From the NCBI RefSeq assembly GCF_001625215.2, contig NC_030386.2:24770545-24834544 (forward strand): 64,000 nt of DNA, written 5' to 3'. Shown here piece by piece: positions 1 to 64,000 of this stretch (the first letter of the stretch is position 1; every line of letters starts with the position of its first letter). The position numbers and the translations under genes were made by a program. This DNA is from Daucus carota subsp. sativus. Its lineage: Eukaryota; Streptophyta; Magnoliopsida; Apiales; Apiaceae. The notes below the pieces were generated by a model, which worked only from the letters and a program-made list of their open reading frames with translations, was not told where the DNA came from and ran no database searches.

Positions 1-1742
1 GCAAAAGTGTTTCTGTTGTATTCCTGACGCATATTAAATAAATTGAATGATTAGCGGGGAGTCCTTAGGTTTGTTTATGTTTTCCGGAGTCCCGCATTCA
101 TGATGATGTAGGTTACTAGGCATGACTTAACTTGAATGCGCTTTTTAGGTTAAACATATGCTAATTAACTAAAATAGTAAATGAGCTGGATAATAATTGC
201 TAAGTACCGGTCGAAATTAAAACACAATAAGTATTACGGTTAACTACACTAGTGCAGTTGCATGTTCTTCATCATCTGATAGTCCGCAAGATATAATGTA
301 CGAAACTTCTCATCGCCATTGTCTAGTTAATTGATGTCTATTCTACGATATATTAGAAATAATCAACACTACAAGACAAACGGCTAAAAGTTATGGCTCC
401 CATTAAAATATTATAACCATACAATGAACTCCTAAATATATATAGAGATCGATAAATAGTCTCGAATAAGACAATGGTTGTTTATAGGCACCGAAAGTAT
501 GTGTTAGAGTAATTATGCTGCCAAGTAGCTTTCTGCTTTGAGCATCAAATTCTACATAATTTTACTCGAGATTCATAAAAAGGCAACTCATGTGTGTGGG
601 CATATTTTTGCAAGGAAAATTATAATGATAGATAAAATCCAAGAATAATTGGCGTATAGATATATGCTTTTGCGTATATAGGAAAAAATTGAAAAAGAAA
701 GGAGATTTAAGCAGCCCCAGTTAGGAATTGGTCATTTTATTTCTATATTTGTGTTTGCTTTGAATGTAAACCCACATATCATGTTCGAACTCATTTCATG
801 TGTCCTTTCTTTGTACTTATTTTGTGGATGACATCTGACTAAACCTAATTTAACATGCTCCTTGTTCTACCGTTACAGTTCATGTATAGTAATAGTTACA
901 GAAGTAGTATCATGTAATGATCTTTTCATAGATATCAACTAAGTCTTTCTCTTCGTGTTTTCTGAGATTGATGGAACTGGATATCTATGGTACTGATCTG
1001 ATTGTGCAGTCACAACGTTGAACGACAGCTGCTTTTTATTTTTGGACTGAACTAGAGTTGCTTTAAACTGTATTCATATACGAAGAATGGCTATTCTTTA
1101 GACCTCCTTCTCGGTGGGTGATTATCATTAGCCAATTATTTTTGGACACTGCTTACAGGCGGCTAAGTCTATGTTTGATCCATAACATTGCATACTTTTT
1201 CAAATTATACTGTAATTAGTTGGTTTAAAATTTGTGTTGTGCCATTCACTTACTCTGTCATATTATTATTATTATCCTCATCTCTCTTCTTCTCCAATTT
1301 TTTTTAAATCTGAGAAAGCAAATTTGGAATGATTGGGCATATTTTTACCAAATAGATCTCTTGATTAGGTTTGCGGCTTAGCTGCTTGTAAACTGTAAAT
1401 TTAGAGCTTAAGGGTTGAACCGAGAAAAACACGGTTGAACTCACTCTAATTTTCACAATTTTATTTAAGAATCCAATTTTATTTTACAGGTTTTAGGTTA
1501 TAATGAATATAATTTCCAATAATAAATTTGATGGTTATTACATTTCCACTTCGGAAAGTGGTTAGAACTTTGGAGATATTTTTCTGCCAGAACAGCAGAA
1601 GATAGAAGAAGAAAATGTCATTGGGTCCAAATAAGACAATCTGAATAATATCAAATAACTTGGGCCCTAATTAAAATTTTGTTGGGCCTACTCGTCCACC
1701 TACTTTATTATACCCCTGAAGCCTGAACATTAAGATTTTTTG
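1..1742. other. Intergenic, no gene recognised
   Basis: AT-rich sequence without a convincing coding exon on either strand. A short (TTATTA)n run lies near 1259-1274. The stretch could be the 3' flank of a gene outside the window, but nothing in it shows that. Confidence 0.6.
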
Positions 1743-2756
1743 AGGTTAAATGGCGTTTTGATCATTAAACCGACCTATAACTTTCACTTGGATCATCGTA
1801 CTCAAAAAGCTGTCAATTAGGTCACTTAACTAGTAAAAATATGCAACTTAATCATCGAAGACGATGAAACTTTCACGGCCGTTAAATCCCATTGATTATA
1901 GACGGTGTTCCGTTAAATCTTTCCACATATGCTGCCACATCAGCTTATTAGTCCACCTATCAATAAAACCACCCGGCTGAGTTAGGACCCGACCCAGGTA
2001 ACTCACCCACAACTCATTATATTTCCCTATTTCTTTCAGTTCACCCATCTGTATAAACTCAATAGCTTCGACTTATACAACGAGTCCGCCGCAATCTCCA
2101 TGCGCCTCATCTTCGCCATATCATAAAAGAACGTCATCAGCTCGACGGCGGAAGTCTCGATGGAGCGTGACGGCGGTCAATATTGTGATTGGTGAATGGA
2201 ATCGAGGTCTCGACAGTGAATGTCGTTGAGTCGATGAAGTACGAACATGAGAGGTGTAGGGGCGTGGGGAGAGGCTTCGGGAGATTACAGCTCCGACGCG
2301 ATAAAGTCACCGTCGATTAGAGAGATGGGGTTTGGTGGAGACTAGAGAGACGAGATTTGAAAAATGAGATTTATATGTCTGTGTATACACTTTTGGTTTT
2401 ATGAGTTTTAAAGAATAAGATGATGAGCTCTTTTTAAAAAATGGACATGAAAGAGAGTTGAAGAAGAAAAATGGTGGATAAGAAATGAGGAAGGAGAAGC
2501 TAGAAATGAATAATGATGTTGGGTTATAAGATGTGGAACGGGTCTAACGATCCAATGACGTGGAGCAGCCACATAGGTTGCCAATCTGCCATGTAAGCCT
2601 GCCAACTCATTTTTCCATCCAAGAGTTAACGGCAGTAACGGCAAGTGACGTGATTAAAGTTTTTATTAGTTCAATTATTTGACTGAAAGTTTTTTAAGTT
2701 TGATGACCCAAGTGAAAATTCGTAGTCAGTTGAGTGACGAAAACGCCATTTAACCC
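1743..2756 (-). mobile_element. Pack-MULE (non-autonomous Mutator-like element) with captured PDH E1-alpha fragment
   Basis: The two ends are inverted repeats: the left end reads AGGTTAAATGGCGTTTT and the right end is its near-perfect reverse complement. Weaker matching continues for roughly 100 bp, including a shared TCACTTGG(A/G)TCAT block. The element is flanked by a perfect 9-bp direct repeat GATTTTTTG at 1734-1742 and 2757-2765, the target-site duplication length of Mutator-like elements. No transposase is present, so it is non-autonomous. Its centre is much richer in G+C than its surroundings and, read on the minus strand, encodes part of pyruvate dehydrogenase E1-alpha (listed separately). 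That combination defines a Pack-MULE. The strand given is that of the captured gene piece. Confidence 0.88.
2062..2301 (-). pseudogene. Captured fragment of mitochondrial pyruvate dehydrogenase E1-alpha (N-terminal part)
   Basis: Read on the minus strand, 2301-2157 gives a presequence-like stretch followed by TVETSIPFTNHN. After a frameshift near 2156 the frame from 2155 to about 2063 gives [20 protein letters not shown] and then SLYKSKL. The run [13 protein letters not shown] is a hallmark of plant mitochondrial PDH E1-alpha (PDHA1/IAR4 family), where it follows the transit peptide and precedes the thiamine-diphosphate domain. Only the first part of the protein is represented and the frame is broken, so no enzyme can be made. 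It lies wholly inside the Mutator-like element at 1743-2756. Its source should be an intact gene elsewhere in the genome. Confidence 0.87.
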
Positions 2757-3598
2757 GATTTTTTGGATATAACAAAATCTCAAACAAAAAGGTATAAATT
2801 TTTATAAAAAATTATGCAGCGGATCTTCTCTCAAATTGAAACTTATATCCAAATATATGGCCTTTAGCTTCTATGAGATACTCAAAATGAAATTAACTAA
2901 ATTTTATAGTTTTGGAGGAATCTCATAATATTTTTCAAAACTATAAATTGATGAGGGTTTTCAACAAGTAATTTGAAATTCTGAATGTTACCTTTGCCTA
3001 ATACTTTCTATTAATATACATGTCAGAGATTATCTTTCTAACTCTAGTTGTATCTGTTAATATGTTTTAAAACAGAGTGTGATTAGGCAACGATTTGGAT
3101 TGATCAGAGTATAGACCCTACGTGGCAACTCGCGGAGGCATGCACGTACACTGTTTTTTCTTGGCCGAGGCATGCACGTATACTTCTATGTAGATTAAAA
3201 AATGTTAACATAATTTTGACTTTTAGTTTGTGCTCAAATTACTAAAGGCCTTAATGACTTTTTTTCATATATGTAATGTAGTATTAAAATTGAAAAAAAA
3301 TAATTAAAATATTGATCAACTTGGCATTTGATCTAATATATTACTTTTCATTTTAAATTTATTTTATTAGGAAATAATAAAAACATTCCTATTAATTACA
3401 TATTTAAATCTGAACTAAAATTATATATATAATAAAAATGATAAAATATGATGTAGAGCCGAAAAATGTGAACTATACAAATTATGAATAACATCGAATA
3501 AATAAAGTAAAAGCTCCTGTGTATAAAGAAAACATCACCTTTAAGAATTAACAAGGTAACTATATAAATTAAGGAGGAACTATTTCTTTATCTATTTA
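2757..3598. other. Intergenic; short direct repeat of an RY-type motif
   Basis: No coding sequence seen. A 14-bp unit GAGGCATGCACGTA occurs twice, about 3136-3149 and 3167-3180, and contains CATGCA cores resembling RY elements. A functional meaning is not shown. Confidence 0.45.
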
Positions 3599-3893
3599 GT
3601 GCTTGTTTGGTTGCATCCGGGAATTAACTTTCCTATGGGAAGTAGTAATTTCCTGGTAATTAAAATATATAGGAAGTGAAAAAAATTGTTTGGTTGTTAT
3701 AGTGGAATTTAAAATCATGAGAATTTCCAATGACCAAAGGTGGGGTGGGTTAATAACTTCCTACAAATCATGGGTATTCATACTTCCATGGAAGTTGCTC
3801 TTCCCTTACTTTTGTCAACCAAACAACTTCATCTATAGTTACTTCGTAGGAAGTTGAAATTCCTGGGTATTGGAGAGGCAACCAAACGAGCAC
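3599..3893. mobile_element. Tourist-like MITE (PIF/Harbinger), 295 bp
   Basis: The terminal inverted repeats are GTGCTTGTTTGGTTGC and GCAACCAAACGAGCAC (one mismatch). Each end is flanked by TTA (3596-3598 and 3894-3896), the 3-bp target duplication of PIF/Harbinger elements. The interior has no coding capacity. The element is about 0.8 kb upstream of the MYB gene and could affect its promoter. Confidence 0.85.
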
Positions 3894-4583
3894 TTAGATT
3901 TTTTTTGTTGATTATATATTGATATTAATAATAGTGACAGGGAAGGTTATAGTAGCCAAAGTTATTGGAATGGTTTGAATAGAATATATATTTGATTAAA
4001 CATATGTTTTTTCATAATACATACATAGTTTTAATTTTTAACAGAAAATTTACTACTGAAATTTATATTATATTATTAGGAAAACATTAAAGATTACAGT
4101 TATACATATTTGATGAAGGTTTTTCTCTCACACACAACTAGACAGAGTTATTTATTACATGACCGAAGAATATTTGACAATAAAATATATGAAAATGCAG
4201 TTGGCAATATTCTTAAAATCAAATACACATCAAAACAAACATAAAAATCTGTATGTTTTTACTTCTTGATTCTATTAAGATGTCCAACTCATATAACGAC
4301 AACAAAAAATGTACAAATATTTCTCTAGAAAAAAAAACAGGATATAGAGAGTCCAGCTCATCTATACATGATCGCTGGGGTCTCCTCCATATTCTCAAAC
4401 CTTTTTACACATACGAGAATCAAATATTCAAGTTTCCAGAAAAAGAAAATAAAAAGTAACGCAAAAGAAATTAGTAATCGAATGATGCTAGTTAGGGGCA
4501 AGTTAGGTTAGAAGGTGTCTTACGTCCTTTGTTAATACGTGTTTAGCAACTTAATTAGTGAGTAAATGGTAACTTAAGACATC

Positions 4584-4592
4584 TTTATAAAA
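4584..4592 (+). promoter_or_regulatory. Probable TATA box of the MYB gene
   Basis: TTTATAAAAG lies about 140 nt upstream of the chosen start codon. By usual plant spacing, transcription would begin near 4615-4620. That places an upstream ATG at 4643 inside the leader. Confidence 0.5.
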
Positions 4593-4730
4593 GCCAAGGC
4601 CAACTCCATCCTCTCTTCAACTTACACAAATAGTATCATCTTATGAATATACATATTCATACTATTACTGATTCTTCCACACCCCAGCTACCTAGCTTAA
4701 TTACACCCTCCTGTCTACTCTGTTTCGAAA

Positions 4731-7250
4731 ATGGACCGGAAAGCTCAGCAGCAGCAGCAGCAGCAGTTGGATGTGGAAGTGAGGAAGGGGCCTTGGACTA
4801 TGGAAGAGGATCTGATTCTGATCAATTACATCGCGAATCATGGGGAAGGTGTCTGGAATTCCCTTGCTAAATCTGCAGGTAATTGAACACACACACAAAC
4901 ACGCTCTATTGGTTTTTAGTTACAAGAGCTAGGTAATTGAGTTTATGTTTGATTACCGATAAGAATTGTGGGAATGGAATAGGATTGAAGCGTACCGGGA
5001 AGAGCTGCAGGCTCCGGTGGCTGAACTACCTGCGTCCTGATGTGAGGAGGGGGAATATCACGCCGGAAGAACAGCTGTTGATCATGGAACTTCATGCTAA
5101 GTGGGGAAACAGGTACGTACATGCATGCAGATTCAATCATATTATTGAATTTATGCCTATTTGAATATTTCTGATACTTCGAATATTTCTTTTTCAATTG
5201 TTGAGTAAAGGAGCTACTACATATAGGTTTCTATTTTCTTCGATTCTTGAATCTTAAATCTCGTATCATATTCATCATGCACCTTATTTCGCTTCAATCC
5301 ATTCGTATTTTATACCAAATTTCCCTACTTTGCATTCATGTTTTCGAATAGATCTCACGGCCAGATATCTGGATTTCAGAAATTGTTCAGTTAAGTTATA
5401 AATCTCAATTTCTTGGCTACGTACGTACAAAAACCAGTATGCAATATGCAGAAGAGAAATATTATGGTTTTGTGTTTTGTTTAATCGCGAAAAAAATGAA
5501 TATCAGTCTAAATCTGCCAGTAGTTTTCCATATGCATGATGCATGTTCTAAACGCTTGTCCGCCATCTTACTTGTTGTCGATGAGCTTTAAGCGGCAACA
5601 CCTGTCAATCATCAAATACATCTGCCTTCTTAATCATTAGAATCATCACTTGCTTCATCAACAACCTACGACCCATCTAGCTTAGCTTGTCACCACTCTT
5701 TTTCCTTCCCTTCCCAAAAATCTTTCCTCCTTTTTTCTTTCCATATTAACAAAATAAAAATCTCTGTACGTAAAAATTTCTTCTGAAACTCAATATATTC
5801 ATGTTACTAGCTCGTTATGATGTTTGCAAGGACTTTATTGTTAAACAACCAGTTCTCGTGAAATCTCAGAGTGTTGGGAGAAAGACTTATCAGGATCATA
5901 TTGTATTCTAATATTTGATATTGTATATGCAAGACTTAATTTTAAATAAATAAATGATGGGAGAAAGCAATATAGATATATACTGCTAGTGAAAGATGAG
6001 TTTAGAACGCGGCATAGCTAGCTAGGTAGCCCCAGGAAGCGTACGCCAATGGAAGTTTCCATTTCAAGGTGTAGCCATTTCAATGGCCATACTGTAAAGC
6101 CCTTGCCCTTAGTTAAAATAGCCCCTATCCAAGTCAATTTGATGATTTACTTGATCCTGACTAGTGCCCTCAATGTTTTGGCTCTTCAAGACATTGTGGC
6201 CCTCCCTACTTAGTCTTTCATCCCCATTAATTCCTCAATCCCCCAGGCCCCCTTTCCTCATTACCCATACTAATCTATGGTGCTCCTTTTATCAATAACC
6301 TTATCTACCTAGAATCCTTTTAATCCGTCTTCTGTACTTATAAGTTATAACCCTAAAGTAGCTAAACCTCGCGAGGACTCTACGTGCAATTATTCACTAT
6401 CCCTTCCGGTACAAGAATAAGTACATGTGAAATATGTGTCCGAAGATATGATAGATTTTTGTACATTGTCTAACATGGCAAGATCATGAATGTAGCATTA
6501 GAAAACCAAACCTTGTCTCCACCGCGATGAATACACTGATCCATTCTGCAAAATGCACGATTCTATTGAGATTTTCAGAGCACGAGCTGTCTGTCGAATG
6601 AGATTGAGTTTCGCATAATGCAGCTTAGAGCCTGTTCCTTTAAATAACAAGCACAACATATGAATTAGGCTGAGCTCATTTCAGGACCGTGGAACATGAG
6701 CTTATTTCTCTTGATCCACTTAAAAGAAACATGTAACATGCTTCAATTTCAACATATGTTGTATTGTATTTACTCTGTTTTTACATTTTGTAACTAATAG
6801 TGGGCCGTAACCTAATTTTCAGGTATTTTCTTTACCATACCTTTCTGTGTCGGGTCGAATTAAATTTTGTATTAATATTAGTCTCTGTTCCGTAGGTGGT
6901 CGAAAATTGCTAAGCACTTGCCGGGGAGAACCGACAACGAAATAAAGAATTTCTGGAGGACTCGAATTCAGAAGCATATGAAGCAAGCTGACCAGCAGAA
7001 TTTCAGTACTGGACAGAGCTCGAATTCTGAGCACATTATGTGGACCAATGATAATCAAGCGAGCTCGAGCCACTTGGCTTCGGGGGCTCCACAAGATCAC
7101 GCGATGGAGAATTATTCGCCGCCGAGCTACCCCGTGAACATGGACACTGGGGCGGCTCTGCCGCCGCCTTCTTTTCCGGCGGATCAGAGTAACGAGAATA
7201 TGTGGAACGTGGAGGATTTTTGGTCTATCCACCTGCTAAATAATGACTAA
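4731..7250 (+). CDS. R2R3-MYB transcription factor, subgroup 19 (MYB21/MYB24/MYB57-like)
   Basis: Three exons, 4731-4878, 4983-5112 and 6896-7250, join in frame with GT-AG introns of 104 and 1783 bp into 210 residues. Intron phases (1 and 2) match the usual R2R3-MYB pattern. After seven glutamines the protein runs [18 protein letters not shown] (R2, tryptophans intact) and then [21 protein letters not shown]3 follows with [20 protein letters not shown]. The C terminus [18 protein letters not shown] matches the subgroup-19 motif W-x-(M/V)-(D/E)-D-(I/F)-W-S-x-x-L-L-N. Family members are nuclear activators in late stamen and petal development. They are released from JAZ repressors by jasmonate and also control floral volatiles and flavonols. 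The start is chosen for its strong context (A at -3, G at +4) and match to the family. Whether it is the MYB21 or MYB24 orthologue cannot be decided. Confidence 0.95.
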
Positions 7251-7943
7251 TTATGGAGTAAGGCGCGGGTTCTGGTTTAGTACAAGGGACTTAATTATAA
7301 TTAAGTTTAATTAATCGACATAACGCCTTGTATTATAATATTTGTATAAGGAACATATAGCATACATCTATATGATGTATGGATGCATTTTCTATATTCG
7401 AAGTAGGTCCAAATTTGATTTGGATCATGAGTATATCAGTACAGTGTTGTTAATCGTTATTGTTATTACAATCTGTTATTCAGGTCTTCCAATATTAGGG
7501 ATTTTTTTTTTTTTGAATATTTAGTTGGCAAAAGTAAAAAAAAATTCTGAAAACAAAATTGAAAGAGAAAACAACCGCAATGAAATTACGACTTCCAATA
7601 TTATCCTAAAAATCAATGACCAATCATAACTAATTCGCGTCTCATAATTCGCCAGATTAATACTTAGGATTCTCAATTAAGTTATTTGTCCAATTTCTGA
7701 TTAATCTAATTAATCTTTAATTCATATATTTCATGATTAAGTCTGATCTCGGTTTTTTATCGCCTAAACATAGTTAAGACTATCTATTGCATATTTTAAG
7801 AAATTTTGCTATAATCTAATTAAATCGATCGTCACTCGTAACTCTTAAAAGTATTGACTTCGTGTCATAGAAATGACCACGTCAATGAAATCGTCCGTAC
7901 ACCGCTTTATCTAGCAAATGTGATCAGTATTTGATAATCTCTA
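7251..7943. other. 3' flank of the MYB gene
   Basis: AT-rich sequence. The first part is presumably the MYB 3' untranslated region. No further gene is recognised. Confidence 0.5.
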
Positions 7944-8194
7944 CTCCCTCCGTCCCAGTCAATAGTATACATTGGGGTACGGGGGCGCGGCACGGACTTT
8001 AATGCTTCAATATAGTATAGTTCTGTAAATTATTTTTAAGATTTTCTTTTTTTGTATAAAAATATAACATTTATACTTTTATACAAAAAAAGAAAATCTT
8101 AAAAATAAGTTGTAGAACTATGTTTTATAAGAGCCTTAAAAAGCGTGTCGAGCAGTGAAAAAGAAACGTATACAATTGACTGGGACGGAGGGAG
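7944..8194. mobile_element. Stowaway MITE, 251 bp, with internal palindrome
   Basis: Begins CTCCCTCCGTCCCAGTCAAT and ends with its complement, flanked by TA on both sides (7942-7943 and 8195-8196), as expected for Tc1/mariner-derived Stowaways. The centre (about 8030-8115) is a near-perfect palindrome around a TTTCTTTTTTTGTATAAAA arm. Similar arms occur near 10440 and 44150. Confidence 0.88.
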
Positions 8195-8680
8195 TATTAG
8201 AACTAAACTTTGATTTGACTGATGATTAAAAGAGTGATAGGTGGGAAAGTATTGCTTATATATCATGAGTAGACTTCTTAAGCTTAAAAAAATTGTGTTT
8301 ATCTAACAATATGTTTATCCTGTTAAGGTTAGTTTTATGTTAATTTGCACATAATTATTGATACTTTTATATGGTAATCTTAATCCGTTTACCAACTTTT
8401 GTCAAAACTTAATTAGGCACTTACGTTAGTCACAACTCACAAAAGCTGCATGTGAAGTATTGTCCAATCTAGGCGGGCTCCTCTGGTGCGTGCTTAGGCT
8501 CAGAGTCTTCTACGTAAGTTTAAAATAATAATTTAATTATAAATGATAAGTGTTGCGAGTTATTAAAACTATAACAAAAGTTAAATCTAATAAATTATTT
8601 ATTTCAGTGTTAAAATTGATTTTTATTAAAAAATTATAAAAATAAAATAAATTATTTAAGAAAGTACATGCGGCTAGGTT

Positions 8681-8994
8681 CACTACTAGAAAAACGGCTG
8701 GTTTCGCCTGAAAGCTAATTTCAACCGTAAACGTCGAAAATAAATATTGTTGAAAATAACCGATCAAAAATGCGAATAGATACGGTCAAAAATAAAAACA
8801 GTCGAAATTAGCCGGTCAAAAAATAAATTTATATTCGACAGCACAAATTCGACTACCCACTCCAGTTTTTTCCGTCATTATTTCAGTCGAAAATAAATTT
8901 GTGATGAGAAACTACTTTTCACCATAAACGATCGAAAATAACTATTTTCGATCGTTTTTTGACGGTCGAAATTAGCTATCGTAGTATTTTAGTG
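8681..8994. mobile_element. Small non-autonomous CACTA (En/Spm-like) element, 314 bp
   Basis: Left end CACTACTAGAAAAAC; right end GTAGTATTTTAGTG, whose reverse complement starts CACTAAAATACTAC. Between them are many copies in both orientations of a GTCGAAAATA / GGTCAAAAATA unit, the subterminal repeat pattern typical of plant CACTA elements. The expected 3-bp target duplication was not found (GTT on the left, TAA on the right), so one border may be mutated or rearranged. Confidence 0.68.
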
Positions 8995-9455
8995 TAATAT
9001 CAGATTTACTTTTAACATAAAGATAGCTTCTAACTTTCCTAATATTTCTCATGTTAAAGTCGAACACTCGAAAACGACCGGAACATTACCTTTCAATTAA
9101 TCTTTCCTGCTCTGCTTAATTAATTTAATTCTTCCCGCTCTGCTTAATTAATTTGTTCTCATGTTTATGTTACTATCTGTGTATGAGTGTTTAAAATTAA
9201 ACTCATGCTGTTAGAACGTGAAAAGGATAGGCATTTCAAAAAGAAAAATCTAAATTTCTCAAATTCTAGTTAATAATATTTTCTTTAGTTTAACTCATAT
9301 TATTAATAATAAGATTGTGTTCATAAATTAGTCATTTATATGATACTTCATTAATAAATATGCAACAAAACTTGGACAATCATCCATGACGAAATCATGA
9401 TTTTAAATAACTAATTCAAAATTTAAGTAGCTCTATTTTTTTTATTTATAAAAAA
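8995..9455. other. Intergenic with a short tandem duplication
   Basis: No gene seen. At about 9103-9160 a roughly 27-bp unit containing GCTCTGCTTAATTAATTT is repeated twice in tandem. Confidence 0.45.
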
Positions 9456-9634
9456 CGGATTTCTATGATGTGCTCGTGGGCACATTATAGGCACTAATAT
9501 AAATTTGAATGATTTTGATCGTCTACTATTCTTTAATAACGATGGACCCCGCATATACAACAACCATACTAATTTGAGCCAAAAGTGTGAAATTTAGTCA
9601 TTAGCATGTGCTCACGCGTGCAAACAAGACAAAC
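9456..9634. mobile_element. Diverged MULE-type MITE, same family as 26914-27102
   Basis: The left end GATTTCTATGATGTGCTCG with GTGGGCACATTA and the inverted right end GCATGTGCTCACGCGTG match the termini of the better preserved copy at 26914-27102. A 9-bp target duplication could not be found, so borders are approximate. Confidence 0.5.
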
Positions 9635-12131
9635 AGCGTGAAAAATTACAGAAAAGCTATAATCATTTTATTCATTGAAAATTTTGTTTATAGCTAGCTG
9701 GGTCTAGTGTGAGTACTGATGCTAGCATATTGATTTCATAATCTTCTGTATCTAACTAACAAACGTAGGTTATGGCGATATAATTAGGGTTGGCGAATAC
9801 CGAAAGCACGCCAAACTAAATTACTTGTCAGATGAAGTAAATAATGAAGTAGTTTAAGAAAATTGAACAAGTGATGCTTCTTAAACCATATATGTGCCTT
9901 ACCTTTTGTTGTATGAAAGTTAAGGGAAGCCTAACTCAGAAGTGCTAATATAGAACTCTCCACATGGATCTTCTTTTCCTCATCTATCTAACTTTCTTAT
10001 GTAATTCCATACCCACTTGCACATATTTCACATGTCAGGTTGGCTCGATCATTGTTTCATGTTATGCAATTTTCATTGCCGGATGATACCGTCATCATTA
10101 TAGATGTGAATACAGTTCCTTAAATTTTCGCAACAGCTATTATGATGTAACGAAAAGTCGAAGAAAATGTAAAGCGGGAAAATCTCCGAAAAGATGACTA
10201 ATAATGCAAACGGTTTCGGGTGATCAATTTATCGGTTGAATAATCAAGTGTTCAAAAATTTCTTCTTTGTTGTTTCATATACTCGACCTTAGCTTTCCTC
10301 AAAAATTTCTGACAACATATACTTTGATCTATTAAGGAGACTTCTATTGGCACTTTACAAATTGCAAAGAAAACAAATATATACTTGTTTACTGTTTACG
10401 TTCACTGTTTGCACGCATTTTGGGCTCTTATAAAGTATAATTTCATAAATTTTTTTTTCAAAATTTTCTTTTTTTGAATAAAAGTTTAAGTATCAAATTT
10501 TTAATTAGAGAAAAAAAATTTAAAATATATATTATGAAACTGTACGTTGAATGAGGGTGGAAAAGCGTGCCAAAAAGTAACGTAAAGAAATTAGAGTAGT
10601 AAAACAGTCTCGCATTATACACTCTTTGTTGCTCTAGTTTTTCTATAATTTTTTAATTATCACTAATTTGTTTACCCTATTTTTGCAATATTTGACATTT
10701 ATTTTTAAATTTATATAAAATATAATTTCATAACTTATTTTTAATTTTTAAATCTTTTCTATACGTATTTAAAATTTTCTTTAGAAGAAAAACATTAAAA
10801 TATTTTATAAATTTATATTTTATCAAAGATATAAAATACATGTGAAATCCATTTTACAAGATAAATGACTTATTTTAAAATACAAGTCGAACCTCATTTC
10901 ACAAGATAAAAAACCAAGGGAACAGAGAGTAACAGATAATCAATCTATTCGCAAAAAATTTCATATATAGAGAGAGGTCGGATCACTTATGAAAACATAT
11001 TTATAGATACAGTTTTATTGATTTATTTTTCTATACAAAATAATGAGTCCATCAAGAGGTAGAACCGGCAAACATTTACGAGATTACAAAGAGATCGATC
11101 GCATAAAATTCTCTACTACAATAATTTAAAATATCAACGACCGACTGAAAGCTACAAGTATGCACCTTAACAAGGTCCCCATGTAACATTGACAAGCACT
11201 AAATCGATGTATATTTATAGTGATAAATGTACACACGCACACATACTAATAATGAATAAAGCTTCTCCTTCCACTCAATCTCCACCTTTACATGATAAGT
11301 AACACATCAGAGACAACTCCAATCCCCCGGCCATGTCTTCTTTTATGATTTGATACATAGGAGTTATGTATATGTTGTTGTACTGCTGTTGTTTTATGTA
11401 TGTGATGATAGATGGAGAGATACATACGAATGAGTTGTTGATTCTCATAAAGTAGCTAGTGATGAAAACTCCTTTCTTGCATTGTCCTAGACAAATTGGA
11501 AGTTTGTTGAGGGCCTTGCTGTTTACCCGAGTTATACGAAATAAATTCTGGCATTATTTATGATCAGTAATTGTGTTTTTGTAAATTTATATCGAATTTA
11601 TATCTAATATTATCTTCAATGGAGTTGGATATAATCATCGGTTAAATTGGAGTTCTAAGAGATTATGTTGTAAAACATTTTATTTCAATGATACTCTTAA
11701 GATTTTGGTCGGCTGGAGTTGCTCCAAGTTCCATGATAAAAACAATTGAGATTTTAAATTATGTGCTACAAAATTTGGTGGTATTTCTATCAGAATTTTA
11801 TATTATGCTTAGAAATTTAATGGTATTCAATGAAGATTGTTTTGAAATTTATTAAAATGAATTCAAATGCTAATGAATTTTTTAGATTTTATAAAACGAT
11901 GGATTTTGTGAAATTTCTCAATGTATTTTAAGTTTTTTGAAATACCATTAAATTCCATGAGATTTGTACTTAAATCTTAAAGAATGTATATCAACTCCGG
12001 TACATTTTATCAAGATTGTATATAAAATCAAAATCATATACAATTCATTAAAATTTATATATTAAAAATAATGTATTAAATTTTCAATCGAGTACACCGG
12101 CTCAGTAAGTAAATAGTATATATATATATAT
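9635..12131. other. AT-rich intergenic region, possible small MITE at 10395-10586
   Basis: No coding exon recognised. At 10395-10586 the ends TTTACGTTCACTGTTTGCAC and its diverged complement (about 22 bp with a few mismatches) suggest a 192-bp MITE, without a clear target duplication. A (TA)n run is at about 12117-12130. Confidence 0.4.
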
Positions 12132-12354
12132 GGGCTGTTTGTTTTGAGGAAGTGGTTCCTGTTTCTTGCTTCTCTTTTTCGTGACCCGTTTGTGTAAATA
12201 AGTAGAAGCACTTTTAAGAAGCTGAGAATGCTAGCTTCTCTCTCAGAATTTCTATTTTTTTTCCAAACACTTTATTAACTTATTTACTTCTCACTTTTGC
12301 TACACTTCTTTAATTTAAGTTAGAATCACTTTTTTTAAGATAACTCAAACGGTA
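12132..12354. mobile_element. Diverged copy of a hAT-like MITE family
   Basis: Contains the family blocks CCGTTTGTGTAA-like, AAGAAGC, GAATGCTAGCTT and CCAAACACTTTA in the same order as the copies at 27969-28213 and 43880-44122. It has GTTTG/CAAAC-type ends. Borders and target duplication are not resolved. Confidence 0.45.
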
Positions 12355-12943
12355 CATAATAGTGTTGAAAAATAACATGTCATGGAATTAGGTTATCGAT
12401 GGGCTTATCTTGATTTTACACTAAAATACTAAATGGATTAAACCTGCCATCATAAGCATACAAGAAACTTAATTAACACAATATGGGCCAACTTTATATC
12501 TCGACCAGCGTTTCAGTAATAGTTGAACCTAGTCTTGTATAAATGAAATTTAATTAACACCATTGGGCCAAATTAAGTACTACTATAATCATTGGGTTTC
12601 AAGTGGCCCCTCTTTCTTGCCAAATAACTAAAGTGTTCAAGTTGTTTAAAAAAAATAAAAATAAAACTAAAGTGTTCAAGAAATTTTTTAACCCAGTTAA
12701 TATTTTATATTAACTGTTCTTTTGTTCGAAAGTCTTCTTCGTAAATAAAAACACAATATTTTTCGTCAACCACATAAAAATTAATGTTATATATAATACA
12801 TAAAGATTCTATGAGATGAAGATGCGTTTGGTACAGGGTTTGACGAAACAAAGAACATGGCGTGATAATGCAGAAAGAGCAAATATGAACGTCCACAAAC
12901 TATGATTGTGCATGATGAAGATCGGTGACTGGGGATAGATAAC
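12355..12943. other. Intergenic, no gene recognised
   Basis: AT-rich sequence between the hAT-like MITE and the Copia element. Short open frames near its right end run into the LTR and are not credible genes. Confidence 0.5.
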
Positions 12944-13152
12944 TGATGACTTTTGTGTTATGTATACACTCACGAAATGCAAAGTAAAGAGCTCTGAATA
13001 TGAAATGTAAAGTTGTGTCACATTACAGAGAGAACTCAGCTTTATACAAGCTGTTGAAAATGTAACAAACTCCTATACACACAGATACTATATATCTATA
13101 TTCTGTTATATGTAAAGTACTATTATGCCCTGTGATAATACTCAGTTTAACA
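12944..13152 (-). repeat. Copia 3' LTR
   Basis: 209 bp, starting TGATGACTTTTG and ending TTTAACA in plus-strand reading. It is identical by eye to the copy at 17497-17705. The last codon of the polyprotein overlaps its inner edge by six bases. Confidence 0.96.
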
Positions 13153-16100
13153 CTCCCCCTCAAGCTGAGCTGAGGTTGAAGCTCCAAGCTTGGACAGGAG
13201 GTAAGACTGTTGATGTGCTGGCAGCTGTTTAGTCAGAATATCAGCAAGTTGTTCATGAGAAGGCACATGACAAGTGTGCAGTTCACCAGATTTCAGTTTG
13301 TCCCGAATGAAGTGACAGTCTATTTCCACATGCTTAGTACGCTCGTGCAGAACAGGATTAGCTGCTAGAGAGATTGCAGCTTGATTATCACAGTACAGTG
13401 CAGTGGAAGGTAAAGACTTGATCCCCATGTCCTTGAGCAATGCATGTAACCAGGTGATCTCACATGCTGTCATTGCCATTGAGCGATATTCAGCCTCTGC
13501 TGTTGATCTTGCCACAACTGCTTGCTTTTTACTTTTCCATGAAATAGGAGATGAACCAAGGAGGATGCAAAACCCAGTTGTAGAACGTCTAGTAGTTGGA
13601 CAACTCGCCCAATCACTGTCACAGAAGGCTTGGAGTTGTACTGCAGACGAAGATGCCAGCAAAATACCTTGTTGGGACGTGCCTCGGAGATACCTGAGCA
13701 GTTTTTTAGCAGCCTGCATATGAGTAGTTGTAGGTTGGTGCATAAACTGACTCAAGACATGTACAGCAAATGTGATGTCAGGTCGAGTCACCGTCAAGTA
13801 AATCAGCTTGCCCAAAAGACGTTGATAATCAGTAGGATTAGGCAAAGGATCTCCTGTATTTGGAGTGAGCTTTAAGTGACAGTCAAGTGGAACCTTCACT
13901 GATGTAGCTGAGTCCATGTGAAATTCTTTTAACAAATCTCTCACATACTTCCTTTGAGACACAAAAAATCCTGCTGAACTCCGTTCAATTTCCAGGCCAA
14001 GGAAATAGTTCACATTGCCAAGATCTTTCATGTGAAACACATTAGACAACATCTTCTTCAGATTGACAATCTCAGATTCTGTGTCACCAGCAATAAGAAT
14101 GTCATCAACATAAATGAGTACCAATGTAGAGGAAGATGCTGTGATGATAGTGAACAAACTTGCATCACTTTGTGATTGAACATAACCCAGTGAAATTAGA
14201 GTGTCTGATAATTTCTTGAACCAATTCCGAGGCGCTTGCCTGAGACCATACAGGCTTTTCAAGAGTTTGCACACCCAATGAATATCTGAACTTACATTCA
14301 TCTTTGCTGATTGACCAGTTTTAATTCTACTGCCATAAGACGTATAACCTTGAGGCAACGTCATGTACACATCTTCATCCAAGTCTCCATAGAGGAACGC
14401 ATTCGTAACATCCATTTGAACTACAATCCAATTATACACAGCAGCTACAGCCAGTAAAGCTCGAACAGTAGACATTTTTGCAACAGGTGCAAAAGTCTGT
14501 TCATAATCGATACCATACTGCTGCTTACATCCCAACACCACAAGTCTGCTCTTATATCGTTCAACACTTCCATCAGCTTTGAATTTAGTTTTGAAAAGCC
14601 ACATACAACCAATTGGTTTCTTATCAGGTGGAAGAGGAACAATGGCCCATGTGCCATTACGTTCTAGAGCATCAAGTTCAAGATTCATTGCTGCAACCCA
14701 ATGATCATGCTGTACTGCATCAGCAAATGTTTTAGGATCTGCAGATGTTGAAATAGTAGCCAGAAAACAACTGAACTCTTGTGAAATAACATGATCAGCA
14801 GACTGTGCTATGTTAGCAGCTTTAGTAGGTATAGTAGCATAGTCTTGTAGCCAAGATGGAGGTTTACTCTGTCTACCAGTGCGCCTGAGTGGTATATCCA
14901 CAGTATTGGTGGATGTGTCTGGCTCAGATGCATTGCTAGTTGCAGAAATGGGCACAAATTCATCAATGTCAACAAAAGAAGACACTGGTGGTGCAGTGAG
15001 TGACATAGGCAATGGTAGAATATAGGGTGTTTCACAGGACTTGTTCAGTGGAAAAACTGTCTCATGAAAGTTTGCATCACGAGATACAAATGTAGTATGA
15101 TCAATCAGACTCAAGAATTTGTAACCCTTTTTACCTGTTGGATATCCCAAAAACACACAAGGAATGGCTTTGGCTTCAAATTTATCTGATGAAGTAGAAG
15201 GATTAGCCACAACTGCCAAGCAACCAAAAATTCTGAATTCACTGTAATCAACCTTCTCTTTAAACAAAACTTCATAAGGAATTTTGTATTCCAAAGCTGA
15301 TGTAGGCAGTCTGTTCATTATGTAGACAGCAGTCATGATACAATCACCCCAGAATTCCAAGGATAAACCTGACTGAAATTTTAAGGCTCTTGAGAGCTCC
15401 AAAATTTGTCTGTGTTTGCGTTCTACTCTGGAGTTCTGCTGAGGTCTGTGAGGACAAGAAGTCTGGTGTGTTATCCCATGCTGCTGATAGAAAGCATTTG
15501 CACCAGAATCTGAGAATTCTGGAGCATTGTCTGAGCGCAGAGTTTTCACAGTAATGCCAAAGTGATTATAAACATAGTTAAAAAATGTATTAAATTTCTC
15601 TAAGAAGTCTGACTTATGCTGCATGAGGTAAATCCAAGTCATTCTTGTATGATCATCAACCAGAGTCAAGAAATAACGATATTTGCCCCGTGTGCAGACT
15701 CTGTATGGACCCCAAGTGTCCAAGTGGACAAGATCAAATGATTTTGCAGCATGACTATCACTCAGATTGTAAGGTAATTTTGTGAATTTGGCTGCAGGAC
15801 AAGTCAAACACACCTTCTCTGTTGATTTAGTAACCACATCTTTCAGTTGTGAAATATGCTGTATTGTACTTTTAGAGGCATGGCCCAATCTTTGATGCCA
15901 GACAGTGTAATCATGTTCAGATGAAACAATTTTCTGAGCAGCATTCAATTCCTTTTGTTGAGATAAGACAGACCTGTCTGAAATACAGTACAAACCATTT
16001 TCAATGACCCCAACAGCAAGTACTTGATTATCAGCCTTTCTCAGAATTTCACAATCAGAAGGATTGAATTTCACATAACATGAATTATCTTGTGCCAGCC

Positions 16101-17406
16101 TGTGAATAGAAAGCAGATTATGCTTGAAAGAAGGCACATACAAGACTTCCTTAAGTACAAGACCATTTTTCAGTTGTAATGATCCAATATGTGATATCTC
16201 TGCACTGTGATTATTTGGCAGTTTGATAACACTATTTGGAGGGGCCTTTCTAACATCAACAAGATTCTGCAGATATGCTGTCATGTGGTCTGTAGCACCA
16301 CTATCAATTATCCAGGTCAAGGAACTACACTTAGCAGTTGACAAGCAACAAGTCACCATTCCTGAGAAGGAGTCATCTAATTCTTCATCTGTTCCATTGC
16401 CTGTGTTAGGCAAAAGCTTAAGTAACTGTTCTAATTGTTGAGATGTCAAATTGACAGTGTCTGAAGCCTGTGATGAGACACTGGCCTGAGCATTGTTGCT
16501 CATTTTCTTATTTCCATTCCATTTAGGAGCAGCTGAACCTTGTGACTTGAAATTAGGCTTAGGTTTATGCTTATCATGCCATTTCGGATAGCCAATTTTA
16601 GTCCAACACCTCTCAGCAGTATGACCTTTTTTATGACAAATTACACATTCTAAAATCCTGTTTCCTTGACTAGTGTTCTGACTCAACATTGCTGCACTCT
16701 CAAAATCAGTAGCACAGTTTAACACTTCTCTCTGTGATTCCTCTTGCTGTATAGCTGCACAAGCAACTTCAACAGTAGGAAGTGGAATCATCATTAACAA
16801 CTGGCTACGCTGTGGAGCATATATCTCATTTAATCCATTTAAGAACTGAAAAAGCTTTGCCTCTTCTTTGAATGTTGTAAGAGTACTCATCAATTTGACA
16901 ATATCAGGATTTACAGTTGCAACCACAGGCAAAACATTCAGTGAATCAATTTCATCCCAAACACAAGTTAGGGCAGTATAATACTCAGCAATTGAAGATT
17001 TGTTCTGTTTCAACTCAAACAAATCCTTATTCAACTTATATTTACGAGATCCATTAGTCAACATAAAACGTTTCTCCAACAAACTCCAGATTTCACAAGC
17101 AGATTCAACATATAGAATAGAATTGCGAATTGCTTCAGAAACATTGTTGTGGAGCCAAGAAATTACCAGAACATTACACGTATCCCACTGCAAAGCATCA
17201 GTTTCATCTGTTGTGCTGCGTAGAATCGTGCCATTAACAAATCCGAGCTTCCTTTTCGAAGCTAATTGGATCTCAATAGAGCGCTTCCATGAACGATAAT
17301 CAATCGCACCTTGAAGCTTCGGTACAACAACCGATGTAGGTCCATCTGAAGGATGTAAAAATAGTGGATTTTGCAGATCAGCAAACGTAAAACGTGCTCC
17401 CGCCAT
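13147..17406 (-). CDS. Copia Gag-Pol polyprotein, 1419 aa, intact
   Basis: A single open frame starts at an ATG 91 bases inside the 5' LTR and stops at the edge of the 3' LTR. Domains in order: Gag (about 1-250); zinc knuckle C254-x2-C-x4-H-x4-C267; aspartic protease WIIDSGATDH near 366-374; GAG-pre-integrase HQRLGH at 504. The integrase core has D563, D626 (in LRSDNAPEF) and E662 (in VERKH). Reverse transcriptase carries QMDVTNAFLYGD near 997 and YVDD at 1099-1102. RNase H has CDSDW at 1262, CDNQAA at 1339 and HVEIDCHFIR at 1359. No stop or frameshift interrupts it, and the length is normal for plant Copia. The frame makes the proteins for particle assembly, reverse transcription in the cytoplasm and integration. 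Confidence 0.97.
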   Translation of the reverse strand: MAGARFTFADLQNPLFLHPSDGPTSVVVPKLQGAIDYRSWKRSIEIQLASKRKLGFVNGTILRSTTDETDALQWDTCNVLVISWLHNNVSEAIRNSILYVESACEIWSLLEKRFMLTNGSRKYKLNKDLFELKQNKSSIAEYYTALTCVWDEIDSLNVLPVVATVNPDIVKLMSTLTTFKEEAKLFQFLNGLNEIYAPQRSQLLMMIPLPTVEVACAAIQQEESQREVLNCATDFESAAMLSQNTSQGNRILECVICHKKGHTAERCWTKIGYPKWHDKHKPKPNFKSQGSAAPKWNGNKKMSNNAQASVSSQASDTVNLTSQQLEQLLKLLPNTGNGTDEELDDSFSGMVTCCLSTAKCSSLTWIIDSGATDHMTAYLQNLVDVRKAPPNSVIKLPNNHSAEISHIGSLQLKNGLVLKEVLYVPSFKHNLLSIHRLAQDNSCYVKFNPSDCEILRKADNQVLAVGVIENGLYCISDRSVLSQQKELNAAQKIVSSEHDYTVWHQRLGHASKSTIQHISQLKDVVTKSTEKVCLTCPAAKFTKLPYNLSDSHAAKSFDLVHLDTWGPYRVCTRGKYRYFLTLVDDHTRMTWIYLMQHKSDFLEKFNTFFNYVYNHFGITVKTLRSDNAPEFSDSGANAFYQQHGITHQTSCPHRPQQNSRVERKHRQILELSRALKFQSGLSLEFWGDCIMTAVYIMNRLPTSALEYKIPYEVLFKEKVDYSEFRIFGCLAVVANPSTSSDKFEAKAIPCVFLGYPTGKKGYKFLSLIDHTTFVSRDANFHETVFPLNKSCETPYILPLPMSLTAPPVSSFVDIDEFVPISATSNASEPDTSTNTVDIPLRRTGRQSKPPSWLQDYATIPTKAANIAQSADHVISQEFSCFLATISTSADPKTFADAVQHDHWVAAMNLELDALERNGTWAIVPLPPDKKPIGCMWLFKTKFKADGSVERYKSRLVVLGCKQQYGIDYEQTFAPVAKMSTVRALLAVAAVYNWIVVQMDVTNAFLYGDLDEDVYMTLPQGYTSYGSRIKTGQSAKMNVSSDIHWVCKLLKSLYGLRQAPRNWFKKLSDTLISLGYVQSQSDASLFTIITASSSTLVLIYVDDILIAGDTESEIVNLKKMLSNVFHMKDLGNVNYFLGLEIERSSAGFFVSQRKYVRDLLKEFHMDSATSVKVPLDCHLKLTPNTGDPLPNPTDYQRLLGKLIYLTVTRPDITFAVHVLSQFMHQPTTTHMQAAKKLLRYLRGTSQQGILLASSSAVQLQAFCDSDWASCPTTRRSTTGFCILLGSSPISWKSKKQAVVARSTAEAEYRSMAMTACEITWLHALLKDMGIKSLPSTALYCDNQAAISLAANPVLHERTKHVEIDCHFIRDKLKSGELHTCHVPSHEQLADILTKQLPAHQQSYLLSKLGASTSAQLEGEC
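13153..13161 (-). other. Polypurine tract of the Copia element
   Basis: Minus-strand GAGGGGGAG directly next to the 3' LTR, the expected primer for plus-strand DNA synthesis. Confidence 0.85.
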
Positions 17407-17484
17407 TAAAACTCAACTGTAAGCTTCAAGAAGATTACGCAGAGAAGAGAAAGATGAAATTTGCACTCGATCTGTATATACAAA

Positions 17485-17496
17485 GCTCTGATACCA
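17485..17496 (-). other. Primer binding site (initiator Met tRNA)
   Basis: Minus-strand TGGTATCAGAGC directly abuts the 5' LTR. It is the classic complement of the 3' end of plant initiator methionine tRNA. Confidence 0.92.
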
Positions 17497-17705
17497 TGAT
17501 GACTTTTGTGTTATGTATACACTCACGAAATGCAAAGTAAAGAGCTCTGAATATGAAATGTAAAGTTGTGTCACATTACAGAGAGAACTCAGCTTTATAC
17601 AAGCTGTTGAAAATGTAACAAACTCCTATACACACAGATACTATATATCTATATTCTGTTATATGTAAAGTACTATTATGCCCTGTGATAATACTCAGTT
17701 TAACA
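17497..17705 (-). repeat. Copia 5' LTR
   Basis: 209 bp. It would contain the promoter and transcription start for the minus-strand element. It matches 12944-13152 throughout by eye. Confidence 0.96.
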
Positions 17706-18516
17706 ATAACATTCAAGATTGATTACTCCAGATACATCAGCGTCAAGTACGAAGCTTTGTGATTGCATAGATCAAGTTAAATGATTAAATAATTGCGGTG
17801 AAGTTGCTATTATTAAAGCTCGCAACATACTAAATTTGGAAATGATGCTCCATGTGACGGGGAGTTAACATCGAAATAAAATGGCAGCTCCATGAGTGAT
17901 TCACTGTTTGTCAACTGCATTGATAGCGGATGAGATGTGAAGTGAGGCTCAAGTGAAAGTATGTGTCGATGCATTATTATTCACAAATCCCATCTTATTG
18001 CGTTACACTAGCTGTCGTTACTATCTTCTTTGCCACAATTACTCGAACCAATTATTTTCAGTAAATTAAAAGGAGAAAGCTTTTTTAAGATGCTGTTTAT
18101 TTGTTGGTAATATAATTGTTGTAGCTTCTTAATTTTTGATAATAATTTCGGAATGGCTGTTTGTTTATGTATAGAATTTAGTTTTTAAGACTTTGTGATT
18201 ATGGATTAACTCACCAAAATAATGTAATGAGCTTTAAATGATCGTTTTTATCAAATAACCGATAACAGGAATATAATTTTTTGAAAATATAATCAATTTG
18301 TGTCCTCAAGTATTTTTCATTGGGCCTCAAAGACGGACTTCCTTGTACGCCAAATCACACATGATTCATTCCATTAGCCCAAATACTATCCCAAGAATCA
18401 GCGAAGGCACATTTTTTTAGCAAAAATTAATTCAATAATGAAGTTATGTGATATTGAAAATCGAATCGAGTAAAAGTCATCAGAATTTCATATAATCCAA
18501 ATCACTTTTTTTTTTT
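17706..18516. other. Intergenic, no gene recognised
   Basis: Moderately AT-rich sequence without a convincing exon, followed by C(T)11 at 18505-18516, which flanks the next element. Confidence 0.5.
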
Positions 18517-19050
18517 GGGTTAATAATCAAGTGAGTCATCAGAATGTGCTCGATATATCAAGTTGATCACTGAACTCAAAACCGTCTCAAATTGGTCACT
18601 TAAGTCGGTTACACGTATCTTTAAATATGAGCTGAAGGATTAAAAATATTATTTACAGAAGTTTACGCATTATTCTTGAATATTACCACAACTAAGTACA
18701 ATGTTATGACTTCTAGTATTTATAATAATATATTTTGATTTTATCAAGTTTATTTATTATTCATTTTTAATTAAAATAAAGAAATTAACTATATAATAAA
18801 AAATAAATAACAAATAAACTTGATAAAATCTAAATATATTATCATAAATACTAGAAGTCATAACCTTGTATTAAGTTGTGGTAACATTCAAGAATAATGT
18901 GTAAATCTATGTAAATAATATTTTTACTCCTTTAACTCATATTTAAAGATACATGTAACTGACTTAAGTGACCAATTTGAGACGGTTTTGAGTTCAGTGA
19001 CCAACTTGATATATTGAGTCCACTTTGATGACTCATTTGATTATTAACCC
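18517..19050. mobile_element. Foldback (MULE-type) element, 534-bp near-complete palindrome
   Basis: Starts GGGTTAATAATCAAGTGAGT and ends with its approximate complement. Almost the whole length is one imperfect inverted repeat, with arms of about 250 bp meeting near 18780-18800. A C(T)11 tract follows the right end (19051-19062), matching the C(T)11 before the left end (18505-18516). This is consistent with a target duplication of about 9-12 bp, though homopolymers make it weak. The terminal blocks (TTGGTCACTTAAGT) resemble those of the Pack-MULE at 1743-2756. Confidence 0.7.
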
Positions 19051-19071
19051 CTTTTTTTTTTTGTCAGGATC

Positions 19072-19236
19072 TACATACTCGTAGATGAGTTGTATCATAG
19101 ATACAATAGCCGCATCAGGGATTACTTTCATCCAATAAAGTTTATCATCTAACTGAAAGATACGCAAAGATATCTCCGGACGTTTAGATATTAAGACTTT
19201 AAAGTCTGATAAGAAAACCCGTAAGGTCTCTCTCCA
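19072..19236 (-). pseudogene. Possible exon fragment of unknown gene
   Basis: A minus-strand frame (WRETLRVFLSDFKV followed by PEISLRIFQLDDKLYWMKV) has protein-like composition. It is preceded by a pyrimidine-rich tract ending TTTTTCAG, as for a splice acceptor. It stops at the poly-T flank of the foldback element. I do not recognise the family. It may be a captured or degraded exon. Confidence 0.3.
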
Positions 19237-19375
19237 AGATCCTGAAAAACAAAGCAAGCAAAAACAAGCATAAGAATGATAAATTAAAGAAAAAAAATAT
19301 GTTGGAGGAAAATAAACCCAACTATGACATATAAATCCTGATAAAAATCTATCTACTTATATATATAGTAGCCCA

Positions 19376-19552
19376 ACAGGTTCGTGTCAAGCCTCCCTCC
19401 TGAGCAAATAAATTACCTAGCTCCGAACCTGAGCCTAACTCCGAACCTAACATCATCTCATATATATAAAAAAAAGATGTTATTCATGAGGCTCGAACTC
19501 GGGATCTCTCCAATACAAACACATCACTCAAACCACTTGAGCTACGCAAACA
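19376..19552 (-). mobile_element. tRNA-derived SINE-like unit
   Basis: On the minus strand, GCGTAGCTCAAGTGG resembles the RNA polymerase III A box. About 35 bp later, CCGAGTTCGAGCCT resembles the B box GGTTCGANNCC. A non-tRNA body of about 100 bp follows. This is the plan of a plant SINE rather than a real tRNA gene, because no cloverleaf with acceptor stem can be drawn. Ends and target duplication are not resolved. Confidence 0.45.
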
Positions 19553-21545
19553 ATTAGTTTATTACTCAAAAGCATTAATCACATACTTTAAAACTTTTGT
19601 ATTTATATTCGTCTCAATATCTTATTTATTTGAGATGAGTTATTATTTCAGTTAAGTCTCATATATTGTTTACATGATAGATTAATATCTATAAATTAAT
19701 TATTTACATAAATAAATTTAAAATTAAAAAAAATATGAATAATCGGGTTCGTGCCATGATTCGGATTTCAAAAAATAGATATAATTCGTATTCGAATTCA
19801 AATCTAACTTAATAGTTTAAACGAGCACCGATACAATATTATAGAAATTTTTAAGTCATGAATGTGAGAAATAAGTACAAAAACTGAGGTTTAAGCGAGC
19901 ATCTTTGAAAGGAAAAATTGATGGGCTTTCAACATGGGCTATGTCATATTAATTTCTTTTATTATAAAAGGCAATTTACAAAAGAGATTACAATATTTTG
20001 GAGAACACGAAATAAGGTGACTGAAAGAATATTCCTATGTAGAATATTTTTTTATTTTAAACTTATGAATTCAGAATTTGATGTGTAACTAAATCTTTTT
20101 TTAAAAAAATTATAGATATAAGGATAGTGACAATACATCAAATTTGGTGTCGGAAAATATATCTAAATGATATAATTTTGATGATATATGTATTTGAAAT
20201 ACTATAACTTGTGATATGAAGGTGAATTTAAGGAAATTTTATATTGTTAATCAAAAGTTAACCACATAATAATAAAACGCGTTTACGAGAACTACTAAAA
20301 AGATTTGAGTTATAAATTGTACTTTGTTAAATAAAATAACGCAGAGAAATAAGTTATATATATTAAAGTCTTAAAACTATAATTTTTAATATGCCATCAT
20401 CCAATATATAACATACCAGTTAAATAAAATGATTCAAACTACAGTTAAATTAATCATTTACAAATTAAACTAATAAAATATAATTAATTCTGAACCGGAT
20501 AATCTGATGCGATACGGTGAAACTAATATCTGGTTAAACGGGACTAGAACAAGAATAGTTTTTTCATGATTCAAAATATCGAATATATAACTTGATCTTT
20601 AACAATTGAACATGATATGCCACATTGATCACTCCTAATAAATACGAGTATCAAAATATTAAAAATGTGAGTTTGCACAAAGCTAAAAAAGTAACTACAC
20701 GACTAATTGAACTAAATATTTTATGGTTTTATGAACTTCATGATGCCTAACTCATATCTACTCTCTTTTTGCTATTTGAAATTCCATAAAATCATTTGTT
20801 TGAGATCTGTTTTATAACGATTACATGAAAAATCATTAAAAGTCTTAATAGACAAGCTCAAAAAACTAATTATAGAAAATTAAAATTTTATAACAAGATA
20901 ATGTTATAACATACTGTATCAAAGTAATATTCATCAAATATTTTTAAATTAACAATAAAAATATAATACATTGAAGTACTATATAATTGATATGAAAAAT
21001 AAAAGGATAAGACACATCAAAGGTGTCAGAAATTTTTGGGGTGCAATTATATGGTTAGTAGTTCAATTGATACTTTTATAATAAAATAAGGTACGTGTCT
21101 TTTTACGTACAACACATGTTTCAATTTTTATTTATACAAAATGTGTGCAACATATGCTAAAAAGAATGTGTTGATGATCTGTTCCATCATGTATCACTTT
21201 AATAATTATGCAAACGTACGCTCAAAAAAGAAGAAATAAATGTAGGGCAACGCGGACCACACATCTTCATTTAATCATGATTTAGGATATCGTAATTCAC
21301 ATATCAAAAATAGGTTTTTATCAAAATCATGGTATATTAGTTGAAATAATTTAATAATTTCAACAATAAATTACAGATTCTTTTAATGAGGTATAATATA
21401 TTTAAAATTTAAAATTTCAGTATTAATTTCGAATATAATTTTGAAAATTGATAATATGATGATGGTCTCTATATCCTAACGAATTTGAATATAGAAATAT
21501 CAGTTCAAATGTAGTTTTTGATCTATAATTTTTTTTAGAAATATA
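19553..21545. other. AT-rich intergenic / Helitron body, no gene
   Basis: Very A/T-rich sequence with no open frame of note. It would be the inside of the Helitron if the 5' border at 19348 is right. Confidence 0.5.
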
Positions 21546-21855
21546 CTCCCTTCGTCCTATTTTAGGTGACCTTATTTGACTTTCACGGAGATTAAGAAAA
21601 AAGTAGTAAAAAAGAGGAAATTTAGTTGGAAAGTGGGTAAAGTGGTGGAATATATCAAAATTTAATAATAGATTTGAGATAGTGATGGTAAGTAGTGAGT
21701 GTAATAGTGTTTATTTAATATAAAAGAGTATAAAATAGAGAAGTAGTGTGTGTAATAGTGATAAGTAGTGTTTAAAAATAGTAAGTATAGTATGTTCACT
21801 ATTTTAGAGATGTCTCAAAAAAGAATAAGGGTCATATAAAATGGAATGGAGGGAA
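21546..21855. mobile_element. Stowaway MITE, 310 bp
   Basis: Starts CTCCCTTCGTCCTATTTTA and ends ATGGAATGGAGGGAA, its diverged complement, flanked by TA (21544-21545, 21856-21857). The ends are less conserved than in the other Stowaways here, suggesting greater age. Confidence 0.8.
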
Positions 21856-22095
21856 TAGTACTTATTATTACTATTAATGCTATTAGCTTACATATATTAC
21901 ATTTTTCATGTTTACATATTTTGTCAAAAAGTAAAACGTAATAGTTACGCTCGAAACAATATGATGACACACGGATATTATTTAAAACATAATACAAACT
22001 CAAGGTCCGTACAAGAACAATATAATGACATATGAATATTATTTAAAATGCAGTAAAAATTAGAGCCCCGTGCCTCGCACGGGCTTTTATGCTAG

Positions 22096-23451
22096 TAATT
22101 ATAATAATATAACATCTTATTCAAAAATAAGAATTTTAGAACTAACAAAAATAAGATACAATTATGAAAAGTGATCATGTCTAACCAAAGTAAGAACTTT
22201 GGTTAGACACGCAATACTAAATAAATCATAATACATACTAATCTTTCTTATGAGAACAAAAATACATAAAAAAACTTAAGATTTTTGTTAGGAAAATAAA
22301 GAAATCAAAATTAAAACATATTTATATCCCAATCAACGTAAATTTATTATTTAATTATCCAATTAGTCAACGAAAGGGTTATCATAACATCACAAAGTAA
22401 AAGAAATAATATATTCTAAATTTAATACAATGAATCTAGTCATCAATATGACCTAAAATACCTCTTAAAGACACAATTATGCCATCAATCATGACCCCCA
22501 AAATGGTACTTTGACTATAAAAGTCACCAAACAAGCCATAAGACTTGACTGCTTAATCAAAATCATTTATGAACAATAAAGAAAATTAAATGATATGTAT
22601 AACACATTTGCACAATATAAAACCGTCTAATTAACAACATTTATTTGAAAATATACAAAATTTGAATCTTAAGAACTTTATAAAAGGAATCAATTTTCAA
22701 AATAAGAAACTAATTGATTATAACATATATCACTCAAGAATAATTGTCCAACTTTCAACACATTTTGAAAGAGCATTAAAAACACATTTAAAAACATATA
22801 AATCACAATAATTTCTTGCCTAAAGTTTCACTATGAAAGTAATGCTAATTTATTAGTTTTTCCAAAAAACATCACGATATGAAGATCGTAAAAGAAGATC
22901 CTTAATAACTTAAAAGTGAAAAAGACTGATATACAAAATTTGTATAATATAAAGTCATGAAAATACATGCAAACTAATATATTTTATGGATATATCTTTT
23001 GATGATCTAAAGCAATAACCAAAGATAAGAATTTAATGTAAATTATTCGTACAAAGATTATAGAGGCAACACGAACAAATAATCATATATCTCACTTTCA
23101 AGAAACTTATAAAAATGCACCTTCATACACACTAAATCAAGAAGATATAAATCAAAAGAAACGATCCAAACCTAATTTAGTAATAAAAAGATTCACAAAA
23201 AGTCTCAAAAGGATGGTTTATAAGACAAATAATACATACTAAATTATGAACAAAAATATAAAAAAATATAAGATTTGACGGTAAATCAGGACTAAATTCA
23301 TGATTAAAAAGAGGTTTTAATAATAAGGATATGAATTTCAGAATGAACATGACAAAGATCGTCTTGATTTCGAAGTGATTTTTCAATCTTGAAGAGAGAA
23401 AAACTTACTTGATACTATATAACTCAACTGAAGATCGTATCAGTGTCTTTT
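22096..23451. other. AT-rich intergenic, no gene
   Basis: Open frames here are low-complexity and not credible. No transposon border was recognised. Confidence 0.5.
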
Positions 23452-23590
23452 CACTTTGATGTAGCCTGTGCCAACAACCAAAGCAACAAATACCTTTGTA
23501 GCACCAGCATCAAGACTATTGTATATGAGCTCTTCCACCACCCTTGTGAATCGAACACAAAAAACCCATAACGAACCGAACTCTTCCTTG
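23452..23590 (-). pseudogene. MLH3 (DNA mismatch repair) N-terminal fragment
   Basis: On the minus strand, a frame reads SSVRYGFFVFDS and, after a one-base shift near 23545, RVVEELIYNSLDAGATKVFV followed by a tail ending YIKV. The block EEL-x-x-NSLDAGAT-x-V is the ATP-binding N-box of MutL proteins. The surrounding residues fit plant MLH3 (start of the protein, roughly residues 10-55) better than MLH1 or PMS1. A stop follows a few codons after the conserved stretch and the rest of the gene is absent, so this is a broken copy. It lies 0.6 kb upstream of the RPL12 gene. No flanking transposon border was identified, so how it arrived is unknown. Confidence 0.72.
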
Positions 23591-24051
23591 AATCATGCTT
23601 TTTGAAAGGGCAAGGAGTATAACCAAGAGTTGAACCATTGTTGATGATTAGTTCAACAAGATCTGAGAAAAATTAAGAACAGAGATGTAATCAGTTATTA
23701 TTAGAAAAATAAAAACAAGTCAGAAAATATTTAACTTAACTGATTCAAGATGTTCCATCAATTTTTAGAGTCGTGAAATAAAAGAGACGCAAAAAAGTTT
23801 CGCCGAGATATTTTTCTTTTTAAGATGTTGGATTACTTTAAAGTAAATTTAAATAGTGGGAACTATTTAAATAAATCTTAATTTTGAAATTGTGGATAAC
23901 TTCTCGGTCGGATGATACATCTTTATTTTGTTGATGATAAGAATTTAAATCTTTTAATGAGTTGTTTGGAAAATTTAAATTGAAGAAATATTTAACCACG
24001 GTATGCAGTATACACAATACTCAATTATGTTATTGGGTTAAAAATTCAACA

Positions 24052-24080
24052 TGGGCTTGGATACAATAAACTTGGCCCGT
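24052..24080 (+). promoter_or_regulatory. Site II-like promoter elements of RPL12
   Basis: TGGGCTT at 24052 and TTGGCCCG at 24072 are TGGGCY-type (site II) motifs in opposite orientation. Such motifs are bound by TCP factors and common in promoters of plant ribosomal-protein genes. They lie about 150-175 nt upstream of the start codon. No clear TATA box is seen. Confidence 0.5.
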
Positions 24081-24226
24081 TGACAGTGTATTTTGATGTT
24101 CGAAAATTCATAAGCATCATCACTTGTTCACCCCATCTTCTTCACTCCTTATCCTCCTCTATCCTATTTCTTATCCTCCATTCCATTCCATTCCATTCCC
24201 TTTCTCTCCAATTCAATTCAATTCCA

Positions 24227-24793
24227 ATGGCTTCTTCAGTCCTCTCCACAGTCGTTGTCTCCCTCCGCTCCACCACTTCTTACCCTACACCCTCTTCTTA
24301 TCCTTCACCCAACCCCCTCACTCTCTCTTTCCCCAAACAAACCCCCTTCTCTCTCCGCACTCACCGCGCCACTCATCTCCGCCCTCTCGCCGCCGTCGAC
24401 GCCCCCGAAAAAGTCGTCGACCTCGGCGACCAGATCTCCAATCTCACTCTCTCCGACGCTCAGAAGCTCGTCGAGTATCTCCAGGACAAGCTAGGTGTGT
24501 CTGCTGCCTCGTTCGCCGCCGTCCCTGCTGCCGCTGCTCCTGGCGCCGTTGCTGATGCTCCGGCGGCCGTTGAGGAGAAGACGGAGTTTGACGTGATGAT
24601 TGATGAGGTGCCGAGTAATGCTAGGATTGCCACGATTAAGGCGGTTAGGGCGATTACTAGCTTGGCGTTGAAAGAGGCGAAGGAGTTGATTGAGGGATTG
24701 CCAAAGAAATTTAAGGAAGGCGTGTCGAAGGAGGAGGCCGAGGAGGCTAAGAAGCAGCTGGAAGAAGCTGGAGCCAAATGTTCGATTGCTTAG
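24227..24793 (+). CDS. RPL12: 50S ribosomal protein L12, chloroplastic (bL12)
   Basis: Intronless gene of 188 codons plus stop. Residues 1 to about 53 are Ser/Thr/Pro-rich with few acids, a plastid transit peptide ending near RPLAAVDAPEK. The mature part has an N-terminal dimerisation region (ISNLTLSDAQKLVEYLQDKL), an Ala/Pro-rich hinge, and the C-terminal globular domain. That domain begins EFDVMIDEVPSNARIATIKA and contains LALKEAKELIEGLP, then ends EEAGAKCSIA. This domain recruits translation factors to the plastid ribosome stalk. The frame is open upstream to 24080, but ATG 24227 gives the normal length and a proper transit peptide. The upstream part is read through an (ATTCC)n/(ATTCA)n pyrimidine-rich leader. 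Plant plastid L12 genes are nuclear and usually intronless, as here. Confidence 0.97.
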   Translation: MASSVLSTVVVSLRSTTSYPTPSSYPSPNPLTLSFPKQTPFSLRTHRATHLRPLAAVDAPEKVVDLGDQISNLTLSDAQKLVEYLQDKLGVSAASFAAVPAAAAPGAVADAPAAVEEKTEFDVMIDEVPSNARIATIKAVRAITSLALKEAKELIEGLPKKFKEGVSKEEAEEAKKQLEEAGAKCSIA

Positions 24794-24957
24794 TTGGCAA
24801 TTGGCAATGTAATGTTGTTGGTATAAATTTTATGTTCATTTTGTGTTTTGAGGTAAATGAATTGAATTAAATCGAAATGTGTTGTTTAGTTGCAGCTCTT
24901 AGCTCCAGTTGTTAATGATAATTGCGAAATTTAAGTTATGTATTTCTGTCTCTACGA

Positions 24958-25203
24958 TATGCACATCATTTCTGAATTGTAGTCGTATATTCTTAATTAT
25001 ATAAACTATCTATGTTATTTCTAACCGAAATGTGAGGTGATTGGTAACTGACATTGAGGTTAATGTGTTATTCATAAATGTATGCACATCATTTCGGAAT
25101 TTTAGTGATATATTCTTATTTTTATTTATTAGTCTATGGTATTTCTGACCGTAATGTGAGGTGATTGATAATTGATATTGAGTTACATTTGTTGTTCATT
25201 ACT
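24958..25203. repeat. Two-copy tandem repeat, 123-bp unit
   Basis: TATGCACATCATTTC starts at 24958 and again at 25081. The copies share GTGAGGTGATTG and TATTGAG blocks at about 80% identity. It lies just downstream of RPL12, in or after its 3' untranslated region. Confidence 0.75.
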
Positions 25204-26913
25204 CCTCATGAACCCGTGGTTACTACTTATACATATAAGTAGATTTTGGATGTCATAAAGAGAATGTATGAACTAATATGTCCTTGTGGTTGAACTCTGT
25301 TTATTTAACACTATATAGTATATATGTATTATGTATATGAATGCATTTCATTACTTTACTGAAGTGTTCTGCTCTCGCTTATGTCGTCACTATTTGTTAT
25401 TTTTGTTATTACTTTTGTGCTTAACGTAGACTATGAGCTGTGACATATCTTGATGGGGAATTCTTTCTCTCTTGGTGACATGTTTTGTGTAAGTGAGGTT
25501 TTCCGGATTGGTAAGAATGGTCTAGGACAGTGTACTTTTGTGGTTCTTTGTATATGTTTCCATAACAGTGAGATATCTATATACTTTACAAGATTTTATT
25601 GATAATAGTTCCCTGCTAAACAGTAGTGCTTATAGTTAAATTCAGTATGAATAAAAATTTTGGCCGTAGTTATCTTATTATCATAACCTATATACTTTCC
25701 GTAAATCCCTGTTTTTTGAGGACACTGCATTTTCTAGAAAACTTACTTTTCTAGATGTTGGTAGGTCTCTGATTTCCACAGTCTGTTGTATACCTTGATA
25801 GGCTATTGCAAAGAAGGTGACTCCTGTATTTTTAAGTATATGAATTCTCTGCACAACAAATGATCCGTAGCTGTTAAAGAATTCTATATACCGTTAGTGC
25901 CTTATTGTTTAATTCTTTCCTTGGTACTCCAACTGTTGAAGAATTCTATATCCTGAGCTGTGTATGGTTTTATGCTCTTGCTTTGCCTCAATTTTGAATA
26001 TCATCCTCTATAGCTTTCTAGTTTAAGATTTAAAATTTGTGTTCCTTGTTTCAGAATAGTTTTATCTTCTTAAATTAGTTCAATGATAGAGTTTGAGAGT
26101 TTTTTTATCCGCTTTCTCTAGTTTGTGGGAAGTCCATCATAATTTCTCCACCTTTGAATTTGTTCTGGTTGTGATGTTCTGAGCTTTGTATGACATTGTC
26201 ATTGTTGGACTTGTCACTTTTGCTGTCTATTATTTTCTTCATAATCTTACCACATGAGATAAATTTTTCAACCATCAGCTCAATGGACTCAGACTCGCAT
26301 TCATTGGGTTATAGATGAATTGAGGACCTATTAATATAAGAGTGTTTCAGTTCAAGTGAAAACAAGATCTTCCAATAATGATAGTATCTTGAAGAAGAGA
26401 AAATCGCTTTAGATGACAATGCTGTGGACTTAAGATGTCGAAACTTCATACCACGGATGTAGCTTGTTTACAGGACTTTTTATGTTATGCTTTATGATAA
26501 ACTGCTGATGCTGATAAAAGTAATAGTTATTTTTAGTGCAGTATCATTGTAATTCTCATCTATCTATTGTTCAACAATTTGGAGATATTTCAAGGAGTAC
26601 TGCAGAATAATAACATCACTAAGCATCTAAACTGTCTGTCATCACATGCACTGATTTGAGCATGTACTCATCTGCCTCTGGAGAGTCAGAAATTAGCTCA
26701 GTTCCACACCAAATATTTTCAGTTCCGCCCCTTTTTCCTTCCTTGCGGTATCCTGCAGTGGTTATATCTGAGTGGCAACTTCATTTTAAGAATTTTTAGT
26801 CAGTTGTTGAGAATGTTTGTGTATGTGTAATGTGTCTGCTACTGTTCCTATGTGGGTGTTGGTCTCAAAGTCAGTTCCTCTGTTTGAAGGTAGATAATGA
26901 AGGTTTGAAATAT
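25204..26913. other. Intergenic, no gene recognised
   Basis: Less AT-rich than other spacers and intron-like in texture, but with no open frame or exon that I can support. It could include unspliced non-coding transcript. Confidence 0.45.
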
Positions 26914-27102
26914 CGGTTTTTCTATGGTGTGGTCATGGGCACACGATAAGCACTAACTCCTATGAGTTTGGTGCATTTTTATTGGTCACCTAATCATAAA
27001 TAAAAATGGTCCCCATTTACATCAAGTCCACCAATCAAAATCCACCAAAACCATCAATTTTAGTGTATAATGTGTGCCCATGGGCACACACTAGACAAAC
27101 CC
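26914..27102. mobile_element. MULE-type MITE, 189 bp
   Basis: Ends GGTTTTTCTATGGTGTG and CACTAGACAAACC are inverted repeats that continue through GGGCACAC and CACTAA blocks (about 40 bp). A perfect 9-bp duplication TTGAAATAT flanks it (26905-26913 and 27103-27111), which assigns it to the Mutator superfamily. A diverged copy is at 9456-9634 and a single-end remnant at 45643-45673. Confidence 0.85.
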
Positions 27103-27968
27103 TTGAAATATTCATATCAGAAAGATGCCTGCATTTTCATCTTTACCTTTCTATTTTTGCTGAACTCAATTTTTGTGCCGGCTGTCTTTTTACAGTGCTT
27201 AAACCTTTTTACTATCTGATGTCTGAAAATAACAAAAAGAAAAAAATTACCGTACATTACGAAATTTTCTTAGTTTGAGATAGCTGGTACGCACGGCACT
27301 TCATTGAGATTTGAGACCATGCTAAGTGAAATAAGAAGAGGTTCAATACTTCAATTCACATAAAAGAAGTTTAGTGAAATTCAATGTCAAAAGTAATGTC
27401 ACTGTCATAATTTAATTTGACACCAAATACAAAATATTCCAACTCAAAACTAAAAAGCAATTACGAAGATTGTAAATATGGATATAAATATGCATACATA
27501 TATATTTGATGTCAAATTCGCATCTAAGAAAGCATTAGTGTCAATTGGAGAGAAACAATACATATATTTAGCATCCAGATGAGGAGTGAAAATTAGAAAA
27601 ATAGTTAGAGGTTAAAATGTTAGCTGAAAGTTTAAAAATTGTTAGATTCGAAACTAGTTTATGCGTTTAGTATTTGAGGTGTGAGTTTTACTTTGACACT
27701 AAAAAATACATTTTGAACACAATATCATAGAACTGACTGTAACTATTTTATTATAATAATGTGCTCGTAGTTGGCTCTAACATCATAAATTTGTAAATTG
27801 TAACCAGTATTCTTATGAAGTACTCCTTGTCTCTTTTTATTTCCTTTAGTCCTGTCATCTTTAATTTAATGACAACTCTTTCTAGTAATTTTACAGAATG
27901 AACTCATTAGAAATTTGGATAAATTTTATAATTAATTTTTGATAAGCTCCTAGACATGCGGATAATGT
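27103..27968. other. AT-rich intergenic, no gene
   Basis: No coding sequence or element border recognised. Confidence 0.5.
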
Positions 27969-28213
27969 GGGTGTTTGTGTGACACTTATAAGTCGAGCTT
28001 CTGGGATTATAAGTTAGGAGCACTTATTCGTACCGTTTGTGTAATAAGTCAAGAAGCACTTATAAAAAGCTAGGAATGCTAACTTTTGTTTCAGGACTTC
28101 TACTTATTTGCCAAACACTTTAATCACTTATAAGTCTTGTCTGGCTTCTAACTTCTCCTCCACTTATTTATTTTAAGCAAGAAGCACTTATTTTAAGCTC
28201 AGCCAAACGGCCC
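27969..28213. mobile_element. hAT-like MITE, about 245 bp
   Basis: Ends GGGTGTTTG and CCAAACGGCCC with an internal partly palindromic body (ACTTATAAGT, AAGCACTTAT, CTAGGAATGCTA). It is closely similar along its length to 43880-44122 and, in reverse orientation, 59650-59891. An 8-bp duplication could not be verified, so the superfamily is a guess from the TGTTTGG-type ends. Confidence 0.65.
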
Positions 28214-28989
28214 CAATAACTTTTACTTGGGTCGGCAGACCCGACAATGCACGTTGCATTGCTTTTGATATGATAATTTTCGATTGTTGGCCTGTTGCAT
28301 TTGCATATGATAAAGAGTGGTCAAATGTATGCAAGGTGTTATTTTTCCTAATATGATGTACCTTTCCTCGAATCAATAGTTAATACTAAAAGTTGATGAT
28401 ACTAGTCTAACATAACTTAAAAAATGCTTATTACTTCTAATTGTGAATTTTTTTTCTTAGACTTATAAATGTGAAGTTATAAATGTGAAGTTGATTATAA
28501 ACGAGAAGTAATTTTTGTATTATGTATTTGACTAAATTATGACAAATCATGATATGAAAATTATTAATATAACAATACATTAATATAATTAACTTTTAGA
28601 ATGATCATTTTGTAAAATCAAATTTCAAAAAACAAAAATCACTAAAAAAATTAGAATTTTTTATCTCTTCAAGTGTCAATTTCCTAATCACACCTGAAAC
28701 AACCGGTGGAAATATAAACAGACGACCTCCATACACATTGCGGTTGAATAATTTTATACATGTATTAAACATTTCATGTTTTAAACGAAATCGAAATTAA
28801 CAGTCGTCAACACCAACACCAGGAAAGAAATCGAACTTTTTTCTATAGAAAAAGTTAGAATGTTTATCGAACATACCTACAAGCTCCAAACTACAATACA
28901 CCATCAATTAATCTAAAAAAATATATGTATATCATCATTCATCACCATCATGTGACAGATAAGATGAAGAAGAAGAAGATAAGATGAAA
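28214..28989. other. 3' flank of the cysteine-rich gene
   Basis: AT-rich sequence. The part nearest 28989 is presumably the 3' untranslated region of the minus-strand gene next to it. Confidence 0.45.
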
Positions 28990-29421
28990 CTAAAGCAACT
29001 TTAAGTTGTTGTCTGAAGAAAAAAAATCACCAGTAAAAGAAACTCTACCAAAACCCACATGACCAAGCTGCTCATACAATTCCTGCCAAACCCTCTCTGC
29101 TTCCTCTTCTATTTCCCATGATTCTCTCCTCTCCAACCTCTCTATCTCTAATTTCCACCCTACACTCATCTCCCTCTCTCTCTCTCCCTCTCTGTAATCA
29201 ACATGCAACTTTCTCTTCCTCCACATTTTCCTCACACACTTTTTTCCCACCTTATAAGGCACTTTTATAAATGCTAAAGTCAATAAATTCACCGCTGCAC
29301 ACGGGCAGCAACACAATGCTACACAGTCTGCTATCACTCCACCCGCGGTTGATCTACACGCCTTGCCTGAGCATTTGAACCCTTCTTCTCCATTCCCACT
29401 TGACCCCTCCACGAGATTCAT
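28990..29421 (-). CDS. Small conserved cysteine-rich plant protein of unknown function, 143 aa
   Basis: Single-exon frame. Residues 17-41 carry seven cysteines in a compact block (CSGKACRS, then ADCVALCCCPCA). A hydrophobic stretch, VNLLTLAFIKVPYKVG, follows, then a basic run (KKCVRKMWRKRK). Residues about 86-116 are charged and helical (EIERLERRESWEIEEEAERV), a likely coiled coil. I recall this Cys-block plus hydrophobic-basic arrangement from unnamed plant proteins but know no function. Palmitoylation or membrane association is an inference only. The start at 29421 is chosen because the family begins shortly before the Cys block. Upstream on the minus strand a CATATAAG near 29570 could be the TATA box. 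Confidence 0.75.
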   Translation of the reverse strand: MNLVEGSSGNGEEGFKCSGKACRSTAGGVIADCVALCCCPCAAVNLLTLAFIKVPYKVGKKCVRKMWRKRKLHVDYREGEREREMSVGWKLEIERLERRESWEIEEEAERVWQELYEQLGHVGFGRVSFTGDFFSSDNNLKLL

Positions 29422-30548
29422 AATAACGATCTCGAGTGACGGAAACAGGATTTCGAAAAAGAACGGAAATAATGTGAAAAAGGTGAAAGAATGTGGTGCT
29501 GATTTTTGTGGCTAAACACTTGCATTTCTTTCTGAATCTAAACAACAATGTGAACAAGAACACATAGCAACTTATATGTAGATCTAGACTAGACCTAGCA
29601 TTTGGGCCAGGAGAGGCTTAATGGGTCGCACGTACAACTTTTTTATCGTTTCTTTTGATTGAAATTTTTTAACACTGTAAACAAGAGTAAAATATTGCAA
29701 TGTTGCCAAAAGGGTCCAGATATTCATGTAAATTAATGTTACTGGTGTTGAATCTTATACTTGAAGTAGGGAAAGGAGGTCAAATCTCAAGACTCACGCG
29801 CTGGAAAACCGGTGTTAGACACTCGAGGGAACTGGACCAGGCCCAATGGGCCCCTAGGTAGGAATCTGAAACTGCAGCTCTTGACCGTAGAGTAACATGA
29901 AACTGGTACTCATAATAATCTGAAGTACGAACGTGCTACAGTTGTTGCAGGCTCTTTATCGCGCGTGGCAAGCTGAGAGGGGAAAGTTAATGACAAAAAT
30001 GCTCTCGACCCATCTGAGTGCGTGAACAAAAAGGTGAAAAGACCAAACTGGTTTTCACGGAGCAGCGGTAATTTGGAGGTGGGTTCAAAAGTGAAAGTGA
30101 ATTTTTTGTTACAGGCCTAACCATATAAAGTTGCCGTAGATGTACGAGTACATCCATCTTGCTTGTCCTTCCGCCTTCGTTCATATAATCATATTTAAGC
30201 AGCGAGTACTTTGAGCTGGCTGGCCACGCTTAATTTTGCGGTAAATTATCCGTTGTTTTTCGTAGTGAAAAGATATTTAAATTTTTTATGTGTATGTTGC
30301 TCATCTGTTTTTTAGGCATTTAATTCTTTCATATCAGTTGTCAAGAACCATTTTCTTCGTATATTACTCCTTCAATGTGGAAAAATAGACCGTTTGATTT
30401 TTATGGGTAATCGTTTGTTTATATAGTTAAAATTATTAATTTTAACTTTTTTAAATAAAAATGTATGATTATTATTATTATTCAAAAAAATTATAAAAAT
30501 TAATAATTTTAGATATGCTGTCAAAGTGTGAAAAATAATTCATACTAA
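29422..30548. other. 5' flank of the cysteine-rich gene and intergenic DNA
   Basis: Contains the presumed promoter of the minus-strand gene. No other gene is recognised. Open frames at 29354-29563 and 29987-30184 lack protein-like composition. Confidence 0.5.
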
Positions 30549-30735
30549 GGGGATGTTTGGATGGTTGGTGGAAATGAGTATCGGGAATGGTAATAAGCGG
30601 TATGGAAATTGGGAACGGGGTACGGGAAAAGGTAAGCGGTGTGCAGCGTGATGAGAAGATTTACCCTCCAAGAGGGAATGAGGTTTCCATTCCATACAAA
30701 AATTTTGTTATTCCAAACACAAGGTATGAATATGA
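30549..30735. repeat. Dispersed repeat (GGGGATGTTTGG family)
   Basis: Shares the start GGGGATGTTTGGATG and the blocks CAAGAGGGAATGAGGTT, CATTCCA, AAAATTTT and GAGGTTCCAATTC-like with 63840-63975. It is likely a hAT-type MITE. The far end is not resolved. Confidence 0.55.
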
Positions 30736-31300
30736 TTTATGAGGTTCCAATTCTCGTTAACCGGACTCATTAACCATCAACCAATCCGGCCAGCGTTTTT
30801 TAAAAGCGAGGACCCACAAGTGTAAACATTGACATGGTCCAGTATATGAGGGTAGAGTGTGGGAAAAGGACACCTAAAACAGAAGCAGGTTTGTGAAAAC
30901 GCATTTTCTTCCAATAAGACAAGCATGGATAGAGAATTTTATCGTTTGCCCCATTCCTGTTTAAGCTTTAATTTGTAACAGTTACCGTCTTGTATGTTTC
31001 TGAAGAAGAGAGTGATTGTCATTTTAATTTTGGTTCCTCCCTCTTGTTTCATTTCTACACAAATGTTAAAGTTTGTTACATTTAAACAGATTGAAATTAC
31101 TATCTCAGTGGTCTGTACTTTAGAATTTTGTCCCCAGATATTTACTACTTGTTTACCGGTTTTTCAATGTTTATAGTTAATTGCACCAACTTTATTTATG
31201 GTTCAATTCAGAGCTAAAATGTACAAGGTACATTGCAAAAAAGAGGTTTTGCATCACTTAAATTATATTTAAGATTAATAATATCACACGATAAACATAA
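30736..31300. other. Intergenic, no gene recognised
   Basis: No supported exon. A short frame at 30994-31176 is not protein-like. Confidence 0.45.
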
Positions 31301-31670
31301 AAGCAAGTCCAACAATGTCCTGAATTAAAATATAAGACAATTGGATGAAATGTGTGCTCCAACAAAGTCCTGGTGCCTTAAACCACTAGTACATCCAACA
31401 AGTGTCTCATTTTTGGGGTATTTCTGAGCATGTCATAAACTAATTTTTTTCATTAAAATATTAACTTCCCACCATTTCAATGCATCTTTCTCCTCTTACT
31501 TTTTCACTTCCCTCCAATTCTAATTCAAATAAATTATTAGTTTAATAATAAGGGCACACATATAAGGCATGTTGTTGGAGTTCATGTATCAAAAAAATGT
31601 TCTAAGTTGCTAGGACACTATTTTTTATTATATTTATAGGGCACTTGCTAGGACACTGTTGGACTTGCTC
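31301..31670. mobile_element. Tourist-like MITE (PIF/Harbinger), 370 bp
   Basis: Ends AAGCAAGTCCAACAATGTCC and the complement of (GAGCAAGTCCAACAGTGTCC), flanked by TAA on both sides (31298-31300, 31671-31673). No coding capacity. Confidence 0.8.
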
Positions 31671-32461
31671 TAATGAATTAGAAATTCTATTACAGTTAGA
31701 TGAATATCATTGACAAGTTTGCACAATCATTTTCGAAAAGAATAAAAATATTATACTCTCCCCGCCCATTCTCCCAACTAAATATATACAAATGTTTGGG
31801 AAGAGAGTAACTACTCAAAGACACTTTTCAACATTGCTCAAAAATCAATACTAATCCGTTGATATATATAATCAAGATTTATTGAATTTTTGATAAGTCA
31901 GAGACTTTTAAATTTTAATCAAACCACAGTATAATAGAATAAATCGGTAAAATATTTTTTAACGATTAATCAATAAATCATTGGAATTTTTAATAAACTA
32001 ATTTTTTTAAGACACTAGTTATATATTGTTGTAATATCGAGAATCAGCGCTAATCAGTTGACCTACCTAATCAAAATTTAGGAGATAATTAGTGAATGTA
32101 ATTGGTAAATTTTTTTATAAAAATTAACACTCGATTGGTAAAATAGTTCATAATAATTAATCACCAATTAGAATATACTAAAAAATCATTTTCGTGTATT
32201 AACAAATGATATAAAATTTTGTTATAAATGGTCAGAGGTGTATCATCAATATCAATATCAATTCAATATAATCTAAATTCCTGCTAATACCCATTAAGTA
32301 TATGGATCTTTTTTTCCCAACCCGACCCGGCAGTTACCTTCTCACCATTTCTTTTTCCTGTTTTTTTTCCACATTTCAAATCTCCCACGTTTCAAAAGCT
32401 TAAACTAGACTACTCTCAACGGATTAAACTGCTTTCAAGCTTATACGCACACTATTGATGG
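31671..32461. repeat. AT-rich region with degenerate tandem repeat
   Basis: Between about 31840 and 32190, blocks such as ACTAATCCGTTGA / GCTAATCAGTTGA, GAT(A)ATTAGTGAAT and CGGTAAAATA / TGGTAAAATA recur at a spacing of roughly 200 bp, indicating an old two-copy duplication. No gene seen. Confidence 0.4.
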
Positions 32462-32879
32462 TTGGTCATGTCTGCCCATGATTTCAGGAGCCATTTCCTC
32501 CACCGCTTTACTGTTATGGAGTTGCCTGTGAGTCTCAAGCAAATAATTATGTGGACGGTGGTAAGTATCAATCTTCGCCACGTGTGCTTTATCGTGTGTA
32601 ATATCTTTTGTTTGGCTTTCGAACTGGTTAGTCTTCTCAGTCGGATTTTGCTGCGGTATTATTGATCATGGTGGGTTTCTTTGCCTGCAAATTTCTCTAT
32701 TTACCGACTTTTCTTTAGCTTTGAGTTTGATTGGGATTATAGAGATTAGTTGTATTTAAATGTTTCTATTAGCATCAAAGAAACAAATAAATTGATTTTG
32801 TGTATTGGAGAAGGGCCATGGCCACAACTAGATGTGTTTTTTGTCTTTCCCGATTTACACAATTACTTTGCTTTGGCAG

Positions 32880-32990
32880 GGATGTCTTGAACTTTTGTCA
32901 AGAAGTGGTATTAGCATCAAGGGAATGAAGGCAGTAGTGGTCGGTCAAAGTAACATTGTTGGATTACCAGTTTCACTTCTTATTATTCCC
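32880..32990 (+). pseudogene. FolD fragment (methylenetetrahydrofolate dehydrogenase/cyclohydrolase)
   Basis: After an intact-looking acceptor (TTTGGCAG) the frame reads GCLELLSRSGISIKG and AVVVGQSNIVGLPVSLL, then loses similarity. This is the NADP-binding stretch of plant FolD, closest in memory to the cytosolic-type enzyme, which has GRSNIVG where this copy has GQSNIVG. FolD interconverts methylene-, methenyl- and 10-formyl-tetrahydrofolate. Only one partial exon is present and no neighbouring FolD exon was found, so it is a non-functional fragment. A plausible first-exon-like stretch at 32468-32560, ending at GTAAGT, is not recognisable as FolD. Confidence 0.75.
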
Positions 32991-33848
32991 TATTGCTTCT
33001 CATCTTTTTTTTTTGTGGTGACGTTTTTCTGATAATTTCAAATATCTGATTTTAACCTTTACGTGATTCTGGTCGTGCTTTTGTTGGTTTTTGCTCTTTA
33101 AATTTGATATGCAGGATTTTAGTGATGGTAATACTTCTCACTTGGCACCCTATATTTGGCTTAAATTTATAATACAGTAAAGTATGGTTATCAATAGAGT
33201 GTCTATTAAGTCTTTAAGTATATCTATGTATTAGGTGAGCCAAGTACAAATCTGGCAATGCTTTTGATGCATTTTGGCGTAATAGAATGGTTAATAAGAT
33301 CTATAATAACGTATCAACAACCCATGATAATTGTGTTTTTTTATCACTCTACTATTAAGAAGTAGTTTCTGGAAGGCATGTGAATTCTCCTTTATTTGCT
33401 AGGTATCTAAGCTTCTGACATTACCATCTTGGTATTAAATGCTCTGATTGTTTGATTTCAGCAGAGACTTGAACTTGACGGAAACCAGTTGGTACATAGT
33501 TTTTATTGTCTTCCTAGAATTAATTTTTAATAGGAAATGAAGCTATTTATCAATGTAGTAAATTTGCTTTAGGTAATTTAACTTAATTTGTTACAGTTCA
33601 AATTGGATATTTCTAAAATTTTCATCTTCATATATATGAATTGTACAAGAATGAACTACCGAAGTTATCTTCTTTAATTTGTGATTTTTCATGAGCATAT
33701 ATATATTTTGCATGAATAACTATATGCAGCTACGTCCTTATATGTTTACCTTTGTTTAGATTTTATCAGAGGATGCAGTTTTTATATGTTTGTTCTGCTT
33801 CTGTTTAGAGTTTAGTGTGTCCACAAACTAACAAACTTTTCTTAACAG

Positions 33849-34300
33849 TCTTTAAGAGGTCCCAAAGGTGGTATGATTTTCTTCAAAAAGGACCCTGTTC
33901 TTGGTGTTGATTTAGGATCTGCTATCAACAATGCGGTTTTCCCAGGTTTACAGGCAGTTCTCTGTTCTTGCTCTATTACCATGAATGACTTTGCTTGATT
34001 ATAAGATTCCAATTTGATATTATTTTCGAATGCAAATTTAACGTTAGTTAATCATTTTTACAGGGTGGTCCTCATAACCACACAATTGGGGACTTGCAGT
34101 CAGCCTGAAGTAAGCGCAGACTCCAGAATTTAAGGCTTTCCAGAAGCAGGTATTTTTTTCTACATATTTTTACATGGACAGATGGACAGTTGAAAGAACT
34201 TTGTCCAATAATTCTGACCTGGTAATTTTTTTGAATTATAGGTGGTTTCTAACTGTAGAAGTCTTGCTTCTAAACTGATTGGTCAAGGATATGAATTGCT
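33849..34300 (+). pseudogene. Serine hydroxymethyltransferase (SHMT) fragment, three broken exons
   Basis: Exon-like blocks lie at 33849-33953 (SLRGPKGGMIFFKKDPVLGV, later AINNAVFPGLQ), 34064-34149 (GGPHNHTIG, then a one-base deletion and an in-frame stop) and 34242-34300 (VVSNCRSLASKLIGQGYEL). Order and junctions match plant SHMT, and the wording fits the plastid-type enzyme. The acceptors are intact. The first donor reads CAG|GC instead of GT. The segment begins just after the exon that would hold the PLP-binding lysine, so the catalytic residue is missing. SHMT makes glycine and methylene-THF from serine. With the frameshift, the stop and the absent ends, this is a pseudogene fragment. After 34300 the frame continues with unrelated sequence to 34445. 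Confidence 0.83.
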
Positions 34301-34734
34301 TCAACGTTTTCTCATGGAATTTGTACGTCTCTGGTATCCAAATTTGCGGAGAACTACTTCTGTTAGATTGGTAATCAACCAACCAGCTTGGTCTTCCTCT
34401 GAAAGTGAAGATGAAAGAGAGAATTTGAGTTTTCCGAGGTTATAGTTTTCATGAACATTTCTGTGACTTGCTTTATTCCATAGTTATATATTATATATGA
34501 TTCATTTTATTTTTTTGGCCATTTGAGCTGACCTCATTTCTTTTGTGTAACTTTTTAAAAACTTCGACAGTGAAGATTTCTGCTCATCCAGTTCAGGTAT
34601 GCATCTTCTTCTGAACAGATAAAATTCCATATTAAACAGTTGAAGGAACTGACTTCAACATTTACATAAAGCTTCTAACAACTAAAAATATAGCTGAAAA
34701 ACTAAAAAATAGCTAGCATGAATTGATGATTATC

Positions 34735-34930
34735 TTGCACATGTCTTCTTACCTGTTTGTAAAACCTGCGTGTTCCGCTCTTTCCAAATGAAATAAATGA
34801 AAAGTGCAATAAAAAGGATACAGAGTTGTTGTTTAATGACATATGATATTAAAGAGTCCCAGAATTTTGCATCATTTAACCAGTTCCGAGGAACACTAAC
34901 AGGCCCTGCTATCATATTCAGTTTCGAGAA
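34735..34930 (-). pseudogene. LINE (non-LTR retrotransposon) C-terminal fragment
   Basis: The minus-strand frame ends ALFIYFIWKERNTQVLQTGK. The IWKERN-x-x-(V/L) motif is characteristic of the region after the reverse transcriptase (zinc-binding RVT domain) of plant LINEs. The rest of the LINE is missing. Confidence 0.5.
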
Positions 34931-35250
34931 CATATTAGGGTAGTCAAAAACTCTGAACCTTGGTTTTATTTGACCCCTGTGTTTTATTTATGTTCTTTGG
35001 TGTATCTTTGTCTTATACATTTTAGCTATTTTTAAGTTTGCAGAGTCGCAATATATGGATATGATTGTAAAGTTTACTATCTGGTCCTTTTGGTGACAGG
35101 CTGATGTGTTCTTCAAGACAAGTGTTGATAATGTATAGCCACACCATAATATACTAGCTCAGATTGTTGTGGACAGAAGTTCCTAGCAAAGGACGATGCT
35201 ATGCTCCTGGACTCAAATCTACTCGCTCAATCAATTCTGGAACTCCTTAG

Positions 35251-35490
35251 ATGAGCAAGAATAATGGTTTTCCATTGCTTGATTATTCTCCTGCAGCCAG
35301 TAAAAGAGATCATCCAGAGTTCACTGACAAGAAAACAATCCCCACTATGTTTAGAAAGCTTGATCGCAAAAAGTCTCCTAATCAGAAAATTGAAACTGCA
35401 ACTCCAGTTTCTGTAGTTGTTTCAGATGATATTAAATTTAGGAATGAAAATTTGTGCAACCAAGATGGGGAGGAGATCAATGGAGGATGA
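35251..35490 (+). other. Unrecognised exon-like open frame, 79 aa
   Basis: An ATG-started frame (MSKNNGFPLLDYSPAASKRD...) is rich in Lys, Asp and Ser, with codon use like a real exon. The 5' side has further exon-like pieces near 35101-35140 (after a GACAG acceptor) and 35190-35250. I do not recognise the protein. It could be another captured gene piece in the same cluster as FolD and SHMT. Confidence 0.3.
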
Positions 35491-37530
35491 AGGTTGACGG
35501 TCTACCGATAATGAAGTGAAAAGCCATTTGCAGGTATAATGTACATTAATATCCGATATTTCAGACACACTAATGAAAATAAAGATCCCAATTCAAACAA
35601 CTCTGCTACTAACCATTGTCGAACCTTCAGCAAATCAGTTGCGACACAGACAGTTTTTCATGTATGGTGTTCGTTTGTAATCTTTTTACTGCAATGACAT
35701 ACAGGTTCCAAGAAAAGGGTTACTTCTACTACTGCGTTCAATATTTAGTTAAATCTGTTGTCTGTTGATTCGCAAAGGTCAGGTAATATCATATTTACTA
35801 AATACACAACCCTGTGTTGTATCAGTATAGAACCATTTCTGTCCATATTAGTGTTAATGTCTTTGCAGCATGTACTGGTTTTTGGTCAAGAAAAGGTCCA
35901 TCACCCAAGTTTATGTATTATTTGGTGTCTCACAATTATCAGGTAAGATTTATTGTAATATTGTTCTTTTAAACTTTTTAATAAGTAATCTCTCAATTGT
36001 GAGGCTTTCCACCACTACACAACCATCTTTATTTTGATTTTACATAACTAACGTAAAGATATGCAGGTGGAAAATGCGTATCCTATAGTCTGATGTCTCC
36101 TTCTTCCATCAACGTTGAAAAATATGTAAGAGGAAAAAGAGGCATTTAAGACAACCATATTCTCATGGCAAAATAAAAAGAAAAAATACAACCATATTCT
36201 TGATACTGCAGACGGTGTAACTTCAGGTAATGCAACTCAATATTTAAATTATAATTAAAATATATTTATGTTTAGTTGATTTATTTGTATGCCAGTTTAG
36301 TATCTTTTCATAGTGCATTATTTGTTGACACCATATATATGAGTGTGTTGATTGTTTGACCTTACTGGAACTGATAGACTTGGTTTACCTTTACAGTACT
36401 TTGGATTTTGGTGTAACATCTGATTTTTTAGTTAATGTGGTTGAGTCTAATGTGTGGACACATAATGATCTAATGCCATCTCTCATTTATGTTAAGGATT
36501 GTGAGTCCGGGTACCTAATTGAGGATAAGCAGAAAATTGACAGAAGCTTAAAAGATGCTTCTTGATCGTGGTCCTTGGTCCTTACTGCGTACATTGAGTT
36601 ATCAGAAATTTGGAAGTAAGGTTTACTTTTGTCATTCTCTATGACAAAGTTTTACTATAGAGTTAGCAAAGCTGTTTTACCCTACACTGGTGGTATGTTT
36701 AATAGCTATAATATTAATTAGCAATTTACTGTTTAGTTTGCACAATGTTGTATGTATAGTATTCTAAATCAGAAATTTTCCAATCAAGCTCATTTAGTTT
36801 AGCTCAACTTTCATAAGCAGGTTTCTATTTAAATAACAAATAATTTTTTTTATATATAAATATTTATTCTACAAAAAGACATTATTTTGTAAAAGTACTT
36901 ATGTAAGTTTTCCAAAATCCTTTATTATAATACAAAATCATATGTTTTACAGCAAATTCAAAATATAAACATATTTTTTTAATTTGATAAACATGTATAT
37001 TTTTATTTAAATAATATAACATTGAAAATAAAATTTATACACACATATAAATAAATTTTTGTTACGCTGAAAAACTTTAATTATATAATAAAAATTATTT
37101 TTATATTTTTTATCATGCTAAAAATTAATAAAGTATAATTTAAAAAATAAATTTAGATAATTTTTATCATCATCTTAACTATACAATATGATGACCTGAC
37201 AATCGATCTATAAAAATATTAAATTTTTATTCCAAATATGAAATGTTATATTTATATTATATATTTTATTATATTAATGATATTACAAACTTATATGTTT
37301 CACATTGTTAGAGTTTGAAATATAACAAAAATTATATGTTTTATACGTCCAGAGCATTTTCTAAAATAAATATTTTAATAATATTTAAATTATACTGAAA
37401 TTAATTTTGTTACTTTTTATGATATCAATACTGAAAATAACTTTAAAATTTCCGCCTAAACTTAACTTTCTGGAGATTATAATTCTTTTTTATAAAATAA
37501 TTGAGGATAAATTTAAGATTTTTCACATTT
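35491..37530. other. AT-rich stretch between gene fragments and Helitron-type ends
   Basis: No gene supported. 36840-37520 is extremely A/T-rich, as are the 3' parts of plant Helitrons. Confidence 0.45.
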
Positions 37531-37559
37531 CCGTGTGCGAAACACGGGCATAGGTTTAG
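37531..37559 (+). mobile_element. Helitron-type 3' end, degenerate
   Basis: A hairpin CCGTGTGCGAAACACGG followed by GCATAGGTTTAG. The CTRR end is decayed to TTAG. It resembles the end at 37771-37800. Confidence 0.5.
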
Positions 37560-37770
37560 TCATTCTTTGTCAGGGTAATACACATGACCTTCAAAGCACC
37601 TTCAAATCTTCTTCACAGCTTTTATGGGATTTGTTTTTATCACTTGGTCCAACAAGAAGGAAGGTAGCTATATTCATAACACAAGCCAGCTTAAATGAGC
37701 ATACCAGGCCTCAGGATTAATTTGCAAAAATGATAGTAGCCTCTGAGTTCTATTGACCAAGGTTTTAGTA

Positions 37771-37800
37771 TCCGTGTGCGAAGCACGGGCATAAAGCTAG
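37771..37800 (+). mobile_element. Helitron 3' end
   Basis: A hairpin CCGTG / CACGG around TGCGAAG, then GCATAAAG and CTAG at 37797-37800, followed by T. It is the probable 3' border of a Helitron whose body lies upstream and may include the FolD/SHMT fragments. The 5' border was not found. Confidence 0.65.
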
Positions 37801-38104
37801 TCTATAGTAAAAAAAGTTGAAGTGTTCGAATTTCTTACATGGTCGTTATAAATTTTATCTTGGGCCTAAAAGCCTTTTTTTTTTGTCAGGAAAAGTTAAA
37901 GCCTGGAAACAATATAAGGTTATTAGTTCATCAATTTCGTTTATGTATATATCTGGGTTTCATCATTCACGACTTCACGTGTGTTTATGGGCCTGGGCCT
38001 GTATAAACATGTTACAGTGTATTAGTAACTGAATGAAAGCCAGCCCAGTTAAAAAGTCTATATATGATTAGATCGCATAGAAGTTGAACGCAAGCTGCTT
38101 GAAC

Positions 38105-38112
38105 CTAGGGTT
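38105..38112 (+). promoter_or_regulatory. Telobox-like motif
   Basis: CTAGGGTT in the context AACCTAGGGTTCCGCCGC, a pattern found near the start of plant ribosomal-protein and snoRNA-host transcripts. A pyrimidine-rich tract follows. No coding sequence starts after it. Confidence 0.35.
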
Positions 38113-38213
38113 CCGCCGCATCCTCTCTCTTTCACAATTTCTTTCTGGATCTGTTGTTTATTGTTTAAATTCATTATGTTGTTGTGGCTTGTGTGTGTTT
38201 TGAATTGAATTGT

Positions 38214-38304
38214 GGGCAGAGATGATTGATGCTATATTTCTGACACCTCTTGTATGAGAAAAGTCTTGCTTTTCGTTGAGCACATTAAGCACCTCTCTGA
38301 GCCC
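38214..38304 (+). ncRNA. Possible box C/D snoRNA (weak)
   Basis: A GGGC / GCCC terminal stem closes a 91-nt unit with an imperfect C box (GATGATTGATG), an internal CTGA with a later TATGAGA that could be D'/C', and CTGA next to the 3' stem. It lies 100 nt downstream of the telobox-like motif. The C box departs from the consensus RTGATGA and I could not name a target. Confidence 0.22.
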
Positions 38305-38898
38305 TCTCTCTTTAATTTTTGTAATTTTGATTTTTAATATGCGAGTGGAAATTCAGGCAGCCTCTTTTACTAAGAAAGATAGAAAAGAAGGTGTTTATCT
38401 GCTCGTAAATTATACCACACAGCTGTTGCTCTTCAGATTTGCTGAGATTTTTATTAGTCTTTGAAGCTGGTCTAGTAAGCATCAGTACATTTTTTTCTTA
38501 TTTTTTTATATTACAATTTATTTTTATATTAATTAAAACTAAATTAGTTGTAATTGTTTTATGTATAGCTGCTAGAAGCCCCGAGTTTTGTGGTAATCAA
38601 TGGGTTTATAAGCTTGATATGTTAAGCATTTGTTATGTGTGAAAAGTTCGGAGATGCAAAATTGGAATTAGTCAATGGTTTTGTATATCCCTGTAATTTA
38701 TCTCGGGGATTGACATTATGAACGAGATCAAAATACGTGGCAGAAAAAAAATTAGTAGTATAATTCTTGTGATCAATATGTGGCGAGATGTTGGGCTAAA
38801 ATCCAAAGTTCAAAGGATTAAACAAGGGGAAATTTTTTTTGTTTTTTTTTTTCCAGAAAAACAATGGGAAAAGTTAAAATTGCAAACGCTATCATATG
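38305..38898. other. Intergenic, no gene recognised
   Basis: Open frames here are low-complexity. They are probably part of a non-coding transcript, or nothing. Confidence 0.4.
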
Positions 38899-39050
38899 CT
38901 CCCTCTGGCCCTCTCATTGTCCCTCTCATTTCTTTACATTACCATAAATAGTAAGTTTTTTCAATCATTACACCCACTACTTATTTTTCATACATTGTCT
39001 TGGTCTCCGTGTCCCCTTCCAATGTAAACAATTGAGGGGGACGGAGGGAG
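38899..39050. mobile_element. Short Stowaway MITE, about 152 bp
   Basis: The right end GGGGACGGAGGGAG is followed by TA. The left end CTCCCTCTGGCCC is mutated and preceded by TATG rather than a clean TA. The interior (TTTCTTTACATTACC ... AATGTAAACAATTG) matches the copy at 40040-40320, so this is a deleted relative. Confidence 0.68.
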
Positions 39051-39567
39051 TAGTTTTTGTGTGAAAAATTATACAATTATTAATTGGTGTAAATTTCACA
39101 AGTCACAAGACTGGTATGTCAATTCTCGGGCATTCGCGGCCATCTCAATACGTGGGCCTTCGGCCACCGAAATCGAAATTGAGTTTTATTTCAGTTAACC
39201 GAAATCCAAATAAGCAAAAAACTAGCTATCAAAAATGAACTGAAAATTTTCAATTTGTAATATAAACCAAAATTATTGTTTCTGTTATGACCGAAATTCA
39301 AATCATTCTTTGCTATACCTAATGCCGTATAAATTCATAACAGGGAAAGAGACTGCAGGCTAAGGAAAGAGATGCATAAGAGGGATGGATCAGTTTTTTA
39401 CCAACTGCCTCATTACATCTCTTGGACTTTTTCTTAAATCCCTAGTTCTGAGACTTTTTACACAAAATATATAAATTATTAATAATACATTGAAATCGGA
39501 TTGAATACACATACTAAACTATGGAGTAATTTGCCTTGCAATTGAACAAAATTTTATTAGCTGAATT

Positions 39568-42500
39568 CTAAAAAGTGATTTTACAATTTCTAACCCTCGA
39601 CATCAGTCTGGAAAGTTTTAAATTAGACAGTTGAAACTGTATAGTAGCATCTCCTGATGCATTTTCAGTTTCAGATATAAAATTTACTCGAATGCCTGTC
39701 TCCTGTGCCAGTGTTTCTACCTCTTCCTCGTTCTTGATCACTTGGTCGAAGCAGATGTACCTTCCAGAGGCTGTCCTGCTCATTTCCTCGAATACACATA
39801 CATGAGCCTCGGCTAATCTATTGACATCAACGCTTGCCAGTAGTCCTTTTTCATACATTTCTTGCGCACCTGCACACACATACAATCTCCTCAATGTTTG
39901 CCAAATGTCTGCAGAATACTTAGAGCCCGTTTGCCCGGGTTTAAAGCTGAGCTTTATGTCATTTTAGACTTTAAACTTAAAAATGTCTGGTTGTGTAAGA
40001 AATCAGTTACTTAATTTTTTTGATAAAAAATTACTCATACTCCCTCCGTCCCACCAGATTCTTTACAGTTACCTCTTTTGGACGTCCCATCCATTTCTTT
40101 ACATTACAAAACTTTCCCAAAATAGTTAATGGGTCCCACCACTTTATCATTTTTCCTTCCTTTTCACACTACTTTTACTCCACTATCTCTCTTTTATATA
40201 TTAAAAATCAATGGGTCCCACCACTTCACCCACTTTTCTTCCTCTTTTTCACTACTTTATACATATTTCTTAACCTCCGTGCCCAAACCCAATGTAAACA
40301 ATTGGGTGGGACGGAGGGAGTATATCATGAGTCATCCATAAATTACTATTATTCTTATTATGATATTTTAATCACTCATTTATTAATAAGTCAAATTTAT
40401 TGAAACAAATATTTTACATCAAGTCATAAGTCATAGTTTCAAATTCAGACAATGTTCTGGGAAGTTGTTGGTGATAATGATAAATTTACCTTTTAAATAA
40501 GCGATAGTTGATGTTGTATTTCTGTTGAAGAATTCTGGACCTCTAATGAGGCCTGGGCAGATTGTGGTCAGCTTCAGTCCCCTCTCTTCCGCTACTCTCC
40601 AGGCAGCCTTTTCCGCCCTTAACTTGCCCAGAGCATACCAAAGCTGCATATTTAGATATTAGAAAGGCTAGCAACGCCGAGTGTGAAGAGTGTCTTCGAT
40701 GGAGTATAGTGTTTAGGTACCTTTTTCTCTATACAAAAAGACTCATCACTCCAGCAATGATGATTAATCACAGGAGAGACATTGTTGGCTGAGTAATCTT
40801 TCCATGTACAAGCCAAAAGTGAAGATGTAAGCACACAATGTCTGATTGAAGGTGTTACTGCGCATGCCTCGATTACATTCTCTGCTGCCTTCACCTCTAA
40901 ATCAGCCATAAATTTCTAACCAAAAGCAAGGAAAATATTAGTAAATCTGCAACAACTGCTTCTCCTATCATCGACTGAATTACTGAAAGGAATACATCAT
41001 TCTTACTATCTAAAACTATGATTTTGAGGGGTTCCTTTACTTCAGCAAAGTGTAGTTGTTAATTTGTATATAATGAATGTTTCGTGTTAAGATTAGAAAC
41101 TTTTTCTACACGTTCCAAATTATGGGTCTGGAAGCATAGGCAAAACGAATACAGGAGCCAAAATATATCGGAAAACCAGTAATTACTGGCACACCACACA
41201 AGTAAAAAACTTAATATAAGCTTACAGAATAGCCAGAGAGCCCAGCAGGGTCAATAAAAGCTGAAGTGTGAAAAACTCCGCAGCAACCACTAAATACATC
41301 TGATAAACTCTCGGCTTCGTATAGCTTGGCCATGACAATTCCAATCCTGTTATTAGTTCCCCTCATCTCTCCAGATCTTTCCATCTCTCTTAGATTATCT
41401 ACATCATCTGCATGATTAAAGAAAATTCAATGATACGATTCACATATATTTTTTATTTTTTTTGTGCAGATACAGAAATATCAATAAATTACTGCCCAAA
41501 AAGATTCAATTTGCCATATTACACATGTTTAATGTTGGATAACAGTACTATTTGCAGCAAAAGCTAGTTATCTGCACCCTTTCATCAACAAACCTACCAC
41601 GCCATTGCAACTTTAAATTAGCAACAAAAAAAAAAAAGAAGCATTAATGTTCAGTATTTGCCACAAACCACGGACCTAACTCCACTATTCACAATTTGAC
41701 ATACTAAAAAAAAATAAATCGAAAATAACACTAAGAACTACTCTAACAACCCGAATTGACACGTTTGCATACTCGAACATGAGTACATGACCGAAAATCC
41801 GAAACTTTCAATATCTGTTGATTTTATCACGCAAAGAGGATGCTCCACACAATCTAGAGCGTTTAAAGTCTGTTTATCAACAAGTATGTGATTAGGTATT
41901 TGATAAAACAGCCTTAAAATAAGGCTTCCGTTAAGCTTTTCTTCAGACGCAGCTCTTTCCTTGACAAGTAATAACTAGACAGATAGGAGCATCTTGCTGG
42001 CTAACTGGAATGATAAATATACTGGTTTTTATCTTATATGCATTGTCCTCTAAGAAAAACTAAAAATCAAATAATATGATATGTATATTTACAGATCTAG
42101 CAGGGAACATTTATGCTTAGCACAACAGGGACGGATACAATATTCCCCTATTAATTTTATAAAAACAAGAGTGACTCGCAAGTTTGTAACAAAGATAAAC
42201 ATATAAATAAATTACTCCCATGGTATTACGTAATGCGGCACCACAAACAAGTCTCGAGAAATTGATGTTGTAATTTTTTATTAGGATGGAAAGAGAGACT
42301 TTGTTTTAGATGAATAATTCATAATGCAGTGTCACAAATGTGACAAATATGTTAAAATTTTAAGAAAAGAATCAAAATTCTCGTATTATTTACACAAGTT
42401 GAAATAATTGTTTAATTCTTCCGTCATGAAATGCCAGCAAAAACTCAAGAGCAAACATGTGGCAGATAAGTTCTCGAAATTTTGTAGAATTGTAGTTCAT

Positions 42501-42914
42501 CGAATCTAATTCGGATCCCCACAAGAAAACAAAGCCCTGGCGGCATACCTAGGAGAAGACTTTTCATTACGGTATTAAATATTTTAGAGCAGTTTTTTGA
42601 AATCCTGATTCCGTGACCGACTCTGCTCGACTCGATTACTGATGAGGGAAATTACCTTGATTATCAACAATGATGCGAACGTTATACCCACGGAGTAGTA
42701 GCTGGTTGACAATAGCGATTCCCAAGAAAGATACACCGCTGGTGACACACACCACCTTATCATGCACCACGCCGTCGTTGTCGGCGTTCATGACGGGACT
42801 GTTTCTGATCTCCTCCTCCTCTTTACTTTTACAAGCGCCGGCGCAAGATAGCAGGAGTCGCCGGAAACTTTCAATCTCCGACCTGCGGTGTTCATCGGTG
42901 CGTACAATACCCAT
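39568..42914 (-). CDS. Cinnamoyl-CoA-reductase-like NAD(P)-binding Rossmann-fold protein (SDR family)
   Basis: Five exons on the minus strand: 42914-42656, 41407-41226, 40915-40721, 40643-40490 and 39869-39568. They join in frame with GT-AG introns into 363 residues. The N terminus has about 50 residues before the Rossmann strand [20 protein letters not shown]. The glycine-rich loop reads TSGVSFLG (58-65) instead of TGxxGxxG, as I recall for the Arabidopsis At4g30470/At2g23910 group. Further landmarks are [27 protein letters not shown] (catalytic-type serines near 178-179), the YALGK active-site Y-x3-K (215-219) and [14 protein letters not shown]. The classical CCR substrate motif NWYCY is replaced by LWYAL, so lignin-type cinnamoyl-CoA activity is not implied and the substrate is unknown. 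Intron 4 holds a Stowaway MITE. Confidence 0.9.
40040..40320. mobile_element. Stowaway MITE inside intron 4 of the CCR-like gene, 281 bp
   Basis: CTCCCTCCGTCCCACCAG at the left and GGTGGGACGGAGGGAG at the right, with TA on both sides (40038-40039, 40321-40322). It sits between exons 5 and 4 of the minus-strand gene and leaves the splice sites intact. Confidence 0.9.
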
Positions 42915-43879
42915 TTCTCCGCCAACGTCTTTATAAGTGAGAGAGAGAGATTAACGAGATTGAAGTAGTTGCAACACTTAGTTTGTTTCTACTTGCGTTG
43001 TATAAATAATGAGATGGCTCGGAAGACTCATGTCAGGTGGTCCCCAGTCTTTACTGGTGCCAGAAGATCAACATCTACGTGTTAATTCGTCATTATCAAA
43101 ATCAGTATTTATATATAGTTTATTATATAAAAATATTTAATCTAAATTTAGTTAAAAGAATTCGATAACTATTTTTATTATAATAGCATACACTTACAAG
43201 TATATATCAAAAATTAAAGTATTAAAAAATATTGAGAATATATAAGATTCATCATAAGGAATATAGATTATAATTTATAATTGAATTATTTATTTAATTA
43301 GACATGAGAGATAGACCTTCAGAATATATTTATTATTTCAAAAATTTTAAGTTATAGTTTTGTCAATGCAATTATTTAAATATAAAATTTAAATTCAATA
43401 ATAAGAATTATGTATTATAAGCTTTTTCTTATTACATGCATTGGGTTACTCATTTGTTAACAAACACAACAATAATCATCTTCATTTTTAATTTTCAGAA
43501 TATTTGTACTCAGTTAATCTCTAAACAAAACGGCTAATTATTTAGTTCGTATATTTGTTTTTCAACTTAGTTGCACGATTAGTTCGAGTTTGTCTTGTTG
43601 ATTGAGTGTCTTCCGTATTAATGAAATCGGTTCTAAATTTCGACAAAAAAATAAAAATAAAATTATGTTGTCCACTTAATGCTTGTGCAGTTTATATTAT
43701 TCCCCTTATCGTCGTATGCTGAATTGCTGATATATGGTTCCTCTGTGATTTTTATTAGAATTACTATGATTCCGGTATTTTAACTTTCGGTGTTTGATTT
43801 ATGTATTATATTTTAATTTTATGTCCTGATTTATATATTATGTGTATCATATTTCTTGTTTTTCATAAGATATAATAGT
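42915..43879. other. 5' flank of the CCR-like gene and intergenic DNA
   Basis: The first 100 bp would be the gene's leader; the (GA)n tract at 42939-42949 belongs to it. The rest is AT-rich with no gene. Confidence 0.5.
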
Positions 43880-44122
43880 GGGTGTTTGGCAACGGCTTAA
43901 AAGCCAGCTTCTGAGTTTATAAGTGAGAAGCACTTATTTCATACCGTTTGTGTAAAAAGTTAAGAAACATTTATAAAAAGCTAGGAATGCTAGCTTTTGT
44001 TTCAGAGTTTCTATTTATTTACCAAACACTTTAATCACTTATAAGTCTTAATTTGCTTCTAACTTCTACTCCACTTATTTATTTTAAGTAAGAAGGACTT
44101 ATTTTAAGCTTACCCAAACGGT
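43880..44122. mobile_element. hAT-like MITE, about 243 bp
   Basis: The same family and orientation as 27969-28213, with GGGTGTTTGG at the left and CCCAAACGGTA at the right. It shares AAAAAGCTAGGAATGCTAGC and CCAAACACTTTAATCACTTA. Confidence 0.65.
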
Positions 44123-45467
44123 AATTACATATTTTTTTTGATTTTTTATATAAAAATTTAGAAGAAAAAAGTTCAAAATAATTTATCCAAACTATATTTT
44201 ATAAGAGTTTTAGAATGCGTGCGAGCTCTCGTCTTCCAATCTTTATAGATATAATAGTTAAAATATATTCATAAATTCTTATTTTCTTTTAGACTTATAT
44301 ACCTATCAACTTTACTGCAAAAACTAGAAATGTACTTTGTACCTTTTGTTATTTTTTCTTGAACTAACCACTTACTCGAGCTAAATAAGGAATGCTAAGT
44401 TTCCACAATATTAAAATTTATAACTTTGTAAATAATATATTTTTTAAACAATAATTATATTACAATGTAAATAAAATAAAAACCACTCATATCATAAAAT
44501 ATATTTATATACTTTGATAACTCATTTTAGCACGTAAATTTTTCCATTCCTAAATTCACACATCATCCCGGCTCGGCGTCAACCCAATCATAAAATACAT
44601 AAACAAGACTGTAGGTCACTCCTCGTGTGTTGAACGGCGGATACAAATCAACTACAAATGCTGCGGTGGTAGCTGAAACGTGTGTCATGGAGGTTACGCA
44701 AATTAAATACCCCATTATTTATACAAGAGCATACTATGATTGAATATCTACAGACTACTACTATGATTGAATATGATCCACTTAAATTTGTCACAACAAG
44801 AATTCAACAATAATTGGCGCATCATTTTAAAAACCGTGATATGAAAATGTCAAAACTACTAATAGAGTACTTGGATTCAAATATTTATAACATCCTGCTT
44901 AGGATTTAATTTCCCCCATCCTGTTATTATATACTATTAACGTGATAATAATAAAATTGATCTTTTTGATATGAATTTATTGAACATAATAACAATTACT
45001 TTTTGCGACATACAAAATATTATGAGATCAAAATAACTAAAAACTCTTTTACTAAATTAAAATTTTATTATTATTATTATTATGTGTTATGAACACACCA
45101 GGAAAAAAATCATAATAGATTTTACTATAACTATTATAAATTGATTAGGTGCACATTATAAACGATTATAATTACGTGATTCTTTTATTCTAAATAATGC
45201 TTGTTTTGATTTTTTATACGTAAATTCAATCATATAAAAATAAATTTTTATATATTATACTTAACTATTTCTAAAGAAAAATTAGTATATACTCTATTTT
45301 TATTAAAGTTTACCTTTAACAGTCAAAATAATACGGAGTAATTGTTTTATGTCTGAGGAATACACTCGTGGTCGTGGCTGTAATAATTGTCAAACTTCAA
45401 AGGGGATAGCACGCCGCCATACGTGTCTGCATATAGCCCAAGAGACTTAACTAACGCCTACTTGGTA
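44123..45467. other. AT-rich intergenic, no gene
   Basis: Contains a half-copy (about 44135-44235) of the palindromic arm also seen inside the Stowaway at 7944-8194, and a (TTA)n run near 45067-45083. Confidence 0.45.
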
Positions 45468-45820
45468 CTCCCTCCGTCCCAGTCATTTATATACAAATGA
45501 TTGGGACACGGAGACTAAGAAATAATATAAAAAATGAGTAAAGTTAGATAAAAAGTGGGTATAGTAGTGGGGTCTATTTATATTTAATAATAAATTTGAG
45601 ATAGTGGAAAAAAATAGTAGATGTAATAGTGTTTATATTATTGTGTGCTCTTGGGCACACATCAGAAAGACCGTTATATTATTATAGAATGGAGATATTG
45701 GAAGAAAGTAATTGGTGTAATGATGTTTTATATTATAAAAGTTTACTACTTTTTGTATGTATACAATTGATGGGACGTCCCAAAAAGAAAACGATATACA
45801 ATTCATTGGGACGGAGGGAC
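45468..45820. mobile_element. Stowaway MITE interrupted by a MULE-MITE remnant
   Basis: CTCCCTCCGTCCCAGTCATT at the left and CATTGGGACGGAGGGAC at the right, flanked by TA (45466-45467, 45821-45822). The interior carries a 31-bp foreign piece with its own target duplication (45633-45683). Removing it and one duplication copy leaves about 312 bp. Confidence 0.85.
45643..45673. mobile_element. Single-end remnant of a MULE-type MITE
   Basis: GTGTGCTCTTGGGCACACAT and the following 11 bases match the right terminus of the MITE at 26914-27102. The piece is flanked on both sides by the direct repeat TTATATTATT (45633-45642 and 45674-45683). The rest of the element is gone although both duplications remain. 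Confidence 0.7.
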
Positions 45821-45898
45821 TACCCCAATGTTTTTCGTGTACTATTTATAGACCCTACTTTTGTTCCATATTGGCGCTTGTTCAGCGTTAAATTAATA

Positions 45899-46157
45899 CT
45901 CACTCCGTCTCTTATTACTTTTCCTGTTTCTTTTCAGCGCGTTTGCCAATACATAATTTTGATCATTAATATCTTTAATTTCGTATTGGTATTAAATATA
46001 AAAACTTCATTGTATTAAAGTACTCGTGAATACGAATCCAACAAGATCACTCACGACTATATTTAGTCTTATAGATTAGACGTAAATTAGTAATTTATCT
46101 CATGTTATGAACAGTCCCGACATATGAAACGAGAAAAGAATAAAGAGACGGAGGGAG
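45899..46157. mobile_element. Stowaway MITE, 259 bp (second subfamily)
   Basis: CTCACTCCGTCTCTTATTAC at the left and AAAGAGACGGAGGGAG at the right, flanked by TA. The interior (GTACTCGTGAATACGAATC and TTATGAACAG blocks) is the same as the outer element of the nested group at 60976-61879. Confidence 0.85.
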
Positions 46158-46959
46158 TAAATTCATACAGAACCTAAAATGAGAAGAAAAAAAAAAAAGA
46201 GTTACACGCTGCATTAATTCAACATTTTTTGTACTATTAATATTGAAAAATATTACATTTATAGAAGTTTGATAGATTTTCATGCAAATGTGAACACCTG
46301 TTTCATGTCCTTGGGAAAACAGAGAGCATGATGCATCATGCATAGAAGATCCCGTTCGATAATTGCTTAAAAGCTCAAAGACTTGAGCCCAATCAATCTG
46401 TTTACTGAATATGTTTCTAGTGTTACTTTACGTCATAGCGGTCAGCGGAGACAAAGGCTACACAAGGTTAAGTACTAATGATATGAAATTAACTGACGAT
46501 CGGTATTGGTAAAAGAAAAAAAAAACAAAAAAAAAACTGACGATCGGTATGAAAATTTGGATTTTGTTTGAAATACGAATCTGAATTTGATTTAAAATCC
46601 ACAATATTTTTGAATATTAGTATAAATTTGATAATGTGAAATAACAACTCACATTCTACTATTTGATCAACGTCCTCTAAATAAATTGTTATTTTTCATG
46701 ATGTTTTATATTTTCTTCGTTATGGTGGGCTAAAGTTCAGTCCAAAAACGAGAAAAATATAAGAAAAAATTGATATTTTAAGGTATAATTTGATAAAATT
46801 TCTGAATTCTAATAATATCTGATGTTAATACACACACACTACATAATTTAATTGAATATAACTAGCAAAAATAAACAAGAAATTTATATACTTTACTAAT
46901 ATTTTATTTATTTAAATATATGATATTTTATTTATTTAAATATATAATTTTTCATAATA
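46158..46959. other. Intergenic, no gene
   Basis: AT-rich. ACTGACGATCGGTAT occurs twice near 46493 and 46538, around an A-rich tract, a small local duplication. Confidence 0.45.
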
Positions 46960-48275
46960 TCTATACTATACTATTAAAGCCGAAACACTAAAAGTTTGGT
47001 CGGTCGGTACGCGGGCTTTTATAAATTAGCGGGCTTTAAACAAAATTATTGGGCTTCAAACAAAATATAAACAAATCAAAACATAAAACAAATATAAAAC
47101 CTATTTAACTATACCAAAATCAAAGTCAAACCTTAAAAAATACTATATTATTAAAACCGAAACATAAAAAATTTGATAGGTCGGTACACGGGTTTTTATA
47201 CGAACTTTTATAATTAGCGCCTCAAACAAAATTAGTGGGTTTCAAACAAACAAATCAAAACATAAAACAAATATAAGATCAAAACATAAAACAAATATAA
47301 GACCTATTTGCCTATATCAAAAATTAAAGTTAAACTTAAAAAAATATATACACATCTGTACTATATATTAAAGCCGAAACATTGAAAGTTTGATCAGTCG
47401 GTACTTGGGCTAAAATACGGGCCTATCTATATACCAATTATTCTTTCTAATTAAAATATGTTATCTTTTTTTATATTTTCTAACTAAAAAAACTCCATCA
47501 TTTAAAATAATATCGAGAAACATAGTAATTACCTTTTGAATTAAAACACATTATCATTTTTATATTTTCCAATTAAAAAACAGATCTTCTACGATTAACA
47601 CGAGCTACATATATAAAAATATAATACTATTATATATAATTATTAATGAATAACCTGTGATATTTTTCAACTAAAATATATTAACATTGTTTTTAAATAC
47701 ACTAATGGACTCACTTTAAAAATAATATTATAAATCTATAATATACTATTATACTGTTAAATTCGAAATATGAAAAGTTCAATTAGTCAGTAGGTCAATC
47801 GAGTTTGGTGAGCCGGTTGGTATTCGACCCATGAATATCTTTATTCATAACATGTTGTAATATATTTTTTATTATCTATTAAACCAAAACATTTAGGTAG
47901 CATGATAGTATGTTGGGTTAGTATTTGGTTTTACACGTCTTTTTTAACTTAATATGTTCCATACTATATTATTAATTATCAATAACGAAATATTAAAAGA
48001 TTGATTGGTTGATTTATATTTGATTTTATAGATCTTCTTAAATTATAACATGAAAAAAAATGTATTTCAACATTCTCAGTAAAATATATATGTTCGACCT
48101 AATTTTTAATTAGTCATTTGACGAAATTAACAATTAAGAATTTATATAAAAAAATTATTTAATCATAGTATTCTATCATAATTTTATTCTCACAATGATA
48201 TTAGTTTAAGTTAAAATATATACGATAAAATAACAACTATTATAACCGCCCGTGCATTGCACGGTTATAAGCTAG
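46960..48275 (+). mobile_element. Non-autonomous Helitron, 1316 bp, with repeated 5' ends
   Basis: 5' end TCTATACTATACTATTAAAG (first bases TC, preceded by A). 3' end: a hairpin CCGCCCGTGCATTGCACGG, then TTATAAG and CTAG at 48272-48275, followed by T. This fits A-T insertion without target duplication. There is no coding capacity. 5'-end-like sequences recur inside at about 47141, 47355 (TCTGTACTATATATTAAAGC) and 47735 (TCTATAATATACTATTATAC). Each is followed by a CCGAAACA / GAAAGTTTG / GTCGGTA-type block. Confidence 0.82.
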
Positions 48276-49885
48276 TATGTATATATAATGGAACGGAAGA
48301 AATAATATAAAATTTTGTGATTTAAGCATTTTATGTACAGTATAAATTCAATTGGGTCTTTATTAACAGGGCCGGCCCTTAACACACGTTTGAAACTGAC
48401 GAGAGGGAACTCATACGTGTCGAAGGTGGAGACAATTTAGGTCCAATCATATTGACTGTGCTGGACTTCTCGTATATCCAATCCGACTATACACAATTTG
48501 GGCCTTAGTATGCACGGTACATGTTATGCGTACGGTGGAGACACCGGATTTCTTCCCGACTTAAAATGCTAAACAGGAGTTAATATTTTTTGCTCTTAAA
48601 TCAAATTTTTGTTTTGATTTTCGGTTTTCTATGATTCAGATCCAATTTAAAATGAAAATAAAATAAAATGTAAATACGATATCATCTATGATGATTCAAC
48701 ATCATACCACCGTCATAGTTAGGGTCGCAAATAAATTAGGTCGATTTTATTTTTTATTTATGAAATTTGAACCTTAACTAATCGAGCTTGGTACTTAAAT
48801 TTGTCGAACACTTTTTATTGCTCAACTTCGAATTTGTTAAGACCTAGATGACTCTTCGCGAGTAATTCAAGTTTGAGTAGTTTGTGAAAACCTAATTTTT
48901 TTAAATAACTTCAATGAATATTTAAAAAGTTTTCGTGTTTCGACAGAGCATAATTTCTTCTTAACAAGCAAGTCTGGCGCGTGCACCTTATATTTCTACA
49001 ATTTTAGCTGCAGATTGATTCTTTGCATTATTCATTTGGAATTGACGATTTTCGTTTACAATTCAAGTAAACGAGAAGTAGTCCTGGGTATGCAAAATCA
49101 AAATGAAAAACGCATGTTTGGTTGTTGTTACATGATAAAGATACAACTACTTACTCTACAATAATACAAGCACCTTTGTTTCACTCATCTCTCTCCTCTT
49201 TCCTTTGCTTACATGATCGGCAAGCTCAAACTACATAATCTCTCTCTCTCTCTCTCTCACATGCAAGAATGACTTGTTAATATGTGTGCATACTAAAAAT
49301 GGAAAGTATATTATTTTTAGACAATACGGTGTCTTCCGTGTACACATGATTCTTGTCTCTTGAGTGTTGAACATCGGCGAAGAAAGAGATCTTTGGAACT
49401 TAACACATCATCAAAGTAAAGAATACTTTTATCACCCTTCTTTCTTAAGTTTTTCTTAAAGCTTTTCTTGTTATCTCAATTTCATAATATCCTACTTGCA
49501 CTTTTCAGTTTTCACTGCTTATTTTGTCTTGGACTTTGTGTAGTGTCTCAAAATTATTAATTTTTGGAATTTCCCATTTGTGGAAATCTCAGTTTAGCTG
49601 ACTAAGATTCAGTGATCAGTCAATAGTGAACTCTCTAGGAAGTTTCCTTTGATTAATTAGGGAATAAATTTAAGGAATTGAATGTTTGTTTGTTTGTTCA
49701 ACTTTTTGTTGTGTTTAACTTTTTCATTGTGTATATAATATGGGCTTACTTCATTCATAGGGAATGTCATGATTGTTTGAGTTGTATTGGATGATTCTTT
49801 TGTATTATAAGTGGAATTTGGAAATGGCCAAGTTGAATATTTGAGGGGGAGGGGGAGGTTGAAATTTGTGTATATTGTAAAAGAA
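48276..49885. other. Intergenic and promoter/leader region of the P4-ATPase
   Basis: A (CT)n microsatellite at about 49235-49258 probably lies in the promoter or 5' leader. The leader may contain an intron, as in related genes, but I could not place it. No other gene. Confidence 0.5.
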
Positions 49886-52800
49886 ATGTCTTCTGCTAGG
49901 ATGAGGGGGATACACTTTAGCAAACTGTATTCGTTTTCGTGTTTCCGGACGCTGTTTAAGGATGAACATAGTCGTCTTGGGGAGAAAGGGTATTCTAGGA
50001 TTATATACTGTAATGATCCTGATAATCCAGAAGCAGCGCAGCTAAGGAATAGGCGGAATTATGTTTACACAACAAAATACACGGTTGTTAATTTTATCCC
50101 TAAGTCTCTGTTTGAGCAGTTTCGAAGGGTTGCCAATATTTACTTTCTTGTTATAGCTTGTGTTTCGTTTAGTGAGTTGGCTCCGTACACTGCTTATAGT
50201 GTTCTTGGACCCTTGATATTGGTTATTGGAGCTACTATGGCAAAGGAAGCGGTGGAAGACTGGAGGCGGAGAAAACAGGTAACAATTGGTGATCAGTTAC
50301 TTTTAATTCAGCCGAAATGTTAATTTTTGCTATTTAGTTGGATTAGTATAAGATAGTCTGTTCTGTTGATGCTTTCTTTTATGAATCCACTCAGTAGTCT
50401 ATTTAAAAATTTCGATATCATTTTTTTGGATAGGTAGAATCAATACATTAATTTTATATTCTGTTGTAACAAAATGGTGTGAAATGCTCTTTCTGTTTGG
50501 TCATTAAAAGATTTTGGGACATTGAAGTTATATGTCAAGATCCTGTACTGAAAGCAACTTAGTGAGCATTTTGAGTTAGACAGTGCTATCTATTTCTAAT
50601 TGTCTGGCACCGGTGGGATGGGGCTATCGGGTGTGTGAGAAGTTATTTGTGTTTGGTGGGCAACTATAGTGCTTTCTGAAAACGTAGTCATGTGCTTACT
50701 TTGCTTATGACTTAGTTATTAGGAAAGGTGTTAATTTTTATAGATTCTAGATGATGGTCGAGAAAGAAGGTTTCAAGAACTTGTAAGGAGGTTTGTAACA
50801 ACTGTGATCGTTGCATTACTACTTGTAATAAGAGAACTTTAGAGTTATAGTGAAGCTTTTTGGACACTATAAGATGAACTATTCTATTCATGATTTCAAG
50901 TTGCCAACAGTTGTATAGGGAGAGTGATGTTTGAATTGATCACAAGAGACTTGAGTATTTTTTTACATAGAAGGAGCTTAATATCATGCGTTGGCTGGAA
51001 CTTATCAAAATATTATGATGTAGAAAGTTGAACCATTCAGGTAAGGCAAATGTTGTGGCAGACGCTCCCAGTAGAAAAATCTTGGTAATTGTTGCTACTC
51101 TTTATGCGGTTGTATCTCATGTCAGTTTTGAGCGTATTGGTGTATAATATTTTGGAAAATTTTATGTGGGCATTTCAAGTTTCGAAGGTTTTTCGAATTT
51201 CTAGTCAGTTTTGACAGATTTTTATTATCGAGGTCGTACTCAAGTGAACGTCAACATCTTGCAAGACACAGACTTAGGTGGCACTAAAGCATTTTTTAAG
51301 GGACGTTATACCTTTTGGTGATGCTAATGGCTAAGTGTTAATTTTATCTCAATTAATAAGTTTTTACTTGAGTTTATCATGATGCTTATCTGTACATAGC
51401 AGTATGTATCAAACAAGGGTCCAAAATTGTAAAAGAGGCTAAGCCATATTTGTTAATTCTTAGTATCACACATATACACTAATAGTGTTACAGATGCAAC
51501 AGAGCTAGTTTAAGTTCTTTCTTTATCAAGCTTATGTCTAATATCAGTCACCAGCATAGATGTTGCCATGCATTACGAGTTTGCAACGTACAACACATTC
51601 TGAAGTTTACACATCAGTCTGATTAGTGATGATGAATTTATTTTCTTTATATATGGTGTTACTGCCATCACTTCTTATTCTATTTTAGTGAATTTCTATA
51701 TTAAATTTAGTGGAGCCTTGTTACATATCTATGTGTTAATGTTTGCATTTGTAAATTCCAGGATATAGAGGCAAATAATAGAAAGATCGAAGTCTATGGC
51801 AAGAGTGGCACCTTCGTTGAAAGATGGAAAAACCTAAGAGCTGGCGATTTGGTAAAGGTTTACAAAGACGATTACTTTCCTGCTGATCTGCTTCTGCTTT
51901 CATCAAATTATGATGATGGAATTTGTTATGTCGAGACCATGAACCTTGATGGAGAGACTAATCTAAAGTTGAAACATGCCCTCAACCTTACAGCTTCACT
52001 ACGAGATGATGATTCATTCAAGCATTTTAAGGCAGTGATCAAGTGTGAGGACCCAAACGAAGATCTTTATTCCTTTGTAGGAACTTTGTCCTATCATGGT
52101 CAGCAGAGTCCACTTTCTTTGCAGCAAATGCTATTAAGAGATTCTAAACTTAGAAATACAGAGTATGTCTATGGTGTAGTTGTTTTTACAGGGCATGACA
52201 CAAAAGTTATGCAAAATGCTACAGATCCTCCTTCTAAGAGAAGCAAGATTGAGAGGCGAATGGATAAAATAATCTACATCCTCTTTGGTGTTTTAATCTT
52301 GATATCTTCAGTTGGATCTGTATTCTTTTGGCTATCGACTAGGAATGACATTCGCAATGGAGAACTTGATAGGTGGTATCTTCGACCTGATGACACAACC
52401 GTACTTTTTGACCCTAAAAGAGCTCTACTGGCTGCATTTCTCCATTTCTTGACAGCTCTCATGCTGTATGGGTATTTGATACCAATTTCATTGTATGTAT
52501 CGATTGAGCTTGTCAAGGTTCTACAAAGTATATTCATTAACAAAGATCAAGAGATGTATTATGAAGAAACAGATAAGCCAGCACATGCACGCACATCTAA
52601 TTTGAACGAGGAACTTGGTCAGATTGACACTATTCTTTCTGATAAAACGGGTACTTTGACTTGCAACTCTATGGAATTTGTCAAATGTTCAATTGCAGGT
52701 GTTAGTTATGGTCGTGGTATGACAGAAGTGGAAAGGGCTCGTGCCATGAGAAAAATATATGAGCATCCTGAAGTTGGTGACAGTTTAACTAACTTGCTAA

Positions 52801-55800
52801 AAACAAGTGATGCTGAAGTTGGCTCATCAAAGTCAATCAAGGGTTTCAACCTAAGTGATGAACGGATTATGGATGGGAAATGGGTCAGAGAACCTAACCG
52901 AGATATAATAGAGAATTTCTTGAGAGTATTGGCACTCTGCCATACTGCAATACCTGATGTGAATAAAGAATCAGGTAAAATATCGTATGAAGCGGAATCA
53001 CCAGATGAAGCTGCCTTTGTCATAACTGCTCGAGAGCTTGGTTTTGAGTTTTACGAAAGGACTCAGACAAGATTATTTTTGCATGAGTTAGATCCCTTGA
53101 ACAGGAGAATGGTTAACAGGTATGTAATGTCTTGCATCTCTTTACCATTCCTAATGGAAAAGGGTATTTCTTCTGTCAATTGCTGTCATAAGTCATTATA
53201 TGACTTGTGCTGCATATAATATTATAATTAGTGGAACTATATGGCACCAGTTTCTAAATAATACCTTCTTTCATCCGAGGCCTGAGTTGCTTCAGCATTC
53301 AGCATTCTGTGAAATTTTTTAGTTTGCCGGCATCATGCTTTGCCAAGAAATAACATGGTCATATATTACGTGTTAAATGCACATTAATCACAAATATACT
53401 TCTGTATTAACCCTGCAGAAGCTTAATTATTGTAGCTTTCAGATGCTGGCTGATTTCAATGCTATTTTGGAAAGATGTTACGCAGTTACATTTACAAATG
53501 TTTGGAAAAGCTGTTGTACATTTGCTATTCGAATTATTATTGGGCTTACAGATTCCAATTTCCTGACAAGGCTGCTGGAAATTTCTTCCTACTATTTAGA
53601 TCATACAACTATACATTCTTTATCATGAATCTTGATTTCATCTGGATATTCTTTATGTTGCAAATACCATGCAAATGCTTAATATATCTTGAAGAGTTAT
53701 AGTGCATGATTTTCTATTAACTAAGAAGATACTTGTGACTGAGTCAAAAAAAAAAAGAAGAAGATACTTTTGACACTTATATATTTAGGAGCTGCAGAGT
53801 AAAAGTCAGTTACCTTCATATGCATGATAGCAGGCAACATATTCACTTTACTAGTATACATATATATCGACTTCTGAAATATCTAATATCAATGTTTAGA
53901 TATCTAATGAGCATTTTGTTACCATCATGCAGGTCATATGAGCTTCTTCATGTCTTAGAGTTCAGCAGCGCTCGTAAGAGAATGTCTGTTATTGTGAAGA
54001 CTGAAGATAATAAATTGATGCTCCTTAGCAAGGGTGCTGACAGGTTTGACTTCCACTGGACTGACAAACTTATGGAATCAGTACTAGTCTAATCCATCAG
54101 CAACTTACACATAATAACATAAATTTTTACATATTTAATATCCAGCATAATTTTTGGAAGACTCTCGGATGAAGGGCGTGGCTTTGAAGCTGAGACAAAG
54201 GAGCATATCAGTCAATATTCTGAGGCAGGTTTACGTACTTTGGTGGTTGCATATCGCGAGCTTGGTGAAAAAGAGTATAAATTGTGGGCACATGAATTCT
54301 TCAATGCCAAAACATCTCTAGCTGCAGACCGAGATGAAGTGTTGGATGCAACTGCTGATAAAATTGAAAGAAATTTAATCCTTCTAGGTGCAACAGCTGT
54401 TGAGGACAAATTGCAAAAGGGGGTAGGAAGTTAACTTGTCTCTTAATTGTTTTAAGTATGTTTGGGGTGTGAAGAATGAGCAGTTTGAACTTTATTACAT
54501 GTTAATGAAAACAAGTGGACATATTATGTGCCACTAGGCTTCTCATATAAAACTGTGAAATCTGAATAATTTGTTAATTTTTTTGTTGTCCATTCATAAT
54601 CATAAGGTTCCTGAGTGTATTGACAAGCTTGCTAAGGCTGGAATCAAGATATGGATCTTAACTGGGGATAAGATGGAGACTGCAATCAATATTGGGTATA
54701 GTGGCAAATTTATTTTAAACTCAAATTAATATAGTTAATGTAATATAGTTGCACTTTGATTACATATACAATCCGTATAGGTATGCTTGTGGCTTACTGA
54801 GACAGGGAATGGAGCGGATTGTAATTTCGTTGGACAATCCTCATATCGATGCCGTGGAGAAACAGGGGGACAAGGAAATGCTGGCAAAGGTACTAGATCC
54901 ATGATTAATTACATTCCAGCGACTCCTCTATTATTTAGCTAAATGAAAAGAAATATGTAGGCTTCCGGTGAAAGTATTGCAAGGCAAATACAAGACGGTC
55001 GTTCGCAGCTTAGGTCCTTTAAGGAGAGTCCCATTGATTTCGGTTTGATAATTGATGGCAAGTCCTTAAATTTTGCCCTGAGCGACGGTTTAGAGCATTC
55101 ATTTTTGGGGCTTGCACTTAGTTGTGTCTCTGTAATCTGCTGTCGCTCTTCACCTAAACAAAAAGCTCTTGTAAGTGTTATTATCAGGTCTATCTATGAC
55201 TTTTTATATTGTCTATACTGTCAGTATTATTTTTTTGAAAATATTATAACCTGAAAGAAATATTGAAGATAAGCAGGTTACGAGATTGGTTAAAGTTGGA
55301 ACAGGAAGCACAACACTAGCCATTGGTGATGGGGCAAATGATGTTGGCATGCTTCAAGAGGCTGACATAGGTGTTGGTATTACTGGTGTTGAGGGTATGC
55401 AGGTCTCTGTATCAAGTGCTCTAATCTCTCTGATTTATTTCATTTTCCCTGTTCTCTTCTTAACATTCTTCCCGCTTTACACTTCCATCTTGTATGCTTG
55501 TGTCTGATGTTGAATGACATATCTTCATATTCTGTGGGGGTGGCCTATAGGATTATTTGGTAGCCCTGTGCACTTTGTACCACATCGTTGTATACATTAT
55601 ATTCTCTATTAAACAATACTGAATAGATTATTATAACATCAAGGATGTGGCCGTAAATAATCCTATGCTTGAGAATTATTTGTGGCCTTGTGCAATCTCG
55701 AGACCTCTGCAAACTCGAGGCCCCAACAGGATCATATATTATTGAACAAAAAGTAAGACAATTCTCTTTGGTTGTGAAAGTTATGAAATAGCACGCTAGA

Positions 55801-58255
55801 GAAAAATTCTTGCATTATAGTTGAATTGGTCTTCTTAAATATAAGTAATAAAGTTTTTCAGCATAATTTTTGCAATCTATTGTAGAGTATATTTTTTGAA
55901 TGTTTATGCACATTTAGTTAAGAATTGCCTAGATTTGGAAGCCTAAGAATCAGTGGGATAATATTAATTGCTGAATAATGCAGGCTGCAATGTCTAGCGA
56001 TTTTGCAATAGCTCAGTTTTGTTACCTTGAACGATTGTTGCTGGTACATGGTCATTGGTGCTACAGGAGGATTGCAATGATGGTATGTTACCACAATATG
56101 TCATTCTAATAATATAATGCAGGTTACAGTACTTTCATTCCCATGGAAATTCATTGATGAGTAGTAGAATACTATTCCCATTTATAAAGTATTAGAAATT
56201 AACTTAGGGAAAGTATTGTATTAAAAGAAGAACAAAAGAGATTGAAAAGATTTTATCTATATGCGAGATGGAGGAAAAGTGAAAAATCTTTCCATTATCG
56301 ACAGTTCTGTATAATAAACATATTTCTGTTGTATAAATCTGGCAAATTATGGTGACACAAAAAAATGTTAATCACCAGTGCATGGTCTCTCTGGTTTTTT
56401 GATGCAGATATGCTACTTCTTTTACAAGAACATAGCATTTGGTTTAACGTTTTTGTGGTTCGAGGCCTATGCTTCTTTCTCTGGACAAGCTGCGTATAAT
56501 GATTGGTATATGGCATTCTATAATGTGTTCTTCACTTCACTTCCAGTGATTGCTCTTGGCGTTTTTGATCAGGACGTTTCTGCACGACTTTCCCTAAAGG
56601 TTAACTCTTTTTGTATCTTTTTGAAGGCTTTTCAGTTGCATTTATAGAAATTGGGAAGAAAGAAAAGAATTGGTAAACCGTTGACTTCAAACTTGGTAGC
56701 ATATTAGAGCAACTCTAGTGGGGCTGCCAAATATGATGCCAAAGTGCCATTTGGCGTGACTTTCTTGTTGGCTCTCCCATTGGAGTGGTCGGAGTGTCCA
56801 TGAAAGTTGCCAACTTTTGGCACCCTCCCAAAATAAAAAACACCTACATCCACATCAAAGGCATATTCCTTCATATATCATAGTTATACTTGTAGGATCG
56901 TATATTCGTATTGGCAACTTTGATGGCCAGCCATTGGAGCAAGAGAAAAGTGCCACAAGTAGTACAATTGAAGAGAGAAAAAAAATTAAATATAACTTCT
57001 AATATTTTTGATGATTTGATAATATTGGGCAACTTTGGTTGGCTTTGATAATATGGCAACTTTGGTTGGCACCCGAGATGCTCTTATAGCAAATTTTAGT
57101 CATAGGTCTGTAGATGATCAGCTTCACATAATATGAGCAATAATTTAGATTTCTTAGTCTGATATCATCCAGAACCTTGTAAATTGCACCTTTAAAGGCC
57201 TACAGTCTACAAGTATTCACTTACCGTGGCAAAATAATGTGCCTACTTTGATTTTCATCTTTATCAAACTAATTATTTTCCCAGACACATTGATGTAATA
57301 ACTTAAAAGACAGGAAGTTATGATAAGGTTTTAATTTTTCATCATGTACAGCTTTACACCTCTCTAAGTATAAAAATTGTATTTAATGAAGCAGAGAAGA
57401 AGAACATTAATTATGGTATATACTACCTTCACCTATCATCTACTCTAAATTCACTAAACTTGAGACAGATACTTAGAAAGATACCTTCAATAGAGTGAGA
57501 TGTTATGAATTGCTTGAGGCCTCAGTGCTGCTGATCTTAAGCATTCTGTTATATTCAGCATGTGTTACAGTAATTTGTTTATTTCCGGATATGTAGCTGT
57601 TTATCAGACTTGCATGTTCAAGATCATGAGGTATCTATAATGTCGGCTTTGGCCTTTCATATTCATTTTGCAGTATCCTCTTCTATATCAAGAGGGAGTC
57701 CAAAACACCCTCTTCAGTTGGTCTCGCATACTCGGATGGATGTTTAACGGGTTCATCAGTTCAGTGATAATATTCTACTTCACCACCAACTCCATCACAC
57801 TCCAAGCTTTTCGCAGCGATGGCCATGTTCTCGACTATGAAATCCTTGGGGTCACAATGTATACCTGTGTCGTATGGGTTGTGAACTGCCAAATGGCGAT
57901 CTCCATAAACTACTTCACTTGGATTCAGCACTTTTTCATTTGGGGCAGCATTGCTTTTTGGTATCTCTTCATAATCATATATGGTTATCTGCCACCCACA
58001 ATTTCAACAACAGCATACAAAGTCCTCGTAGAGGCCTGTGCACCGAGCCCTTTCTTCTGGCTAGTCACCCTTCTTGTTGTGGTTTCAGCCCTGGTTCCCT
58101 ATTTCACATACAGAGCTTTTCAGACACGGTTCCATCCAATGTACCATGACATAATTCAGATAAGCCGATCAGAAGGCCGGGAGAAAATGAGTCCTGCAGA
58201 GTTAACTGAACAAGGCAAGGATGGGTCAATATCTATAACACATATAGAGGATTGA
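49886..58255 (+). CDS. P4-type ATPase, phospholipid flippase of the ALA8-12 group
   Basis: Eleven exons join in frame: 49886-50278, 51762-53119, 53933-54043, 54146-54422, 54607-54695, 54781-54889, 54961-55170, 55277-55402, 55984-56082, 56408-56599 and 57674-58255. They give 1181 residues, normal for the family. Landmarks: FVPKSLF-type [19 protein letters not shown] near the first membrane helix, the actuator motif DGET at 194, PISL in helix 4 near 372, and phosphorylation motif DKTGTLT with D425. TGDK lies at 732-735 and GDGAND at 866-871. About ten membrane helices are expected. With an ALIS (Cdc50-like) subunit such proteins move phospholipids to the cytosolic leaflet at plasma or endomembranes. 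Similarity from memory is highest to Arabidopsis ALA10 and relatives. An in-frame ATG at 49811 exists; 49886 fits the family N terminus ([11 protein letters not shown]). Confidence 0.95.
50877..51080 (+). pseudogene. Ty3/Gypsy polyprotein fragment (RT end/RNase H) in ATPase intron 1
   Basis: Broken frames read NYSIHDFKL, then a piece like [27 protein letters not shown] and finally [13 protein letters not shown]. This is the run NYPxHDLEL...DHKSLKYxFTQKxLN...RRWLELLxDYD...[13 protein letters not shown] known from plant Gypsy elements. Frameshifts and stops show it is long dead. LTRs were not found. Confidence 0.8.
56707..57083. mobile_element. Tourist-like MITE in ATPase intron 10, 377 bp
   Basis: Ends GAGCAACTCTAGTGGGG and CCCGAGATGCTC are inverted repeats with mismatches, flanked by TTA on both sides (56704-56706, 57084-57086). 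The interior repeats TTGGCA / TGCCAA blocks. It lies between exons 10 and 11 without touching splice sites. Confidence 0.78.
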
Positions 58256-59649
58256 ATAAAAGCTTGTCATGAAGATGTGGATAGAGATTTACTTCGCTTT
58301 CTAGTGATCCGATCCCTAACTAATCTAACATTAGAAGCCAAAGGCCAGAGGTTTTTTCTTGTGTGTTTCTTTCCTTGCAGAGACTGAGGTTTGTGTAGAG
58401 TGTAGTAATGTAGTATGCCTGAGTGTTGTTTATATGTGATTGTACATCAAGCCAAGTTATAGTGCATGTTTATCTTATATTAACTATTTACAGTGGCAGA
58501 AAGTGTGAGTATGCAGTGTGTTAATATTTGCTGCTGGTTCAGTTGTGTAAACTTGGGTGATACATCAGAAGCAGTTTTTAGTTAAATTTGTGTTGATTCA
58601 AGTTATAATATTTTTCCATTTCTGCTTAAATCGATTTTGATGAATCAAATTGTTTGATACATTTTACCGACTGAAGTATTGATGTTTTTGTTTCCTCTCC
58701 GCATCGCATTTCTCCTGCCTTGGAGCGGATTGGATTTGGGAAATGATATATCCAGATCTAACTTTTTAATTTCTAGAGCAATTTGCAGGAATTTGTATTG
58801 AAAGTGTATGACTTGTGCAGATGATCAGAGAACATTGAATTTGTTCAGGAACTAAAAAAGTTGTTCTCGAAATAACATTTTCCATTGGATTTGCATAAAT
58901 TCTTATTCAAATTTATTTGATTTTATCAAATTGTAACAATTTTTTTTCTTCATTTAGTTAAATTCGTATAGTCTGGCAGATAAAAATATTTTATATAACT
59001 TAAATATGAAATTGAGTTTAGAATAATATTTAACGGTAAGGATAATAGTTGGTTTTAGTACAACTCAATTTAAAGATCATAAAAATTTCTTTGTATTTAA
59101 TGAATGGATTGAAATTCAGATTTAACTTGATAATTTATTTGTAAGTTTATTAAATAAACGTGTAGAAAGTCATAATTGATTTTAATATTTATTAACAAGT
59201 GGACTAAATTTCATGACACAATTATAAACTAGACGCAATTGATGAAAATGTTACTCCTCCATAATTAGTTTATCAAGATTTAAGGACCGCACAACAAATT
59301 ATGAAAGTGAAGTGCTACCTATAAGTCTTTGTGCAAAGTCATGAACTCATTTGTCAAAAAGTCTTGAATATCTCTTTCCGTCATCGTCATTAGTCGTTGC
59401 TGCTTTAAGGTTCTGCTGCCATTTTTACGGGGAATCTCCCTTTCTTTTTTAGGGAAATCTTAGGTATTTTGTCCTCCCTGCGAGTTAAAAGCAACTCACT
59501 TTTGTCCTCACTCCTTGCCTTTGTTTCACGGTTTCTTTTTATGATCGGTTTCAAGATTTTATTTTGAACATCGAAAATAAGAAGGGAAAAAAATGATTGT
59601 CAGGATTATTTTATAAAGAAGATAAAAGAATTGGAAAGAGATTTTATTG
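58256..59649. other. 3' flank of the ATPase gene and intergenic DNA
   Basis: The first few hundred bases are the likely 3' untranslated region. No other gene recognised. Confidence 0.5.
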
Positions 59650-59891
59650 GGGTCGTTTGAGTGAGTTTAAAATAAGTGCTTATTGCTTAAAATAAATAAG
59701 TGGAGTAGAAGTTAGAAGCAAGATAAGACTTATAAGTGATTAAAGTGTTTGGGAAATAAGCAGAAGTCCTGAAACAAAACTAGCATTCCTAGCTTTTTAT
59801 AGGTGCTTCTTGACTTATTACGCAAATGAATAAGTGCTTCTAACTTATAATTCCGGAAGTTGGACTTATAAGTGTTCACCAAACACTCACA
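59650..59891. mobile_element. hAT-like MITE, inverted copy, about 242 bp
   Basis: The reverse complement of the family at 27969-28213 and 43880-44122. It shares TAGCATTCCTAGCTTTTTATA and TAAGTGATTAAAGTGTTTGG. Target duplication not resolved. Confidence 0.65.
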
Positions 59892-60975
59892 TTATATATT
59901 TATCCAAACAAAATTCCTCACTTTTTATAAAAAAATTGTCAAATAAATTCGATTAATCTTTATGCTTTTCTTTGCTAAACTCTGAAACACACTTTTGGCA
60001 TAACTCTTGTGATTTTATATTATTTTCTCAAAATTTTTTATCATCGAGTTATGCTACGATCAATGATGCAACCAAGGACGGTGTTACTTGTTAGCTCATA
60101 GCCACACCAAGTTACTGAATACATCGGAATACGATAACATTGAAATTATTATTTTAAATAATTAACTAATATATCTTATAATAAATTTCTTCTCCTTCTA
60201 GAAGTCTCTAAATTGTTTAGCCATTTATTTCTTCTTTCTGGGGAGAAATTTGGCCATTTGTCTAGAGCGGACTTTACACAAAACAATCAAAGTTTATCGA
60301 GATTCCGACAGCTTATCTTTAAAATCCATCTGTCGCAAGTTGTTATATATCTATCTTGCTGAAACCACCCAAGAATCCACAACTACTACTCTCTAACTCT
60401 CTGCCGGCATTTTGATAATGGATACACATGTGAAATACTGCAGTGTGAATCGTAGGGCAAGGCAACTTTTCATGATACTAAAAGTATCTAGTTAAAAATA
60501 GATGAAATATTGAAGATAATAATTTTGTTGGTCCAAGTAATTATTATACGAAACTTTTTCACTCCATAAGGGGATAAAATAGTAACCGGAAAGTTTATTT
60601 TACAAAATCCTTTTACCTAAATAAAAAATTATATTTTGATTAAAAGATAATTTAAATTTAATTTACGGACCTATTTTTTCTGAATTTAAAGCTCATACGG
60701 AAAACAAAGACACAGATAATTTGGAAATGTATAGTAAAATACTAATTATTTAACAATCGTACACAAATATAGATTCGAACATTTAAATTTAAATAACCAG
60801 CATGATCAGAAACGTAGAGACGTGGTTTAAAATACAGTGCATCGATTGGTGAGTATCTGAAAATTTGATGAATATAGAAGTTATTATAGTAGTAATGGGA
60901 GAACAGCAAAATTCTGATTAAAGTAGTAATTTTTTATATTCGGGTGAAATAAAATAAATTAGACCGAAAATGATA
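59892..60975. other. AT-rich intergenic, no gene
   Basis: No exon or clear element border seen. Confidence 0.5.
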
Positions 60976-61166
60976 CTCCCTCCGTCTCTAAATAATTTTC
61001 CTGTTTGTACTTTTCACGTTTGCCAACACACATTTTTAATCGTTAATATCTTTCATTTCGTAGTAGCATTAAAAATAAAAACTTCACTGTATTAAAGTAC
61101 TCGTGAATACGAATCTAACAAGATCACTCATGACTATATTTAGTTTTATAGATTAGATGTAAATTA

Positions 61167-61470
61167 CTCCCTCCGTCCCTATTTATTTGTCCATTTTGGA
61201 AGTAAAAATTTGTCCCCGTTTATCTGTCCATTTATATTTTCAAAACTAATTTAATGATAGTTTTTCAAATATATCTCCATAATTTCAATTTTCAAGGCTT
61301 GACTTATTTAAAACTTGGTTGAATTCATGTTTTCAAGACATAAAGTAGGGGTATTCCACCATTTTCAAGATATTAATTAGAGGTATTTAATGGAAAAGTT
61401 CATACAATCAATTATTCCTTGGTATGTGTTTTTTTTTCCAAAATAGACAGATAAAAAGGGACGGAGGGAG
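61167..61470 (+). mobile_element. Nested Stowaway MITE 1, 304 bp
   Basis: CTCCCTCCGTCCCTATTTAT to AAAAAGGGACGGAGGGAG, flanked by TA (61165-61166, 61471-61472). It is inserted at the AAAT-TA-GTAATTT site that is still whole in the 45899-46157 copy. It has the same orientation as 63070-63373. Confidence 0.92.
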
Positions 61471-61497
61471 TAGTAATTTGTCTTATGTTATGAACAG

Positions 61498-61530
61498 TAC
61501 CGACATCCCAAACAGGAAAATAATAAAGAG
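61498..61530. repeat. First copy of a 33-bp tandem duplication
   Basis: The unit TACCGACATCCCAAACAGG plus AAAATAATAAAGAG is followed directly by a second copy starting at 61531. The second copy is split by the second nested Stowaway and resumes at 61862. Confidence 0.88.
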
Positions 61531-61555
61531 TACCGACATCCCAAACAGGAAAATA

Positions 61556-61859
61556 CTCCCTCCGTCCCTTTTTATCTGTCCATTTTGGAAAAAAAAACGC
61601 ATACCAAGGAATAATTGATTGTATAAACTTTTTCATTAAATACCTCTAATTAATATCTTGAAGATGGTGGAATACCCCTACTTTATGTCTTGAAAACATG
61701 AATTCAACCAAGTTTTAAATAAGTCAAGCCTTGAAAATTGAAATTATGAAGATATATTTGAAAAACTATCATTAAGTTAGTTTTGAAAGTATAAATGGAC
61801 AGATAAATAGGGACAAATTTTTACTTCCAAAGTGGACAGATAAATAGGGACGGAGGGAG
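61556..61859 (-). mobile_element. Nested Stowaway MITE 2, 304 bp, inverted
   Basis: The same subfamily as 61167-61470 but in opposite orientation (internal landmarks CAAGCCTTGAAAATTGAAAT and GTATTCCACC reversed). It is flanked by TA (61554-61555, 61860-61861) and inserted in the second copy of the 33-bp duplication. Confidence 0.92.
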
Positions 61860-62196
61860 TAATAAAGAGACGGAGGGAGTAATGACTGGTGTTTAAATGC
61901 ATGAACCGGGAGTAATTTTGAAACAGTGTAGTGGATGATGACAGCAGTGAGAACAGCGTGTCCATGCTTACCATTTACCGCAGGTAACGTGTGAATAGGG
62001 AGCGTTGAGAGTTGAGGACGCGCATATTTATTGTTCTTCCTTTACATCCTATTCCCACCCGTTTCTTCAATTTTTACTGCACAAGTAGTAATTATTAATT
62101 GATTGATTAAATGCAACTCCCACGCTAATCTCTTGTTTAAGACTTTTTGTTATTCTAATCCTACCCAAAAGTCACCCCTTGTATTTCTACCTACAA

Positions 62197-62202
62197 TATA
62201 AA
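62197..62202 (+). promoter_or_regulatory. Probable TATA box of the DUF1645 gene
   Basis: TATAAA in the context CTACAATATAAACC, 79 nt before the start codon. An alternative ATATATAA lies near 62226. The end of the nested Stowaway group is only about 320 bp upstream. Confidence 0.45.
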
Positions 62203-62280
62203 CCTTCTCCTCTACACTACACATAAATATATAACCACCTTCTCTTCTTCATTATTCTTACTTTGAATTACAATTACAAA

Positions 62281-63039
62281 ATGCAGAATAATTTAAACGA
62301 CAATGTCGTGTGCCCTAGCTTCAACAGCTATTCCTCCGATAAACTCGCCGAGATCGCAAGCAAAGTCACCGACGAATTCAACCGAATCACTCTCGTTCAC
62401 GACGAAGACGAGTTCGAGTTCTCTCTAGAACTCTCCGCCGATCAAATCAACAATCAAGGTCCTATCTTTCCTATCTTCAATCGTCAACTATACGATCAAA
62501 ATAACGAAGAAAAAGCTTCAGCGAATCTCCTGCCATTGAAAAATCTCTTTCTCGAAGAAGCCGAAGCGTCTCGTTTGTCATCTTCATCTTCGTCCGAGGC
62601 TGATGAGCTGGAATCAATACCGCCGGGGACGTACTGCGTGTGGAGGCCAAAAGACGACGTCGCGTCGTCTCCGGCGAGCTGTAAGAAGAGCAAATCAACC
62701 GGATCGGCGTCGAAGCGGTTCAGGATCCGAGATTTAATTCGGAGGAGTAACAGTGAAGGAAAGTCGTCGTCGTCGTCGTCATCGTTCGTGTTTTTGACAC
62801 CGAAGAAAGAAAAATTAGTGGATGAAAAACTGAGGCTAGAGTCCGGGAAAGTCGCCGGGAAAATGAGAGCGCCGGCATCTCCGTCGTCGTCGGCGCACGA
62901 GACGTTTTACATGCAGAATAGAGCGATGAAAGAAGGTGAAAAAAGGAAATCATATTTACCGTACCGTAAAGATCTGGTAGGGTTTTTCGCAAATGTGAAT
63001 GGGCTTGGCAAGGCAGCTAAACCGTTTCCTCCGTATTAA
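62281..63039 (+). CDS. DUF1645 family protein, 252 aa
   Basis: Single-exon gene. Landmarks in family order are FEFSLELSADQI with PIFPIFNRQL (46-70), PPGTYCVWRPK (114-124), CKKSKSTGSASKRFRIRDL (134-152) and RRSNSEGK. Next come a serine run and FVFLTP (169-174), SAHETFYMQNRAMKEG (204-219) and RKSYLPYRKDLVGFFANVNG (222-241). DUF1645 proteins are plant-specific and probably nuclear; rice SGL, which alters grain length and plant height, and stress-responsive members belong here. No enzymatic domain is known. ATG 62281 is chosen over the open frame reaching back to 62263, which has no earlier ATG. The gene is boxed in by Stowaway elements on both sides: one copy begins 31 bp after the stop codon and so may be transcribed in its 3' untranslated region. 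Confidence 0.93.
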   Translation: MQNNLNDNVVCPSFNSYSSDKLAEIASKVTDEFNRITLVHDEDEFEFSLELSADQINNQGPIFPIFNRQLYDQNNEEKASANLLPLKNLFLEEAEASRLSSSSSSEADELESIPPGTYCVWRPKDDVASSPASCKKSKSTGSASKRFRIRDLIRRSNSEGKSSSSSSSFVFLTPKKEKLVDEKLRLESGKVAGKMRAPASPSSSAHETFYMQNRAMKEGEKRKSYLPYRKDLVGFFANVNGLGKAAKPFPPY

Positions 63040-63069
63040 AACGTCGCCGTTTTTACTGCAATGCATATA

Positions 63070-63373
63070 CTCCCTCCGTCCCTATTTATCTGTCCACTTT
63101 GGAAGTAAAAATTTGTCCCTATTTATCTGTCCATTTATACTTTCAAAACTAATTTAATGATAGTTTTTCAAATATATCTTCATAATTTCAATTTTCAAGG
63201 CTTGACTTATTTAAAACTTGGTTGAATTCATGTTTTCAAGACATAAAGTAGGAGTATTCCACCATTTTCAAGATATTAATTAGAGGTATTTAATGAAAAA
63301 GTTCATGCAATCAATTATTCCTTGGTATGTGTTTTTTTTTCCAAAATGGACAGATAAAAAGGGACGGAGGGAG
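63070..63373 (+). mobile_element. Stowaway MITE, 304 bp, just after the DUF1645 stop codon
   Basis: CTCCCTCCGTCCCTATTTAT to AAAAAGGGACGGAGGGAG with TA on both sides (63068-63069, 63374-63375). It is nearly identical by eye to the nested copies, with the same orientation as 61167-61470. It is probably inside the 3' untranslated region. Confidence 0.92.
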
Positions 63374-63839
63374 TATATACTAGTGTTCTGTAAATATGGT
63401 AACTAATTTACCTTTTTTACTTTTTTTTAAAGGAGATGTTAGTTTGTTGCAGCATTAAAGTGGAACATGCCTAAAAATGTACGAGTTGGTTAGTAGGAGT
63501 ATTAAAATATTGTTTGAAAAACTATAGTTTTGGTAGCAGTGAGATTTTAGCTACATGAAAACACGGATCATGTGATGGGCGTGCTGTCGATATTTATTGT
63601 AGGTTATGCGTTTTGTTATACCCTAATTAATGGAGTGTGGGAGTATTATTAAACTTGAAATAAAGTAGGTATAAGTTGAAATAGGGCTTGTTATAATATT
63701 AAAGTCAAGTTAATGTGGGGGTTTGTTTTTCTCCCAAGCATTTGTGGCTTGTCATCAACATTTGACTTTCTACCCCTTTTAAGTCTCAACTAATTTACAT
63801 ACTTCATGTGAATTGCCACAACTCTCACAAAGCTCTAAG
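63374..63839. other. 3' flank of the DUF1645 gene
   Basis: AT-rich, no gene recognised. Confidence 0.5.
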
Positions 63840-63975
63840 GGGATGTTTGGATGATGGGTGGGAATGGGGGTATGATTTACCCTTCAAGAGGGAATGAGGT
63901 TCCCATTCCAAGCAAAAATTTTACTAATTCAAACACAATATATGGGTATTAGGTTCCAATTCCTAGGGGTGAGCA
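63840..63975. repeat. Dispersed repeat (GGGGATGTTTGG family), second copy
   Basis: Starts GGGGATGTTTGGATGATGGG and shares CAAGAGGGAATGAGGTTCCC, AAAATTTT and AGGTTCCAATTCC with 30549-30735. It runs near the window end, so its right border may be missing. Confidence 0.55.
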
Positions 63976-64000
63976 AAAATTCTCCAAACCGCCCGATCCA

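Follow-up and report, generated by a model that had tools for sequence, protein, structure and literature searches.

The stretch of carrot DNA analysed here (64,000 nucleotides, referred to below as the window) contains an insertion of 1,014 bp at positions 1743-2756 which, with a probability that we put at about 0.9, is a non-autonomous Mutator-like element of the Pack-MULE type carrying part of exon 1 from a PDH E1-alpha gene. Its assignment draws on a perfect target site duplication, paired terminal inverted repeats, a fragment of a host gene as cargo (PDH E1-alpha) and reading frames too short and too interrupted to suggest a transposase of its own. The individual element is new, and it is an ordinary example of a well-known plant phenomenon.

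Borders and terminal repeats

The insertion is flanked on both sides by the 9-bp repeat GATTTTTTG, with the left copy at 1734-1742 and the right copy at 2757-2765 (neither assigned to a strand) identical at 9/9 positions, as the original prediction had claimed. Exact 9-bp matches occur at 441 of 24,957,800 position pairs sampled in this AT-rich window at spacings of 200-2999, a background rate of 1.8e-5, and at the element's own spacing they occur at 6 of 62,968 positions in the window. Because the end bases of the element, 1743 and 2756, are unpaired, the borders may equally be read as 1744-2755 with an 11-bp duplication that has two terminal mismatches. On either reading the duplication falls within the range of 9-11 bp which, together with long ends, is given as the hallmark of Mutator-like elements in PMC3310237.

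The left terminal inverted repeat occupies 1744-1839 on the plus strand, with the outer end GGTTAAATGGCGTTTT, and its partner lies at 2660-2755 on the minus strand; both arms are 96 bp long without gaps. They are 75% complementary across these 96 nt, and the pairing reaches approximately 145 bp when gaps are allowed. The arms align with a score of 48; the highest score in a sample of 3000 random pairs with matching spacing is 26.5. The Mutator-like ends that had been proposed are thus upheld. Moreover, a scan for the outer 21-mer that tolerated 3 mismatches or fewer finds only two sites in the window, which are the two ends of the element in inverted orientation, and none in 100 shuffles. A further inward extension of the inverted ends is suggestive by eye, and was abandoned because the sub-terminal similarity is no better than in shuffled sequence (score 94.5 versus a shuffle median of 91.5). 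Terminal inverted repeats of MULEs are typically 100-500 bp in length, and the carrot element has long ends of this kind at 96 bp and 75%. One filter described in PMC3310237 accepts inverted repeats of at least 50 bp, and the library elements in the same pipeline have ends of at least 100 bp that are at least 80% alike; the carrot ends (75%, 96 bp) fall below these library criteria.

No further copy or autonomous relative of the element was seen in the 64-kb window. A search of the window with a profile built from the two ends (nhmmer) returns both of these ends, weak matches to the ends of a second segment at 18517-19050 (E 0.0061 and 0.021), an isolated match (28201-28246, E 0.027), and four matches with E >1. 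An exact 20-mer of the end family has 0 matches in viral contigs, a result that is uninformative for a plant element.

The segment at 18517-19050 is itself MULE-like, forming a near-complete foldback with 257-bp arms that are 90% complementary and 20 nt apart, flanked on both sides by CTTTTTTTTTTT. T runs are present at both MULE-type insertion sites, at 1734-1742 and 18505-18516. Repeats of the AGCACTTAT type occur within 28006-28246 (at 28006-28028, 28050-28071 and 28170-28199) and adjoin the weak MULE-end-like match at 28201-28246.

The captured PDH E1-alpha segment and its source

Homology to PDH E1-alpha lies on the minus strand at 2063-2304 and covers the N-terminal part of the protein, with 81 codons in two frames. 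The 5' part (43 codons, 2176-2304, minus strand) starts LSRRSCNLPKPL and is displaced by one base from the reading frame of the 3' part (38 codons, 2063-2176, minus strand), at the end of which the homology stops; the captured piece is thus broken by a 1-base frame shift. A GTG at 2308-2310 stands in place of the first M codon of the homologue P0001, which begins MALTRRSCNL where the element reads GTG ACT TTA TCG. The G+C content within 2143-2342, in the captured part, is 0.52 and 0.56, compared with 0.33 for the window. No stop-to-stop frame of at least 110 aa overlaps the element and its six-frame translation is interrupted by stops; on the basis of frame lengths and this translation only, it is without its own transposase.

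Searches were performed with the two frames joined by an X at the frame shift (82 positions), and returned 193 proteins with E values up to 10 among 214 candidates, the best of them at E 1.4e-20 and 64% identity. All of the best 120 of these 193 contain the Pfam domain PF00676, the named ones among them are PDH E1-alpha, dehydrogenase, or hypothetical or unnamed products, and every organism given is a seed plant. The alignment ends at residue 83 of the 90-residue query in 120/120 of these listed matches (of 193), just past SLYKSKL, where the full-length proteins continue IRGFCHLYDGQEA. The 90-residue piece, a short query, gives no match in Pfam, a sub-threshold match to PDH E1-alpha in NCBIfam (E 0.064), and, among solved structures, a match to the somatic mitochondrial form of PDH E1-alpha (E 0.13), which we take to be the human protein. 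The identity of so short a piece is settled by the large protein search and not by the family libraries. The prediction of a PDH E1-alpha cargo therefore stands as to its identity, with the 13-residue motif on which it was founded read on the minus strand, but what the element carries is a damaged N-terminal piece whose reading frame is not intact.

The position of the capture border was considered using the 27 homologue predictions that have fewer than 300 residues. Twenty of these reach the motif ENNH (at residue 222 to 287) and continue with CK, CE or CN, as if an intron beginning at a GT donor had been left in; three go on as the spliced protein, and four are without the ENNH motif. Since the first intron apparently follows ENNH, the border of the capture, near residue 82, would lie inside the first exon, a placement derived from proteins and not from a carrot gene model. 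These data also bear on whether the segment is simply a decayed processed or tandem E1-alpha pseudogene that by chance has an unrelated inverted repeat on either side. The captured piece is without introns, as such a pseudogene could be, but the same region of the gene is apparently intronless too (20/27 predictions to ENNH). Furthermore, the homology starts near the start codon and ends inside an exon, and the inverted ends and perfect 9-bp duplication frame the piece at exact positions, such that we regard a chance arrangement of this type as very improbable.

Parental sequence beyond the coding segment may also have been captured. The interval 2305-2470 (minus strand) is a candidate for the parental 5' flank, and could include the promoter and 5' leader, in which case the element would have a start site from which a truncated E1-alpha RNA of sense orientation might be made. 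The minus strand bears a TATAAA at approximately 2370-2375, some 60 bases ahead of where the start codon was lost, and is free of ATG throughout 2321-2400. Against this, 2321-2400 is not unusually rich in pyrimidines (it ranks at the 85th percentile of the window), for which reason promoter capture is kept as a weak rival only, and with GTG at the coding start, the capture border may coincide with the start codon. We consider promoter capture a doubtful addition to the Pack-MULE interpretation, although the least implausible of those discussed here.

The distribution of differences between the fragment and its homologues points to a source gene that was under constraint. The 66 E1-alpha rows used for comparison (P0241-P0306) were first found with the N-terminal 100 residues (1-100) of P0009, a Heracleum protein, and not with the fragment, in a search that gave 665 matches, of which the best 120 are listed. 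In these 66 rows, 30 columns show a uniformity of 95% or more, and the fragment agrees with 29 of them; the sole departure is at fragment position 50, where it has I instead of V, and the same I is present in 22/186 rows. Compared with P0009 the fragment differs at 9 of 53 core residues, only one of the nine falling where the column is conserved (P 0.0035 if placement were even), and the same placement test with five other homologues gives P values from 4.96e-5 to 1.8e-4. As the differences avoid conserved positions, the natural reading is that most of them arose while the source gene was still functional, with little decay since capture. A 95% upper bound on this decay is ~4.4% if the V to I change was inherited and 7.0% if it was not (68 non-synonymous-equivalent sites), both values being rough in that they assume even mutation and independent rows. 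If post-capture decay is indeed small, the 25% divergence of the two ends would be older and would predate the capture. P0009 is the only carrot-family name among the matches listed in either search (120 of 193, and 120 of 665), and the carrot E1-alpha protein may be within P0009's 12-member cluster (90% clustering), or may be another E1-alpha copy.

Orientation, transcription and neighbourhood

The antisense orientation that had been claimed is borne out, since the sense strand of the captured piece is the minus strand and a plus-strand transcript would be antisense to it. 'Antisense' is strand naming only, as the strand of the window is arbitrary. The inverted ends of MULEs are able to carry promoters, according to PMC3310237, so sense or antisense transcripts, or both, would be possible.

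The original prediction went further, suggesting that a plus-strand transcript could give rise to antisense or small RNAs with a regulatory effect on carrot E1-alpha, and the captured orientation permits this. In maize, according to the review PMC13317346, elements that capture genes, Pack-MULEs among them, are reservoirs of small RNAs that can silence their donor genes, which argues in its favour; the same review states that silencing of essential donor genes is expected to be counter-selected, which argues against it. A regulatory role of the insert on E1-alpha is unsupported by the sequence features described here, and we view such regulation as unlikely. Somewhat less likely again is a composite in which a little-decayed E1-alpha 5' end, possibly with its promoter, would be transcribed both ways from the MULE ends to yield small RNAs acting on E1-alpha, with the source perhaps not the P0009-related copy. 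Were small RNAs to match an essential metabolic gene, the element would provide a test case for silencing by such elements versus sparing of the donor.

The element is located ~2 kb upstream of a putative MYB gene on the plus strand, so it could be imagined to affect this neighbour just as well as E1-alpha. By eye, an ATG at 4731 opens a MYB-like exon, and a MYB domain is present in a later frame at 6882-7247; the two probably belong to one MYB gene. Elsewhere in the window there is a complete copia LTR retrotransposon at 12944-17705 on the minus strand, with 209-bp LTRs that are 100% identical, a flanking repeat ATAAC, and a single uninterrupted 1421-aa frame with gag, integrase and reverse transcriptase domains; it is a very young insertion and may be active. 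A DUF1645 frame at 62227-63039 encodes a protein of 252 residues with 100% identity, along its whole length, to Daucus carota ACET3Z_022378, the next named relative being from Heracleum at 82%; by this criterion the window derives from carrot or a very near relative.

Under the Pack-MULE interpretation, the element would have gained its E1-alpha piece as a copy of a host gene, through either gap repair or template switching, both of which are general proposals for sequence capture by MULEs. The element would then have been moved by a transposase from elsewhere into the AT-rich site ~2 kb upstream of the MYB gene, where it is now most likely a passenger without function. Transcription, if any, could proceed on both strands from the two ends.

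Comparison with known elements

No report of this element was found among the open-licence papers listed in literature searches on Pack-MULEs with pyruvate dehydrogenase or with carrot. It contributes a further example, from carrot, to a class that is already well described. Pack-TYPE elements, including Pack-CACTA and others, are similar in being inverted-repeat elements that contain a piece of a coding gene. In PMC8903248, the target duplications are given as 5, 8, TA or TTA/TAA for CACTA, hAT, Mariner and PIF; the carrot element differs from Pack-TYPE elements of these groups in its 9-bp duplication, and is therefore of the MULE type.

Mutator-like MITEs of carrot, for which PMC8227079 gives 6308 copies with a mean of 429 bp, share with this element the host species, the MULE-type duplication and the non-autonomous character, but the element is longer and has a host-gene piece inside. 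The main text of that paper contains no word starting with 'pack'.

In form there is a close resemblance to the Pack-MULEs of rice and tomato, with which the carrot element shares a 9-bp duplication at an AT-rich site, inverted ends, a length of ~1 kb and a single host-gene piece. Among tomato Pack-MULEs, lengths of 1000-1200 bp form the most frequent class (PMC3310237), and the 1,014 bp of the carrot element fall within it. The tomato element PM-ZIBP-1, described in the same paper, is 944 bp long, has the target site duplication TTTTAAATT and has outer ends that are 87% identical. The carrot element differs from it in having ends only 75% alike, in its host, and in carrying PDH E1-alpha as its cargo.
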